DNA of 64,000 bases from Neorhizobium alkalisoli (GTDB lineage: Bacteria; Pseudomonadota; Alphaproteobacteria; Rhizobiales; Rhizobiaceae): NCBI RefSeq assembly GCF_007829835.1, contig NZ_VIWP01000001.1, positions 1,116,001 to 1,180,000 on the forward strand, read 5' to 3'. Under the pieces are notes generated by a model, which searched no databases, was not told the origin of the DNA, and saw only the letters and a program-made list of their open reading frames with translations. Both the position numbers and the translations under genes were made by a program. Positions 1 through 64,000 of this stretch are shown piece by piece. The first letter of the stretch is position 1; the number at the start of each line of letters is the position of its first letter.

Positions 1-287
1 TTGACGCGGGCGCGGGTTGCGACGCCCTGCATGGCGTCCTTCAGCGAGGCCTCGTCGGGCCGCGGCTCAAGGCTGGGTGCCACCGTCACATAGGACGAAA
101 AAACCTGGTCATAGCTATGCGGCACGAAAAGCGGGCCGAGATAGGAGAAGAGCGCGATCAGCACCAGCATCACGCAGCCACCCATCGCCGCTTTGTTGCG
201 GCGGAAGCGGAGGGCGGCGAGCTGGAAAAGGCTGCGGCTGGTGGTTTCCGGCAGGGTTGCGGCCGGATCGCGGGCGATATCAGTCAT
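1..287 (-). CDS. oppC: Oligopeptide ABC transporter permease OppC (N-terminal part, cut by window edge)
   Basis: Inner-membrane permease subunit of a peptide importer, pairing with OppB. About 95 residues are visible. They read as a short cytoplasmic N-terminus with the run RSLFQLAALRFRRNKAA, then one hydrophobic membrane segment, then the start of a periplasmic loop, which is the usual layout of OppC N-termini. The ATG at 287 overlaps the oppB stop by 8 bases (ATGACTGA), so translation is probably coupled. The frame stays open to base 1, so the C-terminal part with the ABC-docking loop lies outside the window. Family assignment rests on the N-terminus and on position after oppB. Confidence 0.85.
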   Translation of the reverse strand, partial: MTDIARDPAATLPETTSRSLFQLAALRFRRNKAAMGGCVMLVLIALFSYLGPLFVPHSYDQVFSSYVTVAPSLEPRPDEASLKDAMQGVATRARV

Positions 288-1203
288 GACGGACCCTCGG
301 ATCGAGCAGGCCGTAGAGAAGATCGACCAGGAGATTGAAGACGATGACGAAGATGGCGATCAGCACGACGGTGCCCATGACCAGCGTATAGTCGCGGTTC
401 AGCGCGCCGAGAACGAAGTAACGGCCGACGCCCGGAATGGTGAAGATGGTCTCGACGACGGCCGAGCCGGTCATCAGCGCTGCAGCGCAAGGCGCGAGAT
501 AGGAGACGACCGGCAGCATGGCGCCGCGCATGGCATGCGTCACCACGACGATCCGCGCCGGCAGGCCATAGGCGCGGGCGGTGCGGATATGGTCGGCATG
601 CAAGGCCTCGATCATCGAGCCGCGGGTCAGCCGGGCAAAGACGGCGAGCTGCGGCAGCGCCAGCGCGATCATCGGCAGGATCAGGAAGGAGAAAGAACCG
701 TCGCCCCAGCCTCCGGCCGGCAATAGCGCCAGAATGATCGCGAAGATCAGTGTCAGAACCGGGCCGACGACGAAGTTCGGGATCGTCGTGCCCATCGTGG
801 CGAGCGTCATGATGGAAAAATCGAGCACGCTGTTCTGCCTGAGAGCCGCGATCGTGCCGAGCGTCACACCGCCGACCAAAGCCAGAAGCAGGGCGTAAAA
901 CCCGAGTTCAACCGAATAGGGCAAGCCTTTGCCGATCAGTTCCGCGACCGTATTGTCCTTGTAGATATAGCTCGGACCGAAATCACCCTGCACGGCATTG
1001 CCGATATAGGTGAGATATTGCCGCCAGAGCGGCTGGTCGAGCTGATAGGTCCGCATGATGTTTTCCATCGTTGCGGGCGGCAGCGGACGCTCAAGGTTGA
1101 ATGGGCCGCCCGGGGCAAAACGCATCAGGAAGAATGAAATCGTCACGACGATGAACAGCGTCGGGACGGCGCTCGCGAGGCGGCGCAGGACAAAAGCCAG
1201 CAT
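280..1203 (-). CDS. oppB: Oligopeptide ABC transporter permease OppB
   Basis: Permease of the binding-protein-dependent peptide transporter family, 307 residues, the usual OppB length. The N-terminus MLAFVLRRLASAVPTLFI with a first membrane helix, followed by FAPGGPFNLER and GDFGPSYIYKD, closely follows enterobacterial OppB. The inner-membrane coupling region (LTRGSMIEAL, then about 20 residues on AYGLPARIVV) resembles the EAA loop. It sits 58 bases after oppA and overlaps oppC, so the three form one minus-strand operon. It should form the membrane channel with OppC; the ATPase genes are presumably beyond base 1. Confidence 0.93.
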   Translation of the reverse strand: MLAFVLRRLASAVPTLFIVVTISFFLMRFAPGGPFNLERPLPPATMENIMRTYQLDQPLWRQYLTYIGNAVQGDFGPSYIYKDNTVAELIGKGLPYSVELGFYALLLALVGGVTLGTIAALRQNSVLDFSIMTLATMGTTIPNFVVGPVLTLIFAIILALLPAGGWGDGSFSFLILPMIALALPQLAVFARLTRGSMIEALHADHIRTARAYGLPARIVVVTHAMRGAMLPVVSYLAPCAAALMTGSAVVETIFTIPGVGRYFVLGALNRDYTLVMGTVVLIAIFVIVFNLLVDLLYGLLDPRVRHD

Positions 1204-1261
1204 TTGGGTGGTCTCCTGCGGAACGGCGCCCGAAATGGTATCGGACGCCGTTCCGTATCGA

Positions 1262-2860
1262 TTATTCGGAAACGCTCAGGAAGCGGCTCAGATGCTCGTT
1301 GGCAGCATTGTCCTGCCAGCCCTTGATGCGGTTCGAGACCAGCCACAGATCGGCCTGGGTCAGGAAGGGAGCGATCGGCTGGTCGCGCATCAGGATGGTT
1401 TCCGCATCATGCATCAGCTTCGAGCGGGCCGCCGGATCCGTTTCCGCATAGGACTTCTTCATCAGATCGTCGAATTCCTTGCTGTCGTAATGACCGTAAT
1501 TGAAGGTCTTGTTGGTCGACAGGTTGAGAGCGAGGAAATTTTCCGGATCGGCATAGTCGGCGACCCAGCCGGCGCGCGCAACATTGAACTTGCCGCCTTC
1601 CTGCAGATAGGCGTAGTGCGACGAGACGTCGAGATTGCTCATCGTCACCTTGGCGCCGAACGTGTTCTTCCACATATCGGCGACGGCGGTGGCGACGCGT
1701 TCGTGGTTCGGGTTGGTGTTGTAGCGGATCTCGATATTCAGCGGCTTGCCGCCTTCACCGTAACCAGCTTCCTTCATCAGCGCGATCGCCTTGTCTTCGC
1801 GGTCGAGCTGCGAAAGACCTGCGAAATCGGCCTTGGAAGGCTCGCCGTAGGTCGCCATGCCCGGCGGCACCAGCGAATAGGCGGGAAGCTGCGAGCCGCT
1901 ATAGATCTTCTTTGCGAGGAAATCGCGGTCAACGGCCATGGACAGCGCCCGGCGGACACGCACATCGTTGAACGGTGCCTCGCGGCCATCGAAGACGTAA
2001 TAATAGGTGGCCAGCGTCGGCGACACATGCACCTGATCCTTGTAGGCGCCGCGCAGTCGCTCGATCTGGTCTGCGGAGAAGTTATAGACTAGGTCCATTT
2101 CCTTCGCTTCGAAACGGCGGACGGACGCGGCCTGGTCGTCGATCGGGTAGAAGATCACCTTGTCGAGCTTGACGTTCGCGGCATCCCAGTAATTGGCGTT
2201 CTTTTCAACGACGAGGCTGTCGTTCGGGACATGGCTGACGAGCTTGAACGCGCCATTCGAGACCATCGTGCCCGGCTTGACGAAATCGGCGCCGTTCTTG
2301 TCGAGGCTCGCCTTGGAGACGGGGAGGGCGGTCTGGTGGGCCAGAAGCTCGAGGAAGAACGGGGTCGGACGTTCGAGCGTGATCTCGACGGTCTTGTCAT
2401 CGACGGCCTTGATGCCAAGTTCCTTGATATCGGCCTTGCCGGTATTGACCTTCTCGGCATTCTTGATCGGGTAGAGGATATTGGCGTATTTCGCGGCGGT
2501 CTTCGGGTCTTCGACGCGCTTGAACGAGAATTCGAAATCCTGCGCCGTGACGGGCGAGCCGTCGGACCATTTTGCGTTGTCGCGCAGCTTAAACGTGTAT
2601 GTCAGCCCGTCGTCGGAGAGCTTCCAGGACTCTGCTGCACCCGGAATGATCTTACCGGCTGCATCATAGATCGTCAGCCCCTCATAAAGATCCTTCAGGA
2701 TAAAGGCTTCGATATTGATCGAAGTCTGGGCCTGGTCGAGCGTCTGAGGTTCGCCCGCATTGCCGCGGTGGAGTACCGTTTCGGCAAAAGCCGGCGCGCC
2801 CGCAAAGAGTACGGAGCCCAGCAAAGCGATCGTTGTCGCACGAAATAGACGAGATGACAT
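1262..2860 (-). CDS. oppA: Periplasmic oligopeptide-binding protein OppA
   Basis: Extracytoplasmic solute-binding protein family 5, 532 residues. It captures peptides in the periplasm for OppBC. A Sec signal peptide is clear (MSSRLFRATTIALLG, hydrophobic core, cleavage near APAFAE), followed by the family's typical start with GNAGEPQTLDQAQ. The frame is open a further 54 codons upstream, but the ATG at 2860 has a good ribosome site (AAGGA, 7 bases away) and places the signal peptide at the N-terminus, so I use it. First gene of the opp operon; its promoter must lie in the long gap to its right. Confidence 0.93.
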   Translation of the reverse strand: MSSRLFRATTIALLGSVLFAGAPAFAETVLHRGNAGEPQTLDQAQTSINIEAFILKDLYEGLTIYDAAGKIIPGAAESWKLSDDGLTYTFKLRDNAKWSDGSPVTAQDFEFSFKRVEDPKTAAKYANILYPIKNAEKVNTGKADIKELGIKAVDDKTVEITLERPTPFFLELLAHQTALPVSKASLDKNGADFVKPGTMVSNGAFKLVSHVPNDSLVVEKNANYWDAANVKLDKVIFYPIDDQAASVRRFEAKEMDLVYNFSADQIERLRGAYKDQVHVSPTLATYYYVFDGREAPFNDVRVRRALSMAVDRDFLAKKIYSGSQLPAYSLVPPGMATYGEPSKADFAGLSQLDREDKAIALMKEAGYGEGGKPLNIEIRYNTNPNHERVATAVADMWKNTFGAKVTMSNLDVSSHYAYLQEGGKFNVARAGWVADYADPENFLALNLSTNKTFNYGHYDSKEFDDLMKKSYAETDPAARSKLMHDAETILMRDQPIAPFLTQADLWLVSNRIKGWQDNAANEHLSRFLSVSE

Positions 2861-3587
2861 ACCGTTATCCTTCCCAGTTGTTCTGTTCGGTTGCGGGAGT
2901 GAATGCCAGAAATACCGGAATCGCAAGGATTTTTTCCCCGCCGAGGAAGTTCGGCGTGTAAAACCGCGCGCTGCAATTAAACTGAAGATTGCATGCGCAT
3001 ACCGGTGTGATAATTCGAGCATTTAGATTGCGCGGCGTAGCAAAAATGCAAGTCCAAAGCTCGACGACATTTTACGTTCAGGTAATGTTGGCAAGGAATG
3101 CCATGGCTTTGTTAGGAGGGTTGCCGGAGTAATTTTATTGCGAGGCAGCTGACTTGCAGCGGTTTGCATAAGTTTACATAGATACAACTCTTGAGGGAAT
3201 TTCTGGGTTCGCCACGAATGCGCTGTGGATCGTTTGAACATGTTTCGAGTGTTCGACTGAAACTGCGATTGGTGACGCTTCGACGGTGGTAATGCATAGA
3301 CAGACCCCAATGGAGACGATCAGCCTCACCTGCCGAACGTATCTACGGCGAGAAGATTATCATGGTGGCTTGCGTTCACCGCTGACGCGCGATGGATTCT
3401 CCCAAGACACGGCCTGCGTCGGGCTCCATCCGCGCTATAACTTCCCGATATGGAACATAGCGCTTTAAAGTAATTTCCCGCCTTCTATGCCCGAATATAG
3501 TCGCTGTCGTCGCAGGCAGGCAATGAAGGAGATTGCTTGCGTGTCCGAGAGTGGATGCAGCGACTTGGCAAGCGGGGAGGGTTTGTC
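2861..3587. other. Long intergenic region between divergent oppA and sugar-transport operons
   Basis: About 700 bases without a convincing gene. It is more AT-rich than the flanks and must carry the promoters of oppA (leftward) and of the sugar ABC operon (rightward). An imperfect inverted repeat has arms GCGCTAT at 3432-3438 and ATAGCGC at 3457-3463, about 125 bases before the first transport gene; it could be an operator. Short open frames on both strands here have no ribosome sites or recognisable composition. Confidence 0.5.
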
Positions 3588-4574
3588 ATGAGACTTCAAG
3601 TCGTCGCGCGCCATCTTAACCAGGAAAAGATCGTCTTTCTTCTGACGGTCGCTCTGGTGATTGCGTTTGCGGCCCTGCTTCCGAATTTCCTCGACCGCGG
3701 AAATCTTCTGTCTCTGGTTCGCAGTGTCGCCGTTCTTGGTGTTCTCGGCCTCGGCATGCTCATCGTCGTGCTCGGGCGGGGCATCGACCTGTCGCTGGTC
3801 GCGATCATGGCGATCTCCGTCGCCTGGTCCATGCAGCTTATCCATCAGGGCCTGCCGGTCTATGCGGCGCTCGCGCTGGGACTGGTCTTTGCCGTCGGGA
3901 TTGCTTTTTTCACCGGGATACTTGTCGCCTATGCGGAAATTCCGCCTCTTTTTGCCACGCTTGCCATGTCCACTTTCGTCTACGGGTTCGGTCGGGCACA
4001 CCTGATCACCGGCACGGACGTCGTTTACATGCCGCAGAATATGGGTTGGATCGTGGGGCTGGGCCAAGGCAAGCTGATCGGCATTCCGATGCCGATTGTG
4101 ATTGCTGCACTGGCCGCCTTCGTCATCTTCCTGTTCCTGAGGTTTACCAAGCTCGGCAGCTACGTCTACGCGATCGGCGACAATCTCGCTGCGTCCCGGA
4201 TCAGTGGCATTTCGGTCAGGCCCATGCTGGTTCTGCAATATGTTCTGGCCGGGGTGATCGCCTTCGTGGCGGGCGTCCTGACCGCGACTTCGGTCGAGGC
4301 GATGAACACGCGCATCGTCAATTCGAACATGATCTACGATGTCATCCTTGTCGTGGTGCTCGGAGGCGTCGGCCTCTCCGGCGGGCGTGGCAACGTGCGT
4401 AACGTCATCGTCGGAACGCTTCTGATCGGCGTCCTGATGAACGGCATGACGATCATGGATATCCAATACACCGTGCAGAACGTGATCAAGAGCCTGATCC
4501 TGCTGTTGGCGATCGTCATCGACAGCGTCGTGAACCCGCGTGACGAGCAGACCGGGCAGCAGGGCGACATCTGA
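3588..4574 (+). CDS. Ribose-type sugar ABC transporter permease 1
   Basis: Inner-membrane permease of the RbsC/XylH family (BPD_transp_2), 328 residues from this start. About nine hydrophobic segments are visible, with the family hallmarks GRGIDLSLVAIMA near the second helix, YAIGDNLAASRISGI in the cytoplasmic loop, and VVVLGGVGLSGGRG near the C-terminus. The start is uncertain. ATG 3588 has GGGGAGGG 7 bases upstream; TTG 3537 with AAGGAGA is an in-frame alternative adding 17 residues. It opens an operon followed by a binding protein, a second permease, an ATPase and catabolic enzymes. The substrate cannot be read from the sequence. Confidence 0.88.
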   Translation: MRLQVVARHLNQEKIVFLLTVALVIAFAALLPNFLDRGNLLSLVRSVAVLGVLGLGMLIVVLGRGIDLSLVAIMAISVAWSMQLIHQGLPVYAALALGLVFAVGIAFFTGILVAYAEIPPLFATLAMSTFVYGFGRAHLITGTDVVYMPQNMGWIVGLGQGKLIGIPMPIVIAALAAFVIFLFLRFTKLGSYVYAIGDNLAASRISGISVRPMLVLQYVLAGVIAFVAGVLTATSVEAMNTRIVNSNMIYDVILVVVLGGVGLSGGRGNVRNVIVGTLLIGVLMNGMTIMDIQYTVQNVIKSLILLLAIVIDSVVNPRDEQTGQQGDI

Positions 4575-4618
4575 ACAAATCAAGTGAAACGAACTCACGT
4601 CATGAGGAGGAGCAGGAC

Positions 4619-5647
4619 ATGAGAAGCAACGGATTTCTAAAGGCTGCAGCCGCAGCGCTGGTCGCCCTGTCGATCGGAGGCGCCCCTGCCAAGGCTGCAG
4701 ATGCAACCAATGATCCCTATCGCCAGGGCGCGCTTGAGTCCCTGAAGGGCAAGAAGATCGCCTACCTGCCGATCTCGATCGGCTTCGATCTCGCGCAGGC
4801 CTGGGGCGGTGTCGTCAAGACGGAGGCGGAACGATATGGCATGTCGTTCTCGTCGCAGGATCCGAACTGGAACACCGATGCCATGGCGCAGGGCATGACG
4901 GCGCTGATCGCCGAGAAGCCGGACGTCATCGTCACGCAGAACCCGGACATGCAGTCGCTGGCGCGGCTGTTGAAGCAGGCCACCTCGCAGGGCATCGTCG
5001 TGGTCCAGCTCAACATGCAGGGCGCCGTTCAGACGGACGCCTTTGTCGGCCCCGACTTCATCGCCATGGGTGAGCAGTCTGCCAACATGATGCTGAAGAA
5101 ATGCGGTGCCGATACGAAGACGTCCCACAAGGTTGCGATCGTTCAGGGCGTGCTCACCGGCGGCGTCAGCTTCTATCAGGTCCAGGGCATGATGAAGGTG
5201 TTCAACGCCCATCCCGAGATCAAGATTGTCTCCAGCCAGGCGGCCGACTGGGATGCGTCCAAGGCCCGCGCGATCACGGAAACCGCACTCCAGCAGAACC
5301 CGGACCTCTGCGGCGTCATCGATGTTTGGGATGGCCAGGGGATCGGCACCGGCGCGGCGATCAAGCAGGCCGGCAAGCAGGATCAGGTCTATTTCATCAC
5401 CTCCGGCGGTGGCGCCCAGAGCATGTGCGACGGGCTTATGAACGGAACCTATTCCGCCGTGATCAACTACGATGCTCCTGGCATGGGGCGTGACGCCTGG
5501 ACGGCGATCTCGACGGCGCTGCAGAACAAGCAGGGGGCCGGTGCGATCAAGACCCAGATGTACTCACCGACCCGTCTGATGACCAAGGAAGACGTCAAGG
5601 CGGGCACCTGTTGGGATCCGCAGCAATACGCAAAGATCCTTCGCTGA
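4619..5647 (+). CDS. Periplasmic sugar-binding protein of the ribose-type ABC importer
   Basis: Periplasmic binding protein of the Peripla_BP_4 (RbsB-like) type, 342 residues. A signal peptide is clear (MRSNGFLKAAAAALVALSIGG, cleavage near AKAAD). The mature protein has the two-lobe pattern typical of the family: IAYLPISIGFDLAQAWGG at the start, KPDVIVTQNPD in the first lobe, DLCGVIDVWDGQGIGTGAAI and YFITSGGG in the second. The ATG follows a strong GAGGAGGAG ribosome site. It lies 44 bases after permease 1, so it belongs to the same operon. It should set substrate specificity; the ligand is unknown but likely a sugar, polyol or similar compound. Confidence 0.88.
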   Translation: MRSNGFLKAAAAALVALSIGGAPAKAADATNDPYRQGALESLKGKKIAYLPISIGFDLAQAWGGVVKTEAERYGMSFSSQDPNWNTDAMAQGMTALIAEKPDVIVTQNPDMQSLARLLKQATSQGIVVVQLNMQGAVQTDAFVGPDFIAMGEQSANMMLKKCGADTKTSHKVAIVQGVLTGGVSFYQVQGMMKVFNAHPEIKIVSSQAADWDASKARAITETALQQNPDLCGVIDVWDGQGIGTGAAIKQAGKQDQVYFITSGGGAQSMCDGLMNGTYSAVINYDAPGMGRDAWTAISTALQNKQGAGAIKTQMYSPTRLMTKEDVKAGTCWDPQQYAKILR

Positions 5648-5715
5648 TCCGAGCCCGATGCTCCGGCAGTCGCAAGGGATTGCCGGAGCCAGATACCCGA
5701 GTTTTCCAAATCCGC

Positions 5716-7875
5716 ATGAGGCATGAGGAGGCGCGTTTGGCGTCGGCGAGCACATTGACGAAGCTGCGATATCGCTTCGTTCCCGATCACGTCATCGGGG
5801 AAATCCTGTCGAAGAAATGGATCGACAACGCAATCCCGCTGCTGGTTCTGGTCTGCGTGGTTGCCGTTTTCGGCATGCTGATCCCGAACTTCTTCAGCGG
5901 TAGCAACCTGTCCATCACCTCGCGGCAGCTTGGCGAATTTGCGCTGATCTGCATTGCCATGATGACGGTTATTCTCGTCGGTGGGATTGATCTCTCGGTC
6001 GGATCGAATTTCGCGCTCGGCAATTTCATGACGCTTGCGCTTCTCAATCTGGCGGACTGGCCGGTGGCCGCCGCCGTGCCGACCGTCGTTCTCATTTGTG
6101 GCTCGGTTGGTCTGCTCAACGGCGTGCTGATCGGCTATCTGCGGCTGAGAGCATTTCTGACGACGCTTGTGACCCTCATCATCGTCCGCGCGGTGGTCGA
6201 CATGCTTCTGCTGCAATATGTGCAGGCCATGTCCACAAGCTTCTACCAGTCCGATATCTGGGATCTGATCGGGCTTGGCGGATTGTTCGGCATTCCGTTT
6301 TCCTTCTGCGTCCTGATCGTCGTGGCAATCATCGGACATGTGCTTCTGACGCGGTCGCGCCCGGGCTGGCGCCTGATGGCGATCGGCGGTTCGCGTCGTT
6401 CCGCCCACAATATCGGCCTGCCGGTGCGCAGCACGGTTTGTGCGGCCTATACGATTTCCGGAATGCTCTGCGGTCTCGCGGGGGTCCTTTACGCCGCAAG
6501 GCTGTCCGGCGCAGGCTCGGATACCGGGATCGGCATGGAGATCTCGGCTCTTACCGCAGCCGTACTCGGGGGCAACAGTCTTGGCGGCGGACGGGGCTCG
6601 ATCGTCAAGGCGCTGATCGGCGCGATCATCGTGCTGATCATGACGAACGGCGTCCTGCGTCTCGGTCTGAACTCCGGCTCCGGCCCGATGGTGCTCGGCC
6701 TGACACTGGTCTTTGCCGTATTCATCGATGTGCGCTGGCTCAAGAACCGCGACAAGCTGCTGAACAAGGTCTACGTCTCGCCCACCTATATCGAGCTGCC
6801 GGAACCGGTTTCGACAGCTGCCGGCGCCGGCAACGCACTGGCTCTGAACGACAGGCTGAGAGACGTCGAGATCATCGGGCTTGCCGCTGTCGAATCTCCC
6901 GAGGACGTCATTCTCGATGAGGACGATTATCTCTATTGCGGAACTCGCCACGGCGATATCGTCCGTTTTGCCCCGCCGGATTACACAAGCCATGAAGTCT
7001 ACGCCCATATCGGCGGATCTCCGCTCGGCATGGGATGGGACAAGGACCGCAACCTGCTAGTCTGCGTCGGCGGCATGGGGCTCTACAAGATCGACCGCGA
7101 TCGCAAGGTCGTGAAGGTTACCGACGAAACCAATCGCTCGACCTTGTCCGTCGTTGACGATTCCCGCCTGCGGCTGGCTGACGACCTCGATATCGCGCCG
7201 GACGGCCGGATATTCTTCTCCGAGGCGACCATCCGTTACGAGATGCACGACTGGCCGGTCGATGCGCTGGAAAGCCGCGGCAATGGCCGCATCATCTGCC
7301 ATGACCCGAAGACCGGCAAAACCCATACGGCGCTGCGCAATCTCATCTTCCCGAATGGTATCTGTACGTCGCAGGACGGCCAGTCGATCCTGTTTGCGGA
7401 AAGCTGGGCCTGCCGTGTCAGCCGCCTTTACATTAGTGGCCCCAAGGCAGGGCAGGTGGAACGGGTCCTGGATCGCCTGCCCGGCTACCCGGACAATATC
7501 AATCGTGCATCGGATGGAACCTATTGGTGCGCCATCATGGGCATGCGATCTCCAGCGCTTGATGTCGCGCTCAGGATGCCGAGCTTCCGCCGCCGGATGG
7601 CGAGGCGCATCGCCCCGGATCAATGGCTTTATCCAAATCTCAATATCGGCTGCGTGATCCGTTTCAACGATCGGGGCGAAGTGCTGGAATCGCTGTGGGA
7701 CCAGGGCGCCGAAAACCATCCGATGATCACGTCGATGCGCGAGCACAAAGGCTATCTCTATCTCGGCGGCATCACCAACAACCGTATCGGCCGCATCCGG
7801 CTCGATGGACGCGACAAGACCTGGTCCAGCTTCCGGAGCTATTGGGGAGGTCCGAATGTCCGCCATGCTTCGTGA
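5716..7875 (+). CDS. Fusion: ribose-type ABC permease plus strictosidine-synthase/SMP-30-like beta-propeller
   Basis: About 719 residues, twice the normal permease length. Residues 1 to about 345 form an RbsC-type permease (GGIDLSVGSNFALGN, MAIGGSRRSAHNIGLPV, AVLGGNSLGGGRGS). After a short linker, residues about 385-719 form a six-bladed propeller of the strictosidine synthase/SMP-30 type, with FPNGICTSQDGQSILFAES and LPGYPDNINRASDG matching the conserved Str_synth region. The reading frame runs through the junction without interruption. ATG 5716 has no good ribosome site; TTG 5737, 5 bases after GAGGAGG, may be the real start. The propeller may hydrolyse a lactone or bind the transported substrate at the membrane; this is inference. 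Confidence 0.85.
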   Translation: MRHEEARLASASTLTKLRYRFVPDHVIGEILSKKWIDNAIPLLVLVCVVAVFGMLIPNFFSGSNLSITSRQLGEFALICIAMMTVILVGGIDLSVGSNFALGNFMTLALLNLADWPVAAAVPTVVLICGSVGLLNGVLIGYLRLRAFLTTLVTLIIVRAVVDMLLLQYVQAMSTSFYQSDIWDLIGLGGLFGIPFSFCVLIVVAIIGHVLLTRSRPGWRLMAIGGSRRSAHNIGLPVRSTVCAAYTISGMLCGLAGVLYAARLSGAGSDTGIGMEISALTAAVLGGNSLGGGRGSIVKALIGAIIVLIMTNGVLRLGLNSGSGPMVLGLTLVFAVFIDVRWLKNRDKLLNKVYVSPTYIELPEPVSTAAGAGNALALNDRLRDVEIIGLAAVESPEDVILDEDDYLYCGTRHGDIVRFAPPDYTSHEVYAHIGGSPLGMGWDKDRNLLVCVGGMGLYKIDRDRKVVKVTDETNRSTLSVVDDSRLRLADDLDIAPDGRIFFSEATIRYEMHDWPVDALESRGNGRIICHDPKTGKTHTALRNLIFPNGICTSQDGQSILFAESWACRVSRLYISGPKAGQVERVLDRLPGYPDNINRASDGTYWCAIMGMRSPALDVALRMPSFRRRMARRIAPDQWLYPNLNIGCVIRFNDRGEVLESLWDQGAENHPMITSMREHKGYLYLGGITNNRIGRIRLDGRDKTWSSFRSYWGGPNVRHAS

Positions 7876-8950
7876 TCTTGCCGATCGCTTCCTCGGTCGC
7901 GGGCAGGCTGCCGTTACCGTCCCGGCGCTGGACGGCGCGCTAAAGCCGAACAATCTTCTGGAGGAAGCTCCGATTGGCTTTCCCGCCGCCTCGGCCGATA
8001 ACCTCGCGGTGACAGAGACTGGCCTCATCTATTCCAGCGAGGGGACGCTCTATCGGCAGGGATCCTGTGGTGGTCCCGCCAGCGCGTGGAAACATGTCGG
8101 CGAGCCCGTTTCTGCGCTCGCTGTTTCCGCCAATGATGTCGTCGCCATCGCAGCCGGTTCCAGGATTCTTCTCATCGGCCCGGATGGTAACGAGAGGGCT
8201 GAGCTTTCAGTCGGAAGTCAGCCTTGGGCTGGCGTAACGGCACTCTGTTTCGCAGCGGACGGTTCACTTCTCGTCGCTATCGGTTCTGCCCGGAACGGGC
8301 TCGATGAATGGCAGCGGGATCTTCTCGATGGCGGCTGCTCGGGATCCCTCTGGCGTATCGATCTTGCGAATGGACGCAGCCATCAGCTGGCCGGAAAGCT
8401 CCATTATCCGAATGGTATCGCTGTGGAACAGGATGGCGGTATCATCGTCAGCGAGGCCTGGCAGAAGCGTGTTCTGCGGCTCTCCGAGACCGGCAAGGTC
8501 ATCGCTCAGGTAGTCGAGGATCTTCCGGGCTATCCTGCGCGCATCAGCCCGTCGGGACGCGGCGGATATTGGCTCTCGGTCTTTGCGCCGCGTAGCCAGC
8601 TGATCGAGTTCGTGCTTCGGGAGCCGGCCTACCGCAAGGCCATGATGGCGGAGGTCGATAAGGAGTTCTGGATCGCGCCGGCCTTGCGTAGCGGCTATTC
8701 TTTCCGCGAGCCGATGCAGGGCGGCGCGCTCAAGCAGATGGGCATTCTGAAACCATGGGCGCCGACACGGTCCTATGGCCTTGTCGTGGAGTTCAACCGC
8801 GATTTCGTTCCCGTTCGCAGCTTTCACAGCCGTGCGGGTGGACGCCGACATGGCATTACCTCGGCCGTGGAGGCGGGCGGCAAGCTCTGGGTGACGAGCA
8901 AGGGCGGCGGTGAGGTCGTTGCAATACCGCTTGCCGCAGGAGGGAATTGA
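7856..8950 (+). CDS. Second strictosidine-synthase/SMP-30-like beta-propeller protein
   Basis: 364 residues from ATG 7856, which overlaps the end of the fusion gene by 20 bases and follows TTGGGGAGG. No signal peptide or membrane segment is seen, so it is probably cytoplasmic. The conserved Str_synth-like stretch is present (LHYPNGIAVEQDGGIIVSEAW, LPGYPARISPSGRGGYW) and resembles the propeller half of the preceding gene, suggesting duplication. Family members include lactonases, gluconolactonases and arylesterases, which need acidic metal ligands; I cannot assign these without alignment. It may act on a lactone formed from the imported compound. Confidence 0.78.
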   Translation: MSAMLRDLADRFLGRGQAAVTVPALDGALKPNNLLEEAPIGFPAASADNLAVTETGLIYSSEGTLYRQGSCGGPASAWKHVGEPVSALAVSANDVVAIAAGSRILLIGPDGNERAELSVGSQPWAGVTALCFAADGSLLVAIGSARNGLDEWQRDLLDGGCSGSLWRIDLANGRSHQLAGKLHYPNGIAVEQDGGIIVSEAWQKRVLRLSETGKVIAQVVEDLPGYPARISPSGRGGYWLSVFAPRSQLIEFVLREPAYRKAMMAEVDKEFWIAPALRSGYSFREPMQGGALKQMGILKPWAPTRSYGLVVEFNRDFVPVRSFHSRAGGRRHGITSAVEAGGKLWVTSKGGGEVVAIPLAAGGN

Positions 8951-8951
8951 G

Positions 8952-10448
<1,497 letters not shown>

Positions 10449-10486
10449 CCACCGCCAATACCAGCATTTGAAAACGAGGTGCAGAA

Positions 10487-11614
10487 ATGAAGATCAAGGC
10501 GGCTGTCCTGGAGGAAATCGGTCTGGAGCGTCCCTACGCGAAGACTCTGCCACTGAAGATCCAGGAGGTTGATCTCGCGGGTCCCGGTCCCGGCGAGGTT
10601 CTGGTAAAAATGGCTGTTGCAGGCCTTTGCCATTCCGACCTTTCGGTGATCGACGGCAACCGGCCAAGGCCGGTGCCCATGGTGCTCGGCCATGAGGCTT
10701 CGGGCATTGTCGAGGAGGCCGGTGAGTACGTCGAGGATCTGAAGCGGGGTGACCATGTCGTTTTCGTCTTCGTACCGAGCTGTGGTCATTGCGCACCCTG
10801 CTCCGAGGGGCGGCCGGCGCTTTGCGAACCGGGTGCGGTTTCGAACGGACATGGCGATCTGCTTGGCGGCGTCAGCCGCCTGTCGCGAAACGGCGAGCGC
10901 GTCTTCCATCATGTCGGTGTCTCGTCCTTTGCGGAATACGCAACGGTATCCCGCCGCTCGCTGGTCAAGGTCGACAGGGATGTGCCGCTGGATATTGCAG
11001 GCCTGATTGGCTGCGCGGTTCTTACCGGCACGGGTGCGGTGTTCAATACCGGCGATGTGAAGCCCGGCGGTTCGACGGCCGTCATCGGCCTCGGTGGCGT
11101 AGGGCTTGCTGCGCTGATCGGCGCCGTTGCCGCCGGCGCCGAGACGATCATCGCGGTGGACCGCCTCGATTCAAAGCTCGAATTCGCCAGGCAACTCGGC
11201 GCGACGCATGTGTTCAATTCCGATGATCCGGATATCGTCGGAAAGATCAGGGAAACGACCAAGGGTGGCGTCGAAGCGGCGCTGGAATTTGCGGGCTCGG
11301 TCAAGGCGCTGGAATTCGGATATGCGATAACCCGGCGCGGTGGCACGACGGTGACCGCCGGCCTGCCCAATCCCAAGGCGATGCTGTCGCTGCCGGCGGT
11401 GAGCCTGGTTGCCGAGGAGCGCACCCTGAAGGGCAGCTATATCGGCTCGGGCGTTCCCTCACGGGACATTCCGCGTTTCCTCGGCCTCTACAAGCGCGGC
11501 AAGCTGCCGGTCGATCGGCTGCTGACCCATCGCATGAAACTCGAGGACATCAACGAAGGTTTCGACCGCCTGGCGGATGGCTCGGCGGTGCGGCAGATCG
11601 TCGAGTTTCCCTGA
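10487..11614 (+). CDS. Zinc-dependent alcohol dehydrogenase
   Basis: Medium-chain NAD(P)-dependent alcohol dehydrogenase, 375 residues. Catalytic zinc ligands are visible as Cys48 (AGLCHSD) and His69-Glu70 (GHEASG). The structural zinc loop has Cys99, Cys102, Cys105 and Cys113 (SCGHCAPC...ALC). A Rossmann motif GLGGVGLAAL follows near residue 205. The overall pattern is closest to class III-type or aryl/acyclic alcohol dehydrogenases. It sits 38 bases after the transporter ATPase and before an aldehyde dehydrogenase, which suggests two-step oxidation of an imported or derived primary alcohol to an acid. Confidence 0.92.
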   Translation: MKIKAAVLEEIGLERPYAKTLPLKIQEVDLAGPGPGEVLVKMAVAGLCHSDLSVIDGNRPRPVPMVLGHEASGIVEEAGEYVEDLKRGDHVVFVFVPSCGHCAPCSEGRPALCEPGAVSNGHGDLLGGVSRLSRNGERVFHHVGVSSFAEYATVSRRSLVKVDRDVPLDIAGLIGCAVLTGTGAVFNTGDVKPGGSTAVIGLGGVGLAALIGAVAAGAETIIAVDRLDSKLEFARQLGATHVFNSDDPDIVGKIRETTKGGVEAALEFAGSVKALEFGYAITRRGGTTVTAGLPNPKAMLSLPAVSLVAEERTLKGSYIGSGVPSRDIPRFLGLYKRGKLPVDRLLTHRMKLEDINEGFDRLADGSAVRQIVEFP

Positions 11615-11653
11615 CAGGAAGAGATTGCGCAGACAGAGACTTGTCGCAGGAGC

Positions 11654-13141
11654 ATGCAGATGCAGACCTACCAATTGTTCATCGACGGAAAATACGTCGA
11701 TCCGGTCGAAGGACAGTGGCTGGACACTGTCGATCCCTATCGCGGCGAAGTCTGGGCCAGGATCCCGCGGGCTACGGCAAAGGACGTCGATCTCGCGACT
11801 GCCGCTGCCAGCCGCGCCATGTGGGAAGGCCCCTGGGCAACCATGAGCGCGTCTGCGCGCGGCAAGCTGCTTCGCCGGCTGGGTGATCTCGTTTCCGCCA
11901 ATGCCGAAAGGCTGGCCGGGATCGAGGTGCGGGACAACGGCAAGCTCTATACCGAAATGCTCGGCCAGGTCCGCTACCATGCCGAATGGTGGTGGTATTT
12001 CGGAGGTCTGGTCGACAAGCTCGAGGGTGGTGTCGTGCCGATCGACAAGCCCGACATGTTTGCCTACACGACCCATGAGCCGGTGGGGGTCGTGGCGGCG
12101 CTGACGGCCTGGAATTCGCCGCTCCTGTTCGTGGCATGGAAATGCGCCGCAGCCCTTGCGGCCGGCTGCGCCGTTATCGTCAAACCGTCGGAATTTGCTT
12201 CGGCGAGCACGCTGGAATTTGCGGCGCTGACGAAGGAAGCCGGAATTCCGGACGGTATCTTCAATGTGCTGACCGGTTACGGCCATGAGGTTGGTGCTTC
12301 GCTGGTCGAACATCCGTCGGTCGCGAAGATCACCTTCACCGGTTCCGATGCGACAGGCGCGCGGGTTTACGAGGCGGCGGCCCGTTCGCTGAAACGGGTT
12401 TCTCTGGAACTTGGCGGCAAGTCGCCGAATATCGTCTTCGAGGACGCCAATCTCTCCGCCGCGGCGGCCGGCGTCGTGTCGGGCATCTTTGCCGCAACGG
12501 GCCAGACCTGCATCGCCGGGTCGCGCCTTCTCGTGCAGAACTCGGTCAAGGACAAGTTCGTCGAGCAGTTGGTGTCGATCGCAAGATCTGCGAAGATCGG
12601 CGACCCGATGAAGCCGGATACCAATATCGGGCCTGTGACCACGCCCGCCCAGTACAGGAAGGTGCTGGATTATATCGACATTGCCAAAAGCGAGGGCGCC
12701 CGCTGCGTTCTCGGAGGAAAGCCTGCAGAGGGTGAGGGCATTCTCGGTGGCCAGTTCGTCGAACCGACGATCTTCGACGGCGTCGACAATTCGATGCGGA
12801 TCGCCCGTGAAGAAGTGTTCGGCCCTGTCCTGTCGATCATCGGGTTCGATGATGAGGAAGATGCCATCCGGATTGCCAATGACACGATCTATGGCTTGGC
12901 CGCCGGCATCTGGACGGAAGACATCGGTCGCGCACTCAGGTTGCCGAAAAAGCTTCGGGCTGGAACCGTCTGGGTCAATACCTACCGCGCCGTCAGCTAC
13001 ATGATGCCGTTCGGCGGCGTGAAACATTCGGGCATCGGGCGGGAAAGCGGGGTCAAGGCGATCGAGGAATATCTCGAGCACAAGAGCGTCTGGGTCTCGA
13101 CGAGCAAGGCTATCCCGCAAAACCCGTTCGTCATGCGCTGA
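11654..13141 (+). CDS. Aldehyde dehydrogenase
   Basis: NAD(P)-dependent aldehyde dehydrogenase superfamily, 495 residues. It oxidises an aldehyde to a carboxylic acid. Visible motifs are AWNSPLLFVAWKCAAALAAG with cofactor-binding KPSE, the loop FTGSDATG, the catalytic-region Glu in ELGGKSPN, and catalytic Cys286 in GQTCIAGSR. C-terminal EEVFGPVLSII and FGGVKHSGIGRE are normal, so the enzyme should be active. It begins 39 bases after the alcohol dehydrogenase and is followed 8 bases later by a hydratase gene, consistent with one catabolic operon. The exact substrate cannot be told. Confidence 0.93.
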   Translation: MQMQTYQLFIDGKYVDPVEGQWLDTVDPYRGEVWARIPRATAKDVDLATAAASRAMWEGPWATMSASARGKLLRRLGDLVSANAERLAGIEVRDNGKLYTEMLGQVRYHAEWWWYFGGLVDKLEGGVVPIDKPDMFAYTTHEPVGVVAALTAWNSPLLFVAWKCAAALAAGCAVIVKPSEFASASTLEFAALTKEAGIPDGIFNVLTGYGHEVGASLVEHPSVAKITFTGSDATGARVYEAAARSLKRVSLELGGKSPNIVFEDANLSAAAAGVVSGIFAATGQTCIAGSRLLVQNSVKDKFVEQLVSIARSAKIGDPMKPDTNIGPVTTPAQYRKVLDYIDIAKSEGARCVLGGKPAEGEGILGGQFVEPTIFDGVDNSMRIAREEVFGPVLSIIGFDDEEDAIRIANDTIYGLAAGIWTEDIGRALRLPKKLRAGTVWVNTYRAVSYMMPFGGVKHSGIGRESGVKAIEEYLEHKSVWVSTSKAIPQNPFVMR

Positions 13142-13149
13142 GGTGTACC

Positions 13150-13980
13150 ATGTCTGAAAACATCCAGGACTGGATTGGGCGCAGTGTCGAGATTTCAGAC
13201 GAAATCCGTCCGCAGCCTGCCAATTTCATGCTCGCCACACTCGGCCACGAAGATACGCTTGCGCCGGGCGATGACCTGCCGCCGCTCTGGCATTTTCTCT
13301 ATTTTCTGGAGGCGAAGCCGGCCGGTGATCTCGGCCGCGATGGACACCCGAAAAAAGGTGGTTTTCTGCCCCCGGTTTCCTTGCCGCGACGCATGTGGGC
13401 CGGCGGACGCTTTACTTTTGGGAAGCCGCTGAAACTGGGAGACAAGGCGGTCAAGCGCTCATCGATCCAGAGCATTTCCGAAAAGGATGGGCGCTCGGGA
13501 AAGCTCTGCTTCGTGACCGTCCGGTACGAGGTGGTCGTAAGCGGCGAGGTATCGATCATCGAGGAACAGGACATCGTCTATCGCGAGGATCCGGCGCCGG
13601 ATGTCCCTGCGCCCGCACCGAAACTCGTCGATCGGATCCCGGCCTTTGCTGAAGAGGTGACGCCGACGGAAGTGATGTTATTCCGGTATTCGGCGCTGAC
13701 CTTTAATGGCCATCGCATCCATTACGACGGTGATTATGCCCGCACTGTGGAGGGATATCCCGGCCTCGTTTTTCACGGTCCGCTGACGGCAACGCTTCTG
13801 GCGGGACTTGCCGAGCGCTCGGCCGGCCGGAAGCTGAAGGAATTTTCGTTCAGGGGCCAGTCGCCGTTGGCGGGCATGTCGCCGTTCAAGTTGGAGGGCA
13901 TCGAAGCCGGCGATCGCATGAGCCTCTGGGCTCGCCGCCACGATGGCGCTGAAGCGATGGTCGCGGATGCCGGCTTCTGA
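13150..13980 (+). CDS. HTD2/MaoC-like acyl-CoA hydratase (mesaconyl/itaconyl-CoA hydratase-like)
   Basis: 276 residues with the two-part arrangement of HTD2/FAS1-like dehydratases: an N-terminal half without obvious catalytic residues (LPPLWHFLYFLE, GRFTFGKPLKLGD) and a C-terminal MaoC-like half. The conserved stretch ALTFNGHRIHYDGDYAR and YPGLVFHGPLTATLL matches mesaconyl-C4-CoA and itaconyl-CoA hydratases as I know them. It would add water across an enoyl-CoA double bond. Context with a CoA-transferase, an acyl-CoA dehydrogenase and a CitE-like lyase supports a role in branched dicarboxylate catabolism. Function at this precision is inferred. Confidence 0.75.
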   Translation: MSENIQDWIGRSVEISDEIRPQPANFMLATLGHEDTLAPGDDLPPLWHFLYFLEAKPAGDLGRDGHPKKGGFLPPVSLPRRMWAGGRFTFGKPLKLGDKAVKRSSIQSISEKDGRSGKLCFVTVRYEVVVSGEVSIIEEQDIVYREDPAPDVPAPAPKLVDRIPAFAEEVTPTEVMLFRYSALTFNGHRIHYDGDYARTVEGYPGLVFHGPLTATLLAGLAERSAGRKLKEFSFRGQSPLAGMSPFKLEGIEAGDRMSLWARRHDGAEAMVADAGF

Positions 13981-14100
13981 TCCAGGCTGTCTTTCGCCGT
14001 CGAGATACTCGAACGGCGAACCGCGGGCTCGATCTGGAAATGAAAACGCGTGGTTCGCGGGCTATAGCAGAGAGGCATAGCGGACCACTCTCAAGCGTAT

Positions 14101-14154
14101 TGGCGGTAAGTTTTTCCGCCACTTAAAAGTTTGCAGACAGGACCGAAGAAGGTC
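14101..14154 (+). promoter_or_regulatory. Hairpins in the leader before the acyl-CoA dehydrogenase
   Basis: The 237-base gap between hydratase and acyl-CoA dehydrogenase contains a stem TGGCGG (14101-14106)/CCGCCA (14116-14121) followed by CTTAAAAG, and a second stem GGACC/GGTCC inside 14137-14154. They could end or attenuate transcription from the upstream operon, or be part of a new promoter region. There is no long T-run, so a strong intrinsic terminator is not shown. Confidence 0.3.
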
Positions 14155-14217
14155 CGGCGCGGGAGTGGTTTCCCATATGAGGCCACACCCGCCGTCCCGC
14201 AGGTGGAGAGTGACTGA

Positions 14218-15381
14218 ATGCAAAACGTCCACGCCGACAGCCATCAGGATATTCGCGATGCTGTTCGTGCCCTGTGCGCCGAGTTCCCGCCCGAATATCA
14301 CCGCCGCGTCGACGAGCAGCGTGGTTATCCGGAGGAGTTCGTCGATGCACTGACCAAGGCAGGCTGGATGGCGGCTCTTATCCCTGAAGAATACGGCGGG
14401 TCGGGTCTCGGCCTGACCGAGGCATCTGTCATCATGGAGGAGATCAACCGTTCTGGCGGCAATTCCGGTGCCTGCCACGGCCAGATGTACAACATGAATA
14501 CGCTCGTGCGGCACGGTTCGGAAGAACAGCGCCGGCGTTTCCTGCCGAAGATCGCGGCGGGCGAGCTCCGACTGCAGTCGATGGGCGTCACCGAACCGAC
14601 CACCGGCACGGATACGACCCGGATCAAGACGACGGCCGTCAAGAAAGGCGACCGTTACGTCGTCAACGGCCAGAAGGTCTGGATATCGCGCATCCAGCAT
14701 TCCGACCTGATGATCCTGCTGGCGCGCACCACGCCGCTTGATCAGGTGAAGAAGAAGTCGGAAGGCATGTCGATCTTTATCGTCGACATCAGGCAAGCCA
14801 TGTCGAAGGGCATGTCGGTTCGCCCGATCCTCAACATGGTCAATCACGAGACCAACGAACTCTTTTTCGACGATCTCGAAATTCCCGAAGAAAACCTGAT
14901 CGGCGAGGAGGGGCAGGGGTTCAAATACATCCTGACGGGCCTCAATGCCGAACGCACTCTGATTGCCGCCGAATGTATCGGGGACGGTTATTGGTTCGTC
15001 GAAAAGATCTCCAATTACGTCAAGGAGCGCAGCGTGTTCGGCCGGCCGATCGGCCAGAACCAGGGCGTCCAGTTTCCGATCGCCGAAAGTTACATCGAGA
15101 TCGAGGCAGCCAACCTGATGCGTTACGAGGCTTGCCGCCTCTACGATGCGCAGCAGCCGTGCGGCGCACAGGCCAATATGGCGAAATATCTGGCCGCGAA
15201 AGCCTCCTGGGAAGCGGCCAATGCCTGCCTGCAATTCCATGGCGGTTTCGGTTTCGCCTGCGAATACGATGTCGAACGCAAGTTCCGCGAAACGCGGCTT
15301 TACCAGGTGGCACCGATCTCCACCAACCTCATCCTCAGTTATGTCGCCGAGCATGTTCTCGGCCTGCCAAGGTCATTCTGA
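14218..15381 (+). CDS. Acyl-CoA dehydrogenase
   Basis: FAD-dependent acyl-CoA dehydrogenase, 387 residues, full length. It introduces an alpha-beta double bond into an acyl-CoA. FAD and substrate regions are visible (MGVTEPTTGTDT, GQKVWISRIQHSD, LQFHGGFGFACEYDVER). At the C-terminus, where most members carry the catalytic Glu in a Y-E-G-T context, this one reads YQVAPIST, so that Glu is absent. Glu245 in GLNAERTLIA occupies the helix-G position used by isovaleryl-CoA-type enzymes and may serve as base. The stop overlaps the CoA-transferase start by one base (TGATG). It may act on a methylsuccinyl-CoA-like thioester; inferred. Confidence 0.9.
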   Translation: MQNVHADSHQDIRDAVRALCAEFPPEYHRRVDEQRGYPEEFVDALTKAGWMAALIPEEYGGSGLGLTEASVIMEEINRSGGNSGACHGQMYNMNTLVRHGSEEQRRRFLPKIAAGELRLQSMGVTEPTTGTDTTRIKTTAVKKGDRYVVNGQKVWISRIQHSDLMILLARTTPLDQVKKKSEGMSIFIVDIRQAMSKGMSVRPILNMVNHETNELFFDDLEIPEENLIGEEGQGFKYILTGLNAERTLIAAECIGDGYWFVEKISNYVKERSVFGRPIGQNQGVQFPIAESYIEIEAANLMRYEACRLYDAQQPCGAQANMAKYLAAKASWEAANACLQFHGGFGFACEYDVERKFRETRLYQVAPISTNLILSYVAEHVLGLPRSF

Positions 15382-16529
15382 TGAAACAGGCGAGGCTTCC
15401 TCTCGAAGGCATCAAGGTGGTGGCGGTCGAGCAGGCCGTCGCGGCGCCCTTCTGTTCGGCGCGCCTTGCGGATGCCGGTGCCGAGGTCATCAAGATCGAG
15501 CGGCCGGAAGGTGATTTCGCCAGGGGTTATGACGACGTCTGCCATGGTCAGAGCAGCTATTTCGTCTGGCTGAATCGCGGCAAGCAGTCGCTTGTCCTTG
15601 ATCTGTCGACGCCCGCCGGCAAAGAGGCCTTTACTGCGTTGCTGCAGGACGCGGATATTCTCGTCCAGAACCTCAAGCCCGGGGCGATGGAGCGAATGGG
15701 TTTCGGGCCTGAGGTCCTGCGGGCCCGGCATCCCCGGTTGATCTTCTGCTCGATCAGCGGATATGGCGAGGACGGACCGCTTGCCCCGCGCAAGGCCTAC
15801 GACCTGCTGATCCAGGCGGAGTCCGGGCTGTCGTCGATCACCGGCGCGCCGGAGGCACCTGCTCGGGTCGGCATTTCTCTTGTCGATATCGCCACCGGTG
15901 CCACTGCCTATTCGGCGATCCTTGAAGCGTTGATTGCCCGATCGCAAAGCGGCGAGGGTGTCGAGATCAGGATCTCCATGTTCGACGTGATGGCCGACTG
16001 GTTGACGGTTCCGCTTCTGCATGCGGAAGGTGGCAAGCCGCCGAAACGCCTCGGTCTCGCGCATCCGTCGATCGCCCCTTACAGCGTCTTCACGACAGCC
16101 GACGGCAAATCGGTTCTGATCTCTATTCAGAGTGATAGGGAGTGGGTGAAGTTTTGCCAGGAGTTCCTGAAACGGCCGGATCTGGCCAGGGACCCTGCAT
16201 TTGCAACCAATGTTGCACGCGTCTCCAACCGGCAGGAGACCGACCGGCTGGTGGCCGGGGTCTTTGCGACGATGAGCGAGGCTGAAGCGACGCGACGGCT
16301 GACCCAGGCGGACACCGCCTTTGCCAGCGTCAACGACATGGCCGCTCTGGCGCATCATCCGCATTTGCGGCGCATCACCGTTGAGACCGAGGCGGGAAAG
16401 GTAGCCTATCCGGCGCCCGCACCCGTCTTCGTCGGCGCGCCACGGACCTATGGCGCAGTGCCGGCTCTTGGCCAAAGGGTAAAGGCTCGTGTTGCGGCGA
16501 CCGTGTCTGCCGATGACGAGCATGGTTGA
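15381..16529 (+). CDS. Class III CoA-transferase (CaiB/BaiF family)
   Basis: 382 residues. It transfers CoA between carboxylates, here probably activating the acid made upstream. Typical motifs are LEGIKVVAVEQAVAAPFCS at the N-terminus, DAGAEVIKIERPEGD, LVLDLSTPAGKEAF, ILVQNLKPGAMERMG, and FCSISGYGEDGPL. Asp141 in YDLLIQAESGL matches the catalytic aspartate of formyl-CoA transferase. The ATG overlaps the preceding stop, so the two genes are translationally coupled and likely act on the same molecule. Relatives include mesaconate and itaconate CoA-transferases, but also carnitine and formate enzymes; substrate is unproven. Confidence 0.9.
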   Translation: MKQARLPLEGIKVVAVEQAVAAPFCSARLADAGAEVIKIERPEGDFARGYDDVCHGQSSYFVWLNRGKQSLVLDLSTPAGKEAFTALLQDADILVQNLKPGAMERMGFGPEVLRARHPRLIFCSISGYGEDGPLAPRKAYDLLIQAESGLSSITGAPEAPARVGISLVDIATGATAYSAILEALIARSQSGEGVEIRISMFDVMADWLTVPLLHAEGGKPPKRLGLAHPSIAPYSVFTTADGKSVLISIQSDREWVKFCQEFLKRPDLARDPAFATNVARVSNRQETDRLVAGVFATMSEAEATRRLTQADTAFASVNDMAALAHHPHLRRITVETEAGKVAYPAPAPVFVGAPRTYGAVPALGQRVKARVAATVSADDEHG

Positions 16530-16666
16530 GGTCGACATGCCGCAGGCCGGTGCGGAGCTTTGATATGGCGATGCGTCTCTGCGTGTGCCAAGATCGCATC
16601 AGGAGGAGAATGCCGGTGTGATGCCGGGACATGTGAGCTGATCATCAATGCGCTGGGAGGACGCGG

Positions 16667-16957
16667 ATGAATGGTTTCCTGAGATCGATCCTGAGACGGC
16701 TGGGTCTTGTCGATGCGGCGGCTGCCGTCGCGGTCTGCGATGGCGAAACATTGGTGGATCGCGAGCTTAACGTCATCCAATTGCGGGATACGCGCCGTTC
16801 TCCGGTCTGGATCGGCGCATGCGGCGACACCTGGCTTGGAGGCCTCGGTGAGCCTGCTTTGTGCCATGCCGCAATGCCGACTGGCGATCGCTTGCCGAGA
16901 TCTGCGAAGGCGGAACGCATCGACTTCAAGAATGCGAGCGGCCATTGTCGCAAGTAA
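16667..16957 (+). CDS. Possible small ORF or frameshifted 5' part of the methyltransferase gene
   Basis: 96 codons starting at an ATG 6 bases after GGGAGG, a strong ribosome site, in the 331-base gap before the methyltransferase. Codons have the high third-position GC of its neighbours up to about 16855, which suggests coding. It overlaps the methyltransferase frame by nearly 100 bases in another frame. It may be a small hypothetical protein, or the original N-terminus separated by a frameshift. I do not recognise a domain. The rest of 16530-16666 shows nothing clear. Confidence 0.3.
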   Translation: MNGFLRSILRRLGLVDAAAAVAVCDGETLVDRELNVIQLRDTRRSPVWIGACGDTWLGGLGEPALCHAAMPTGDRLPRSAKAERIDFKNASGHCRK

Positions 16958-17625
16958 AGGTCGATACCCTTCCGCTCATCCTTGCCGCCCTGCAGAAGGA
17001 TAAGGCACAGAGCGTGCTCGATGTTGGCTGCGGTCGCGGGCGATTGTCGTCGGCGTTGGCGCAGCAGGGATTTTCGGTGACCGGCCTCGATCCGCAGGCC
17101 GAAATTATCAGCAAGGCGGCGGCAGCCGTTCCCAGCGCCCGCTTTGATGTCGGCACAGCCGAACGGATGCCCTATGCGGATCGATCCTTCGATGCCGTCA
17201 TCTTCCTGAACGCGCTTCATCACGTTCCGGCGCAATCGATGCCAGCCGCGCTCAAGGAGGCTCGACGTGTCCTCAGGGAGAACGGGTCGATCATTGTTGT
17301 GGAGCCCAAGGCGGCAGGAGCCTTCTTCACCGTCATGCTGCCTGTCGAGGACGAAACCGAAATCCGCGCTCTGGCCGAAGGTGCCATCAGCGATGCCATT
17401 GAAAACGGTCTCGTGTCGCTCAAGGCGAAGGTGGTCTACGACCGGATTTCCCGTTTTGCCAATGCAGACAAATTCATCGCGTTCCTGAATGAGGCCGATC
17501 CCATGCGCGCCTCGGCCGCCGCAGCTGAAAAGGCGACGATCGAGCGGCTTTTCAGTGAACATGCCGAGCGGGATGGCGACATGTTTACGCTGGTACAGCC
17601 GATGACATTTTTTCAATTGGTCTGA
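16861..17625 (+). CDS. SAM-dependent methyltransferase (class I, Methyltransf_11-like)
   Basis: 254 residues from GTG 16861, the first possible start after an in-frame stop at 16849. The SAM-binding core is clear: motif I VLDVGCGRGRLS, then GLDPQAEII, the acidic loop GTAERMPYADRSFDAVIF, and ALHHVPAQSMPAALKEARRVL. The 50 residues before the core have no strong start signal, and a TTG or later codon near 16945 is possible. It follows the CoA-transferase and precedes a LysR gene by 19 bases. A methylated substrate is unknown; it may be only loosely linked to the pathway. Confidence 0.75.
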   Translation: MPCRNADWRSLAEICEGGTHRLQECERPLSQVKVDTLPLILAALQKDKAQSVLDVGCGRGRLSSALAQQGFSVTGLDPQAEIISKAAAAVPSARFDVGTAERMPYADRSFDAVIFLNALHHVPAQSMPAALKEARRVLRENGSIIVVEPKAAGAFFTVMLPVEDETEIRALAEGAISDAIENGLVSLKAKVVYDRISRFANADKFIAFLNEADPMRASAAAAEKATIERLFSEHAERDGDMFTLVQPMTFFQLV

Positions 17626-17644
17626 GTCATGAGGGGCGGGGGCA

Positions 17645-18598
17645 ATGGATCTTAGACAGCTCAGATATTTCATCGCCATCGCTGAACAGGGGTCGTTTGC
17701 CAAGGCGGCGGCGGTCCTCAATGTCGCCCAGCCGGCCTTGAGCAATCATGTCCGCAACATGGAGGCGGACCTCAAGACGCCGTTGCTCTTCCGCAGCCCT
17801 TTGGGTGTCATCGCAACCGAGGCCGGCGAAATCTTGCTGCGGCATGCCCGGATCGTTCTCGATCAGGTTGCGGTTGCAGAGGAGGAGATCCGCTGCCACG
17901 AGACCGAGCCCGAAGGAGAGGTGCGGCTCGGCCTGCCGGGTACGATCAACGAGATCCTTTCAGTGCCGCTGATCATGGCGGCACGCCGCCAGTTGCCGAA
18001 GGTCAAGCTGCGGATCGCCGAAGCGATGAGCGGGTTTGTTCTGGAATGGATGCAGGATGGCCGCATCGATCTCGGCATCATCTACACATCATTCAATGAC
18101 AGGGATCTGGTGTCGACCCACGTACTGACCGAGGAGCTCTGCCTGCTCGGCCCGGTCGAACCGATCAACGTCGCCAAACTCGCCCCCGGCGACAAGATAC
18201 CTTATGGCGATGTCGCCGAACTGCCGTTGATCCTGCCAAGCCCGCCGCATGGGCTGCGCGAACTTCTGGAGAAAAAGGCTTCAGAAGTCGGGCTGATGTT
18301 GAACACTGCAATCGACGTCGATTCCTACGGCAACATCAAGGAGCTGGTGGAGGAAGGTTTTGGTTATTCGATACTGCCTTACAACGCCATCGCCCGCGAG
18401 TTGCGGCAGGGCAGGCTGATCCATAGGTCGATTATCAGTCCCATCCTCGAGCGCGACGTGCACCTCGTCCATAATGCAACACGACCGATGACCAATGCCG
18501 TGCGGGCGGTCGAGGAGTTATGCCGTTTGACGCTGACATCGCTGATGGAGACAGGGCGATGGAAGGGCGTTCGCCCGCCGCCGCTTGAGGTCGAGTGA
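17645..18598 (+). CDS. LysR-family transcriptional regulator
   Basis: 317 residues. The N-terminal winged helix is typical (MDLRQLRYFIAIAEQGSFAKAAAVLNVAQPALS), followed by a linker helix and a substrate-binding effector domain (GEVRLGLPGTINEILSVPLI; DLGIIYTSF; ILPSPPHGLRELLE). It lies in the same direction as the catabolic genes on both sides, with 160 bases before the MmgE/PrpD gene. It probably senses a pathway metabolite and controls this island. No dedicated operator could be picked out with confidence. Confidence 0.92.
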   Translation: MDLRQLRYFIAIAEQGSFAKAAAVLNVAQPALSNHVRNMEADLKTPLLFRSPLGVIATEAGEILLRHARIVLDQVAVAEEEIRCHETEPEGEVRLGLPGTINEILSVPLIMAARRQLPKVKLRIAEAMSGFVLEWMQDGRIDLGIIYTSFNDRDLVSTHVLTEELCLLGPVEPINVAKLAPGDKIPYGDVAELPLILPSPPHGLRELLEKKASEVGLMLNTAIDVDSYGNIKELVEEGFGYSILPYNAIARELRQGRLIHRSIISPILERDVHLVHNATRPMTNAVRAVEELCRLTLTSLMETGRWKGVRPPPLEVE

Positions 18599-18758
18599 GC
18601 TGTCGATATACGGAATTGCTATAGGCGTGGAAGCAAAAATCTAATTGGTTGGCCGTGCTGCCTGTGGTGCAAAAGGAGCGGGCACGAACACGGATCGATC
18701 CGCGCATTCATCGTGCCTCCAGGGCTCCGCCGGGTGCCCCAAGGGGAGGTGAATTATC

Positions 18759-20129
18759 ATGGCCGATGTTACGCGCATACTGTCGCACTACGCGGCGGAG
18801 ACGTCCTACCAGGATTTGCCAGCCGAGGTCGTTGTGCGGGCAAAGCTCCTGATCATCGATTTCATCGGCAGTATCGTGCGCGCCAGCAAGGAGGCTGACT
18901 CCACCCCGTCGATCCTTGCCATGGTGCGCAAGCTCGGGCTGGGAGCGGCAGGCGATGCTTCCGTCTTCGGTCTGCAGCAGCGTTATTCCCCCGCCATTGC
19001 AGCTCTCCTGAACGGCGCCTTCGGCCATTCGCTCGATTTCGACGATACCCATGCCAGCAGCTCTCTGCATCCCAGCGCGCCGGTCGTTTCGGCGGCGTTT
19101 GCAGCGGCACAGACGACTGGCTCTTCCGGAAAGGCCCTGATCGCGGCGATCGTCACCGGATATGAAGTCTGCTGCCGGCTTGGCAATGCGCTGGACCCGA
19201 CCGCGCATTATGCCCGCGGTTTCCATCCGACAGCGACTGCCGGCGTTTTCGGTGCCGCTGCCGCCGTCGGCAACCTTTATGGCCTTGATGCAAAACGCGT
19301 CGCATCGGCTTATGGCGTGGCGGCAAGCCAGGCGGCCGGCTCGCTGCAGTTTCTGGTCAATGGCGCCTGGAACAAGCGATACCAGGTGGGTGCCGCTGCC
19401 ATGAACGGGGTCATTGCGGCGACGCTGGCACGGGAAGGTTTTGTCGGCGCTGCGGACGCGATCGAAGGCAAACACGGTTTCCTCTCCGGTTACTCTGACG
19501 GTGCGGTTCCGCAACGAGGTGTCGACAAGCTCGGCGAAACCTACGAGACCATGATGATCGGGGTAAAGCCCTATCCGAGCTGCCGCTACACACATGCGGC
19601 TATCGACGGCATTCTGTCCCTGCGCAGCGCGCAGGGGATCGCGCCAGCCGACATTATTTCGATCGACATCGGTCTGCATCGTAACGGCATCACCCTGACA
19701 GGTGAGCCTCTGGAGGCAAAACGGCGTCCCAGAAGTGTTGTCGACGGCCAGTTCTCGATGCCGTTTACCGCCGCAGTCGCCATGAAGAAGGGCCAGTTCG
19801 GCTGGGACGATTATGCGCTGCTCGGAACTTCCGAGATCGATGCACTGGCTTCGCGCGTTACCGTGTCGAGGGATGAGAGCCTGGAGGGAAGGCCGCATCC
19901 GTTCGGTGCCAATATCCGGTTGAGAACGTCCTCCGGCGAGTTTTCCGCGCATGTGCCGGACCCGCGCGGGGAGCCGGAAAATTTTCCGACCGAGGCAGAT
20001 TTCTGCAGCAAGTTCCGTCTGCTTGCCGAACCTGTTCTGGGGACGGGTGTGACCGATCGGCTGCTGAACAGCTTGCTCCATCTCGACGATATCAAGGATA
20101 TGTCAGGCCTTGCGGTCGAACTTGCCTGA
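18759..20129 (+). CDS. MmgE/PrpD family protein
   Basis: 456 residues, full length. The family includes 2-methylcitrate dehydratase and cis-aconitate decarboxylase. Visible conserved stretches are ALLNGAFGHSLDFDDTHA, SSSLHPSAPVVSAA, ATAGVFGAAAAVGNLYGLD, and KPYPSCRYTHAAIDG. The ATG is well placed after AGGGGAGGTG. It is followed by a CitE-like lyase 27 bases later, so the two form a unit. In this setting it might dehydrate, isomerise or decarboxylate a tricarboxylate or C5 acid that feeds the CoA-dependent steps. Family membership is firm; the reaction is not. Confidence 0.88.
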   Translation: MADVTRILSHYAAETSYQDLPAEVVVRAKLLIIDFIGSIVRASKEADSTPSILAMVRKLGLGAAGDASVFGLQQRYSPAIAALLNGAFGHSLDFDDTHASSSLHPSAPVVSAAFAAAQTTGSSGKALIAAIVTGYEVCCRLGNALDPTAHYARGFHPTATAGVFGAAAAVGNLYGLDAKRVASAYGVAASQAAGSLQFLVNGAWNKRYQVGAAAMNGVIAATLAREGFVGAADAIEGKHGFLSGYSDGAVPQRGVDKLGETYETMMIGVKPYPSCRYTHAAIDGILSLRSAQGIAPADIISIDIGLHRNGITLTGEPLEAKRRPRSVVDGQFSMPFTAAVAMKKGQFGWDDYALLGTSEIDALASRVTVSRDESLEGRPHPFGANIRLRTSSGEFSAHVPDPRGEPENFPTEADFCSKFRLLAEPVLGTGVTDRLLNSLLHLDDIKDMSGLAVELA

Positions 20130-20156
20130 CGCTCATCGCCATAGAGGATAGACCGC

Positions 20157-20963
20157 ATGGCAATGTCGATCGACCATACCTGCCTGCATCTGTTCGTGCC
20201 GGCGGATCGCCCCGAACGCATCGCCAAGGCGGCTGCATCGGGCGCCGATGCCGTGATCATCGACCTGGAGGACGCGGTCGGCGCGGCAGGCAAGGCGCTT
20301 GCGCGCACGAGCCTGGCGGAGCATCTGGTCCGGGGGGGCGTTCCGCTGATCCTGCGCATCAATGGGGTCGGCACGGCCTGGCATGCGGAAGATGTCGAGG
20401 CCGCGGCATTCCTTCCCCTTGACGCCGTGATGTTGCCGAAAGCAGAGAACGAAGGTGATATAGGGTTAATGTCGCAACGCCTCAAGCTGCCGGTGATTGC
20501 GCTGGTCGAAAGTGCTGCCGGCATTCACAATGCCCTTGCGATTGCCCGATCGGCGGCACGTCTCGCCTTCGGGTCCGTCGATTATGCCGCTGACCTTTCG
20601 ATGGGACATACGCGACAATCGCTGCTGACCGCTCGCAGCCATCTTGTGCTGGTCTCCCGATTGGCCGGCATCCCGGCCCCCATCGATGGCGTCACCACCT
20701 CCCTCTCGGACGAGGATGTCATTCTGGCGGACAGCGCCCATTCGGTGGAAATGGGGTTTTCCGGAAAGCTGCTGATTCACCCCGCCCAGATCAAATCGGC
20801 GCGCGCCGCCTTTGCTCCGGACGAAAAGGAAGTCGAATGGGCTACCCGGGTGCTGGCTTTTGCGCAAGAAAACGCCGGTGCAGTCAAGGTGGATGGCGAG
20901 ATGATCGACGCGCCTGTCATCATGCGGGCGCGGCAGATCGTGAACCGATCTGCGAAAGCATAG
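20157..20963 (+). CDS. HpcH/HpaI aldolase-citrate lyase family protein (CitE-like, possible citramalyl-CoA lyase)
   Basis: 268 residues of a CitE-like TIM barrel. It shows LFVPADRPERIAKAAASGADAVIIDLEDAVG at the N-terminus, LILRINGVGTAWH with the conserved Arg, VMLPKAEN, LVESAAGI with a magnesium-ligand Glu, and FGSVDYAADL with the second acidic ligand. Such proteins cleave malyl-CoA, citramalyl-CoA or similar beta-hydroxyacyl-CoA thioesters. Together with the hydratase, CoA-transferase and dehydrogenase it would close a pathway releasing acetyl-CoA or propionyl-CoA. Last gene of the catabolic island. Confidence 0.85.
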   Translation: MAMSIDHTCLHLFVPADRPERIAKAAASGADAVIIDLEDAVGAAGKALARTSLAEHLVRGGVPLILRINGVGTAWHAEDVEAAAFLPLDAVMLPKAENEGDIGLMSQRLKLPVIALVESAAGIHNALAIARSAARLAFGSVDYAADLSMGHTRQSLLTARSHLVLVSRLAGIPAPIDGVTTSLSDEDVILADSAHSVEMGFSGKLLIHPAQIKSARAAFAPDEKEVEWATRVLAFAQENAGAVKVDGEMIDAPVIMRARQIVNRSAKA

Positions 20964-21108
20964 ATACCAGTGGACAGATCGACGACGTCGAAGCGACTTG
21001 GATTTTGTCTTTCATGCCTTGCCAGGATAGAGGCCGAACAACTTGAAAGTTAACGCCACTGGTCATATCGACCCGAAGGCGATAGATGCTCGCCATACAA
21101 GGGAGCGC

Positions 21109-21333
21109 ATGATGGAAGACACTATCAGGATCGAAAATCGTGGTGATTTTGGCCTCTGGGCGATCGAGGCCGCGAAACAAATTGTCATCGATCAAGGGTT
21201 TGATCTCGCGCGCGCTGGGCGCGAAGGATCAGAGGAAGATGTTCGCCAGGCCGGAAATGCGCTTGGCCAGGCCATCACCAACGCTCTGCTGGAAGTTTAC
21301 GATGGCCTGCTTGATGGCGCGCCGGAGGAATAA
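21109..21333 (+). CDS. Small hypothetical protein
   Basis: 74 residues from ATG 21109, preceded by AAGGGAG; ATG 21112 is an equally good start and TTG 21043 would add 22 residues. The sequence is mostly helical and acidic (MMEDTIRIENRGDFGLWAIE, then EEDVRQAGNALGQAITNALLE). No known domain is recognised. Codon use matches neighbouring genes, so I consider it real but uncharacterised. Confidence 0.55.
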   Translation: MMEDTIRIENRGDFGLWAIEAAKQIVIDQGFDLARAGREGSEEDVRQAGNALGQAITNALLEVYDGLLDGAPEE

Positions 21334-21431
21334 TTTCGGCTGAAGCGGCAGCATTCTGACCTCGAGATATGGCTCCCTGGCTGATCCGTTCTGTCTTGGC
21401 GGCTGTACCTGCGATGCAGCCGGTCTGCTCG

Positions 21432-21803
21432 CTATCGCCCATCCGGCGCAGCCTGGACTTCATTGCCATCCCTCAAATCTTCTCGATGCGCCTGCAGGTC
21501 TGCAATTTCATTCAGCGCTTCCGCCGTTTCAGGCCGCGGATGGCAATCCGGATCGGGCGCTTTACCAACGGTCCGCTCAATCATTGCAACGAGCTGTTTA
21601 TAGGTCAGCCGCACCATGGCAAGGCGTGCTGCCGGCGCGATCGGCTTGTCGATAATGGGGGTGAGAAGGCCGACGATCCGTCGTGCCGTACGACGCACCT
21701 CTTTCGGCGCGCGGTTGGAACTGCAGATCGCTTTCGCGAGCATAAAAATGCGGCGGAAGGAAAGGGTGTCAGGGACACGGGGGAGCCAGTCGGGATCTGT
21801 CAT
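21432..21803 (-). CDS. Hypothetical protein
   Basis: 123 residues, starting MTDPDWLPRVPDTLSFRRIF, rich in Arg and with a helical middle (RRTARRIVGLLTPIIDKPIAPAARLAMVR). No domain is recognised. The ribosome site is weak. An opposite-strand frame of 150 codons covers the same bases, but the minus reading has more natural protein composition. The true strand needs comparison with relatives. Confidence 0.5.
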   Translation of the reverse strand: MTDPDWLPRVPDTLSFRRIFMLAKAICSSNRAPKEVRRTARRIVGLLTPIIDKPIAPAARLAMVRLTYKQLVAMIERTVGKAPDPDCHPRPETAEALNEIADLQAHREDLRDGNEVQAAPDGR

Positions 21804-22352
21804 GCGTCAAAAACGCTTTGACGCCGGAAAGGTCGCTAATCACCTCGATCCATAGTCAAGCTCGCATTAATTAATCGCTTACCGTGAATGAGTTCCGACT
21901 AATTCACGTCGCCGATGGCTGCAAAACTCGAAGGTCAACCGTCACCCGAGTAAAACCGTCACGGATGTCTCAAGGCGCCAAACTATTATAGGTCGGCAAT
22001 GCAAATGTGCTTCAGTGCTCTCGGAAGAGCGAGATGATCGCAAGCGCGTCAGTATCCGGAAAGCTGCCTGAAGCTGCCGTCCGGGTAGACGAATGTTTTG
22101 AGAGAAACTTCCTTGTAGACATATGAGGCGTGAGTTCGGTTTCGAAAAACAGAAGCTCGACAAGACGCTGGTCCTGCATTTTTTCAGACATAGATCTCGA
22201 TGCCATCGTTTAATCCATCTCAAGATCGCCCTGGCATTTCTAACCCCTCTGAAAAACTATGCGCCTCCTCGTGAACGTCAAGGTTTTAATCTTATTGATT
22301 ATCCCTGTCGCAAGCTTTGACAGCGGAAGTATTTCGCTGACCTGGTAATTGC
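21804..22352. other. Intergenic stretch with one weak small ORF
   Basis: About 550 AT-richer bases. The only plausible gene is a minus-strand frame at 22012-22206 (64 codons, MASRSMSEKMQDQRLVEL start, with GAGATGG about 8 bases upstream); I rate it about 0.3. A 6-base inverted repeat GTGAAT/ATTCAC flanks a short spacer around 21883-21906. Nothing else is recognisable. Confidence 0.35.
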
Positions 22353-22634
22353 TTACAATATATTTGGCTTCACGTCGGGCCGGACAAAAGTCCACATCGA
22401 ACCGCTTACGTCTTCTGCAATGACAAGGTCGGGCATTTGCGACAAGGCGGCCGACAGGGCGGCCAAGCCGTTTACGCTCGCCAGAAATTCCAGCAGATGC
22501 GATGCGCGCTTATGCGCAACTTCCGTGCAGAAACCATGGATCGTTCCCAACTCGACGCTCCGTCGAGGTGTGATCTCGCGCGCCGTAATGACGACTTCGA
22601 CGACGAATTGCGTGAAATCAGAAGGCGTTTCCAT
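22353..22634 (-). CDS. Small hypothetical protein
   Basis: 93 residues from ATG 22634, chosen because AAGGAG lies 7 bases upstream; an open extension to 22706 has no better site. The sequence METPSDFTQFVVEVVITARE, then RASHLLEFLASVNGLAALS, shows no known domain or membrane segment. It lies downstream of a hybrid sensor kinase in the same direction, 100 bases away, and might be co-transcribed with it. Function unknown. Confidence 0.6.
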   Translation of the reverse strand: METPSDFTQFVVEVVITAREITPRRSVELGTIHGFCTEVAHKRASHLLEFLASVNGLAALSAALSQMPDLVIAEDVSGSMWTFVRPDVKPNIL

Positions 22635-22734
22635 GCACGTCTCCTTGCTGGCTTCGCCCACTATAGCACCGTCTGCGAATGCCTTTCCGAGGGTACGGTT
22701 TCGCACAAAGGTCCTGGCGCCGTCGAGCGAAGCT

Positions 22735-24825
22735 CTACTGTCCCGAGGTCAATTCCGACACGCGTCTGGCAAATACGTCGCTGGCGAAAGGTTTGGTAAG
22801 AACCTGCATTCCCCGCTCCAGATGGCCGTGGTTCAGGACGGCGTTTTCGGCATATCCGGTTACAAACAGGACCGGAAGATCGGGCCTATCGGTGCGGACG
22901 GCATCGGCAAGCTGACGGCCGTTCATGCCGTTCGGAAGGCCAACGTCGGTGACAAGAAGATCGATGTCCGGCCGTGCACTCAATATCTTGAGGGCGGAGG
23001 GCGCATCCTCTGCTTCGAGAACCGAATATCCGAGTTCTTCGAGGATCTCGACCGCGACCATGCGCACCAGCGGTTCGTCATCGACAACGAGGATCGTCGT
23101 TTTCCCGGATGCCACGGGGGCGGCGATATCCGGCGCCAGAACCTCTTCCTCGATACCGTCCGCGATATGACGAGGCAGGTAGATACAGATCATCGTCCCT
23201 TTGCCGAGTTCCGAATATATCCGGGCTGCACCACCCGACTGTCCGGCAAAACCGTAGACCATCGAGAGCCCGAGCCCCGTGCCCTGACCCGTAGGTTTCG
23301 TCGTGAAGAACGGGTCGAATGCGCGGGCGATGACATCTTGTGACATGCCGGTGCCGGTGTCGCTGACGCACATCGAGACATATTGCCCGGGTTCGACGCC
23401 GCGTTCCCTTGCGGCCCGTTCATCCAGCCAGCGGTTTCCGGTCTCGACCGTCAGCTTGCCGCCATTGGGCATGGCGTCGCGTGCATTGATGCACAGGTTG
23501 AGAAGAGCATTTTCAAGCTGTCCGATATCGACGAAGGCGGTCCACAGGCCACCGGCCGCTGCCGTCTCCACCTCGATGCCTGGACCGACGCTGCGCGTGA
23601 TCAGATCATGCATCCCGGCAATGATCCGGTTGATGTTGGAGGGTTTCGGATCAAGTGTCTGGCGTCTTGAGAAGGCAAGCAGGCGCTGCGTCAGGCCGGA
23701 GGCGCGTTTGACGGCGCCTTGAGCGCCGGTCAGGTAGCGGTCGATATCGACCAGGCGGCCCTGCGCTAGGCGCGTCTTCATCAATTCCAGGCTGCCGCTG
23801 ATCCCGGCAAGAATATTGTTGAAGTCGTGCGCGAGCCCTCCTGTCAGCTGGCCGACGGCCTCCATCTTCTGCGCCTGTCGAAGGGCCTCCTCCGCGTGCA
23901 TGAGTGCGTCGGTGCGCTCCTCTACCCGTTGTTCGAGCGTTTCGGTCAGCGTGCGCAATTCGGCCAAGGCACGGTCGCGCTCTTCTTCAACCGCGCGTCG
24001 CGCCTCGATGTCGATCAACACGCCGGGAAAAGCCAGAGCCTTTCCATCGGGTCCGAGATCGACCCTGCCGTTCGCCTCCAGCCAGTAATAATTGCCATCC
24101 AGCCTGCGGGTTCTGTATTGGTGCGCATAAGGGCCGCCAGCCTTCAGGGCCTTGCCGATGGCAGCTGCCAGGCCTGCCTGATCGTCCGGATGGACAGTTT
24201 CGATCACCTGCGAGAGGCTGAGCCCCGACCGTCCGAGCGAGGGATCGAAGCCGAAGGCTGTCGCAAATGCCTCGTCGACGGTGAATTTATCGGCGGGCAC
24301 ATCCCAGAACCACGTTCCGATGATCGCACCCGCCGCAAGAGCGAGCTGAACGCGCTGGATATAGTCGCGGGCCAGCGCTTCGCTTTGGCGCAGGGCCGCT
24401 TCGGCGGATTTGCGTGCGGTGATATCGCGAAAGAGAACGGAGACCTGTCGGAGGCTTTCAGGCTCAAGACGCGTGGCCGACACTTCGATATGGCGGCCGA
24501 TCGCCTTGAATTCCTGCTCGAAGCGGACGGTCTCGCCCGTCCTTAAAACACCACCGTATATATCCAGCCAGACGTCCGCATTGTTTGGCTCGATTTCGCG
24601 GAGTCGCTTGCCGACGACATCCTTGATGCCGGTCTGTCGCTCGTAGCCGGAATTGGATTCGACATGGACGTAATCGCTGAGCGGCCCTTCGGGACCGTCG
24701 ATGAATTCGATAATGCAGAACCCGTCGTCAATCGCCTCGAACAAAGCGCGCCGACGGGTTTCACTCCGAACGAGAGCGTCGTCTTCGGCAGCCCCTTCCG
24801 GTGCCGGGGAATTCTGCATCGCCAA
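22735..24825 (-). CDS. Hybrid PAS sensor histidine kinase with receiver domain
   Basis: 696 residues, no membrane segments, so cytoplasmic. Order: PAS-like domain (about 25-140, ending FRDITARKSAEAA), a second PAS with PAC motif (about 160-275), a coiled-coil linker (280-320), HisKA with phospho-acceptor His333 (GGLAHDFNNILAG), a HATPase domain with NLCINARDAMP (N box) and GTGLGLSMVYG, and a C-terminal receiver with Asp627 (LLVTDVGLPNG) and the conserved Lys in LTKPF. Start is TTG 24825, with AGGAC 6-7 bases upstream; ATG 24819 is the alternative. Signal and output are unknown. Confidence 0.9.
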   Translation of the reverse strand: MAMQNSPAPEGAAEDDALVRSETRRRALFEAIDDGFCIIEFIDGPEGPLSDYVHVESNSGYERQTGIKDVVGKRLREIEPNNADVWLDIYGGVLRTGETVRFEQEFKAIGRHIEVSATRLEPESLRQVSVLFRDITARKSAEAALRQSEALARDYIQRVQLALAAGAIIGTWFWDVPADKFTVDEAFATAFGFDPSLGRSGLSLSQVIETVHPDDQAGLAAAIGKALKAGGPYAHQYRTRRLDGNYYWLEANGRVDLGPDGKALAFPGVLIDIEARRAVEEERDRALAELRTLTETLEQRVEERTDALMHAEEALRQAQKMEAVGQLTGGLAHDFNNILAGISGSLELMKTRLAQGRLVDIDRYLTGAQGAVKRASGLTQRLLAFSRRQTLDPKPSNINRIIAGMHDLITRSVGPGIEVETAAAGGLWTAFVDIGQLENALLNLCINARDAMPNGGKLTVETGNRWLDERAARERGVEPGQYVSMCVSDTGTGMSQDVIARAFDPFFTTKPTGQGTGLGLSMVYGFAGQSGGAARIYSELGKGTMICIYLPRHIADGIEEEVLAPDIAAPVASGKTTILVVDDEPLVRMVAVEILEELGYSVLEAEDAPSALKILSARPDIDLLVTDVGLPNGMNGRQLADAVRTDRPDLPVLFVTGYAENAVLNHGHLERGMQVLTKPFASDVFARRVSELTSGQ

Positions 24826-25035
24826 CTTCTGTCCTTTATTGGGAACTGGTCATTGGAGAGCTAAATAGGTCATTGCGGAAAGATCGCAATGGATCCCTTG
24901 CCGGCTTCGATCGTCATCGAGGCCGTTATTCTTGTCGGGACTCGGCAAGAACTCCCGAACGCACTCCCACGGCGAGGTTGCTATGTTTCTCCTCGCGGAT
25001 CCCGCACTGAATGCCGTTTTAATCGGATTGGCTGC

Positions 25036-25239
25036 TCAGATCGGACGCGGCGCAGACTTCAGGGATCGGCTGAAATCGACGGCAGTCTTTGTACTGACGC
25101 TGTGTATTGGTTCGGTTTTGGGCCTATGGATCAAATCAGGGGGATTTGAGCTGCCAAGAAAGAGCATGAAAGCCGCGAGAACAAGCGCCCCTGCGCCAGT
25201 CGCGAGTGCTGCGAAAACCAGCACTTCGTCTTTCTTCAT
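25036..25239 (-). CDS. Possible small membrane protein (strand uncertain)
   Basis: 67 codons starting MKKDEVLVFAALATGAGAL, with one strong hydrophobic segment (residues about 7-29), then a polar tail. No good ribosome site is seen. The plus strand carries a competing frame at 24983-25243 (87 codons, MFLLADPALNAVLIGLAAQ start, one hydrophobic stretch) with GCGAGG upstream. Only one is likely real and I cannot decide which. Confidence 0.35.
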   Translation of the reverse strand: MKKDEVLVFAALATGAGALVLAAFMLFLGSSNPPDLIHRPKTEPIHSVSTKTAVDFSRSLKSAPRPI

Positions 25240-25395
25240 CTGAACGTATTCGCCACTCCAGTCGTAAGCGATCTGCTTCTCCCGATGCCGATCGCGTTAA
25301 GGTTGAGCCCGTATGGTTAATGGCTGGTAAACGGAGATGACAACTTTCAGCCTCCGAATACATCCGCGCAATATCCTTTGCCGGACATCCCATAT

Positions 25396-26322
25396 TCAGA
25401 GCCCGCGATTTGCGTCATCGTCCGATCCTTCTGACCTGTCCCGCATTCCGGCAAGAAGTTGGGCATGTTCGGCAAGCCTGCGGGACACGAACTCCGTAAA
25501 CAGTCGGACCCGCTTCGTCTTGCGTGTTTCGCCCTGGGTGAGAAGCCAGAGCGTTCCGTACATATGCAGATCTATGCCCGGAACCCTCACCAGTTGCGGA
25601 TCGGCATCTCCGACGAAACACGGCAGCGTCGTTACCCCGAGCCCCTGGCGCACGGCAACGATCTGCGCCTCCGCATCCGTCACCTTGAATGGAACTCCGC
25701 TGGCCTCGACTTCACCCTCGCGGACCCATTCCGGGATTCCATGGCTGCTGATGACGATCCACCGGACAGGAGCACGGTTTCCTGCACGCCTTGCCGCCAA
25801 AAGATCGCGGGCCATGTAGACGGCGCCATAAATGTCCGGGCCCTTCAGAGCATGCAGATTGAGTGGCAGGGTCTTGCGGTCGTAGACGACGCGGATCGCG
25901 ACGTCGGCTTCCCGGTTGGTGAGGTTCGCCAGATCGCCTGACGAGATGACGTCGATCTCGATATCCGGATGGTTGCGTGCGAAGTCGGCGAAATCAGGCA
26001 TGAGGAGGCGTGTCGCAAGGGTTGGCGCCAGGGTCACCCGCAGCAGTCCCCGAACGCTCTGGTCGCGGCCGAGGATGCGCGTCTCCAGTTGCCGAGACGA
26101 TGTCTCCATCAGCTCCGCGAGTTCGCGCACTTCCTCTCCCGCCGACGTGACGCGGTAGCCGGATGGCAGCTTTTCGAACATCTGTGCCCCGAGGCGCTCC
26201 TCCAGCTGCGCGACGCGCCGCAGCACGGTCGAGTGGTTGACCCCGAGGTTTTCCGCGGCCGCACGGACGGAACCGGCGCGTGCGACAGCGAGGAAATAAC
26301 GAATGTCGTCCCAGTCGTTCAT
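25396..26322 (-). CDS. LysR-family transcriptional regulator
   Basis: 308 residues. N-terminal HTH (MNDWDDIRYFLAVARAGSVR, GVNHSTVLRRVAQLEERLG) and a LysR substrate domain (GLLRVTLAPTLATRLLMP; NREADVAIRVVY; GLGVTTLPCFVGDAD) are clear. ATG 26322 is preceded by GGAG at 6 bases; an upstream in-frame start would add 7 residues. It is divergent from the SDR and reductase genes with a gap of about 270 bases, the classical LysR arrangement, so it probably regulates them. Confidence 0.93.
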   Translation of the reverse strand: MNDWDDIRYFLAVARAGSVRAAAENLGVNHSTVLRRVAQLEERLGAQMFEKLPSGYRVTSAGEEVRELAELMETSSRQLETRILGRDQSVRGLLRVTLAPTLATRLLMPDFADFARNHPDIEIDVISSGDLANLTNREADVAIRVVYDRKTLPLNLHALKGPDIYGAVYMARDLLAARRAGNRAPVRWIVISSHGIPEWVREGEVEASGVPFKVTDAEAQIVAVRQGLGVTTLPCFVGDADPQLVRVPGIDLHMYGTLWLLTQGETRKTKRVRLFTEFVSRRLAEHAQLLAGMRDRSEGSDDDANRGL

Positions 26323-26590
26323 GGTGCGCTCCGGCACCGCCAAGGTGCTTTTGTGAGAATTTGTCCGTCACACATCGTAGACCACTCTACTGAGCGTAAA
26401 TAGCTCTATCCGCGTAAGCGCTATCTGTCCCGGTATTTTTGCCAGAAGATGAATAGCAGTTTGACCAAGGTGCCGGATGATTTTTGCACCACCGATGTGC
26501 GCGTTTTCACACTGAAAGCCTCGTCCATCCAGGCTTATCTCCAGGCTCTCGGGACGCTCCCGCTCCAGAGAACTGCAAAGGATGGATGAC

Positions 26591-27325
26591 ATGAAAAGAC
26601 TGGATGGAAAAACGGCCGTGATCACTGGTGGTGCGACCGGTATTGGCCTTGCCGCAGCGAAGCGCTTTGTCGCGGAAGGCGCTTTCGTTTTCATCTTCGG
26701 CCGCCGCCAGGATGCGCTCGACGCCGCGATTGCAGAACTCGGGCCGAACGTTCGCGCCATAAAGGGCTCGGTCTCCGACGAGTCGGACCTCGACCGGCTC
26801 TACGCGGCGGTGAAGGCCGAGCGCGGTAGCCTCGATATCGTCGTCGCCAATGCCGGAGCCGGAAGCATGCTGCCGCTCGGCGAGATCACCGCTCGGCATA
26901 TTGACGAAACCTTCGATACCAATGTGAAGGGGACGATCTTCACAGTTCAGAAGGCGCTGCCGCTGATGGCGCCAGGCGCTTCGATCATTCTGACCGGATC
27001 CAGCGCCGGCACCACCGGTGCCCCGGGAATGACGGCCTATAGCGCGAGCAAGGCGGCCGTGCGCAATCTCGCGCGGACCTGGGCAGAAGACCTCAAAGGC
27101 ACGGGAATCCGGGTGAATGTCCTGTCTCCCGGCGCGACGGCCACCGATCTCGCCAAGGATGCGCTTGGCGAAGAAGGCCAGAAAGCCTTCGCGGCGATGA
27201 CGCCGCTCCAGCGCATGGCCGACCCGGCCGAAATCGCAGCCGTGGCTGCCTTTCTCGCCTCACCTGACAGCAGCTTCATGACCGGCAGCGAAGTGGCGGC
27301 CGATGGCGGCCTTGCCCAACTCTGA
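26591..27325 (+). CDS. Short-chain dehydrogenase/reductase (SDR)
   Basis: 244 residues, classical SDR. The cofactor motif TGGATGIG lies at the N-terminus, followed by FGRRQ, NAG (VVANAGAG), catalytic Ser in LTGSSAG and YSASK with catalytic Tyr and Lys. The C-terminus ends with the family's SSFMTGSEVAADGG. ATG 26591 is favoured over 26582 because AAGGA is then 8 bases upstream. It oxidises or reduces an unknown alcohol or ketone with NAD(P). Transcribed divergently from a LysR gene and followed by an NAD(P)-binding protein. Confidence 0.92.
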   Translation: MKRLDGKTAVITGGATGIGLAAAKRFVAEGAFVFIFGRRQDALDAAIAELGPNVRAIKGSVSDESDLDRLYAAVKAERGSLDIVVANAGAGSMLPLGEITARHIDETFDTNVKGTIFTVQKALPLMAPGASIILTGSSAGTTGAPGMTAYSASKAAVRNLARTWAEDLKGTGIRVNVLSPGATATDLAKDALGEEGQKAFAAMTPLQRMADPAEIAAVAAFLASPDSSFMTGSEVAADGGLAQL

Positions 27326-27395
27326 AACTCGTCATCCGCAGCATGTCGAAATGTCGGCGAGAGCTGTCGGAGACAATGAAATCAAGGAGAATATC

Positions 27396-27995
27396 ATGAC
27401 CTATTCAATCATCGGCTTCGGCGAGATCGGCCAGGCTCTGGCAAGAGCGTTTGCGCGAAGCGGGATGGACGTATCCGTGGCGACCACGCGCGACCCGCAA
27501 AGTTTTGCATCCGAAGCGGCAGCGATCGGAACCGGCGTCAGGCCCGTGACCCTCGCAGAAGCCGTCAAGGCGGACGTCGTCTTTCTGGCGGTGCGTTTCG
27601 AACAACACCCGGATGTCGCGAAGGCCCTGCCAGACTGGGAGGGAAAGATCATCGTCGATGTCACCAACGCTTATGGGCAGCCGGTGGAAAAGCTCGGAGG
27701 CCAACCTTCCGCCAAGGTGGTCGAAAAGGCGTTTTCAGGCAGCAGGGTGGTTAAGGGTTTCAACCATCTGGTGGCTGCCGTCTTCGACCAGGACCCGGCC
27801 GTACACGGCGGCAGGAGGGTCGTCTTCCTGTCGAGCGATGATGACGGCGCCACTGCGGAAATCGGAGCACTTGCCGATAAGCTCGGTTTCGCACCGGTCA
27901 ATCTCGGTGCCCTCTCGGAAGGTGGTCTGCTCGTACAGGCTCAGGGGAAGACCTGGGGACGCCTGATCTTCAAGGATCTGGTCAAATTCGACTGA
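27396..27995 (+). CDS. NAD(P)-binding reductase (F420-dependent reductase-like)
   Basis: 199 residues. The N-terminus MTYSIIGFGEIGQALARAF is a Rossmann dinucleotide motif, then VATTRDP, VVFLAVRFEQH, KIIVDVTNAYG and RVVKGFNHLVA match small NADP oxidoreductases related to coenzyme F420-dependent reductases. Rhizobia lack F420, so this subgroup likely uses NADP only. ATG 27396 follows AAGGAG at a good distance. It lies 70 bases after the SDR and is probably in the same operon. Substrate unknown. Confidence 0.85.
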   Translation: MTYSIIGFGEIGQALARAFARSGMDVSVATTRDPQSFASEAAAIGTGVRPVTLAEAVKADVVFLAVRFEQHPDVAKALPDWEGKIIVDVTNAYGQPVEKLGGQPSAKVVEKAFSGSRVVKGFNHLVAAVFDQDPAVHGGRRVVFLSSDDDGATAEIGALADKLGFAPVNLGALSEGGLLVQAQGKTWGRLIFKDLVKFD

Positions 27996-28047
27996 GACTT
28001 AGGCCGAGACCTTGTGCGTGCGAAGGGCATTGGGCCGCCGACTGATC

Positions 28048-28079
28048 ATGACCGTCCCCCGGAAGCGGGCGACGGTCAT
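28048..28079. terminator. Bidirectional hairpin between convergent genes
   Basis: Perfect 9-base inverted repeat ATGACCGTC (28048-28056) and GACGGTCAT (28071-28079), extended by an inner CCCG/CGGG pairing. It lies between the stop of the reductase (27995) and the stop of the minus-strand small gene (28086). No T-run on either side, so strength is uncertain. Confidence 0.5.
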
Positions 28080-28085
28080 AATCTC

Positions 28086-28268
28086 CTAAATCGGCGCCCC
28101 CGTTACGGGGTTCACGATAGGCGGTTCGCTCTCGTCCTTCTTGCCCATCGGCTGGACCGAGGCCGGCGCGATGGACTCTTCGTCGCCCGGCTCCGGGCCG
28201 GACGGTGTCGGATGAACGTCGGCTGGGCGACGTTGCTCCGGCGTTGCGTTGGTGTCGTTGGTGCCCAT
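28086..28268 (-). CDS. Small acidic, proline-rich hypothetical protein
   Basis: 60 residues from ATG 28268, with AGGAGA upstream at a good distance. The sequence is rich in Pro, Glu, Asp and Ser (for instance PTPSGPEPGDEESIAP, then SEPPIVNPVTGAPI) and is probably disordered. No domain known. A candidate EcfG-like promoter lies 30 bases upstream of the start, which would make it a general stress gene; this is inference. Confidence 0.6.
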   Translation of the reverse strand: MGTNDTNATPEQRRPADVHPTPSGPEPGDEESIAPASVQPMGKKDESEPPIVNPVTGAPI

Positions 28269-28297
28269 GGCGGTTCTCCTCATGGTGATGACCATAC

Positions 28298-28322
28298 AAC
28301 GCGCCGCGCGGGGTATCGTTCT
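28298..28322 (-). promoter_or_regulatory. Candidate EcfG-type promoter for the small acidic protein
   Basis: On the minus strand AGAAC, 16 bases, CGTT, close to the alphaproteobacterial EcfG consensus GGAAC-N16/17-CGTT with one mismatch in the -35 box. The -10 box is about 30 bases before the ATG at 28268, a fitting distance. Motif match only. Confidence 0.35.
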
Positions 28323-28411
28323 CCTGGCGGAAGATCTCTCTTACCGGCCTTGCCCGCCCGATCCGACGCGGTTTAAACGTGGGGGCGGAACGAGAATGCA
28401 AGGATATGGAA

Positions 28412-29113
28412 ATGCAGCTTCTCCTGCTGCCGGGCTTCATGCTGGACAGTGACCTCTGGAAGGATGTCGAGCCTCTGCTTGAGCCACTCGGCGACATCTA
28501 TCACGCCGATCTATCCAAGGACGCCTCGATCCCGGACATGGCCCGACGCGCCTTGGCGGAGATTTCCGGGCAGTTCGTTGTCGTCGGATTCTCAATGGGC
28601 GGATATGTCGCCCGCGAGATTGTCCGCCAGGCTCCGGAGCGTGTTTCTGCTCTGATCCTCGTCGCAACGTCCGCACGAGGCGACGACGAAGTCCAGGCTC
28701 GCCGGAAGGCAGCCCTTGTGGGGCAGAAGGCTGTCGAGGCCTTCAAGGGTCTGAGCACCGCTGCCGTCAGGTCGTCCCTTCACCCGGATAATGCCGGCAG
28801 GAACGATCTCGTATCGAGAATACAGGAGATGGGACAGCGACTCGGTGGAGAAGTCTTTCTCCGCCAGTCGCTGCTGGAACGCCATGACGAGCGGTCAAGC
28901 CTGAGCAATATCGAGTGTCCTACGCTGGTCATCGCAGGTGACGTTGATCGACTGAGGTCGCGGGAGGAAGCGGCCGAACTCCAAGACGGCATAAAAGGTT
29001 CGACCTTGCAGGTCGTGGGCGGGACCGGGCACATGATCCCGATGGAGGCACCAGGCGAGCTTGCCGAGATCATCATCACCTGGCTTGCGAACCTGTTCCC
29101 GGATAAAAAATAA
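28412..29113 (+). CDS. Alpha/beta hydrolase
   Basis: 233 residues. The fold's nucleophile elbow GFSMGGY carries the catalytic Ser, with oxyanion region LLLPGFMLDSDLW, the acid probably in VIAGDVDRL, and the catalytic His in GTGHMIPMEAP. ATG 28412 has AGGA 7 bases upstream; ATG 28406 is also possible. It could be an esterase or lactonase; the substrate is unknown. It is divergent from the small acidic protein and followed by a hairpin, so it probably forms its own unit. Confidence 0.88.
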   Translation: MQLLLLPGFMLDSDLWKDVEPLLEPLGDIYHADLSKDASIPDMARRALAEISGQFVVVGFSMGGYVAREIVRQAPERVSALILVATSARGDDEVQARRKAALVGQKAVEAFKGLSTAAVRSSLHPDNAGRNDLVSRIQEMGQRLGGEVFLRQSLLERHDERSSLSNIECPTLVIAGDVDRLRSREEAAELQDGIKGSTLQVVGGTGHMIPMEAPGELAEIIITWLANLFPDKK

Positions 29114-29143
29114 GGGCGCTCGACCCGTTTCCGGGGAGCGCCC
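29114..29143 (+). terminator. Hairpin directly after the alpha/beta hydrolase
   Basis: Stem GGGCGCTC (29114-29121) with GAGCGCCC (29136-29143), 14-base loop, starting right after the stop codon. It is followed by TCACCC rather than a T-run, so it may be a weak or Rho-assisted terminator. Confidence 0.45.
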
Positions 29144-29336
29144 TCACCCATCCCGGACAACCGCGCACGCGACGGAGAGGGGGTGTCGCGGCAGCGGTCA
29201 TCGATACGGGGTGTGACCGGTAGATGAGAACCGCGGGCGGTTATTGCAAGACGGCGATCCACGCGCTGGCGGAAGGTCAGCCATGCGTTGCCGAGAGCGC
29301 ACTTCGTCACCATATATCCGCTATAACTCAAAAAAG

Positions 29337-29579
29337 ATGGATATCATGGTCTCACGGATCAGACGTACGCCGACTGTCGGCGAGCGCGCGGCCGCCGTCG
29401 AGCGCACGAATGCAATCGCGCTTGAAGCCGCACGGGAAGAAAGGCGCCGCCGCGAAGAGAAAACGGAACGGCTCCGTAAGCTCAGGCTGGAGGGCGCGCC
29501 CGAGAAGCCGCTCGCACGCAGCTGGCCCCGAACGCCGACAGCCTCGACAATCAAATCTCGAACAGGAAGGGAAGAATGA
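29337..29579 (+). CDS. Small basic hypothetical protein
   Basis: 80 residues from ATG 29337 (ATG 29346 possible). Highly charged, with an Arg/Glu-rich helix in the middle (EAAREERRRREEKTERLRKL) likely to form a coiled coil, and a basic C-terminus. The stop is one base before the ATG of the following HTH gene, suggesting coupling. No domain known. Confidence 0.45.
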   Translation: MDIMVSRIRRTPTVGERAAAVERTNAIALEAAREERRRREEKTERLRKLRLEGAPEKPLARSWPRTPTASTIKSRTGREE

Positions 29580-29580
29580 A

Positions 29581-29766
29581 ATGGATCATGTCTCAAACGC
29601 CGTCGCGTCCGCGACGAACCTCAAGGAAGCCCGCCTCGCGCGCGGCTACAGCCTGGAGGACCTCGCCATCGCGACGGGCCTCACAACAGATGAGATCGAC
29701 GCTGTCGAGCGCGGCCTGGTCGTTCACGAGCAGCATGTGGAACGCATCGAACACGCTCTCCGGTAA
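29581..29766 (+). CDS. Small XRE-type helix-turn-helix protein
   Basis: 61 residues from ATG 29581, preceded by GGAAGGGAAG. Residues about 14-45 (LKEARLARGYSLEDLAIATG, then TTDEIDAVERG) have the spacing of an XRE/Cro-type HTH. It has no other domain, so it may act as a small DNA-binding regulator or be a component of a larger complex. Its targets are unknown. Confidence 0.65.
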   Translation: MDHVSNAVASATNLKEARLARGYSLEDLAIATGLTTDEIDAVERGLVVHEQHVERIEHALR

Positions 29767-29801
29767 TATCAGCCTGTAAATTTCGCCGGACGATAGGCAA
29801 C

Positions 29802-29833
29802 AAAAAAGGCCGGGGCGAAACCGCACCGACCTT
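29802..29833 (-). terminator. Candidate terminator downstream of the HWE kinase gene
   Basis: Read on the minus strand: stem AAGGTCGG, 12-base loop, CCGGCCTT with one mismatch, then a run of Ts. It lies about 150 bases beyond the stop of the minus-strand kinase. It would also form a hairpin for plus-strand transcription after the HTH gene. Confidence 0.5.
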
Positions 29834-29986
29834 CCTCATTCGCTATTCACCCCTGCCAGTACATCCGTGGTCAAAAGTATTAAGCTACACCGGCATCGCG
29901 AGCGGCAGAACATTCCAGCGCTCGTCAGCAACGCCGACTGATAGATAGATAATGCGCGATTGCGTTCGTTTCAAGGCGGGCAGCAA

Positions 29987-32137
29987 TCAGGGGCTTGATG
30001 ACGCGATCAGCCTGCCGACCATTTCCACGACCTGCTCCGGCCCTGCCGGTTTGCCGAGAATTGGCCTGTCGCGAAAATCTTCCGGAAGACCATCCCTGTC
30101 GTATCCTGTGGCGAACGCAAACGGCACTGCACGTTCGGCCAGCGCTGCCGCGATCGGCCCGACCGGGCGACCGTGCAGATTGGCATCGACCAGTGCTGCG
30201 TCGAAACGCGTGTCGGCGATGATCGCGCAGGCTTCGTCTATGGTGGCGACCGGTCCTTCGACCTCCGCGCCGGCGTCTTCGAGGGAGGCGACGATGTCCA
30301 TTCCGATCAGTGGTTCGTCTTCCACGACCAGGATCCGGCGGCCTTTCAGGTTGCGTGTTTCCATGTGCGCGGCAGGCTTTTCTTCCGTCTTCGTCACGGG
30401 CAATTTAATCGCCGAGCTCTTCACGATATAGGGGACAGAGATGTCCCAGATGATGCCTTCCGGAAGCGCGGTCATCTGGGCATCGCCGCCCTGGCCGCGC
30501 GCGCTCTGGCAGATCAAGGTTGTTCCGAAGCCTAGCGACGCCGCAGGCTCGACACGCGGGCCTCCGAGCTCGGACCAGCGGATGCGAAGGCCATCCTCGA
30601 TCCTCCAGTCGATCGATACCTTGCCCGTGGCAACGGAGAGGGCTCCATACTTCGTCGCATTCGTTCCGAGCTCATGCATGATGAGTGCGAGATGAAGAGC
30701 CATCTGCGGATCGAGGCGAACGGCCGGGCCGCTGGTCTTCAAGCGTGTTTCGTCGGATGCGCCTGCGGAAATCTGCCCCTGGATGAGGTCCTTGAGGTCC
30801 GCGCCTTCCCAGCTCTTGGCGCTGAGCAGATCGTGGATCTTCGCAAGCGACTGGACGCGGCCGCCGAAAGCCTTGGCGAAGTCCTTGGGATCCGGCGAGC
30901 GGGCCAGAGTTCGCGACGCCATCGCCTGCACGACAGCGAGCGTGTTTTTTACGCGATGGTTCAGCTCGTTCAGCAGCAGTCTCTGCGTCTCGGCCGCGCG
31001 GCGCCGCTCGATCAGGTCAGCCGCCGAGCGGGCGATGATGTCGAGCATGCGCAACTCGCGCTCGGACGGGCGGTGTGGCTTGCCCCAATGGGTCGAGATC
31101 ATGCCGACGAGCTTGCCGTCGCGGGTGATGAGCGGGGTCGTCTGTCCGGCGCGGATGCCGCCACCGAGCAGGACGTCGCGGTCCGGTGTCCCGGCCATGA
31201 AGGAGCAGGTCTCCACATCCTCTGCAATGGCACGCTTCCCCGTGCGAAGGACCTCGCCACAGGTGCAGCCGGAATCGCCACGGACCCATTTCCAATATTC
31301 GATGCCGCGTGCATCGAGGCCGGTCGACGCGAGCATTTCGAGCTCGCCAGCCACCCCACGCTCGGGATGCAGGAACTGCACCGTGCAGACATCGGACTTC
31401 ATGATCTGGGCAGCCGCGCCAACGAGCTTCTGATAAAGCGCATCCTCGCCATCATCCCCGGCAAGCTCCAGGCTGATCTGGCGAAGAAGTTCGCTGTCGG
31501 CGAGTTCGGCTTCGAGCTGCTTCTGCGTTTCGAGGAGAGCCTGCTCGGCGCGGCGACGCTCTTCGGCTTCCTTGAACCGGGAAATAATGACACCGGCAGT
31601 CTGGGTGATCAGGGCCGCACGATCGATGTCGCAGCCTACGGCTTCTCGCGGCTCTGGCCAGTAGACCGAAAAGGTCCCGACGAAGTGGCCGGTCGAGGTG
31701 TTGATCGGAAAGCTCCAGCAGGCGCGATACTGATATTTGTCGGCAAGCCAGACCCACGGCTTCCAAAGCGGATCCAGATAGACATCGGCCGTCAGGACGG
31801 CCTGCCCGCTATGCGCCGCAAGACCACAGGCGAGGGATTCAGATCCGACCCGCAAACCGTCGACCACCAGAGCGTAATCATCCGGCATGCCGGCAATGTG
31901 ATGCAGCGTTGCGCCATCAGGTCCGGTGAGGAAAAAAGCCGCCCGCGTTCCCTCGCCAAGCGCGGATGTCGCGGTCTCGACCAGAATGTCTAGCGTTTCC
32001 TTGAGAGGCGCATCATTCAGAGCAGAGGCGAAGGCCTGTCGCTGGCCTGACAACCAGACCTCGCGGTCCTGGAGCTGTTCCATGGTCCGCGATCCATCGA
32101 ACGCAAGGTTGTCGTTCAATGGCAGGTTTCTGGTCAT
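29987..32137 (-). CDS. HWE-family sensor histidine kinase with two GAF domains and a receiver
   Basis: About 716 residues from ATG 32137 (ATG 32083 and an upstream alternative also possible). No membrane segment, so a soluble sensor. Order: GAF-like domain (about 45-195), coiled-coil linker, second GAF (about 225-380), HWE/HisKA_2 core with His394 in LLNELNHRVKNTLAVV, ATPase region (LIMHELGTNATKYGAL, LGFGTTLI), then a C-terminal receiver with Asp651 (ALVDANLHG). Kinases of this group feed the PhyR-EcfG stress pathway or light responses in rhizobia. A candidate EcfG-like promoter lies upstream. Confidence 0.9.
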   Translation of the reverse strand: MTRNLPLNDNLAFDGSRTMEQLQDREVWLSGQRQAFASALNDAPLKETLDILVETATSALGEGTRAAFFLTGPDGATLHHIAGMPDDYALVVDGLRVGSESLACGLAAHSGQAVLTADVYLDPLWKPWVWLADKYQYRACWSFPINTSTGHFVGTFSVYWPEPREAVGCDIDRAALITQTAGVIISRFKEAEERRRAEQALLETQKQLEAELADSELLRQISLELAGDDGEDALYQKLVGAAAQIMKSDVCTVQFLHPERGVAGELEMLASTGLDARGIEYWKWVRGDSGCTCGEVLRTGKRAIAEDVETCSFMAGTPDRDVLLGGGIRAGQTTPLITRDGKLVGMISTHWGKPHRPSERELRMLDIIARSAADLIERRRAAETQRLLLNELNHRVKNTLAVVQAMASRTLARSPDPKDFAKAFGGRVQSLAKIHDLLSAKSWEGADLKDLIQGQISAGASDETRLKTSGPAVRLDPQMALHLALIMHELGTNATKYGALSVATGKVSIDWRIEDGLRIRWSELGGPRVEPAASLGFGTTLICQSARGQGGDAQMTALPEGIIWDISVPYIVKSSAIKLPVTKTEEKPAAHMETRNLKGRRILVVEDEPLIGMDIVASLEDAGAEVEGPVATIDEACAIIADTRFDAALVDANLHGRPVGPIAAALAERAVPFAFATGYDRDGLPEDFRDRPILGKPAGPEQVVEMVGRLIASSSP

Positions 32138-32237
32138 GTGCAAAAACGTTATCCCCGATGGCCGCGACCGATACAACTGGTGTGCCTGCGAGCGGGACGA
32201 TCCCGCGCATCAGGTACACCGAAGGCCAGCGGCATCT

Positions 32238-32262
32238 AACCCTCAAGATCCCGATTGGTTCC
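32238..32262 (-). promoter_or_regulatory. Candidate EcfG-type promoter for the HWE kinase
   Basis: On the minus strand GGAAC (32258-32262), then 17 bases, then GTT (32238-32240). This matches the EcfG pattern. It sits about 100 bases before the chosen kinase start, giving a long but plausible leader. Motif match only. Confidence 0.35.
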
Positions 32263-32275
32263 GCTCTACCCGGAT

Positions 32276-32581
32276 TTATTTGTAATGACTGACAACGGGG
32301 CGGAAACCGACGACGAAATCGATGACTTTCTCCGACGACATCTCGCACGGTTTGAGGAGCGGCCTTTCACCGGCGAGCGTATAAAGGTTGAAGGACACGA
32401 TGTCCGTTCCGCCCCTTTCCTCGGCAAACAGCCAGATGCGGCGACCATCCTGCGACCTCTGGATTGTCGCACCCCATCGTCTCCCCTGAAAGATGCCCTC
32501 CATCGCGCCGTCCGGAAGCCGGGCCAGCGCGGGAGCGAATTCCGGCGGAAGCTCGGGCGCCGGTGTCACGGCGACAGACAT
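32276..32581 (-). CDS. Hypothetical protein
   Basis: 101 residues. The sequence (MSVAVTPAPELPPEFAPALA, then RRWGATIQRSQDGRRIWLFAEE and DIVSFNLYTLAGERPLLKPC) looks like a compact soluble protein with beta strands, but no domain is recognised. It overlaps the upstream 54-residue gene by 16 bases, so they are probably one operon. Its stop is 140 bases before the HWE kinase start and it could share that promoter region. Confidence 0.65.
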   Translation of the reverse strand: MSVAVTPAPELPPEFAPALARLPDGAMEGIFQGRRWGATIQRSQDGRRIWLFAEERGGTDIVSFNLYTLAGERPLLKPCEMSSEKVIDFVVGFRPVVSHYK

Positions 32582-32730
32582 TCCTCACAGATCCCGCATC
32601 CGTCCTCGTCCATGCAGGATGCCGGGCGACGGCGCTCGCAACAGAGACAGGTCTTCGAATCCGCGCTTGTGTCTTCGCGCTCGGGTGGAAGGATCTCGAT
32701 CAAACGGTTCGACAACTGGTCGTCAGGCAT
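32566..32730 (-). CDS. Small cysteine-rich protein (possible zinc-binding)
   Basis: 54 residues from ATG 32730. The C-terminal half has six cysteines in a compact pattern (CLCCERRRPASC, then CGICEECL), suggesting metal binding, most likely one or two zinc ions. No catalytic domain. Its start has no good Shine-Dalgarno; a perfect 9-base palindrome lies 15 bases upstream. It overlaps the next gene by 16 bases. Function unknown. Confidence 0.6.
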   Translation of the reverse strand: MPDDQLSNRLIEILPPEREDTSADSKTCLCCERRRPASCMDEDGCGICEECLSP

Positions 32731-32744
32731 GGGGCGGTCTCGTG

Positions 32745-32767
32745 TTTCAGGAGGATTACTCCTGAAA
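32745..32767 (-). promoter_or_regulatory. Perfect 9-base palindrome before the cysteine-rich gene
   Basis: TTTCAGGAG (32745-32753), 5-base spacer, CTCCTGAAA (32759-32767). It lies 15 bases upstream of the ATG at 32730. It could be a repressor operator or an RNA hairpin controlling translation. No family known to me. Confidence 0.4.
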
Positions 32768-32878
32768 TGGGAAGGAGACCTGCAGAACGCAAGCAGCGCC
32801 TTTCGCGGTTTGAACCCCTTAAGGACGCTGATTGCCTTGTTCTGGATATGAAGACACTCAACGATCGTCGATGCGGCC

Positions 32879-34051
32879 TCAAGCCCTCGGGAAGGAGAGC
32901 GTCCCGTCCGACCACACCATCTTTCCGCCGCGCAGCGTGGCGCGCATGCGCGGCATTTTTCCGCGCTCGGCGATGACCAGATCGGCGCGCAGGCCTTCTG
33001 CGATCGCGCCGCGGTCATCGAGGCCGAGTGCTTTCGCCGGATTGGCGGTTGCAAGCGCCACGGCGTTGGCAAGCCCGCTCTCGCCTCTTGCCGTTATCAT
33101 GTCGCCCAGTGCGATCACGGCCGGCAGAATGGCGGAAGGGTGATAATCGCTGGCAAGAATGTCGAGCACGCCGGCCTCATAGGCTTCACGTGCCGAAAGA
33201 TTGCCGGAATAGGACTGGCCGCGCAGCGCGTTCGGCGCACCCATGGCCGTTGCCAGACCCAGGCGACGTGCCTCTGCAGCAACCTCAAGCGTGATCGGAA
33301 ATTCGCTGATCCTGACACCGAGGCCGTGCATCAGCGCCGCCTTTTCGAGGCTGTCGTCGTCGTGCGAGGCAATGGTGATGCCTTTTTCTCTGGCAAGCTC
33401 AGCCAGTCCGGTGACCACATGCATGGCATCGCCATGGGCTTCGCGCTGGGCGATGCGATCCTTCACCATTTCCACGGCGGTGGCGTAGTCGATCTTCTTC
33501 GTCTTCGCCATGTTGCGGGTGTGGATTTCGAGGTCGCGATACTGTCCCTGGCCGGGTGTGTGATCCATCAGGGAGATCAGTCCCAGCGCTCCGTCCCGCA
33601 TCAGCTTTTCCGCAACCTCGATGGCCGAGGGAAAGGTGATTTCGAAACGGGCATGGACGCGATGGTCGACAAGCAGTTCGTCGCGCATCGAGGCAAGCGC
33701 ACCGATGATCGCCGTCGTGTTTTCCACCGAGCGGAGGTGACCGTAAGTGGCCGGCGTGAAGGCAAGTGCCGCATAGGCGGTGGTGATGCCATTGGCGGCG
33801 AGCTTCTTGTCGAGATCGTAGAGCCCCAGTTCGAGCGGCATCCGCACGTTGGCGCGGGGCTCGACTTCCTTCTCGATCATGTCGCCATGGATATCGACAA
33901 AGCCTGGCAGCAGCAGCCGGCCTTCGCCGTCGACCCCCGTAACGTCGCCGGGTGTGTCGCGGATCTCCACGATCAATCCGTCCTCGACGCGAACGGCGCC
34001 GCGGTTGATGACACGGTCCGCCAGGACGATCTCGAAATTATTGAACCACAT
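32879..34051 (-). CDS. phnM: PhnM, ribose 1-methylphosphonate 5-triphosphate diphosphatase
   Basis: 390 residues, amidohydrolase superfamily. In the C-P lyase pathway PhnM removes pyrophosphate from ribosyl-phosphonate triphosphate. The metal site region LLPGFVDIHGDMIEKEVEP, ISLMDHTPGQGQYRD, IASHDDDSLEKA and ILASDYHPSAIL follow the PhnM pattern and metal ligands look intact. The start overlaps the phnL stop by 14 bases. It is the last gene of the phn operon; no phnN or phnP follows within the window. Confidence 0.93.
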   Translation of the reverse strand: MWFNNFEIVLADRVINRGAVRVEDGLIVEIRDTPGDVTGVDGEGRLLLPGFVDIHGDMIEKEVEPRANVRMPLELGLYDLDKKLAANGITTAYAALAFTPATYGHLRSVENTTAIIGALASMRDELLVDHRVHARFEITFPSAIEVAEKLMRDGALGLISLMDHTPGQGQYRDLEIHTRNMAKTKKIDYATAVEMVKDRIAQREAHGDAMHVVTGLAELAREKGITIASHDDDSLEKAALMHGLGVRISEFPITLEVAAEARRLGLATAMGAPNALRGQSYSGNLSAREAYEAGVLDILASDYHPSAILPAVIALGDMITARGESGLANAVALATANPAKALGLDDRGAIAEGLRADLVIAERGKMPRMRATLRGGKMVWSDGTLSFPRA

Positions 34052-34781
34052 TGTCTGCCTCGTCCTCGATCTTGATGGCCTTGAGATGGATCTCCCGGTC
34101 GATCAGGCCGGCAACATCCTCGGGATGATGGAAGACGCCGATCATTGCAACCCCTGACGCCTTCAGTTCTGTCAGCCGATCGACCAGCGCCTTGCGCGCC
34201 GTATGGTCGAGCGAGGCCGTCGGCTCGTCGAGCAGAAGCAGTCGTTGCGGCAGGATCAGGGCACGGGCCAGGTTGACCTTCTGCTGTTCGCCACCGGAGA
34301 AAGTGGAAGGATAGGCGGGCCAGAGCTGTTTCTTGACGCCGAAAGCGGCAAGCCAGCGGCGCGCTTCGACCAGGGCTTCGGCATGTGGCGTTCCGGCGAG
34401 CCGCAACGGTTCGGCGACGACCTCTTCTGCCGCGACGCGCGGGCGGGCATTGAGGAACTGGGTGACGAAGCCGATCTCGCGGCGGCGCAGCACGGCGATG
34501 TCGACATCGGCGGCCGCGGCAAGGTCGATCACGCCTTCCTTCGTGTGATAGAAGGCGTGCCCGGCGCGCGGCCGATAGGAGCGGTAGAGGGTGCGCAGCA
34601 GGGTGGATTTGCCCGCTCCGTTTTCACCCTTCAGCAGGATGAATTCGCCTTCGCCGAGTTCGAAATTCAGATCCTCGAAAGCGTAGAGCGTGCGGCGCAG
34701 ATGGTGCATTTCGAACTGTTTCGAAAGACCCTCGACGCGCAGCACGGGGCTCGCTCCCGACTTGGAAACTTGCATGTCCAT
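34038..34781 (-). CDS. phnL: PhnL, C-P lyase ABC-type ATPase
   Basis: 247 residues from ATG 34781 (an apparent longer frame begins inside phnK). Walker A KGENGAGKST, signature FSGGEQQKVNLARA, Walker B LLLLDEPTASLD and switch His in GVFHHPED are all intact. PhnL resembles ABC ATPases but works with the C-P lyase core complex rather than a transporter; it is needed for phosphonate use in E. coli. It lies 13 bases after phnK and overlaps phnM. Confidence 0.93.
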   Translation of the reverse strand: MDMQVSKSGASPVLRVEGLSKQFEMHHLRRTLYAFEDLNFELGEGEFILLKGENGAGKSTLLRTLYRSYRPRAGHAFYHTKEGVIDLAAAADVDIAVLRRREIGFVTQFLNARPRVAAEEVVAEPLRLAGTPHAEALVEARRWLAAFGVKKQLWPAYPSTFSGGEQQKVNLARALILPQRLLLLDEPTASLDHTARKALVDRLTELKASGVAMIGVFHHPEDVAGLIDREIHLKAIKIEDEADNVVQ

Positions 34782-34794
34782 TGTCTGGTCGTCC

Positions 34795-35610
34795 TCAAAG
34801 CTTCGCATGAACGAGTTGCTGGGTATATTCGTGCTGCGGGTCCTGAAAGATCTGGTCCGCCAGCCCCTGTTCCACGACCCGGCCGCGCCGCATGACCATG
34901 ACCCGGTCGGCCATCGTGCGGATGACACCGAGATCATGCGAGACCAGAACCATGGTGATGGCGCGTTCCTGCTGCAGTCGTTTCAGCGTATCGAGAACCA
35001 GCGCCTGGACGCTGACATCGAGGCCGGTGGTCGGTTCGTCGAGGAGAAGCACTGCCGGTTCGAGAGCAATCGCCTTGGCCAGCTGGACGCGTTGCTGCAT
35101 GCCGCCCGACAGTTCGCGTGGCCGGGCGTCGATGCGCTCCAGAGGGAATTCCGAGGCCTGCAGGGATTCTCTTGCCCGCGAACGCAGATCGGCAAAGTTG
35201 CGATTGCCGGCAATAAGCAGCCGCTCGGCAACATTGCCGCTGCTCGTATGGCCCATCAGGAGACCCAGATGCGGGTTCTGATAGACGATACCGATATGGC
35301 GGGCGCGCAGCATGCGCCGTTCGAACCGGTCGAGCGTGAAGAGATTGCGCTCTTCCTGGTCGGGCAGGGAAAGGTGATAGCTGCCGGCCTCCGGCGTATC
35401 TTCGAGATTCATCATCCGCAGCAGGGTGGATTTGCCCGAGCCGGATTCGCCGACAATGCCGAGGACTTCGCCCGGATAGACGGTGACATCGACATCGATG
35501 ACCGCCTTGACCTCACCGAAGCTCTTGGAGATGCCGCGCATGGACAGCATCGGCTCGGCCAGCATCAGGCGCGGCTCATGGCGGGGCACGGTGTTGAAGA
35601 GAGCCGCCAT
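34795..35610 (-). CDS. phnK: PhnK, C-P lyase ABC-type ATPase
   Basis: 271 residues. Walker A GESGSGKST, signature LSGGMQQRVQLAKA and Walker B VLLLDEPTTGLD are complete. PhnK docks on the PhnGHIJ core in E. coli, with its ATPase cycle thought to open the complex. An N-terminal extension of about 20 residues precedes the usual domain start, and internal Mets at residues 16 and 21 could be the real starts. The ATG overlaps the phnJ stop (TGATG). Confidence 0.93.
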   Translation of the reverse strand: MAALFNTVPRHEPRLMLAEPMLSMRGISKSFGEVKAVIDVDVTVYPGEVLGIVGESGSGKSTLLRMMNLEDTPEAGSYHLSLPDQEERNLFTLDRFERRMLRARHIGIVYQNPHLGLLMGHTSSGNVAERLLIAGNRNFADLRSRARESLQASEFPLERIDARPRELSGGMQQRVQLAKAIALEPAVLLLDEPTTGLDVSVQALVLDTLKRLQQERAITMVLVSHDLGVIRTMADRVMVMRRGRVVEQGLADQIFQDPQHEYTQQLVHAKL

Positions 35611-36521
35611 CAGTCCATCCTTCCATTGTTGTACCAGGTTTTGGCGATCTCGACCGCCTCTCCCTCATTCCTGCGGATCTGCTTGACGCCGAAATGGCTG
35701 TCGGACAGTTCGTGACGCGACGAGCCGTCATCCTGCGGCAGTTCGTTCATGAAGAAGCCGGTGACATTGCTGCGATAGCAGGTCTTGTCCTGATGATCCT
35801 CGACCCGGTAGGGCACGTCGTCGAAAACCAGCGGTTCGACATTCGTATAGGGCGGTACGGCATAGATGCGCTTTTCGCGTCCGGCCGAAAGGATGGTCAG
35901 GTGGTCTGCCTGATGCAGTTTCTTCACATCCCAGCGGGGGATCGGCGACGGCGAGATGACGTAGCGGCCGTTGACCATGCTGGGATAGCTCGATCCCTGT
36001 ATGATGCGGCCGGATTTCACCAGCTGTTCGTAAAGCACCAGCCAAAGCTGGCCGTAATCGGCATCGCCATGCATTTCGCGGGCGATTGACATGTCCGGCT
36101 GCACGGCGCGCAGCGGCTCCGGATCCGGCACCTGCAGGACGAGGATCTGGTCCTCGCGCAGCTTTTCTTCCGGAATGCGATGGCGTGACTGGATGATCGT
36201 CGCCTTCTGCGTATCCTCGGTTTCGACGGCGCCGCCGACGCGGGCGAAGAATTTGCGGATGCTGACGGCGTTGACGCTGTCGTCGGCACCCTGGTCGATC
36301 ACCTTGACGACGGAGGTCGGCTTCAGCAGCGTCAGCGTCGCCTGCAGGCCGCCGGTTCCCCATCCGCGTGCCATCGGCACTTCACGGCTGGCATAGGGCA
36401 CCTGATAGCCGGGCACCGCGACAGCCTTCAACATCTTGCGGCGCAGTTCGCGCTTGGCCGATTCATCCAGGAAGCCGTAGTTGAAGGCCGCCCAGGGTTT
36501 TGTGAGATCCTTGAGTGTCAC
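35610..36521 (-). CDS. phnJ: PhnJ homologue with a degenerate radical-SAM cysteine motif
   Basis: 303 residues, clearly PhnJ by its body: LDESAKRELRRKMLKAVA, VPGYQVPYASRE with Gly38 matching the glycyl-radical Gly32 of E. coli, WGTGGLQATL, DQGADDSVNAVSIRKFF, and SAGREKRIYAVPPYTNVE. Canonical PhnJ holds a 4Fe-4S cluster and catalytic thiyl Cys in C-X2-C-X21-C-X5-C near the C-terminus. Here only the first Cys remains (Cys248, CYRS), then Ser251, Leu272 (HELSD) and Gly278 (SHFG) replace the other three. This is the only cysteine in the protein. The frame is intact and overlaps phnI and phnK normally, so it is expressed. C-P bond cleavage by the known mechanism looks impossible. Confidence 0.9.
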   Translation of the reverse strand: MTLKDLTKPWAAFNYGFLDESAKRELRRKMLKAVAVPGYQVPYASREVPMARGWGTGGLQATLTLLKPTSVVKVIDQGADDSVNAVSIRKFFARVGGAVETEDTQKATIIQSRHRIPEEKLREDQILVLQVPDPEPLRAVQPDMSIAREMHGDADYGQLWLVLYEQLVKSGRIIQGSSYPSMVNGRYVISPSPIPRWDVKKLHQADHLTILSAGREKRIYAVPPYTNVEPLVFDDVPYRVEDHQDKTCYRSNVTGFFMNELPQDDGSSRHELSDSHFGVKQIRRNEGEAVEIAKTWYNNGRMD

Positions 36522-37606
36522 AGTGCGGCCTCTTCCTGCCGGGTTTGCGGTTTGGCCGCCTTCGCTGCGGCCGCAGCCGCACGATCCGCCTTGACGCCAC
36601 GAAAGGCGTCCAGCGTCGACTGGAAGGTGACATAATGCGGAAGCTTGAAGTGAATGCAGAAGCCGGAGCTTTCAACCGGTTCCGTATGGTAGAGCACAAA
36701 TTCCTCCGTCGAGGCAGCGTGTGCGTCGGGCTGGCTCGACGCCAGATCGAGCGAGGCGGCGGCGATGACCTTCACCTCGTTCCAGCCGAAGGTTGCCGAA
36801 AAGCCGAGTTCGAGCACCGCCGCCTTGGAGATGATTTCCGCCTGGCTGACGCGGACGCTGCCGGCGCTGAAAAGCGTGCCGCGCGGATGGTGGATCCGAA
36901 CCGGAGCCTCGGCAAGGCGCAATTCATTGACCGTCGGATGCACCGAGCCATAACCGCGCATGGTCGAATAACCCAGTGCCAGCGTTCCGCCGGTATCGGC
37001 GCGGGCAAGGCTTTGCAGCTTGTGGGCGCGCGGTGCGGGAAAGAGCAGCGGCTCACGGGTAAGATCGGGTATGTCGTCGGGGGCGACCGCCTCTGACTTG
37101 TGATCTGCGATCAACCCTTGCGTCTTCTGCCAGGCAGCGAGCGAGGGCTGGGTTGCCGGTGCGGGTTCGGCAGCTGCGGTCACCGGGGCAGGCACATAAT
37201 CCTCTCCCATGAGGACGCCAACCTGCAGCAGGCGATGGGAATAATCGAGCGTCGGGCCAAGGATCTGGCCGCCCGGAATATCCTTGAAGGCGGCGGAGAT
37301 GCGGCGCAGCGTGAACAGATCTGGCTGCTTCACCGGCTCGGCCACCGCGATGCGCGGCTGTGTCGTGCGATAGGCGCGCAGCAAGAGAACGGCCTCATAG
37401 AGATCGCCGCCGGTTTGTGCCAGAGCAAGCGCAGCCAGATCGGGCTCATAGAGCGAGGCCTCGCCCATCAGCCGATCGACAAGATAGGGCAGGCTGATGC
37501 GGATCGCATCGACCCTGTCCTTGCCGATCGTACCGAGATCGTCGCGATAAAGCCGTTCGGCCTGTTCGATGGCGTGTTCGCCGCCACGCGTTGCCACATA
37601 GGCCAT
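36518..37606 (-). CDS. phnI: PhnI, C-P lyase core subunit
   Basis: 362 residues. In E. coli PhnI is the nucleosidase/ribosyl-transferase subunit that couples phosphonate to ribose. MAYVATRGGEHAIEQAERL at the N-terminus, GYGSVHPTVNELR and EFVLYHTEPVESSGFCIH are as expected. The two histidines of the metal site (H-F-K-L-P-H, His319 and His324) match E. coli His328 and His333, so this active site seems kept. The stop overlaps the phnJ start by 4 bases, and the start overlaps the phnH stop by 1. Confidence 0.93.
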   Translation of the reverse strand: MAYVATRGGEHAIEQAERLYRDDLGTIGKDRVDAIRISLPYLVDRLMGEASLYEPDLAALALAQTGGDLYEAVLLLRAYRTTQPRIAVAEPVKQPDLFTLRRISAAFKDIPGGQILGPTLDYSHRLLQVGVLMGEDYVPAPVTAAAEPAPATQPSLAAWQKTQGLIADHKSEAVAPDDIPDLTREPLLFPAPRAHKLQSLARADTGGTLALGYSTMRGYGSVHPTVNELRLAEAPVRIHHPRGTLFSAGSVRVSQAEIISKAAVLELGFSATFGWNEVKVIAAASLDLASSQPDAHAASTEEFVLYHTEPVESSGFCIHFKLPHYVTFQSTLDAFRGVKADRAAAAAAKAAKPQTRQEEAAL

Positions 37607-38175
37607 CAGAGCACCTCGACTTTTGTGGAACGGGGAATGCCGACGACATCGTCGCCATCGACAAGGTAGAGATCGAAGCCCAGCGGATAGCGGATCGCTT
37701 TGGCGCGCATTTGCCAGAAGGACGCATCGATGCCGCCGACCGTGATCGTCACGCTGTCACGAATGCCGGGGCCGGAGAGCCGAAGCTGCTGGCCGGTGCC
37801 GAAGTTCGCCGGCGTGAAAACCGTCGCGGCCTCGTCGGGATAAGCGAGCGTGCCGATGCGAAGACGCGAGAGGTCATCAACCGCCTGTGCCGAGCGGAGC
37901 GCCGCAAACACATAGTCCGCCTGCGCAAGATCGGCACGGCGTGCGCCGGTTGCGGCGAGATCGCGCTCCAGATCACCAGCGCTTTCGCCATCAAGCACGC
38001 GGTCGCCGAGAACGTGAAATGTGCATTCACGGTCAAGCAGGCTTTCCGCGATGGCGGTAAAACCGCCGGCAGGCATGGTGCGGAGCAGGCCTGGCCGCGA
38101 AAGCGCCCATATCAGTTCCTCGAAGATGGCATTGGTGCGGCTGTCATCGGCGGTGGGAAGGATGGAAAGCGACAT
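37606..38175 (-). CDS. phnH: PhnH, C-P lyase core subunit
   Basis: 189 residues, typical length. PhnH is a structural part of the PhnGHIJ core with a PLP-transferase-like fold but no known catalysis. FEELIWALSRPG near the start and LSGPGIRDSVTITVGGID and WQMRAKAIRYPLGFDLYL near the end are family-like. It lies 2 bases after phnG and overlaps phnI by one base. Confidence 0.9.
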   Translation of the reverse strand: MSLSILPTADDSRTNAIFEELIWALSRPGLLRTMPAGGFTAIAESLLDRECTFHVLGDRVLDGESAGDLERDLAATGARRADLAQADYVFAALRSAQAVDDLSRLRIGTLAYPDEAATVFTPANFGTGQQLRLSGPGIRDSVTITVGGIDASFWQMRAKAIRYPLGFDLYLVDGDDVVGIPRSTKVEVL

Positions 38176-38177
38176 GA

Positions 38178-38636
38178 TCAGAACGTCTCCATCTGGACAC
38201 GGGTAGCCTCGACCTTGCGCAGTCGCTCACGGTCGGCCTGTTGCTGCCGGGCGTCCTCGGCCTCGATAAAGGCGAGGATTGGCCCGCTATCATGACCGAT
38301 AGCGATTGCGGCATCGATCACGGCCATTGCCATTGCCTGTTCCAGATCGCGACCCGTCACGGCGCCAAAACCTTCAATGCCGCTTACCGCCAAGCGGATA
38401 TGGGCTTCCGCCACGAGCACTTCGCCAAGGTGGAAGGCTGTTCCCTTGACCGTGTCCTCGAAGGGCAACATGACGAGACCGGTCCGGTTGTTCAGCACGG
38501 TCACGTCACCGAGCCCAGTCAGAACCTGTTCCGCACAGGCCTTGAGTGACCTGGCATCGCTGGCTGCAAGAATATTGAGCGCCTGTTCGTGAGAATAGGC
38601 GCCGATGACCGGTTCGCCGGTCGCAAGCTCACTCAT
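38178..38636 (-). CDS. phnG: PhnG, C-P lyase core subunit
   Basis: 152 residues from ATG 38636, which follows AAGGAAG; a longer frame without ribosome site is rejected. It shows the PhnG features RTGLVMLPFEDTVKGTAFHLGEVLVAEA with conserved E and L positions, and GRDLEQAMAMAVIDAA. PhnG helps form the core complex with PhnI. First gene of the phnGHIJKLM unit; a strong inverted repeat lies about 115 bases upstream and is a likely operator. Confidence 0.9.
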   Translation of the reverse strand: MSELATGEPVIGAYSHEQALNILAASDARSLKACAEQVLTGLGDVTVLNNRTGLVMLPFEDTVKGTAFHLGEVLVAEAHIRLAVSGIEGFGAVTGRDLEQAMAMAVIDAAIAIGHDSGPILAFIEAEDARQQQADRERLRKVEATRVQMETF

Positions 38637-38749
38637 GCGTCTTCCTTTCTTCCGATGCAGCAGCAGCGCGCCCGCGTTGCGGATGTTCCTGCGGCATGGG
38701 TCACGCCTCATCACGCGTCCCGGCTCGGGAGATTCGTGGGTGGCTCGAT

Positions 38750-38792
38750 CATATTCATTCGGATGAATTACTATGATATGCGAATGAATATG
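38750..38792. promoter_or_regulatory. Inverted-repeat operator upstream of phnG
   Basis: Perfect 12-base inverted repeat CATATTCATTCG (38750-38761) and CGAATGAATATG (38781-38792), spaced by 19 bases. The left half is itself within a palindrome ATTCAT-TCGG-ATGAAT (38753-38768). Each contains the core ATTCG seen before the transporter operon and before phnF. It lies between pfkB and phnG and is the probable binding site of the PhnF-like regulator. Confidence 0.65.
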
Positions 38793-38853
38793 TCCACGGC
38801 AGTTTCGTGATGTTTGTGTGACGAAGTGAGATGAGCGAGGTTGCCAGCGTGGA

Positions 38854-39660
38854 TTAAAGGCCGTCGCGCCGGCGCAGCCAGTCGGCAGTCAGCGTGCTGG
38901 CGAAGGCCGCTGCCGCGGTTACGCTCTTTCCCTCAAGAAGCGCGAACAGCATGGCGCCGCTGAAACGGTCTCCGGCGCCGATGGCGCTTTTGACCTCGAT
39001 CCGCTGCTGCGGCACGACCTTCACTGTGTCCTTGCCGTCGAAAAGGGTGATCGGTTCGGGGCCGTCCGTCAGGACCAGCATTTTCAGCCGCGATCCGGCA
39101 ATGGCTCCGGCCCGCTGCCAGGCGGTGTCGAGATCGCCATCGACGTCGTCGCGGGAGGAGATGACATAATCTGCCGGGCGGGGCGTCGCCGGCCGCAGCG
39201 GCAATTGCGTGACGACGATCGGAATGTCGTCAAGCGCATGCACGAGGCCTGCATCGAGGCTCAGCGCGTTGATATAGGCGGCGTTGCCGGTCAGTGGCGC
39301 TGCGATCGTAAACGGCGGACGGGCATGGCTGGGTAGTCCCATGATCGTGCGTTCGCCATTCGGTTCAAGCAGGATTTCGAGCAGCGACGTCTCGCCGGCC
39401 TCCATCGCCACCTCGCGCGTCTCGAAGCCCATCTGCTTGAGTGTATCGAGGGCCGCATAACCTTGCGCGTCGCTTCTCAGCCAGGTGACCATGGAAACTT
39501 CGGCGCCAAGGTCGAGAAGCTGGCTGCCGGTGAAGAAGCCGCCGCCGCCGAGCTGGATCTCTTGCGATGCCACATGCAGGCGGCCGCCCCGCACCAACGG
39601 GTCGCTGAGTCGCCAGATGCGGTCATGGTTGACGCCGCCGATGACGATGACGCGGGGCAT
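38854..39660 (-). CDS. PfkB-family carbohydrate kinase
   Basis: 268 residues. N-terminal PRVIVIGGVNHDRIW, GGGGFFTGSQLLDLGAEV, and near the C-terminus GAGDRFSGAMLF, the anion-hole and catalytic-base signature of ribokinase-like enzymes (Asp in GAGD). It phosphorylates a sugar or nucleoside-like alcohol with ATP. It lies 6 bases after the second permease and just before the phn operator, and it is not a usual phn gene. Its likely substrate is whatever the adjoining importer brings in; a phosphonate sugar is one idea. Confidence 0.85.
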   Translation of the reverse strand: MPRVIVIGGVNHDRIWRLSDPLVRGGRLHVASQEIQLGGGGFFTGSQLLDLGAEVSMVTWLRSDAQGYAALDTLKQMGFETREVAMEAGETSLLEILLEPNGERTIMGLPSHARPPFTIAAPLTGNAAYINALSLDAGLVHALDDIPIVVTQLPLRPATPRPADYVISSRDDVDGDLDTAWQRAGAIAGSRLKMLVLTDGPEPITLFDGKDTVKVVPQQRIEVKSAIGAGDRFSGAMLFALLEGKSVTAAAAFASTLTADWLRRRDGL

Positions 39661-39666
39661 GGCCGG

Positions 39667-40503
39667 TTATCTTTCGTCCATGCCCGGCGCCAGCGCGTCG
39701 ACGATGTAGCGCTGGGCAAACAGGAAGATCACCAGGACGGGCAGGATCGAAAGCAGGCTGGTCGCCATCAATGGTCCCCAGGCCTGCCCCGTTCCGTCGA
39801 GATCGGCAAAGGCTGCGATGCCGGTCGTCAAGGTCTTTTTCGAGGAATCTTCGAGCACAAGCTGACCCCAAAGATAGATGTTCCAGGCACCCATGAAGGA
39901 AATCACCGAAAGTGCGGCGATCGACGGGATGACATTGGGGATGCCGATGCCGGCAAACTGCCGCCAAAGGCCCGCACCGTCGATCCGTGCCGCCTCGAAC
40001 ATTGCCCCTGGCAGTGAACGAAACGCCTGCCGCATGTAGAAGACATAGAAGCCGATATAGGGAATGGAAGGGATGATCATCGCCCCATAGGTGTCGAAAG
40101 CCTGCAGCTTCACCACGCCGATATAGGTCGGGATGATGGCAAGCACGGTCGGGAATGACATGGTGGCGATGACGAACCAGAAAAGCGCCTGCCTGCCGCG
40201 AAACTCCATGCGCCCGAAGGCGAAACCGGCCGGGATGGCAAGCAGAAGCTTGCCGAGGGTGATCAGCGTCGCCGTAAAAATGGAGTTCCACAGCCACAGC
40301 CAGATCGGATGACGCTCGGCTGCCAGGGTGAAGTTCGCGAGCGTCGGATGTTCCGGCCAGAAACGGATCGCCTTGCCGGCAATCAGATCGTCCGGCGTGA
40401 AGGCAGAAGACACCATCCAGACGAGCGGAAACAGCGTCATGAAACAGGTGACCAGCAGGACAGCATGGATGAAAAGCCGATGCAGCGAAATCCGGGTGCT
40501 CAT
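39667..40503 (-). CDS. Carbohydrate-type ABC permease (UgpE/MalG class)
   Basis: 278 residues, six membrane segments. N-terminal LFPLVWMVSSAFTP, central GKLLLAIPAGFAFGRMEF, and the EAA loop FEAARIDGAGLWRQFAGIGIP are typical of the second permease of CUT1 importers. The ATG overlaps the other permease's stop by 4 bases (ATGA). No ATPase gene is found in this operon, so it probably shares one from elsewhere, as several CUT1 systems do. Confidence 0.9.
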   Translation of the reverse strand: MSTRISLHRLFIHAVLLVTCFMTLFPLVWMVSSAFTPDDLIAGKAIRFWPEHPTLANFTLAAERHPIWLWLWNSIFTATLITLGKLLLAIPAGFAFGRMEFRGRQALFWFVIATMSFPTVLAIIPTYIGVVKLQAFDTYGAMIIPSIPYIGFYVFYMRQAFRSLPGAMFEAARIDGAGLWRQFAGIGIPNVIPSIAALSVISFMGAWNIYLWGQLVLEDSSKKTLTTGIAAFADLDGTGQAWGPLMATSLLSILPVLVIFLFAQRYIVDALAPGMDER

Positions 40504-41384
40504 GCCTTATGCGTCTCCCTTTCGGCAACGCGGAACTGCAGCCACGTGACCGTGAGGACCAGAACGATGATGATCATCGCAATGGCGCTGGCCGGTCCGA
40601 ACTGGAAGAAACGCAGCCCCTGCTGCCAGAGGAAATAAAGCACGCTCGAGCTTCGCCCGGCCGGACCGCCATGGGTCAGCACGTCGATGACGCCGACAAT
40701 ATCGTCCAGAACATGGAAAAAGGTGGTGACGCTGATGAAGAAGGCGGTCGGCGCCATCAGCGGCAGGCTGATCGTGAAGAAATGCCGCCGCGGGCCTGCG
40801 CCATCGAGCTGCGAGGCTTCACGCAGCTCATGCGGCAGGTTGCTGAGGGCGGCGAGCCAGAGCAGCATGTTGAGCCCGAACGTCTTCCAGAAGGTGACGA
40901 GGCAGACGCAGAGAAGTGCGAGGTTCGGATCTGTATGCCAACGCGACGGCGGAAAGCCGAAAAACCCGAGAATCTCGTTGAACAGGCCGTTGACCGGGTT
41001 GAACAGCCAGGACCAGGCAATGCTGGCGACCGAATAGGCGACGATCGTCGGCAGGAAAAGGCTGCCGCGATAGAGGCCCTGGATCGGGCTCTTGCGCACC
41101 GAATGGATCATCAGCGCCAGGATAAGCGGCAGGACGATCTCGGCGGGAATGAGGATCGCGCAGTAGAGAACGGTGTTCCAGGCCGCCAGGCGGAAGTCGG
41201 CATTGCCGAAAGCCGCCGTATAATTGGCTGTTCCAACGAAACTGATATCGGAAGATAGGAGATTCCAGTCGAGCACCGACAACAGCGCGGAAGCGATGAG
41301 CGGGCCGTAGAGGAAGATCGCGACGGACAGAACGGCTGGCCCCACGAACAGGTAGGGGGCCAGCAGTCGAAGGCGGGAATGCAT
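40500..41384 (-). CDS. Carbohydrate-type ABC permease (UgpA/MalF class)
   Basis: 294 residues from ATG 41384, placed 4 bases after the binding-protein stop. It shows LLAPYLFVGPAVLSVAIFLYG in the first helix, GLYRGSLFLPTIVAYSVAS, and the EAA loop LREASQLDGAGPRRHFFTISLP. This is the first permease of a CUT1-type importer. An upstream longer frame lies within the binding-protein gene and is rejected. Partner of the following permease. Confidence 0.9.
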   Translation of the reverse strand: MHSRLRLLAPYLFVGPAVLSVAIFLYGPLIASALLSVLDWNLLSSDISFVGTANYTAAFGNADFRLAAWNTVLYCAILIPAEIVLPLILALMIHSVRKSPIQGLYRGSLFLPTIVAYSVASIAWSWLFNPVNGLFNEILGFFGFPPSRWHTDPNLALLCVCLVTFWKTFGLNMLLWLAALSNLPHELREASQLDGAGPRRHFFTISLPLMAPTAFFISVTTFFHVLDDIVGVIDVLTHGGPAGRSSSVLYFLWQQGLRFFQFGPASAIAMIIIVLVLTVTWLQFRVAERETHKA

Positions 41385-41388
41385 CGGA

Positions 41389-42636
41389 TCAGGCCGCGAC
41401 CAGCGCCGCCAGCTCGTCATGCGCGCCCTTGATGCCGTCGGCAATACTGGCTTCTTTGAGCAGCATGCGCGAAACCCACTTGCGCCAGACATCCTGGCCT
41501 TCGAGGCCACGCTTGCCGGGCCAGATGGTCTCTGCCGTCAGGCCGTCGCCGAGCTGGGCAGCCGCCGGCTTCATGAAGTCGTTGATCAGCGGCACATCAT
41601 GAACCGAAGTGTTGAGGTAACCGACCTGCGACCAGATCGTCTGGCCTTCCTTTGATGCGCAGAATTCCAGGAAGGCGAGCGAGGCCTCGGCCTGTTCCTT
41701 GTTCTTCGTGTAGACGGCGAGGAAGTTGCCGCCGCTGTTCATGTTGCGGGCGTGGCCCGGCATGCCCGGGAACTTGGTGGTGATCGCCTTGGCGGCGCCA
41801 AGCGGGAAGGTGACAGCGCGGGTCGAGCTGGTCGTGCAGATGGCGAGCGCACCGGCTTCGAATGCGGCATCCTGTTCCTTGGCGCTGACCGGCGTCCACA
41901 GGCCGTCGAATGCCGGCTTGCAATATTCCGTCATGCCGGCGATCGCTTCGGCACTGTTCAGCGCGAGCTTGCCGGCCGGATCGATGATGTAGCCGCCAGC
42001 GTTCTGGATGAAGGACTGGCTGGTCCACTCGTTGTTGGAAAGCGCCAGCGCTGAGCGATAGGTCGGGTGCTTGCCCTTCAGCGCTGCGTCGAGCTTGCGG
42101 GCATTCTCGTACAGCCATGTGCTGTCGATCGTCTCCGGAAGATTGGGGTCGAGACCGGCGGCCTTCCACAATTCGCTGTTGATGAAGGTGATCGGCGTGG
42201 ACATCGCCCAGGGAAGGCCGATCAGCGAACCGTCGATCGTCACCAGCGGATGCACGGACGAACGGAAATTGCCGATGATCGCGTCCGCCTTGGTGGCGTT
42301 GATTTCGCGCAGATCGCGGGCGCCGAGCGTGCGCTTGGCAAAATAGCCGAACTTCCAGCCGGTGATCATCATTGCCGGCGGGCGGCCAGCGGCGACGCTG
42401 GCAACTGCCTTGGCCGTCGCGGTTTCGTAGTCGCCGTCAAAGCGGTTGACGACGGTCACGCCCAGCTTCTTGGCGTTGAAGGCGTCGACGACCTTCTGGA
42501 ACGGCTTGTCCGAACCCCAGGTGCTCGAGACCTCGATTGTCGCATCGGCGGAGCGAGCGGCATCTGTGAAGGCCAGGCTCGCGCCGACCGCTGCTGTTGC
42601 TCCGGCCACGAACTGCCGACGATTCATATCCACCAT
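41389..42636 (-). CDS. Extracellular solute-binding protein, family 1, Tat-exported
   Basis: 415 residues. The N-terminus MVDMNRRQFVAGATAAVGAS contains a twin-arginine motif, so it is likely folded before export. The body is like UgpB/MalE-type proteins: GDYETATAKAVASVAAGRPP, LPWAMSTPITFINSELWKAAG, AFEAGALAICTTSSTRAV. ATG 42636 follows GGAG by 6 bases. It begins the import-pfkB unit, and a pair of direct repeats that look like operators lies just upstream. The ligand may be a phosphonate or phosphoester; inferred from neighbours. Confidence 0.88.
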   Translation of the reverse strand: MVDMNRRQFVAGATAAVGASLAFTDAARSADATIEVSSTWGSDKPFQKVVDAFNAKKLGVTVVNRFDGDYETATAKAVASVAAGRPPAMMITGWKFGYFAKRTLGARDLREINATKADAIIGNFRSSVHPLVTIDGSLIGLPWAMSTPITFINSELWKAAGLDPNLPETIDSTWLYENARKLDAALKGKHPTYRSALALSNNEWTSQSFIQNAGGYIIDPAGKLALNSAEAIAGMTEYCKPAFDGLWTPVSAKEQDAAFEAGALAICTTSSTRAVTFPLGAAKAITTKFPGMPGHARNMNSGGNFLAVYTKNKEQAEASLAFLEFCASKEGQTIWSQVGYLNTSVHDVPLINDFMKPAAAQLGDGLTAETIWPGKRGLEGQDVWRKWVSRMLLKEASIADGIKGAHDELAALVAA

Positions 42637-42646
42637 CTGTCACTCC

Positions 42647-42679
42647 AAATATTCGGATGAAAGGAAAAATATTCGGATG
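42647..42679. promoter_or_regulatory. Direct-repeat operator before the importer operon
   Basis: Two identical 13-base copies of AAATATTCGGATG at 42647-42659 and 42667-42679, 20 bases apart, i.e. on the same face of the helix. The first is 11 bases before the ATG of the binding-protein gene. They share ATTCGGATG with the phnG operator, which suggests the same regulator. Confidence 0.65.
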
Positions 42680-42825
42680 TTTTCTTAGGAGGCATCGGTG
42701 ACAATCATGTGAAGGTCACTTGGCACTTCTCGCTCTTGGCAAGCGATAAGTGTGTTATCTGACGGGTTTATGACAGGCGTTCGGGTGTATCTCTTGATTG
42801 CGACACCATAGCCGGGTACGGTTCG

Positions 42826-42839
42826 AACATTCGAATGTT
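42826..42839. promoter_or_regulatory. Palindrome upstream of the phnF-like gene
   Basis: Perfect 14-base palindrome AACATTCGAATGTT, 34 bases before the chosen start of the regulator. It shares the core ATTCGAATG with the other sites and would allow autoregulation. Confidence 0.6.
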
Positions 42840-42872
42840 TCAAAGATCATATAAAAAGAATTGGATGGCGGA

Positions 42873-43631
42873 ATGGTTGGCAAATCGGTGCACGGGCAGT
42901 GGCAGCAGGTTGAAGAAGATATCGCCGGAGATATCCTGACCGGCCGCCTGTCTCCGAAGACCCAGCTTCCCAAGGAGGCGGATCTGATGGAGCGCTTCGG
43001 CGTCGGCCGCCATACGATCCGCAGGGCGATCTCCAATCTGGAAAGCCGCGGCCTGGTGCAGGTGGAACAGGGGCGTGGCACCTTCGTGCGTGAAGGCCGG
43101 CTCGACTACCGTCTGTCGGAACGGACACGATTTTCGCAGAATCTGCTGGAGCAGGGGCGCGAGCCTTTAGGGCAGGCGGTGCGTGAAGAGCTGATTGCAG
43201 CGCCAAGCGTGGTCGCCGAAGCCCTGCGCCTGCCGCAGGGGGAGCCCGTCTACCACATCGTTCGCCGCGGTTTCGCCGACGACGAGCCAATCAACTTTTC
43301 GAATGCCTTTTACCCCGTCCGCCGCTTTCCCGGTTTCGATGATGCACGGCGCAGTGGCCGCAGCATTTCGGTGATCTTCGCGGAATATGGTGTTCCCGAC
43401 TATATCCGCCTGAGGACGGATATCATCGTGCGCATGCCGACTGCCGAAGAGGCACGGCAGCTCGACCAGGCCATGTCGCTGCCGGTGATTGCGTTGAAAA
43501 AGGTCGATGTCGACATGAAGGGAACGCCGATCGCCTATTCGGAGACGATCTGGCCAGGCGAGAGAGTGCAGTTTTCGATCGACAATACGAGCCAGCTTCT
43601 CGATGCGCTGGCGCGAAATCAGGAATTTTAG
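42873..43631 (+). CDS. phnF: GntR/HutC-family regulator, PhnF-like
   Basis: 252 residues. N-terminal winged helix (ILTGRLSPKTQLPKEADLME and FGVGRHTIRRAISNLESRGLV, QGRGTFV) followed by a UTRA ligand domain (RTRFSQNLLEQGREP; VYHIVRRGFADDEPINF; GTPIAYSETIWPGERVQF). It resembles PhnF phosphonate regulators. ATG 42873 is preferred to TTG 42861; the ribosome site is weak for both. Divergent from the importer operon with ATTCG-core operators on both sides of the gap, so it likely represses importer, pfkB, phn genes and itself until a ligand binds. Confidence 0.85.
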   Translation: MVGKSVHGQWQQVEEDIAGDILTGRLSPKTQLPKEADLMERFGVGRHTIRRAISNLESRGLVQVEQGRGTFVREGRLDYRLSERTRFSQNLLEQGREPLGQAVREELIAAPSVVAEALRLPQGEPVYHIVRRGFADDEPINFSNAFYPVRRFPGFDDARRSGRSISVIFAEYGVPDYIRLRTDIIVRMPTAEEARQLDQAMSLPVIALKKVDVDMKGTPIAYSETIWPGERVQFSIDNTSQLLDALARNQEF

Positions 43632-43995
43632 GCGTTCGGTAAATAGGCCGCGTGATCTCAACCGTCGGCTGAAGCCGTCTGCAAGGCCGCCGACAGTCCC
43701 TGAAACCCGGCCATGAGCAGGCTGGCAGGGGCATGTGGCGACGCTTGTCTCATGGTTCGCCGAACCGGGGAAACGAGTGGGTTTCATCCGAAGATTGCAT
43801 TGTGCCGATCCCGGCCAAACCCGCAGCCTTAACCGAATAAACATGAAGAAAAAATACCACTTTTAAAATATCATGCGCTATCTTGCCACAGGGGGTCGGT
43901 TTGCGGGATACAGGCCCTAAGCGCCTCAGGCGGATCGGTAATGCCGTTCAGGGGTCTCATGTGGAACGCATCAATATTATGACGTTGGGACGGCA
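43632..43995. other. Intergenic region before acnB
   Basis: 364 bases with no gene. An AT-rich patch (around 43840-43880) could hold the acnB promoter, and there is no obvious riboswitch or strong hairpin. GGGACGG precedes the acnB ATG as a modest ribosome site. Confidence 0.4.
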
Positions 43996-46785
43996 ATGAA
44001 CTTGTATCTGGATTATCTGAGCGAGATCGAAAGCAGAAAAGGTCAGGGCCTTGCGCCGAAGCCGATAGATGACGGCAAGCTGGTTGCCGAGATCATCAGC
44101 CTGATCGAAGATACCGGCAGCGAACATCGCGCCGACGCCCTGAAATTCTTCATCTACAACACGCTCCCCGGCACCACGAGCGCCGCTGGTGTGAAGGCGG
44201 CCTTCCTGGGCAAGATCGTTCTCGGCGAAGTCGTCGTTCCGGAAATCTCGCCCAAATTCGCCCTTGAGCTGCTGTCGCACATGAAGGGTGGCCCGTCGGT
44301 CAAGACGCTTCTCGACGTTGCGCTCGGTGACAATGCGGCGATTGCGGCTGAGGCCGGCGATGTCCTGAAGACCCAGGTTTTCCTTTACGACGCCGACATG
44401 TTCCGCCTGCGCGATGCCTACAAGGCCGGCAATGCCGTCGCCAAAGACGTCCTTGAAAGCTACGCCAAGGCCGAGTTCTTCACCAAGCTTCCGGACGTGG
44501 AAGACGAAATCAAGGTCGTGACATTCATCGCCGCAGAAGGCGATATCTCGACCGACCTTCTGTCTCCCGGCAACCAGGCGCATTCGCGCTCCGACCGTGA
44601 ATTGCACGGCCAGTGCATGATCACGCCGGAGGCCCAGCAGCAGATCGTCGCGCTGCAGAAGCAGCATCCGGACAAGCGGGTGATGATGATCGCCGAAAAA
44701 GGCACGATGGGCGTCGGCTCGTCGCGCATGTCAGGCGTCAACAACGTGGCGCTCTGGACCGGCAAGCAGGCCAGCCCCTACGTGCCCTTCGTCAACTTTG
44801 CCCCGATCGTCGCCGGCACCAACGGCATCTCGCCGATCTTCGCAACGACGGTCGATGTGACCGGTGGTATCGGCATCAATCTGAAGAACTGGGTCAAGAA
44901 GCTCGGCGAGGACGGCAAGCCGATCCTCAACAACGATGGCAACCCGATCCTCGAGCAGAAATTCTCGGTCGAAACCGGCACCGTGCTCCGCATCGATGCG
45001 AAGGGCAGGAAGCTGCGCGACGAGGACGGCAACGAGCTCGTTGATGTCGCCAGCGCCTTCACGCCTCAGAAGATGGAGTTCATGAAGGCCGGCAGCTCCT
45101 ATGCCATCGTGTTCGGCAAGAAGCTCCAGACGTTTGCCGCCCAGACCCTCGGTGTTGAGCCGACCCCGGTTTTCGCAGCGAACAAGGAAATCGCGATCGA
45201 GGGCCAGGGTCTTACCGCGGTCGAGAAGATCTTCAACCGCAATGCCGTCGGCGTGACGCCGGGCAAGGTCCTGCATGCGGGTTCCGACGTGCGCGTCAAG
45301 GTCAACATCGTTGGTTCGCAGGATACGACAGGTCTGATGACCGCGCAGGAACTGGAAGCGATGGCGGCCACCGTCATTTCGCCGCTGGTCGATGGCGCCT
45401 ATCAGTCGGGCTGCCACACCGCCTCCGTCTGGGACAAGAAGGCTGAGGCGAACATTCCGAAGCTCATGTCCTTCATGAACAATTTCGGCGTCATCACCGC
45501 CCGCGATCCGAAGGGCGTCTATCATTCGATGACCGACGTCATCCACAAGGTGCTGAACGACATCACCGTGGACGACTGGGCGATCATCATCGGCGGCGAC
45601 AGCCATACGCGCATGTCGAAGGGCGTCGCCTTCGGCGCCGACTCCGGCACCGTCGCACTGGCGCTTGCCACGGGTGAGGCAACCATGCCGATCCCGCAGT
45701 CGGTCAAGGTCACGTTCAAGGGCTCGATGCAGCCTTACATGGACTTCCGCGACGTCGTTCACGCCACCCAGGCGCAGATGCTGAAGCAGCACGGCGACAA
45801 CGTCTTCCAGGGCCGCATCATCGAAGTCCACATTGGTACGCTGCTGGCCGACCAGGCCTTCACCTTCACCGACTGGACGGCCGAGATGAAGGCCAAGGCG
45901 TCGATCTGTATCAGCCAGGACGACACCCTGATCGAATCGCTGGAAATCGCCAAGTCGCGCATCCAGATCATGATCGACAAGGGTATGGACAATGCGGCAC
46001 AGACCTTGAAGGGCCTGATCGCCAAGGCGGATGCGCGTATTGCCGAAATCCGCTCGGGCGAAAAGCCGGCTCTGGTTCCTGACGACAATGCGAAATATTT
46101 CGCCGAGGTCGTCGTCGATCTGGACATTATCGACGAACCGATGATCGCCGATCCGGACGTCAACAATGCCGACGTCTCCCGCCGTTACACTCACGACACG
46201 ATCCGCCCGGTGTCCTATTACGGCGGTACCAAGAAGGTCGATCTCGGCTTCGTCGGGTCCTGCATGGTGCACAAGGGCGACATGAAGATCGTCGCCCAGA
46301 TGCTGAAGAACATCGAGAAGGCCGAAGGCCATGTCGAGTTCAAGGCACCGCTCGTCGTTGCTGCTCCGACCTACAACATCATCGATGAGTTGAAGGCCGA
46401 AGGCGACTGGGAGATCCTCCAGAAGTATTCCGGCTACGAGTTCGACGACCTGAAGCCCAAGACGGCCAACCGCACCGCTTACGAGAACATCCTCTATCTC
46501 GAGCGCCCGGGCTGCAACCTGTGCATGGGCAACCAGGAAAAGGCCGAGAAGGGCGATACGGTTCTCGCGACTTCGACGCGCCTGTTCCAGGGTCGCGTGG
46601 TGGAAGACACTGCCGAGAAGAAGGGTGAATCGCTGCTCGCCTCGACGCCGGTCGTGGTTCTCTCGGCAATCCTCGGCCGTACGCCGAGCGTCGAGGAATA
46701 CCGGGCTGCCGTCGATGGCATCGACCTGACCAAGTTCGCGCCGCCGAAGGCCCCCCGCATCGACGCCCTTTCGGTCCAATACTGA
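43996..46785 (+). CDS. acnB: Aconitate hydratase B (aconitase B)
   Basis: 929 residues, somewhat longer than E. coli AcnB (865). It isomerises citrate and isocitrate in the TCA cycle and may also hydrate 2-methyl-cis-aconitate. An N-terminal HEAT-like region (LVAEIISLIEDT..., FFIYNTLPG) precedes the catalytic domains, as in AcnB. GGDSHTRMSKGVAFGADSG is typical. The 4Fe-4S ligands are visible as Cys756 (VGSCMVHKGD) and Cys840/Cys843 (PGCNLCMGN). Single gene with its own terminator 22 bases downstream. The sequence after Cys756 differs from E. coli (VHKGDM for TNIGHF). Confidence 0.95.
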   Translation: MNLYLDYLSEIESRKGQGLAPKPIDDGKLVAEIISLIEDTGSEHRADALKFFIYNTLPGTTSAAGVKAAFLGKIVLGEVVVPEISPKFALELLSHMKGGPSVKTLLDVALGDNAAIAAEAGDVLKTQVFLYDADMFRLRDAYKAGNAVAKDVLESYAKAEFFTKLPDVEDEIKVVTFIAAEGDISTDLLSPGNQAHSRSDRELHGQCMITPEAQQQIVALQKQHPDKRVMMIAEKGTMGVGSSRMSGVNNVALWTGKQASPYVPFVNFAPIVAGTNGISPIFATTVDVTGGIGINLKNWVKKLGEDGKPILNNDGNPILEQKFSVETGTVLRIDAKGRKLRDEDGNELVDVASAFTPQKMEFMKAGSSYAIVFGKKLQTFAAQTLGVEPTPVFAANKEIAIEGQGLTAVEKIFNRNAVGVTPGKVLHAGSDVRVKVNIVGSQDTTGLMTAQELEAMAATVISPLVDGAYQSGCHTASVWDKKAEANIPKLMSFMNNFGVITARDPKGVYHSMTDVIHKVLNDITVDDWAIIIGGDSHTRMSKGVAFGADSGTVALALATGEATMPIPQSVKVTFKGSMQPYMDFRDVVHATQAQMLKQHGDNVFQGRIIEVHIGTLLADQAFTFTDWTAEMKAKASICISQDDTLIESLEIAKSRIQIMIDKGMDNAAQTLKGLIAKADARIAEIRSGEKPALVPDDNAKYFAEVVVDLDIIDEPMIADPDVNNADVSRRYTHDTIRPVSYYGGTKKVDLGFVGSCMVHKGDMKIVAQMLKNIEKAEGHVEFKAPLVVAAPTYNIIDELKAEGDWEILQKYSGYEFDDLKPKTANRTAYENILYLERPGCNLCMGNQEKAEKGDTVLATSTRLFQGRVVEDTAEKKGESLLASTPVVVLSAILGRTPSVEEYRAAVDGIDLTKFAPPKAPRIDALSVQY

Positions 46786-46807
46786 TTGCCGGTGGCATGA
46801 AGATCGT

Positions 46808-46840
46808 GACCCCGGAGGCAACTCCGGGGTCATTTTTATT
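46808..46840 (+). terminator. Rho-independent terminator of acnB
   Basis: Perfect 9-base stem GACCCCGGA (46808-46816) / TCCGGGGTC (46823-46831), 6-base loop, followed by ATTTTTATT. A textbook intrinsic terminator right after acnB. Confidence 0.93.
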
Positions 46841-46869
46841 GGTACCGACGCATGTGCGGATCGGCAATC

Positions 46870-47166
46870 TCAGAGCGACTGTTTTCCAGCACTCAGGATA
46901 TCACTGATAAAAGCCTGCGCCTGCAATGCGGCCTCACCATCGACTGTCAGCGGATGATCCGTGGACGTGATCGCCTTCAGGAAATCTTCGATGAGCCGGC
47001 GATGCAGGTCATGGCCGAATGCCATTGGATCGCTGCCGGTTCCAGAAGTAAGGTTCGCGCCGGCGGTGATCCTGCGTCCGTCGTGCAGGGCAACATCGAG
47101 ACTGTCGCCGACGAGGATGACAGCATCGCTATGCCGGGCTATTCGTAGACGAACGCCGCCCGGCAT
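46870..47166 (-). pseudogene. Fragment like the C-terminus of a Gfo/Idh/MocA oxidoreductase
   Basis: 98 codons. The end, DLHRRLIEDFLKAITSTDHP, then LTVDGEAALQAQAFISDIL, resembles the last 60 residues of Gfo/Idh/MocA oxidoreductases, where a similar helix carries DGxxAxxAxxxxxAI. The Rossmann domain and most of the catalytic domain are missing; upstream bases belong to the giant repeat gene. The ATG lies just after GGAAGG, too close for good translation. It is probably a remnant left when the giant gene region was rearranged. It could also be a short gene of unknown function. Confidence 0.5.
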
Positions 47167-47172
47167 CCTTCC

Positions 47173-50100
47173 TCACCGTTCCGGCAGTTCGCTCCAGTTT
47201 TCAAGCGCATAGGCCAGCATCGACAGGCTGCCTTCCTCGTCACCATTGGCTGCCGCATAAAGATGATCGGAAAACAGACCCTGGCCCGGATCGAGCTCGG
47301 AGCGACGGTCGCTGATATGGTCCAGCACCGCGCCGGTATGCAGGTCGATGCGGACCGTGTCCGAGATCACGCCGTCCTGCGATGATCCATGGATACGCAA
47401 ATCGATGAAGGGCAGGCCGGCCGGCGGGCGGCCGACGACGAGGCCCTGGCGGGTCGGCTTCAGCCAGACCGGCAGCGGGCTGCCATCGGCAAGCGTCACA
47501 CCGAAACTGGCGTTCTCCACGCCGCCGTCGGATGACGGCATGATGTAGAGATAGTCGTTATAGACCATCGTATCGATCTGGAACCACGTCGTTTCACCAT
47601 TGCCACGGGCAAGGTGGATGTTGGATCCGCCCTTGAAGAAACCGGCCGTGACCTCGTCTATGATCCGGCCGCTTTCCTGCCATTCGCCAATCTGGCCGGC
47701 GACATGGACGACGGCGCCGCGATCCGGAAGCCAGCCCATGCCATTCAGGGAGCGGATGGAATTAACGACATTGACGATCGGGCCCTGCGCGGTGAGGTCG
47801 GCGATACCATTGAGATCGGAGGTGATCTCAGACGACAGGGGCGAACCTGCGGAGACGGTTTGCGACGGCGACATCGGTGTCCAGGAGACTGTCGGCTCCG
47901 TTGGGATGGGCGTCGGCGGATCGATTTCAAGCGGCGGCCGTGGCGGTGTTGCCGGTTCTGCCGGATCGACTGTTACGGTCACCGTATAGGTCGAGCTGCC
48001 GCTTCCGTCGCTGACCGTGTAGGTGAAGGTATCGCTGCCGCTGTAGTCGGAATCCGGCGTATAACGATAGCTGCCGTCGGGATTGACTGTCACACTGCCG
48101 TGCTGTGCGCCGCGTCCTAGGCCATAGGTGATCGGATCGCCCTCGGCATCGATGGCCGGCGGCAATTTACCGGTCGAAGACGTGCCTTCTGTCACCGAGA
48201 TCTTCGTGTCGGAGGCGATCGGGGCATCGTTGACCGGATCGACGACGACCGTAACCGTGTAGGTCGAAACCGCCTTTCCGTCGCTGACCGTATAGGTGAA
48301 CGTGTCGACGCCACTGAAATTGCGGGCCGGCACATAGGCATAGGTGCCGTTTTCGTTGATCGTGACGGTGCCATGCACGGGCCTTGCGCCGACGCCATAG
48401 GCAAGATCGTCGCCATCTGCATCGATCGCGACCGGCAGGCGGCCGGTAAAGCGCGTGTCCTCGGTCACGGTGATGCGGGTGTCGGAGCCGACCGGCGCCC
48501 GGTTTGCGGCGCCGACCGAAATGGTGACCGTATAAGTCGCGGAATCGCGGCCATCGCCCACGGTATAGGTAAAGCTGTCGCTGCCGCGGTAACCGGCATC
48601 CGGCGTGTAGCGATAGGTGCCGTCGGCATTGATCGTCACCGTGCCGTGCTGGGCGGCCTGCCCAAGTCCGTAGGTAACCGCATCGCCCTCGGGGTCGATT
48701 GCCGGCGGCAGGCTGCCGGTGGTGGTCGTGCCTTCGGTGACCGAGATCGCCGTATCGGAGCCGACCGGGGCGTCGTTCACCGCCGCGACCGCGACGGTCA
48801 CCGTATAGGTCGAGGTCGCCGTTCCGTCGCTTACCGTATAGGTGAAGGTGTCGGTACCGTTGAAATTGAGGGCGGGCACGTAACGATAGGTGCCATCGGC
48901 ATTGATCGTCACTGTCCCGTGGTTCGGGCCGGCGCCGAGACCGTAGGTAAGCGGGCTTCCCTCCGCGTCGGTCGCCAGCGGCAGCCGGCCGGTCGCGACG
49001 GTGTCTTCCGTCGCCGATATCGTCACGTCGGAGCCGACCGGCGGATCGTTGACGGGAATGACGGAGATGGTGACGGTGTAGCGCAGGGTCTCTGTTCCGT
49101 CACTCACCGTATAGACGAAGCTGTCCGTGCCGTTGAAATTTTCAGCCGGAACATAGCGATAGGTGCCATCGGCATTGATCACGACGGTGCCATGGCCGGC
49201 CCGCTGGCCGAGGCCATAGGTCAGCGTATCGCCATCGACATCCGTCGCGACCGGCAGCCGGCCGGAAAGCGGCGTGTCTTCCGGAGTCAGAACCGTCGTA
49301 TCGCGCCCGACAGGTGCGTCATTGACAGGGCGGACGGTGACTGTGATCGTGTAGAACACTGTCACCGTGCCGTCGTTGACGCCGTAGGTAAACGTGTCGG
49401 TGCCGTTGAAATCCGGGTTCGGCACATAGCTATACTGGCCGGTGGCGCTGACGGTGGCGGTGCCATGGGCCGGTGCGCGGCCAAGCCCGTAAGTCAGCGT
49501 GTCGTTATCGACATCGGTTGCGGGCGGGATCGTGCCGGTCAGGCGGCCGTCCTCGTTGACGCTATCGGAAATATCGGTTCCGACCGGCGCATCGTTGACC
49601 GGGCGCACGGTGACTGTGATCGTATAGGTCTTCGGAACCTGGCCGTCGCTCACCGTATATTGGAACGTGTCGGTGCCGTTGAAATCCGGGTTCGGCTGGT
49701 AGGTGTAGGTTCCGTCGAGATTGATGGTGACGGTTCCATGCTGGGCCGCCTGGGCGAGGCTGTAGAACAGCGGGTCGCCATCCGGGTCGGAGCCGATCGG
49801 CAGCCTGCCTTGAAGGACCGTATCCTCGTCCGTCGCGGCGGTGCCATCGGCGCCTGTCGGGGCGTCATTGATGGGCAGGACCGTCACCGTCACCGTATAG
49901 GTCACCGTCGCCGTGCCGTCGCTGACCTTGTAGGTAAAGGTGTCGGTGCCGTGGAAATCCGCATTCGGCGTGTAGGTGTACCGGCCGTCGTTCTCGATCG
50001 TGACGTTGCCATGCGCCGGTCCGCTGCCGAGGCTGTAGGTCAGCGGGTCATTGTCGCTGTCGGTCGCGGAAAACTGGCCGTTGAAAGCGGTGTCCTCGTT

Positions 50101-53100
50101 GGTCGAGATCGAGACATTGGCGCCGACCGGGACGTCGTTGGTGGCCGTAACGGTGACGTTGACGGTGAAGACCGAGGTTTTCTGCCCGTCGCTGACCTTG
50201 AAGGTAAAGCTGTCCGTGCCGTGGAAATTGGCGTTGGGCACGTAGCGATAGGTGCCGTCGGGATTGACGGTGACCGAACCATTGGCAGGCTGGGTGTCCG
50301 CAGAATAGGTGACCGGCAGGCCTTCTGGGTCGAAGGCGCGGGGCAGCGTGCCGGTTGCCGGCACGTCTTCGGTCACGGCAATGCTTGTGCCGGAGCCGAC
50401 CGGCGCGTCGTCCACGGCCGCGACCCGGATGGTGATCGTATAGACCGACGAGGCGGTGCCGTCGCTGACCGTAAAGGTGAAGCTGTCTATGCCGTTGAAA
50501 TTCGGATTCGGCACGTAGCGATAGGTGCCGTCGGCATTGACGGTGACCTGGCCATGCGCGGCCTGGGCTCCGAGCGCATAGGTTATCGGCTGGCCTTCAT
50601 TGTCGATTGCAGCGGGAAGCTCTCCGTCGAGCGGCGTGTCTTCGACCGCATCGACGCTGTCATTGCCGGCCGTCGGCGGCTGGTTGGCCGCACCGACTGT
50701 TACCGTCACCGTGTAGGTGCTGGCATCGGTGCCGTCGCTGACGGTGTAGGTGAAAGTATCGACGCCGCTGAAGCCCGTGCCCGGCGTATAGAGGTAGCTG
50801 CCATTCGGGCCGATCACCACGGTCGCGCCGTTGTTGACGGTGCCGACTGCGTAGGCGACCGTACCACCTTCCGGATCCGTCGCCGGCGGCAGCGTGCCGC
50901 TGGCGGTCGCGCCATTGGCGACCGCGATCTGCAGGTCGGCGCCGATGGGGGCGTCATTGACCGGGTCGATGGTGATCGTCACCGTGTAGGTCGAAACAGC
51001 CGTACCGTCGCTCACCGTATAGGTAAAACTGTCGGTGCCGTTGAAATTCGCAGCCGGGCTGTAGCTGTAGGTGCCATCCTGATTGACGGTGAGGGTGCCG
51101 TGCATCGGCTGCGTGCCGGTGCCGTAGGTAACCTGCGCGCCTTCGGGATCCGTCGCGACCGGCAGCCGGCCGGAAAGCGGCTGGTCCTCTTTGATGGTGA
51201 TCGCGAGATCGGCGCCGACCGGTGCATCGTTGACCGGTGCGACATCGATCGTGACCGTTGCGGTTGCAATGCCGCCATGGCCATCCGAGATGGTGACGAC
51301 AAAACTGTCCGTGCCGTTGAAATTGCTGCCGGGCGTGTAGACGTAACGGCCATCCGCATCGATCGTCACCCGGCCATTGGCCGGTTGGGTGGCGACGACA
51401 TAGCTCAGCGGATCACCATCGACATCCGAGGCTGCGATCGTGCCTTCGACCGGTGTATCCTCGGCCGTCGAGATGCGCTCGTCAAACGCGACCGGGGCGT
51501 TGTTGACCGGGTCGATCAGGATGGTCGCGACGCTGGTTGCGGTAAGGGCGCCGCCCGCGCCGCTATTGCCACCGTCATCGGTGGTCATCGTCAGTGTCAC
51601 GGCGGCATTGCTGTCGGTGACCGGGCGATAGGTCGGCGCGGTCGGGCCGGCGAGATAGGCGTTGATATCGGCAAGCGTGCCGGTGAGCGTGATGCTGGCC
51701 GTGCCTGTGCCCGAGGCGACGACATTGCCGCCTGAAAACGCGATCAGTGAACCTGCATTGACGCCCAGCGTCACCGTCATCGTGCCATTGCCGGCGTCGA
51801 CATCGGAGATCGCGATGCCGGTCAGCTGCAGGTCGGTATCCTCGCGGCCCGCAAAGCTGCCGGGCAGGGTGTTGACCGGCGCGTCGTTGACGGCATTGAC
51901 CGTGCCGAACACCGTGGCGTCGCGCGTCACTGTTCCGTCCGAGACGGTATAGGTGAAGCTCGGCGTTCCGTTGAAATCGGGGTTGGCGGTAAAGGTCAGC
52001 GTGCCACCGGCATTGAGGGTCACGATGCCGCCCGTCACGGCAACCGATGCGCCCGTGGTGATCGGCCGGTTGTCGATGGCGGTCACTGTCAGCGCGTCGC
52101 CATCGGGATCGATGTCGTTGGCGAGAACGGCAATCACCGTGCTGCCGTCCTCGTCGATCGTGAACGTATCATTCCCGGGTTGCGGCGCGTCGTTGACGGC
52201 GGCAATGCTGATCGTCACGGTCGCTGTCGAGACGCCGCCATTGCCGTCCGAAATCTGGTAGGTGAAGCTGTCCGTGCCGTTGAAGAAGGCGGCCGGCTGG
52301 TAGGTGAACGTGCCATCTGTATTGAGTGTCAGCGTGCCGTGGGCCGGGCCGCTGACCGGCGAGACCGTCAGCGGATCGCCATCGGGATCGCTGTCCACGC
52401 CATTGCCGTTGTTGGCGAGCACGGAGCCGGTGAGCGACTGTCCCTCGTTGATCGAGAAGCTGTCGTTCTGTGCGACCGGAGCCGGGTTGGTGACGGTCCA
52501 GACGAACAGCCGTTCCGCCGATCCGCCATGGCCATCGGTTGCCGTGGCCGTGACGGTGAAGGCCTGGCTGCCGGTCGGGCCGGAGGCCGAGCGGTCGATC
52601 GTGCCCGAGATCAGGCCGGTTGCCGGATCATAGGTCAGCCCGGTCGGCAGGCCGGAAATGGTAAAGGACAGGGCATCGCCATCGACATCGGAGAAGAGGG
52701 CGCCGAGATCGAGCGTCACCGCCGTGTTGTCCGCATCGCTGCGCGGCGGCAGGGTCGGGGCCTGCGGTGCGTCATTGACGCCGCTGACGGTGACGGTGAG
52801 GGTTGCGAGTGCCGTACCGCCATTGCCGTCCGAAACGGTATAGGTGATGGCCGTTGCGCGGGTTTCGCCCGCCTGCAGGTCCTTGAAATCCGCGCCCGGA
52901 TCGAAGCTGTAGGAACCATCCGCAAGGATCACGAAGCGGCCGCCATTGTCGCCGGCAAGCGTCGCGCCGACGCCATCGGGACCGGCGCCGACCTGGATGA
53001 CGGTCAGCGTATCGCCATCGGGGTCGCTGTCGCTGCCGATGATGACATTGCCGCCGACGATGGTGTTTTCATCGGTCGCCGCGCTATCGTTCTGGGCAAT

Positions 53101-56100
53101 CGGCGCATCGTTGACGGGGTTGATGAAGCCAGAGACCGTTGCCGTGGAGGCCGAATTGGGGCCGCCCGTGCCGTCCGACACCGTATAGGTGAAGGAAAGC
53201 GGGCCGTTGAAATTGGGGGCGGCCGTGAAGGTCAGCGTCCTGTCGGCATTGAGGGTGACGGTGCCGCCGGTCACCGCGACGCTGCCACCCGTGGCAATCG
53301 CCTGGCCGTCGATGGCGGTGATGGTCAGCGTATCGCCATCCGCATCGCGGTCGTTGGCGAGCACGTCGACAATGCCGCTGCCGTCCTCGTCGATGGTGAA
53401 CGTGTCATTGCCGAGCGCCGGGGCATCGTTGACGCCGGCGACATTGACGGTGACGGTATAGGTCGAGACGGAGGTGCCGTCGCTCACCGTATAGGTGAAT
53501 GTGTCGGTGCCAAAGAAGTCCGGGGCCGGCGTGTAGGTATAGGTGCCGTTGGCATTGATGGTGACGCTGCCATGCGCAGGCTGGCTGCCGGCCGCATAGG
53601 TGAGCGGTTGGCCTTCCGCATCGGTTGCGGTCGGAAGCGTCGCGTTGACGGGCGTGTCTTCCGTCACATTGAGCGTGAAGTCCTGGCCGGCAGGCGCATC
53701 ATTGGTGCCGGTGACGGTGACCGTAAACGTGGCGGTCGACGTGCCGCCCTGGCCGTCGGAAAGCGTGTAGGTGATGCTGGTCGCGCGGGTCTGGCCGGCG
53801 GCAAGATCATCGAAATCGGTGCCCGGATCGAACCTGTAGCTGCCATCCGCGCCGATCACGAATGCGCCGCCGGCCGTGCCGGTGACCGACGCGCCGACAC
53901 CTGCCGCCGCGCCATTGACGGCCGAGACGGAAAGCTGGTCGCCATCGGGATCGAAATCCACGCCGGAACCATGGTCCGCGAAGACGGAACCGGTGGCGAC
54001 CGTGTTCTCCTCCGTGGTGATCGCATCGTTCTGCGCAACCGGCGCCGGGTTGGAGACGGTGATGGTGAAATCGCGGCTGATCGTATTGCCCTGGCCGTCG
54101 CTGACGCTAACCGTCACGACATAGGCGCCGCCGTTAAGCTGCGATGCGTCGCTGCGCAGCGTGCCGGTGATGAGGCCGGTCGTGCTCATGGAAAGCCCGG
54201 TCGGCAGGCCGGAATGGCTATAGGCGAGCGTGTCGCCATCGGCATCCGAGAAGAATTGCGCAATGTTAAGATTGACGCTCTGCGCATCGCTGAAGGCCTG
54301 GTCGGGAACCGAGCCGGCCGGGGGATCCTGTACATTGGCGACATTGACGGACACGGTGAAGGTGACCGATGTGCGGCCATCGCCGACCGTGTAGGTAAAG
54401 CTGTCGGCGCCGGCGAAATCGGCGGCAGGCACGTAAGCATAGCTGCCATCGGCGCCGATCGTCACGCTGCCATGGGCGGGCTGGCTTGCAAGCGCATAGG
54501 TCAGCGTATCGCCATCGGCATCCGTGACGGGCAAGAAGCCAGTCGCGACCGTGTCTTCGACCGCGTTCAGCGTGAAGCTGCCGCCGGCGGGGTCGTCATT
54601 GCTGCCGGTGACGGTCACCGTCAGCGTCGCCGTCGAGGTCGCGCCGGACGCATCGGCCACGGTATAGGTGACGACCGTGTCGCGGGTCTGGCCGACCTGA
54701 AGATTGTCGAAGGCGGTGCCCGGATTGAATTGCCAGGTGCCGTCGGCGGCCATGATGAAGGTGCCGCCCGCCGAGCCTGTAATGGCATCGCCGGGATTGC
54801 CGGTGCCGACGGCAACGACCGTCAGCGCCGATCCTTCGGGATCGCTGTCATTGGCAAGCACGCTCGGGCCGTTGACGATCGCCGTGTTTTCCTCGGTCAC
54901 GGCGGTATCGGCGACCGCGACCGGCGGATCGTTGACCGCGCCGACGCTGACGGTGACGACGGCGTCGGTCTCGCCGCCCTGGTTGTCGGTGACGGTCACC
55001 GTCAGGGTGCGGTCGCCGGCTGTCAGGTTGTTGCTGCGGTTTTCGTACTGGATGGCGCGCAGCAGCGCGCTCGCCGCCGCATCCGGCATCGGCACGGTAT
55101 TGCCGGCCGCATTTTCGAAATGCAGCGCGGCGGCACCGTCATAACGGTAGAAGAAGGTCGTGCCGCCGAAGGCGATCGTACCCGAGGAGGCGGTGCCGAA
55201 GACGAGATCCACCGAGCCGTTCAGATGGATGACTTCGCTGCCCGTATCGCGGAAGCCGCCAAGATCGATATCGACCGAGGTAATGCCGCCCTCGACATCG
55301 GAGATGATCGCATCCGGCGTGACGACCGGCACCGAGCCGCCGCCTTCGGTGAAGCTCACCTGGTTGTCGGTGCCGGCGGTTGCCGTGCCGTTGAGGTCGA
55401 CGACCGGCAGGTCGTTCACCGCAGCGATATTCAGCGTGACCGAGGCGTCCGAAAAGCCGCCATTGCCGTCGCTCAGCCGGTAGGTGAAACCGACCGTGCC
55501 GTTGAAATCGGCCGCCGGGATGAAGGTGAGGGTGCCGGAGGCGTCGATGAGCGTGACACTGCCGCCGGCAACGGCGATCGTCTGGTTGATGGCGATGGCC
55601 TGGCCGTCGATCTGGGTGATGGTCAGCGGATCGCCGTCCGGATCGCGGTCGATACCGTCCGCGCCGATCGTCGTCCCGCTGCCGGTGATCGGGTTGAACG
55701 TGACGGGCGTATCTTCCTGCGTATCGACCGTGTCGTTTGCCGCTTCCGGGGCCGGATTGGTGACGGTGAGGCGGAAGGTGGCTGCCGCCGAGGCGGTGCC
55801 GTCGCTGGCGGTGACGGTGATCGTATAGGGGCTCGCCTGCGAGGCGGCGGCACCGAGCGTGCCGCTGATGACGCCGGTCGCCGGATCGAATGTCAGTCCC
55901 TGCGGCAGGCCGCTGACGGTGATCGTCAGCGCCTGGCCGTCGACATCGCTGAAGAAAGGCCGGACATCAAGGCTGAAATCTGCACTGTCGGTCAGGGTCC
56001 GGTCGGGAATGGTGGTGGCGACCGGCGCATCGTTGACCGGCTGGACGATGATGGTGACGGTTGCCGTGTCGGAGCCGCCATTGCCGTCGCTGATCGTGTA

Positions 56101-59100
56101 GGTGAACTGTTCGGTGCCATTATAATCCGGGTTCGGGGTAAAGCGGAGTATTTCCCGGCCCGCGGCATCGAGCACGAGCTGGACGGAGCCGTTGGCGGTG
56201 CGGACAGCGCCGCCGCCGACCGTCAGGTTGACGCCGTCGATCAGGATGACGGTGTCGCTGTCGCCATCCGGATCGCGATCGTTGGCAAGAATGTCGATAT
56301 CGACCGGCGTATCCTCGGGCGTCGTTGCGATGTCGTTTTCGGCGATCGGCGGAATGTTGCGGACGGTATAGGTGAACCTTGCCGTGGCGGAGGCGCCGTC
56401 CGGATCGGTGGCGGTGATCTCGACGATATAATTCTGCACGCCCATCGGGCCGGAGGCATCATGGGTGATGCGGCCGGTGATGACGCCCGTTGCGGGATTG
56501 ATCTGGAGACCCGGCGGCAGGCCTGCTGCCGAATAGGTCAGCGTATCGCCTTCCGGATCGACGAAATGGCCGGAGAGATCCATGCTGATCGCCTCGCCGT
56601 CATTGCGATCGATATCGGCAATGACGGAGGAGACCGGCGCATCATTCTCCGCATCGACGGAGACGGTGATGATCCCGGTGCTGAGACCGCCCTGGCCGTC
56701 GGTGATGCGATAGACGATCGTGTCGGTGCCGTTATAGTCCGGGTTCGGCGTATAGGTCAGCGTGCCGTCCGCGTTGACGGTGACCGTGCCATGGCCGGCG
56801 ACCGGGGTGAAATCGGGGTCGAGCGAAAGCGTATCGCCATCGGGATCGATATCTACGCCGGCTGCGCCGCTTGTCGTGCCGAGACCGGTGATCGGGTCGA
56901 AGGTGACCGGCTGGTCCTCGCCCGTCTCGACCGTATCGTTTACGGCGATCGGCGCCGGATTGGTGACGGTGAAGGTAAAGTCCTGGGTGACGAATGCACC
57001 ACTGGGATCGGTTGCCGTGACGGTGACCGTATAGACGCCGTCATTGCCGCCCTGCGAGGCATTGCTGGCGATGGTGCCGGTAATGGTCCCATCCTGATCC
57101 ATGGAAAGACCCGCCGGCAAGGATGAGGCGGAGAAGGTCAGGCGGTCATTGGCATCGACATCCTGGAAGAAGGCGCCGAGATGCAGCGGGTGGTCGTCGA
57201 GCGATTCACCGTCCGCACGGGTATAGTCCGGAATGGGGTCAGCGGTCGGGTCGTCGTTGACGCCGGTGACGGTGACCGTCAGCGTCGCGGTGTCGAAACC
57301 GGTGCCGTCGGTGACGCGATAGGTGATCGTCGTCGTGCGCGGCGGATCGCCGGCCGACATGTCGTCGAAATCCGTGCCGGGGTCGAATGTATAGGTGCCG
57401 TCGGCATTGATCAGGAAGGTGCCGCCGTTCGAGCCTCTGATCGCGGTACCGACATTGGTCGCGGAACCTTCGACCTGATCGATCGTCAGCCTGTCGCCGT
57501 CCGGATCGGCGTCGTTGGTGAGCACATTGCCGGTACCGGATGTATCCTCATCGACGGTCAGCGTATCGTGATAGGCTTTCGGCGGAAGGTTGGTGACGAT
57601 CCAGGTGAGGTTCTGGGTCACGGAGAGAACGCCGTCCGTGGCGGTGATCGCGATTGTATAGGGGCCGTTATTGGATGCGTCTGCCGCGAGCGTGCCTGTG
57701 ATGCGGCCGCTGGCGTCGATGGAGAGGCCTGCCGGCAGGCCGGTCGCGGAAAAGCTCAGCGTGTCGCCGTCGACATCGTCGAAATAGGGACTGACATCGT
57801 AATCGACCGCTTGGGCGTCGCTGTCATACTGGTCGGGGATCGGGGTGGCGGTCGGGCGGTCGTTGACCGGGTTGACGGTGACCCGCACGGTCGCGGTCGA
57901 GACGCCGAGATTGCCGTCGGAGATCGTGTAGACGATCGTATCGATGCCGTTGAAATTCAGCGCGGGGACATAGGTCAGCGTTCCGTCGCCATTGATGGTG
58001 ACGGTGCCGGAGCCTGCGCTGGCGGCGATAATCGTCAGCGGATCGCCGTCCGGGTCGATATCGGCGCCGGCCGTCGGATTGTCCGTGCCTTCGCCGGTGA
58101 TCGGATTGAACGTGTAGCCGCCGGCCACGTCCTCATCAATGGTGACGAGGTCGTTATGGGCGGTCGGCGCGGGATTGGTGACCTGCAGCTCGAAAGTCTG
58201 GGTCGCTGTTCCGCCCTTGCCGTCCGAGGCGATGATCGTGACCGTGTAGACGCCGTCGCCATCCGGGCCGCCCTGGCTGGCATTGTGGTCGATATTGCCG
58301 AAGATGAGGCCGTTTGCGTTCATCTGCAGGCCGGCCGGCAGGCCGTCGACGGTAAATGCGAGGCTGTCTCCATCGGGATCGGAGAAGAAATCGCCGACAT
58401 CATAGGTGAAGGACTGGCCATCGGCCCGCACCCGGTCCGGCAATTGCTGGCCGACCGGCAGGTCGTTGACCGGATTGATCTTGATCGTCACGGTGGCCGT
58501 ATCGACACCGCCATTGCCGTCATCGACCGAGTAGGTGAAGCTTTCCTGGCCGTTATAGTCCGGGTTCGGCGTGAACCGCAGGAACTGGCTGCCATCGGCA
58601 TTTTCGATCAGCCGCACAGAGCCGTTGGTCGTCGGTATCGCTGCGCCATTCGGGATCAGAACGACATTGTTGACGCGGATGACCTCGACCGTATCGCCAT
58701 CCGGGTCGCTGTCATTGGCGAGGATGTTGATATCGACCGGCGTGTCCTCGTTGGTCTCGGCGCTGTCGTCATTGGCGATCGGCGCGATGTTGAGGACGGT
58801 GTAGTTGAACTCGATATCGGTCGAGAGGTTGCCGTCATCGGTCGCGATGATACGGATGTGATAGGTCTTTTCACCGTCCGGGCCGGATGCGTCGGGCGTG
58901 ATCCTGCCTGTGATCGTGGAGCCGACCAGGGTCAGGCCCGGCGGCAGCGGTGTATTCGGGTCGATGCTGTAGGTCAGCGCCCCGCCTTCGGGATCGGAGA
59001 AGAAGGCGCTGAGGTCAAAACTGTCCGTATCGCCGTCATTGCGGGTGCGGTCGGCGATTGGGCTGCCGACCGGCTCGTCATTGACCGGATTGACGGTCAC

Positions 59101-62100
59101 GGTCACGGTGCCGGTCGCGGTGCCGCCATTGCCGTCCGAGATCGTGTAGGTGATCGTATCCGTGCCGTTGAAATTGGCGGAAGGCTGATAGGAAATCTCG
59201 CCATCCGTCAGGATCGTCACCGAGCCATTCGCCGCGGTTGCCGAGACGATGGTCAGGGGATCGCCGTCCGGGTCGCTGTCATTGGCGAGCACGTTGATGG
59301 TGACCGGTCTATCCTCGTCGGTCACCGCCGTGTCGTTGACGGCGATCGGGGCCGGGTTGGAGACGGTCAGCGTGAAGGATTGCTGCGCCGTGCCGCCATG
59401 CCCGTCGGCGACGCTGACGGTGACGGTGTAGATGCCGTTGCCGTTCGGGCCGCCGCGGCTTGCCTGGTTGTCGATCGTGCCCGAGATGACGCCGGAAGGG
59501 CTGATGCTGAGGCCGCTCGGAAGGCCGGTCTGCGAATAGGCGAGCGTATCGCCATCGACATCGCTGAAGAAGCCGGAGAGATCGAGATTGACGCTGGCGC
59601 CGTCATTGGCGGAGCGGGTCGGAAGCGGCGTGCCGACCGGCAGGTCGTTGACGGCGGTAACGGTCACCGTCACCGTATATTCGTTGCGCGCGCCGCTCGG
59701 ATCGGTGACGACGAAGCTGAAACGGTCCGTGCCGTTGAAATCCGGTTTCGGCGTGTAGGTATAGGTGCCGTCGGCATTGATGGTGACTGCGCCATTGGCC
59801 GGCGTCGTCGTGCCGGCCGAGAAGGTGATCGCATCGCCATCCGCATCGCTTGCGGTGAGCGTGCCCTGAAGGGACACGTCTTCCGGCGTCGAGACGACGA
59901 TGTCGGATGAGACAGGTGCGTCGTTGACGGCCGTGACCGTGCCGCTGACGCTGCCGTTTGCGGACAGTATGCCGTCGGAGACCGTGTAGGCAAAACCGAC
60001 CGTGCCGTTGAAATTGGCCGAGGGCGTGAAGGTGAGCCGGCCGTCCGCCTCGAGCCGGACGCTGCCGCCGGTAACAGTGATCGTCTGGCCGGTCGCGATC
60101 GCCTGTCCGTCGATCGCGGTCACGGTCAGCGCATCGCCATCCGGATCGATGTCATTGGCCCGCACGTCGATGGTGATCGCCGTATCCTCAAGCGTCGTGA
60201 ACGTGTCGTTGACGGCGATCGGCGCGTCCTCGACGGGCGTGACCGTGCCGTTGACGGTGGCGGTCGCCGTGCCGCCATGGCCATCAGAGACGGTATAGGT
60301 GAAGCTCGGCGTGCCGTTGTAATTGGCCGCCGGCGTGAAGGTCAGCCGGCCATCGGAACCGAGCGTCACCGTGCCGCCGGTGACCGCGACCGTGGCGCCG
60401 GAGACGATTGCAGTGCCATTGATCTGGGTGACGGTCAGCGTGTCGCCATCGACATCGCTGTCATTGCCGCGCACGTCGAAGGTGATGGCCGTGTCTTCCG
60501 GTGTCGTGAACGTGTCGTTGACGGCAACCGGCGCGTCGTTGACCGGGGTTACCGTGCCGCGAACGGTGGCATCGACCGAGTTCCCGTTTCCATCGGAGAC
60601 GGTGTAGGTGAAGCTCGGGTTGCCGTTGTAATCGGCCGATGGCGTGAAGGTCAGCGTGCCGTCATTGTTGAGCGTCACCGTGCCGCCGGTAACGGCCACA
60701 GAACCGCCGGCAACGATTGCCGTCGTATTGATGCGGGTGATGGTCAGCGTGTCGCCATCGGGGTCGCTGTCATTGGCAAGGACGGTAATCGTCGTCGGCG
60801 TGTCTTCCGCGGTGGTGAACGTGTCGTCACCGGCGACTGGCGGGTCCTGCACCGGTGTAACGGTGCCGTTGACGGTGGCCGTCGCCGTGCCGCCCTGGCC
60901 GTCCGAAATCGTGTAGGTGAAGCTCGGGCTGCCGTTATAGTTGGCGGAAGGCGTGAAGGTGAGACGGCCATCGGCATTGAGTATCACCCGGCCGCCGATG
61001 ACGGTGACCGAACCGCCGACCGAAATCGCCGTGCCGTTGATCTGGGTGACAGTCAGCGGATCGCCGTCGACATCGCTATCATTGCCGCGCACGTCGAAGG
61101 TGATCGGCGTATCTTCCGGGGTGCTGAACGTGTCGTCACCGGCAACCGGTGCATCCTCGACCGGGTTGACGGTGCCGGAAACGGTTGCCACGGTCGCGCC
61201 GCCCTGGCCGTCGGAGACGGTATAGGTGAAGCTCGGGCTGCCATTGTAATTGGCAGATGGCGTGAAGGTCAGGGTGCGGTCGGCGTTCAAGGTCACGACA
61301 CCGCCGGTCACGGTGACGGAGCCGCCTGATGCGATCGCCTGGCCATTGATCGCCGTAACGGCAAGCGTGCCGCCATCGACATCGCTGTCATTGGCGAGCA
61401 CGTCGAAGGTGACGGCGGTGTCCTCATTGGTGACGAACGCGTCGTTGACGGCGATGGGGGCATCGTTCTCGCCGGTGACGGTGATGCTCACGGTCGCGGT
61501 CGCGGTGCCGCCCTGGCCATCCGATATCGTGTAGGTGACCGAGGTCGTGCGGCTCTGGCCGGCGGCGAGATTGTCGAAACTCGTGCCGGGATTGAAGGCA
61601 TAGGTGCCATCGGCATTGATGGTGAACGTGCCGCCGTTCGAGCCGGCCACCGCCGCGCCGACGCCGGCACCGCTGCCGCCGACGGCGGAAACGGTGATCG
61701 GATCATTGTCCGGGTCGCTGTCATTGGTCAGCACCGAGCCGCTGATGGCGGCGTTTTCTGTCGTCGTCGCCGTGTCGTTCCCCGCGACCGGTGCCGGATT
61801 GGCGACGGCCCAGGTAAAGCTGCGGCTTGCCTGTGCGCCCGAACGGTCGGTGGCGGTGACGGTGACCGAATAGGGGCCGGTCACGCTGGCGCTGCGGTCG
61901 ATCGTGCCGGTAATCAGGCCGGCGGCGCTGATCGAAAGGCCCGGCGGCAGGCCGGTTGCGGTAAAGGTCAGGCTGTCGCCCGCATCGGGATCGCTGAAAT
62001 TGCCGGCGATGTTGAAAGAGACTGCCTGCGCATCGCTGGAACTCTGGTTGGCGATCGGCGTGCCGACCGGGGCGTCGTTGACGCCGGTGACCGTCACCGT

Positions 62101-64000
62101 AAAGGTCGCGGTCGAGAAGCCGCCATTGCCGTCCGAAACCTGGTAGGTCACGGCCGTCGTGGCGGTCTGGCCGGCGGCAAGGCCGATAAAGGCATTGCCG
62201 GGGTTGAAAACGGCCGCGCCATTGGCGCCGATCGTGAACGTGCCGCCATTGGTGCCGGCCACACCGATGCCGACATTGCCGGCTGCGCCATTCACCTGCG
62301 AGACGGTCAGCGTGTCGCCATCGACATCGGTGTCGTTGGCAAGCACGTTGAGCGAGACATTGCTGTTGGCGGCGGTCGGCGCGCTATCGTTTGCGGCGAC
62401 CGGCAGGTCGTTGACGGCGTTGACGGTGACCGAGACCGTATATTCGACCGTCGCCGTACCGTCGCTGACGCGATAGGTAAAGCTGTCCGTGCCGTTGAAA
62501 TTGGCCGCGGGCGCATAGGTATAGGTGCCGTTCGCATCGATGACGACGACGCCATGCGACGGCCCGGTCGTGCCGGCCGAATAGGTGAGCGCGTCGCCAT
62601 CGACATCGGTCGCGACCGGCAGCGTGCCGGAGAACGGGGTGTCCTCGTTGATGGTAATGGCGCCGTTCGATCCGACCGGCGCATCGTTGACCGGGGCAAT
62701 GGCGATCGTCGCCGTATCCGTATCAGTCAGCGCGCCGCCCGTGCCGGAATTGCCGCCGTCATTCGTCACCATGGTGAGCGTCACCGTCCCGTTGGCATTG
62801 GCGGCCGGGTTGTAGACGGGCCGTGAATTGCCGGCGAGATAGGCGTTGATATTGGCGACCGTACCGGTCAGCACGATCGTGCCAGACCCCGAACCGGAGA
62901 CCGCGACATTGCCGCCGGCAGTGGCGGCAAGCGTGCCGGAACCAACCGAGAGCGTCACTGTCACATTGCCGTTGCCGGCATCGATGTCGGTGATGGCAAG
63001 GCCGGTCAGCACCAGTGCCGTGTCCTCATTGGTGGCGAAACCGGCCGGCAGCGTGTTCACCGGTGCGTCGTTGACGGCGGTGACGTTGAAGGTGATCGTG
63101 TTCGGCGTCGGATCGGTATCGATCCCGCCATTGGCCGTGCCGCCATTGTCGCGCACCTGGAAGGTGAAGGCGGCAAGCGCAACCCCGTTGGCATTGGCGG
63201 TCGGCGTGAAGACCAGGCTGCCAATGCTTGCGGCATTGACCACCTGGCCGACCGTGACCGGAACGCCGCCGAGCGACAGGACGCCATTGGCCGGAAGCGT
63301 GGTGATGACGACGGCCGAAAGCGCATTGGCCGGGGTGTCGTTCGGATCGGTGAAGCCGAAATCGGCGGCGCTGAACGTATAGGCGCCATCCTCGTTGAGC
63401 GTGATCGTCTTGTCGGTGCCGGCAGGCGCGTCGTTGACGGGGGTGATCGAGATGGTCGAGGTGTCGATATCGGTCAGTGCCGGGCCGCCGGTATTGCCGT
63501 TGTCATTGGTCGTCATCGTCAGGGTGACGGTGGCGGTCGAATTGGAAAGCGGCGTGAAGGTGGGGCGCGATGTTCCGGCAAGGTAGCTGTTGATGGCGGT
63601 GATCGTGCCGGACAGGACGATCTGCCGGGTGCCGGTGCCTGTCACCGTGACGCCGGCTGCCGATGCCGCCGAGAGCGTGCCGGCATCGACGCCAAGCGTC
63701 ACCGAGACCGTGCCCGTGCCGGCATCCGCATCGGCGATGGAAAGGCCGGTCAGGCTGAGCGGGATATCCTCGACCGCGGCATAGCTGGTCGGGATCGTGT
63801 TGACCGGCGGCGTGTTGACCGAGGCGACGGCGACAGTGACCTTCGCCCGTTCCGTGACGCCGCCTGAAGTGACGGTGTAGGTGAAGGTGGTGACGCCGTT
63901 GTAATCGAGCGTTGGGGTGAAGACGAGCTGGCCGCCCGCCGTCAGCTGCACCGTGCCGTTTGCGACGGCAATCGAGCCGCCCGTGGCAATGGCGATATCG
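47173..64000 (-). CDS. Giant tandem-repeat (cadherin-like/Ig-like) surface or secreted protein, N-terminus outside window
   Basis: The frame is open to the window edge and shows about 5,608 residues plus a stop at 47173. It consists of beta-rich repeats of 90-100 residues, several types: [10 protein letters not shown] units with DVDGD and [17 protein letters not shown]; He_PIG-like units (LPxGLSxxxxGLITGTI); units with [12 protein letters not shown]; and C-terminal units [16 protein letters not shown]...[11 protein letters not shown]...TYTVTV. Such units occur in tandem-95-repeat, cadherin-like and RapA-type adhesins and bind calcium. I saw no cysteine. A proline-rich linker and a unique C-terminal region (about 240 residues) follow. 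No RTX GGxGxD nonapeptides are visible, so the secretion route is open. Likely an adhesin or matrix protein. Confidence 0.9.
47970..64000 (-). repeat. Tandem protein-coding repeat array inside the giant gene
   Basis: Units recur almost the whole length. In the C-terminal block unit boundaries (a conserved V-N-D-A-P) fall near 48226, 48498, 48769, 49045, 49316, 49588, 49861, 50131 and 50406, a period of 270-276 bases (90-92 residues). Further units in 50680-64000 are longer and more varied. Neighbouring copies are similar in sequence, indicating expansion by recombination. These are not CRISPR repeats. Confidence 0.9.

Follow-up and report, generated by a model that had tools for sequence, protein, structure and literature searches.

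A lineage of the C-P lyase subunit PhnJ that has lost three of its four cluster cysteines occurs in some soil and marine bacteria and on a Thermus plasmid. As the active site is otherwise kept, the complex probably works in another way. The cysteines of the variant cannot make up the 4Fe-4S cluster as known. The member described here lies in the window, that is, the whole stretch of 64,000 nucleotides of Neorhizobium alkalisoli DNA that was analysed, together with the following genes:

32879..34051, minus strand: phnM, exceeding the cut-off of its NCBIfam model
34038..34937, minus strand: open reading frame of a phnL-type ABC ATPase, top NCBIfam model PhnL (240.6 bits, below the cut-off of 256.3); true start internal, not fixed
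34795..35610, minus strand: phnK-type ABC ATPase, top NCBIfam model PhnK (223.5 bits, below the cut-off of 302.85)
35610..36521, minus strand: phnJ variant, 303 aa, GTG start, single Cys248
35688..35780, minus strand: former cluster motif, phnJ residues 248-278, C248-X2-S251-X20-L272-X5-G278
36518..37606, minus strand: phnI, with the zinc-site histidines retained (H219, H328 and H333 in E. coli) and C317 lying two positions ahead of the H328 equivalent
37606..38175, minus strand: phnH
38178..38714, minus strand: phnG open reading frame, true start possibly internal
38854..39660, minus strand: PfkB-family sugar kinase, scoring above the PfkB cut-off of Pfam; it resembles ribokinases but reaches none of the 12 NCBIfam cut-offs listed
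39667..40503, minus strand: ABC importer permease, named CUT1-type after an earlier note on this DNA and its neighbours
40500..41510, minus strand: second ABC importer permease, an open reading frame that overlaps the next gene, so that its start is probably internal
41389..42636, minus strand: solute-binding protein, matched in NCBIfam by UgpB only (47.9 bits, where the cut-off is 411)
42861..43631, plus strand: divergent GntR/UTRA regulator, exceeding the cut-off of the NCBIfam PhnF model

The order in the window is thus divergent PhnF-type regulator, solute-binding protein, two permeases, PfkB kinase and phnG-H-I-J-K-L-M, and a C-P lyase core is recognizable by the adjacent genes for PhnG, H, I, K and L and by the zinc-site histidines of PhnI. 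The earlier note had described phnG, H, I, K, L and M as intact and overlapping in an otherwise complete operon. These genes are present, open and in order, but phnG and phnH lie two bases apart, and phnN, phnP and DUF1045, the same-operon genes by which the remaining pathway was judged, were not found adjoining the window operon. The phnN and DUF1045 genes of this genome sit in its four-cysteine phn operon.

The window PhnJ falls in the PhnJ family of Pfam (PF06007, 402.3 bits against a curated cut-off of 25) and matches E. coli PhnJ over residues 11-276 (E 2.2e-84). The NCBIfam search listed no family for the window PhnJ or PhnI, and NCBIfam may lack such models. Only one of the four cysteines of the canonical cluster motif near the C terminus, quoted in a passage of PMC4389238 as CX2CX21CX5C, is present. 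The translated reading frame contains a single cysteine, C248, and alignment with E. coli K-12 PhnJ sets C241, C244, C266 and C272 opposite C248, S251, L272 and G278, with a middle gap of 20 residues as compared to 21, and Gly32 opposite G38. The three replacements, the one-residue shift and the retained glycyl-radical glycine had all been claimed beforehand from the sequence and were borne out. Residue 39, directly after the Gly32 equivalent, is Tyr in the window protein; Cys occupies this position in 49 of 89 variant PhnJ. The top Foldseek match of the window PhnJ model was 7z19_D (TM 0.66/0.72), at an rmsd of 8.0 and a model mean pLDDT of only 63.8, and a second model had a mean pLDDT of 62.0. 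As both models are too weak, C248 is not placeable in the structure.

The replacement pattern was common to 87 deduplicated loci with 86 distinct sequences, drawn from the best 80 of 223 relatives, plasmid records and the window. Relatives were collected by using aligned variant tails as the query against a genome set in which each species has a single representative, and phyla other than Pseudomonadota were sampled via a plasmid collection only. Since the 80 loci were picked by likeness to the variant tail, the number 87 should not be read as a frequency. Even sampling shows the variant to be rare: it was present in 2 of 385 genomes for the class and in 5 of 398 for the phylum, with the window genome counted in each; two of the seven matches in the phylum sample had four cysteines. 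The second, third and fourth cluster cysteines are absent in all 89 variant rows. G222, G796 and G1077 were variant-like by score and were rejected, as each carries four cysteines. A very divergent four-cysteine PhnJ type, represented by G158 (L187) and G222 (L185), was seen on a long branch. Microvirga sp. VF16 (G319) gave 10 PhnJ matches, and the two that were read (L043, L075) are variants on plasmid pMVF16-1. Public annotation names the variant C-P-lyase PhnJ in the five plasmid records examined, and the open-licence literature searched yielded no account of a PhnJ clade that lacks the three cluster cysteines.

A clade with the same replacements, which the earlier note had proposed to search for, exists. 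In PhnJ trees, which contain long branches according to a tool warning and are rooted for drawing only, the variants fall on one side of a branch both with 72 rows (support 100/95), where two Thermus plasmid proteins are placed beside 39 other variants, and with 46 rows lacking the C-terminal domain (93/89; split present in 96% of 200 bootstrap trees). Quick trees of PhnI (32 rows) and PhnK (20 rows) split as PhnJ does, with SH-aLRT of 99 and 98; the core of the variant complex has been inherited together. Variant phnJ is under purifying selection with a dN/dS near 0.1, ranging in five pairs with the window from 0.08 to 0.13 over the whole gene and from 0.09 to 0.22 over the C-terminal domain.

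Residue conservation was read against 68 rows with all four cysteines, in which E. coli and the window genome's own copy each appear twice; there were 3 comparison rows for PhnG and 5 for PhnM, while PhnH had 43, most of them truncated. Contacts of the cyclic phosphate PRcP are known from the E. coli structure, as given in a passage of PMC9947105. R107, H108 and Q124 are kept in 91 of 91 readable variant PhnJ rows, and G47, W48, G49 and T50 in 90 of 90, as is the proposed glycyl-radical Gly32 (90/90), the rows including four duplicates. The PhnI zinc histidines H219, H328 and H333 are found in 86 of 86 variant rows. Conserved His/Asp of PhnM such as H55, D57, H134, H165 and H229 (85/85) and, in PhnK, K44 (87/87), D170 and E171 (86/87 each) and H204 (85/87) are likewise retained; we take the residues of these two subunits to be catalytic, apart from PhnK ones whose role is published. 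Some of the PhnK residues are named in a passage of PMC9947105.

The region of the former cluster itself is altered. C248 is invariant (89/89) and R250, N259, P262, Q263 and E271 are conserved in 88 or 89 of 89 variants, while the four-cysteine rows differ there; the C-terminal domain of variant PhnJ has been rebuilt. Other cysteines at the cluster site had been named in advance as a possible objection. None is invariant among the 89 variant PhnJ rows to replace those lost, and no set of invariant cysteines that would suffice for a 4Fe-4S cluster was seen in the seven subunits, PhnG to PhnM, encoded by the variant operons. In PhnI, 84 of 86 variant rows and 1 of 67 four-cysteine rows have a cysteine two positions ahead of the zinc ligand His328, and at C253 the residue is Cys in 66 of the 67 four-cysteine rows, as against 1 of the 86 from variants. 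PhnH C51 occurs in 81 of 84 variant rows, where only 3 of the 43 four-cysteine rows are readable. The PhnI cysteine belongs to alphaproteobacterial variants and is absent in two Thermus rows (L037, L044), and is therefore no general requirement; the PhnH cysteine is absent in the Thermus variants as well. A full set of cluster cysteines from another subunit was considered and is not supported, although PhnH C51 and PhnI C317 are common in alphaproteobacteria. The statement in the earlier note that the known radical C-P cleavage is closed to this complex stands in so far as the known 4Fe-4S cluster cannot be bound here by its known ligands.

Compared to E. coli phn, the window is alike in core gene order and in Zn/His and PRcP pocket residues, but differs in the absence of three of four cluster cysteines, in the loss of PhnI C253 and in having no phnN, phnO or phnP match adjoining the operon. 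A second phn operon with a normal PhnJ, which the earlier note had suggested looking for, is present in the same genome (G000:C4, L159). It shares phnGHIJKL, phnM and a PhnF-type regulator with the window operon. Its PhnJ (L001), unlike that of the window, has four cysteines, and the operon further differs by a DapH-like gene, phnC, D, E, E, DUF1045 and phnN, with no pfkB or CUT1 match in its 19.5 kb stretch. The PhnJ of Thermus thermophilus HB8 plasmid pVV8 has C, T, V and M at the cluster positions and branches beside the alphaproteobacterial variants, but its phn cluster has a phnCDE importer and a LacI-type regulator, and its PhnI and PhnH are without the cysteines seen in alphaproteobacterial variants.

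Across the 87 variant loci, the order with pfkB and a CUT1 importer anticipated in the earlier note was found in 17, window included. A PhnD-like gene lies near 55 of the loci, instead of or besides the pfkB/CUT1 set, a DapH-like gene near 34, pfkB near 26 and the window-type binding protein near 18; phnN was found in 6, DUF1045 in 5 and phnP in none. As three importer types are linked to the variant operon, no single substrate guess can be made. Among 20 four-cysteine operons from variant-bearing genomes, 17 had DUF1045, 17 the DapH-like gene and at least 8 phnN; only 2 of the 20 are from Rhodobacterales (L177, L178), and in some the sequence stretch stops short of phnN. A xylose-isomerase-like TIM barrel (PF01261) is near 33 of the 87 variant loci; it is seen in variant loci of Rhodobacterales (e.g. 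L116:13171-13980) and in none of the 20 four-cysteine operons with their 2 Rhodobacterales members.

A full-length second PhnJ of canonical score was present in 76 of the 79 genomes that hold the best 80 of 223 loci (L075, from the same record as L072, was excluded from the genome count). These copies scored at least 467 bits, as compared to about 375-406 bits for variants, and were called canonical by score, the cysteines being read in 30 (L129-L158). In G373 the second copy is in two pieces at contig ends, and in G362 only a fragment of the variant was seen. In the last of the 79, Paenochrobactrum gallinarii (G345, which place and score identify with G078; 94% complete), the variant is the only PhnJ, and phnN is directly beside its core. 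A second genome with the variant alone is G026 (99% complete), whose variant core adjoins phnC, D, E, DUF1045, phnM and phnN. DUF1045, proposed as a cyclic phosphate phosphodiesterase in a passage of PMC8235418, and phnN are present in both of these genomes, which fits a product that still enters the route from cyclic phosphate to PRPP. A product other than the cyclic phosphate had been considered in view of how seldom DUF1045 and phnN accompany the variant; the idea is weakened by the two variant-only genomes keeping both.

Since the cluster cysteines are lost and the remaining site is intact, ribosylation followed by polar P-R cleavage at the zinc site is proposed. We tentatively put forward, at rather less than even confidence, a second C-P-lyase-type complex that is self-contained, with PhnGHIJKL served by a PhnM, a regulator and an importer of its own; its PhnJ has lost the 4Fe-4S site, and cleavage would take a polar route at the Zn-His site. 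PhnGHI and the ATPases would couple the imported phosphorus compound to ribose and PhnM would trim the triphosphate. The P-R bond would then be broken at the conserved PhnI/PhnJ Zn-His site without a radical: the ribose 2'-OH would attack phosphorus and displace the R group, yielding the same 1,2-cyclic phosphate. Polar cleavage would limit substrates to those whose R leaves without a radical, namely phosphate esters or activated phosphonates. More specifically, cluster- and radical-free cleavage of a P-C or P-ester bond at the PhnI/PhnJ zinc site, with a new zinc-adjacent cysteine in alphaproteobacteria, is a possibility we regard with some doubt. According to a passage of PMC9947105, the E. 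coli cluster site is ~30 A from Gly32, which in the open state is 31 A from the zinc. Counting for polar cleavage are these distances, the kept PRcP and zinc-site residues, the retained PhnM and PhnK residues, the shared PhnI/PhnK split, invariant C248, the dN/dS and the variant-only genomes with phnN and DUF1045. An unactivated C-P bond is, however, difficult to break by polar chemistry, and there seems little economy in using ATP to open an ester that is within reach of a phosphatase. Further counting against it are the PhnD-like gene near 55 of 87 loci, which points to phosphonates, the infrequency of DUF1045 (5/87) and phnN (6/87) beside the variant, the absence of the PhnI cysteine in Thermus, and the retention of Gly32, which would no longer be needed once the radical is gone.

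Ordinary C-P bonds might instead still be cleaved via another redox or metal centre, formed by C248 with other ligands or by the alphaproteobacterial PhnI cysteine. The invariance of C248 (89/89), the frequency of C317 (84/86), the 55 loci with PhnD-like importers and the G026 variant, sole PhnJ of its genome beside phnC, D, E, DUF1045, phnM and phnN, would all agree with this, yet no invariant cysteine set adequate for 4Fe-4S was seen in the seven subunits and Thermus does without the PhnH and PhnI cysteines, and we consider such a centre unlikely. Retained radical chemistry, with cluster ligands that are non-cysteine or come from a protein outside the operon, would explain why Gly32 persists in all 90 readable rows. 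A structural role may account for this glycine, however, and with a rebuilt C-terminal domain, in which R250, N259, P262, Q263 and E271 are conserved (88 or 89/89), we hold this to be highly improbable.

The variant complex could also only make ribosyl-phosphonate, to be passed to the normal PhnJ of the same cell, in keeping with the second PhnJ in 76 of 79 genomes. Such company is weak evidence, as a PhnJ of one type or another is widespread in the family (207/297); conservation of the PhnJ pocket would be needless, and G026 and G078 hold the variant only, which makes a hand-over improbable. A decayed copy or a sequencing error, both raised by the earlier note, is refuted for the group as a whole and can be practically discounted, with nothing found in its favour. 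Error is ruled out by the 86 distinct sequences sharing the pattern on one side of the branch, and although a canonical phnJ is present as foreseen, purifying selection by dN/dS shows no decay.

A passage of PMC9947105 describes the mechanism of the C-P lyase reaction as an unresolved conundrum. If polar cleavage is true, the zinc site, and not Gly32 with the cluster, would be where the P-R bond can break. In this naturally occurring complex the zinc site is retained without the cluster, so that the two proposed sites are already set apart and the question of mechanism becomes testable. Counts of phnJ (K06163) serve as a sign of methane production in a passage of PMC8774927, and the variant, being annotated as C-P-lyase PhnJ in public records, is relevant to such phnJ-based surveys.
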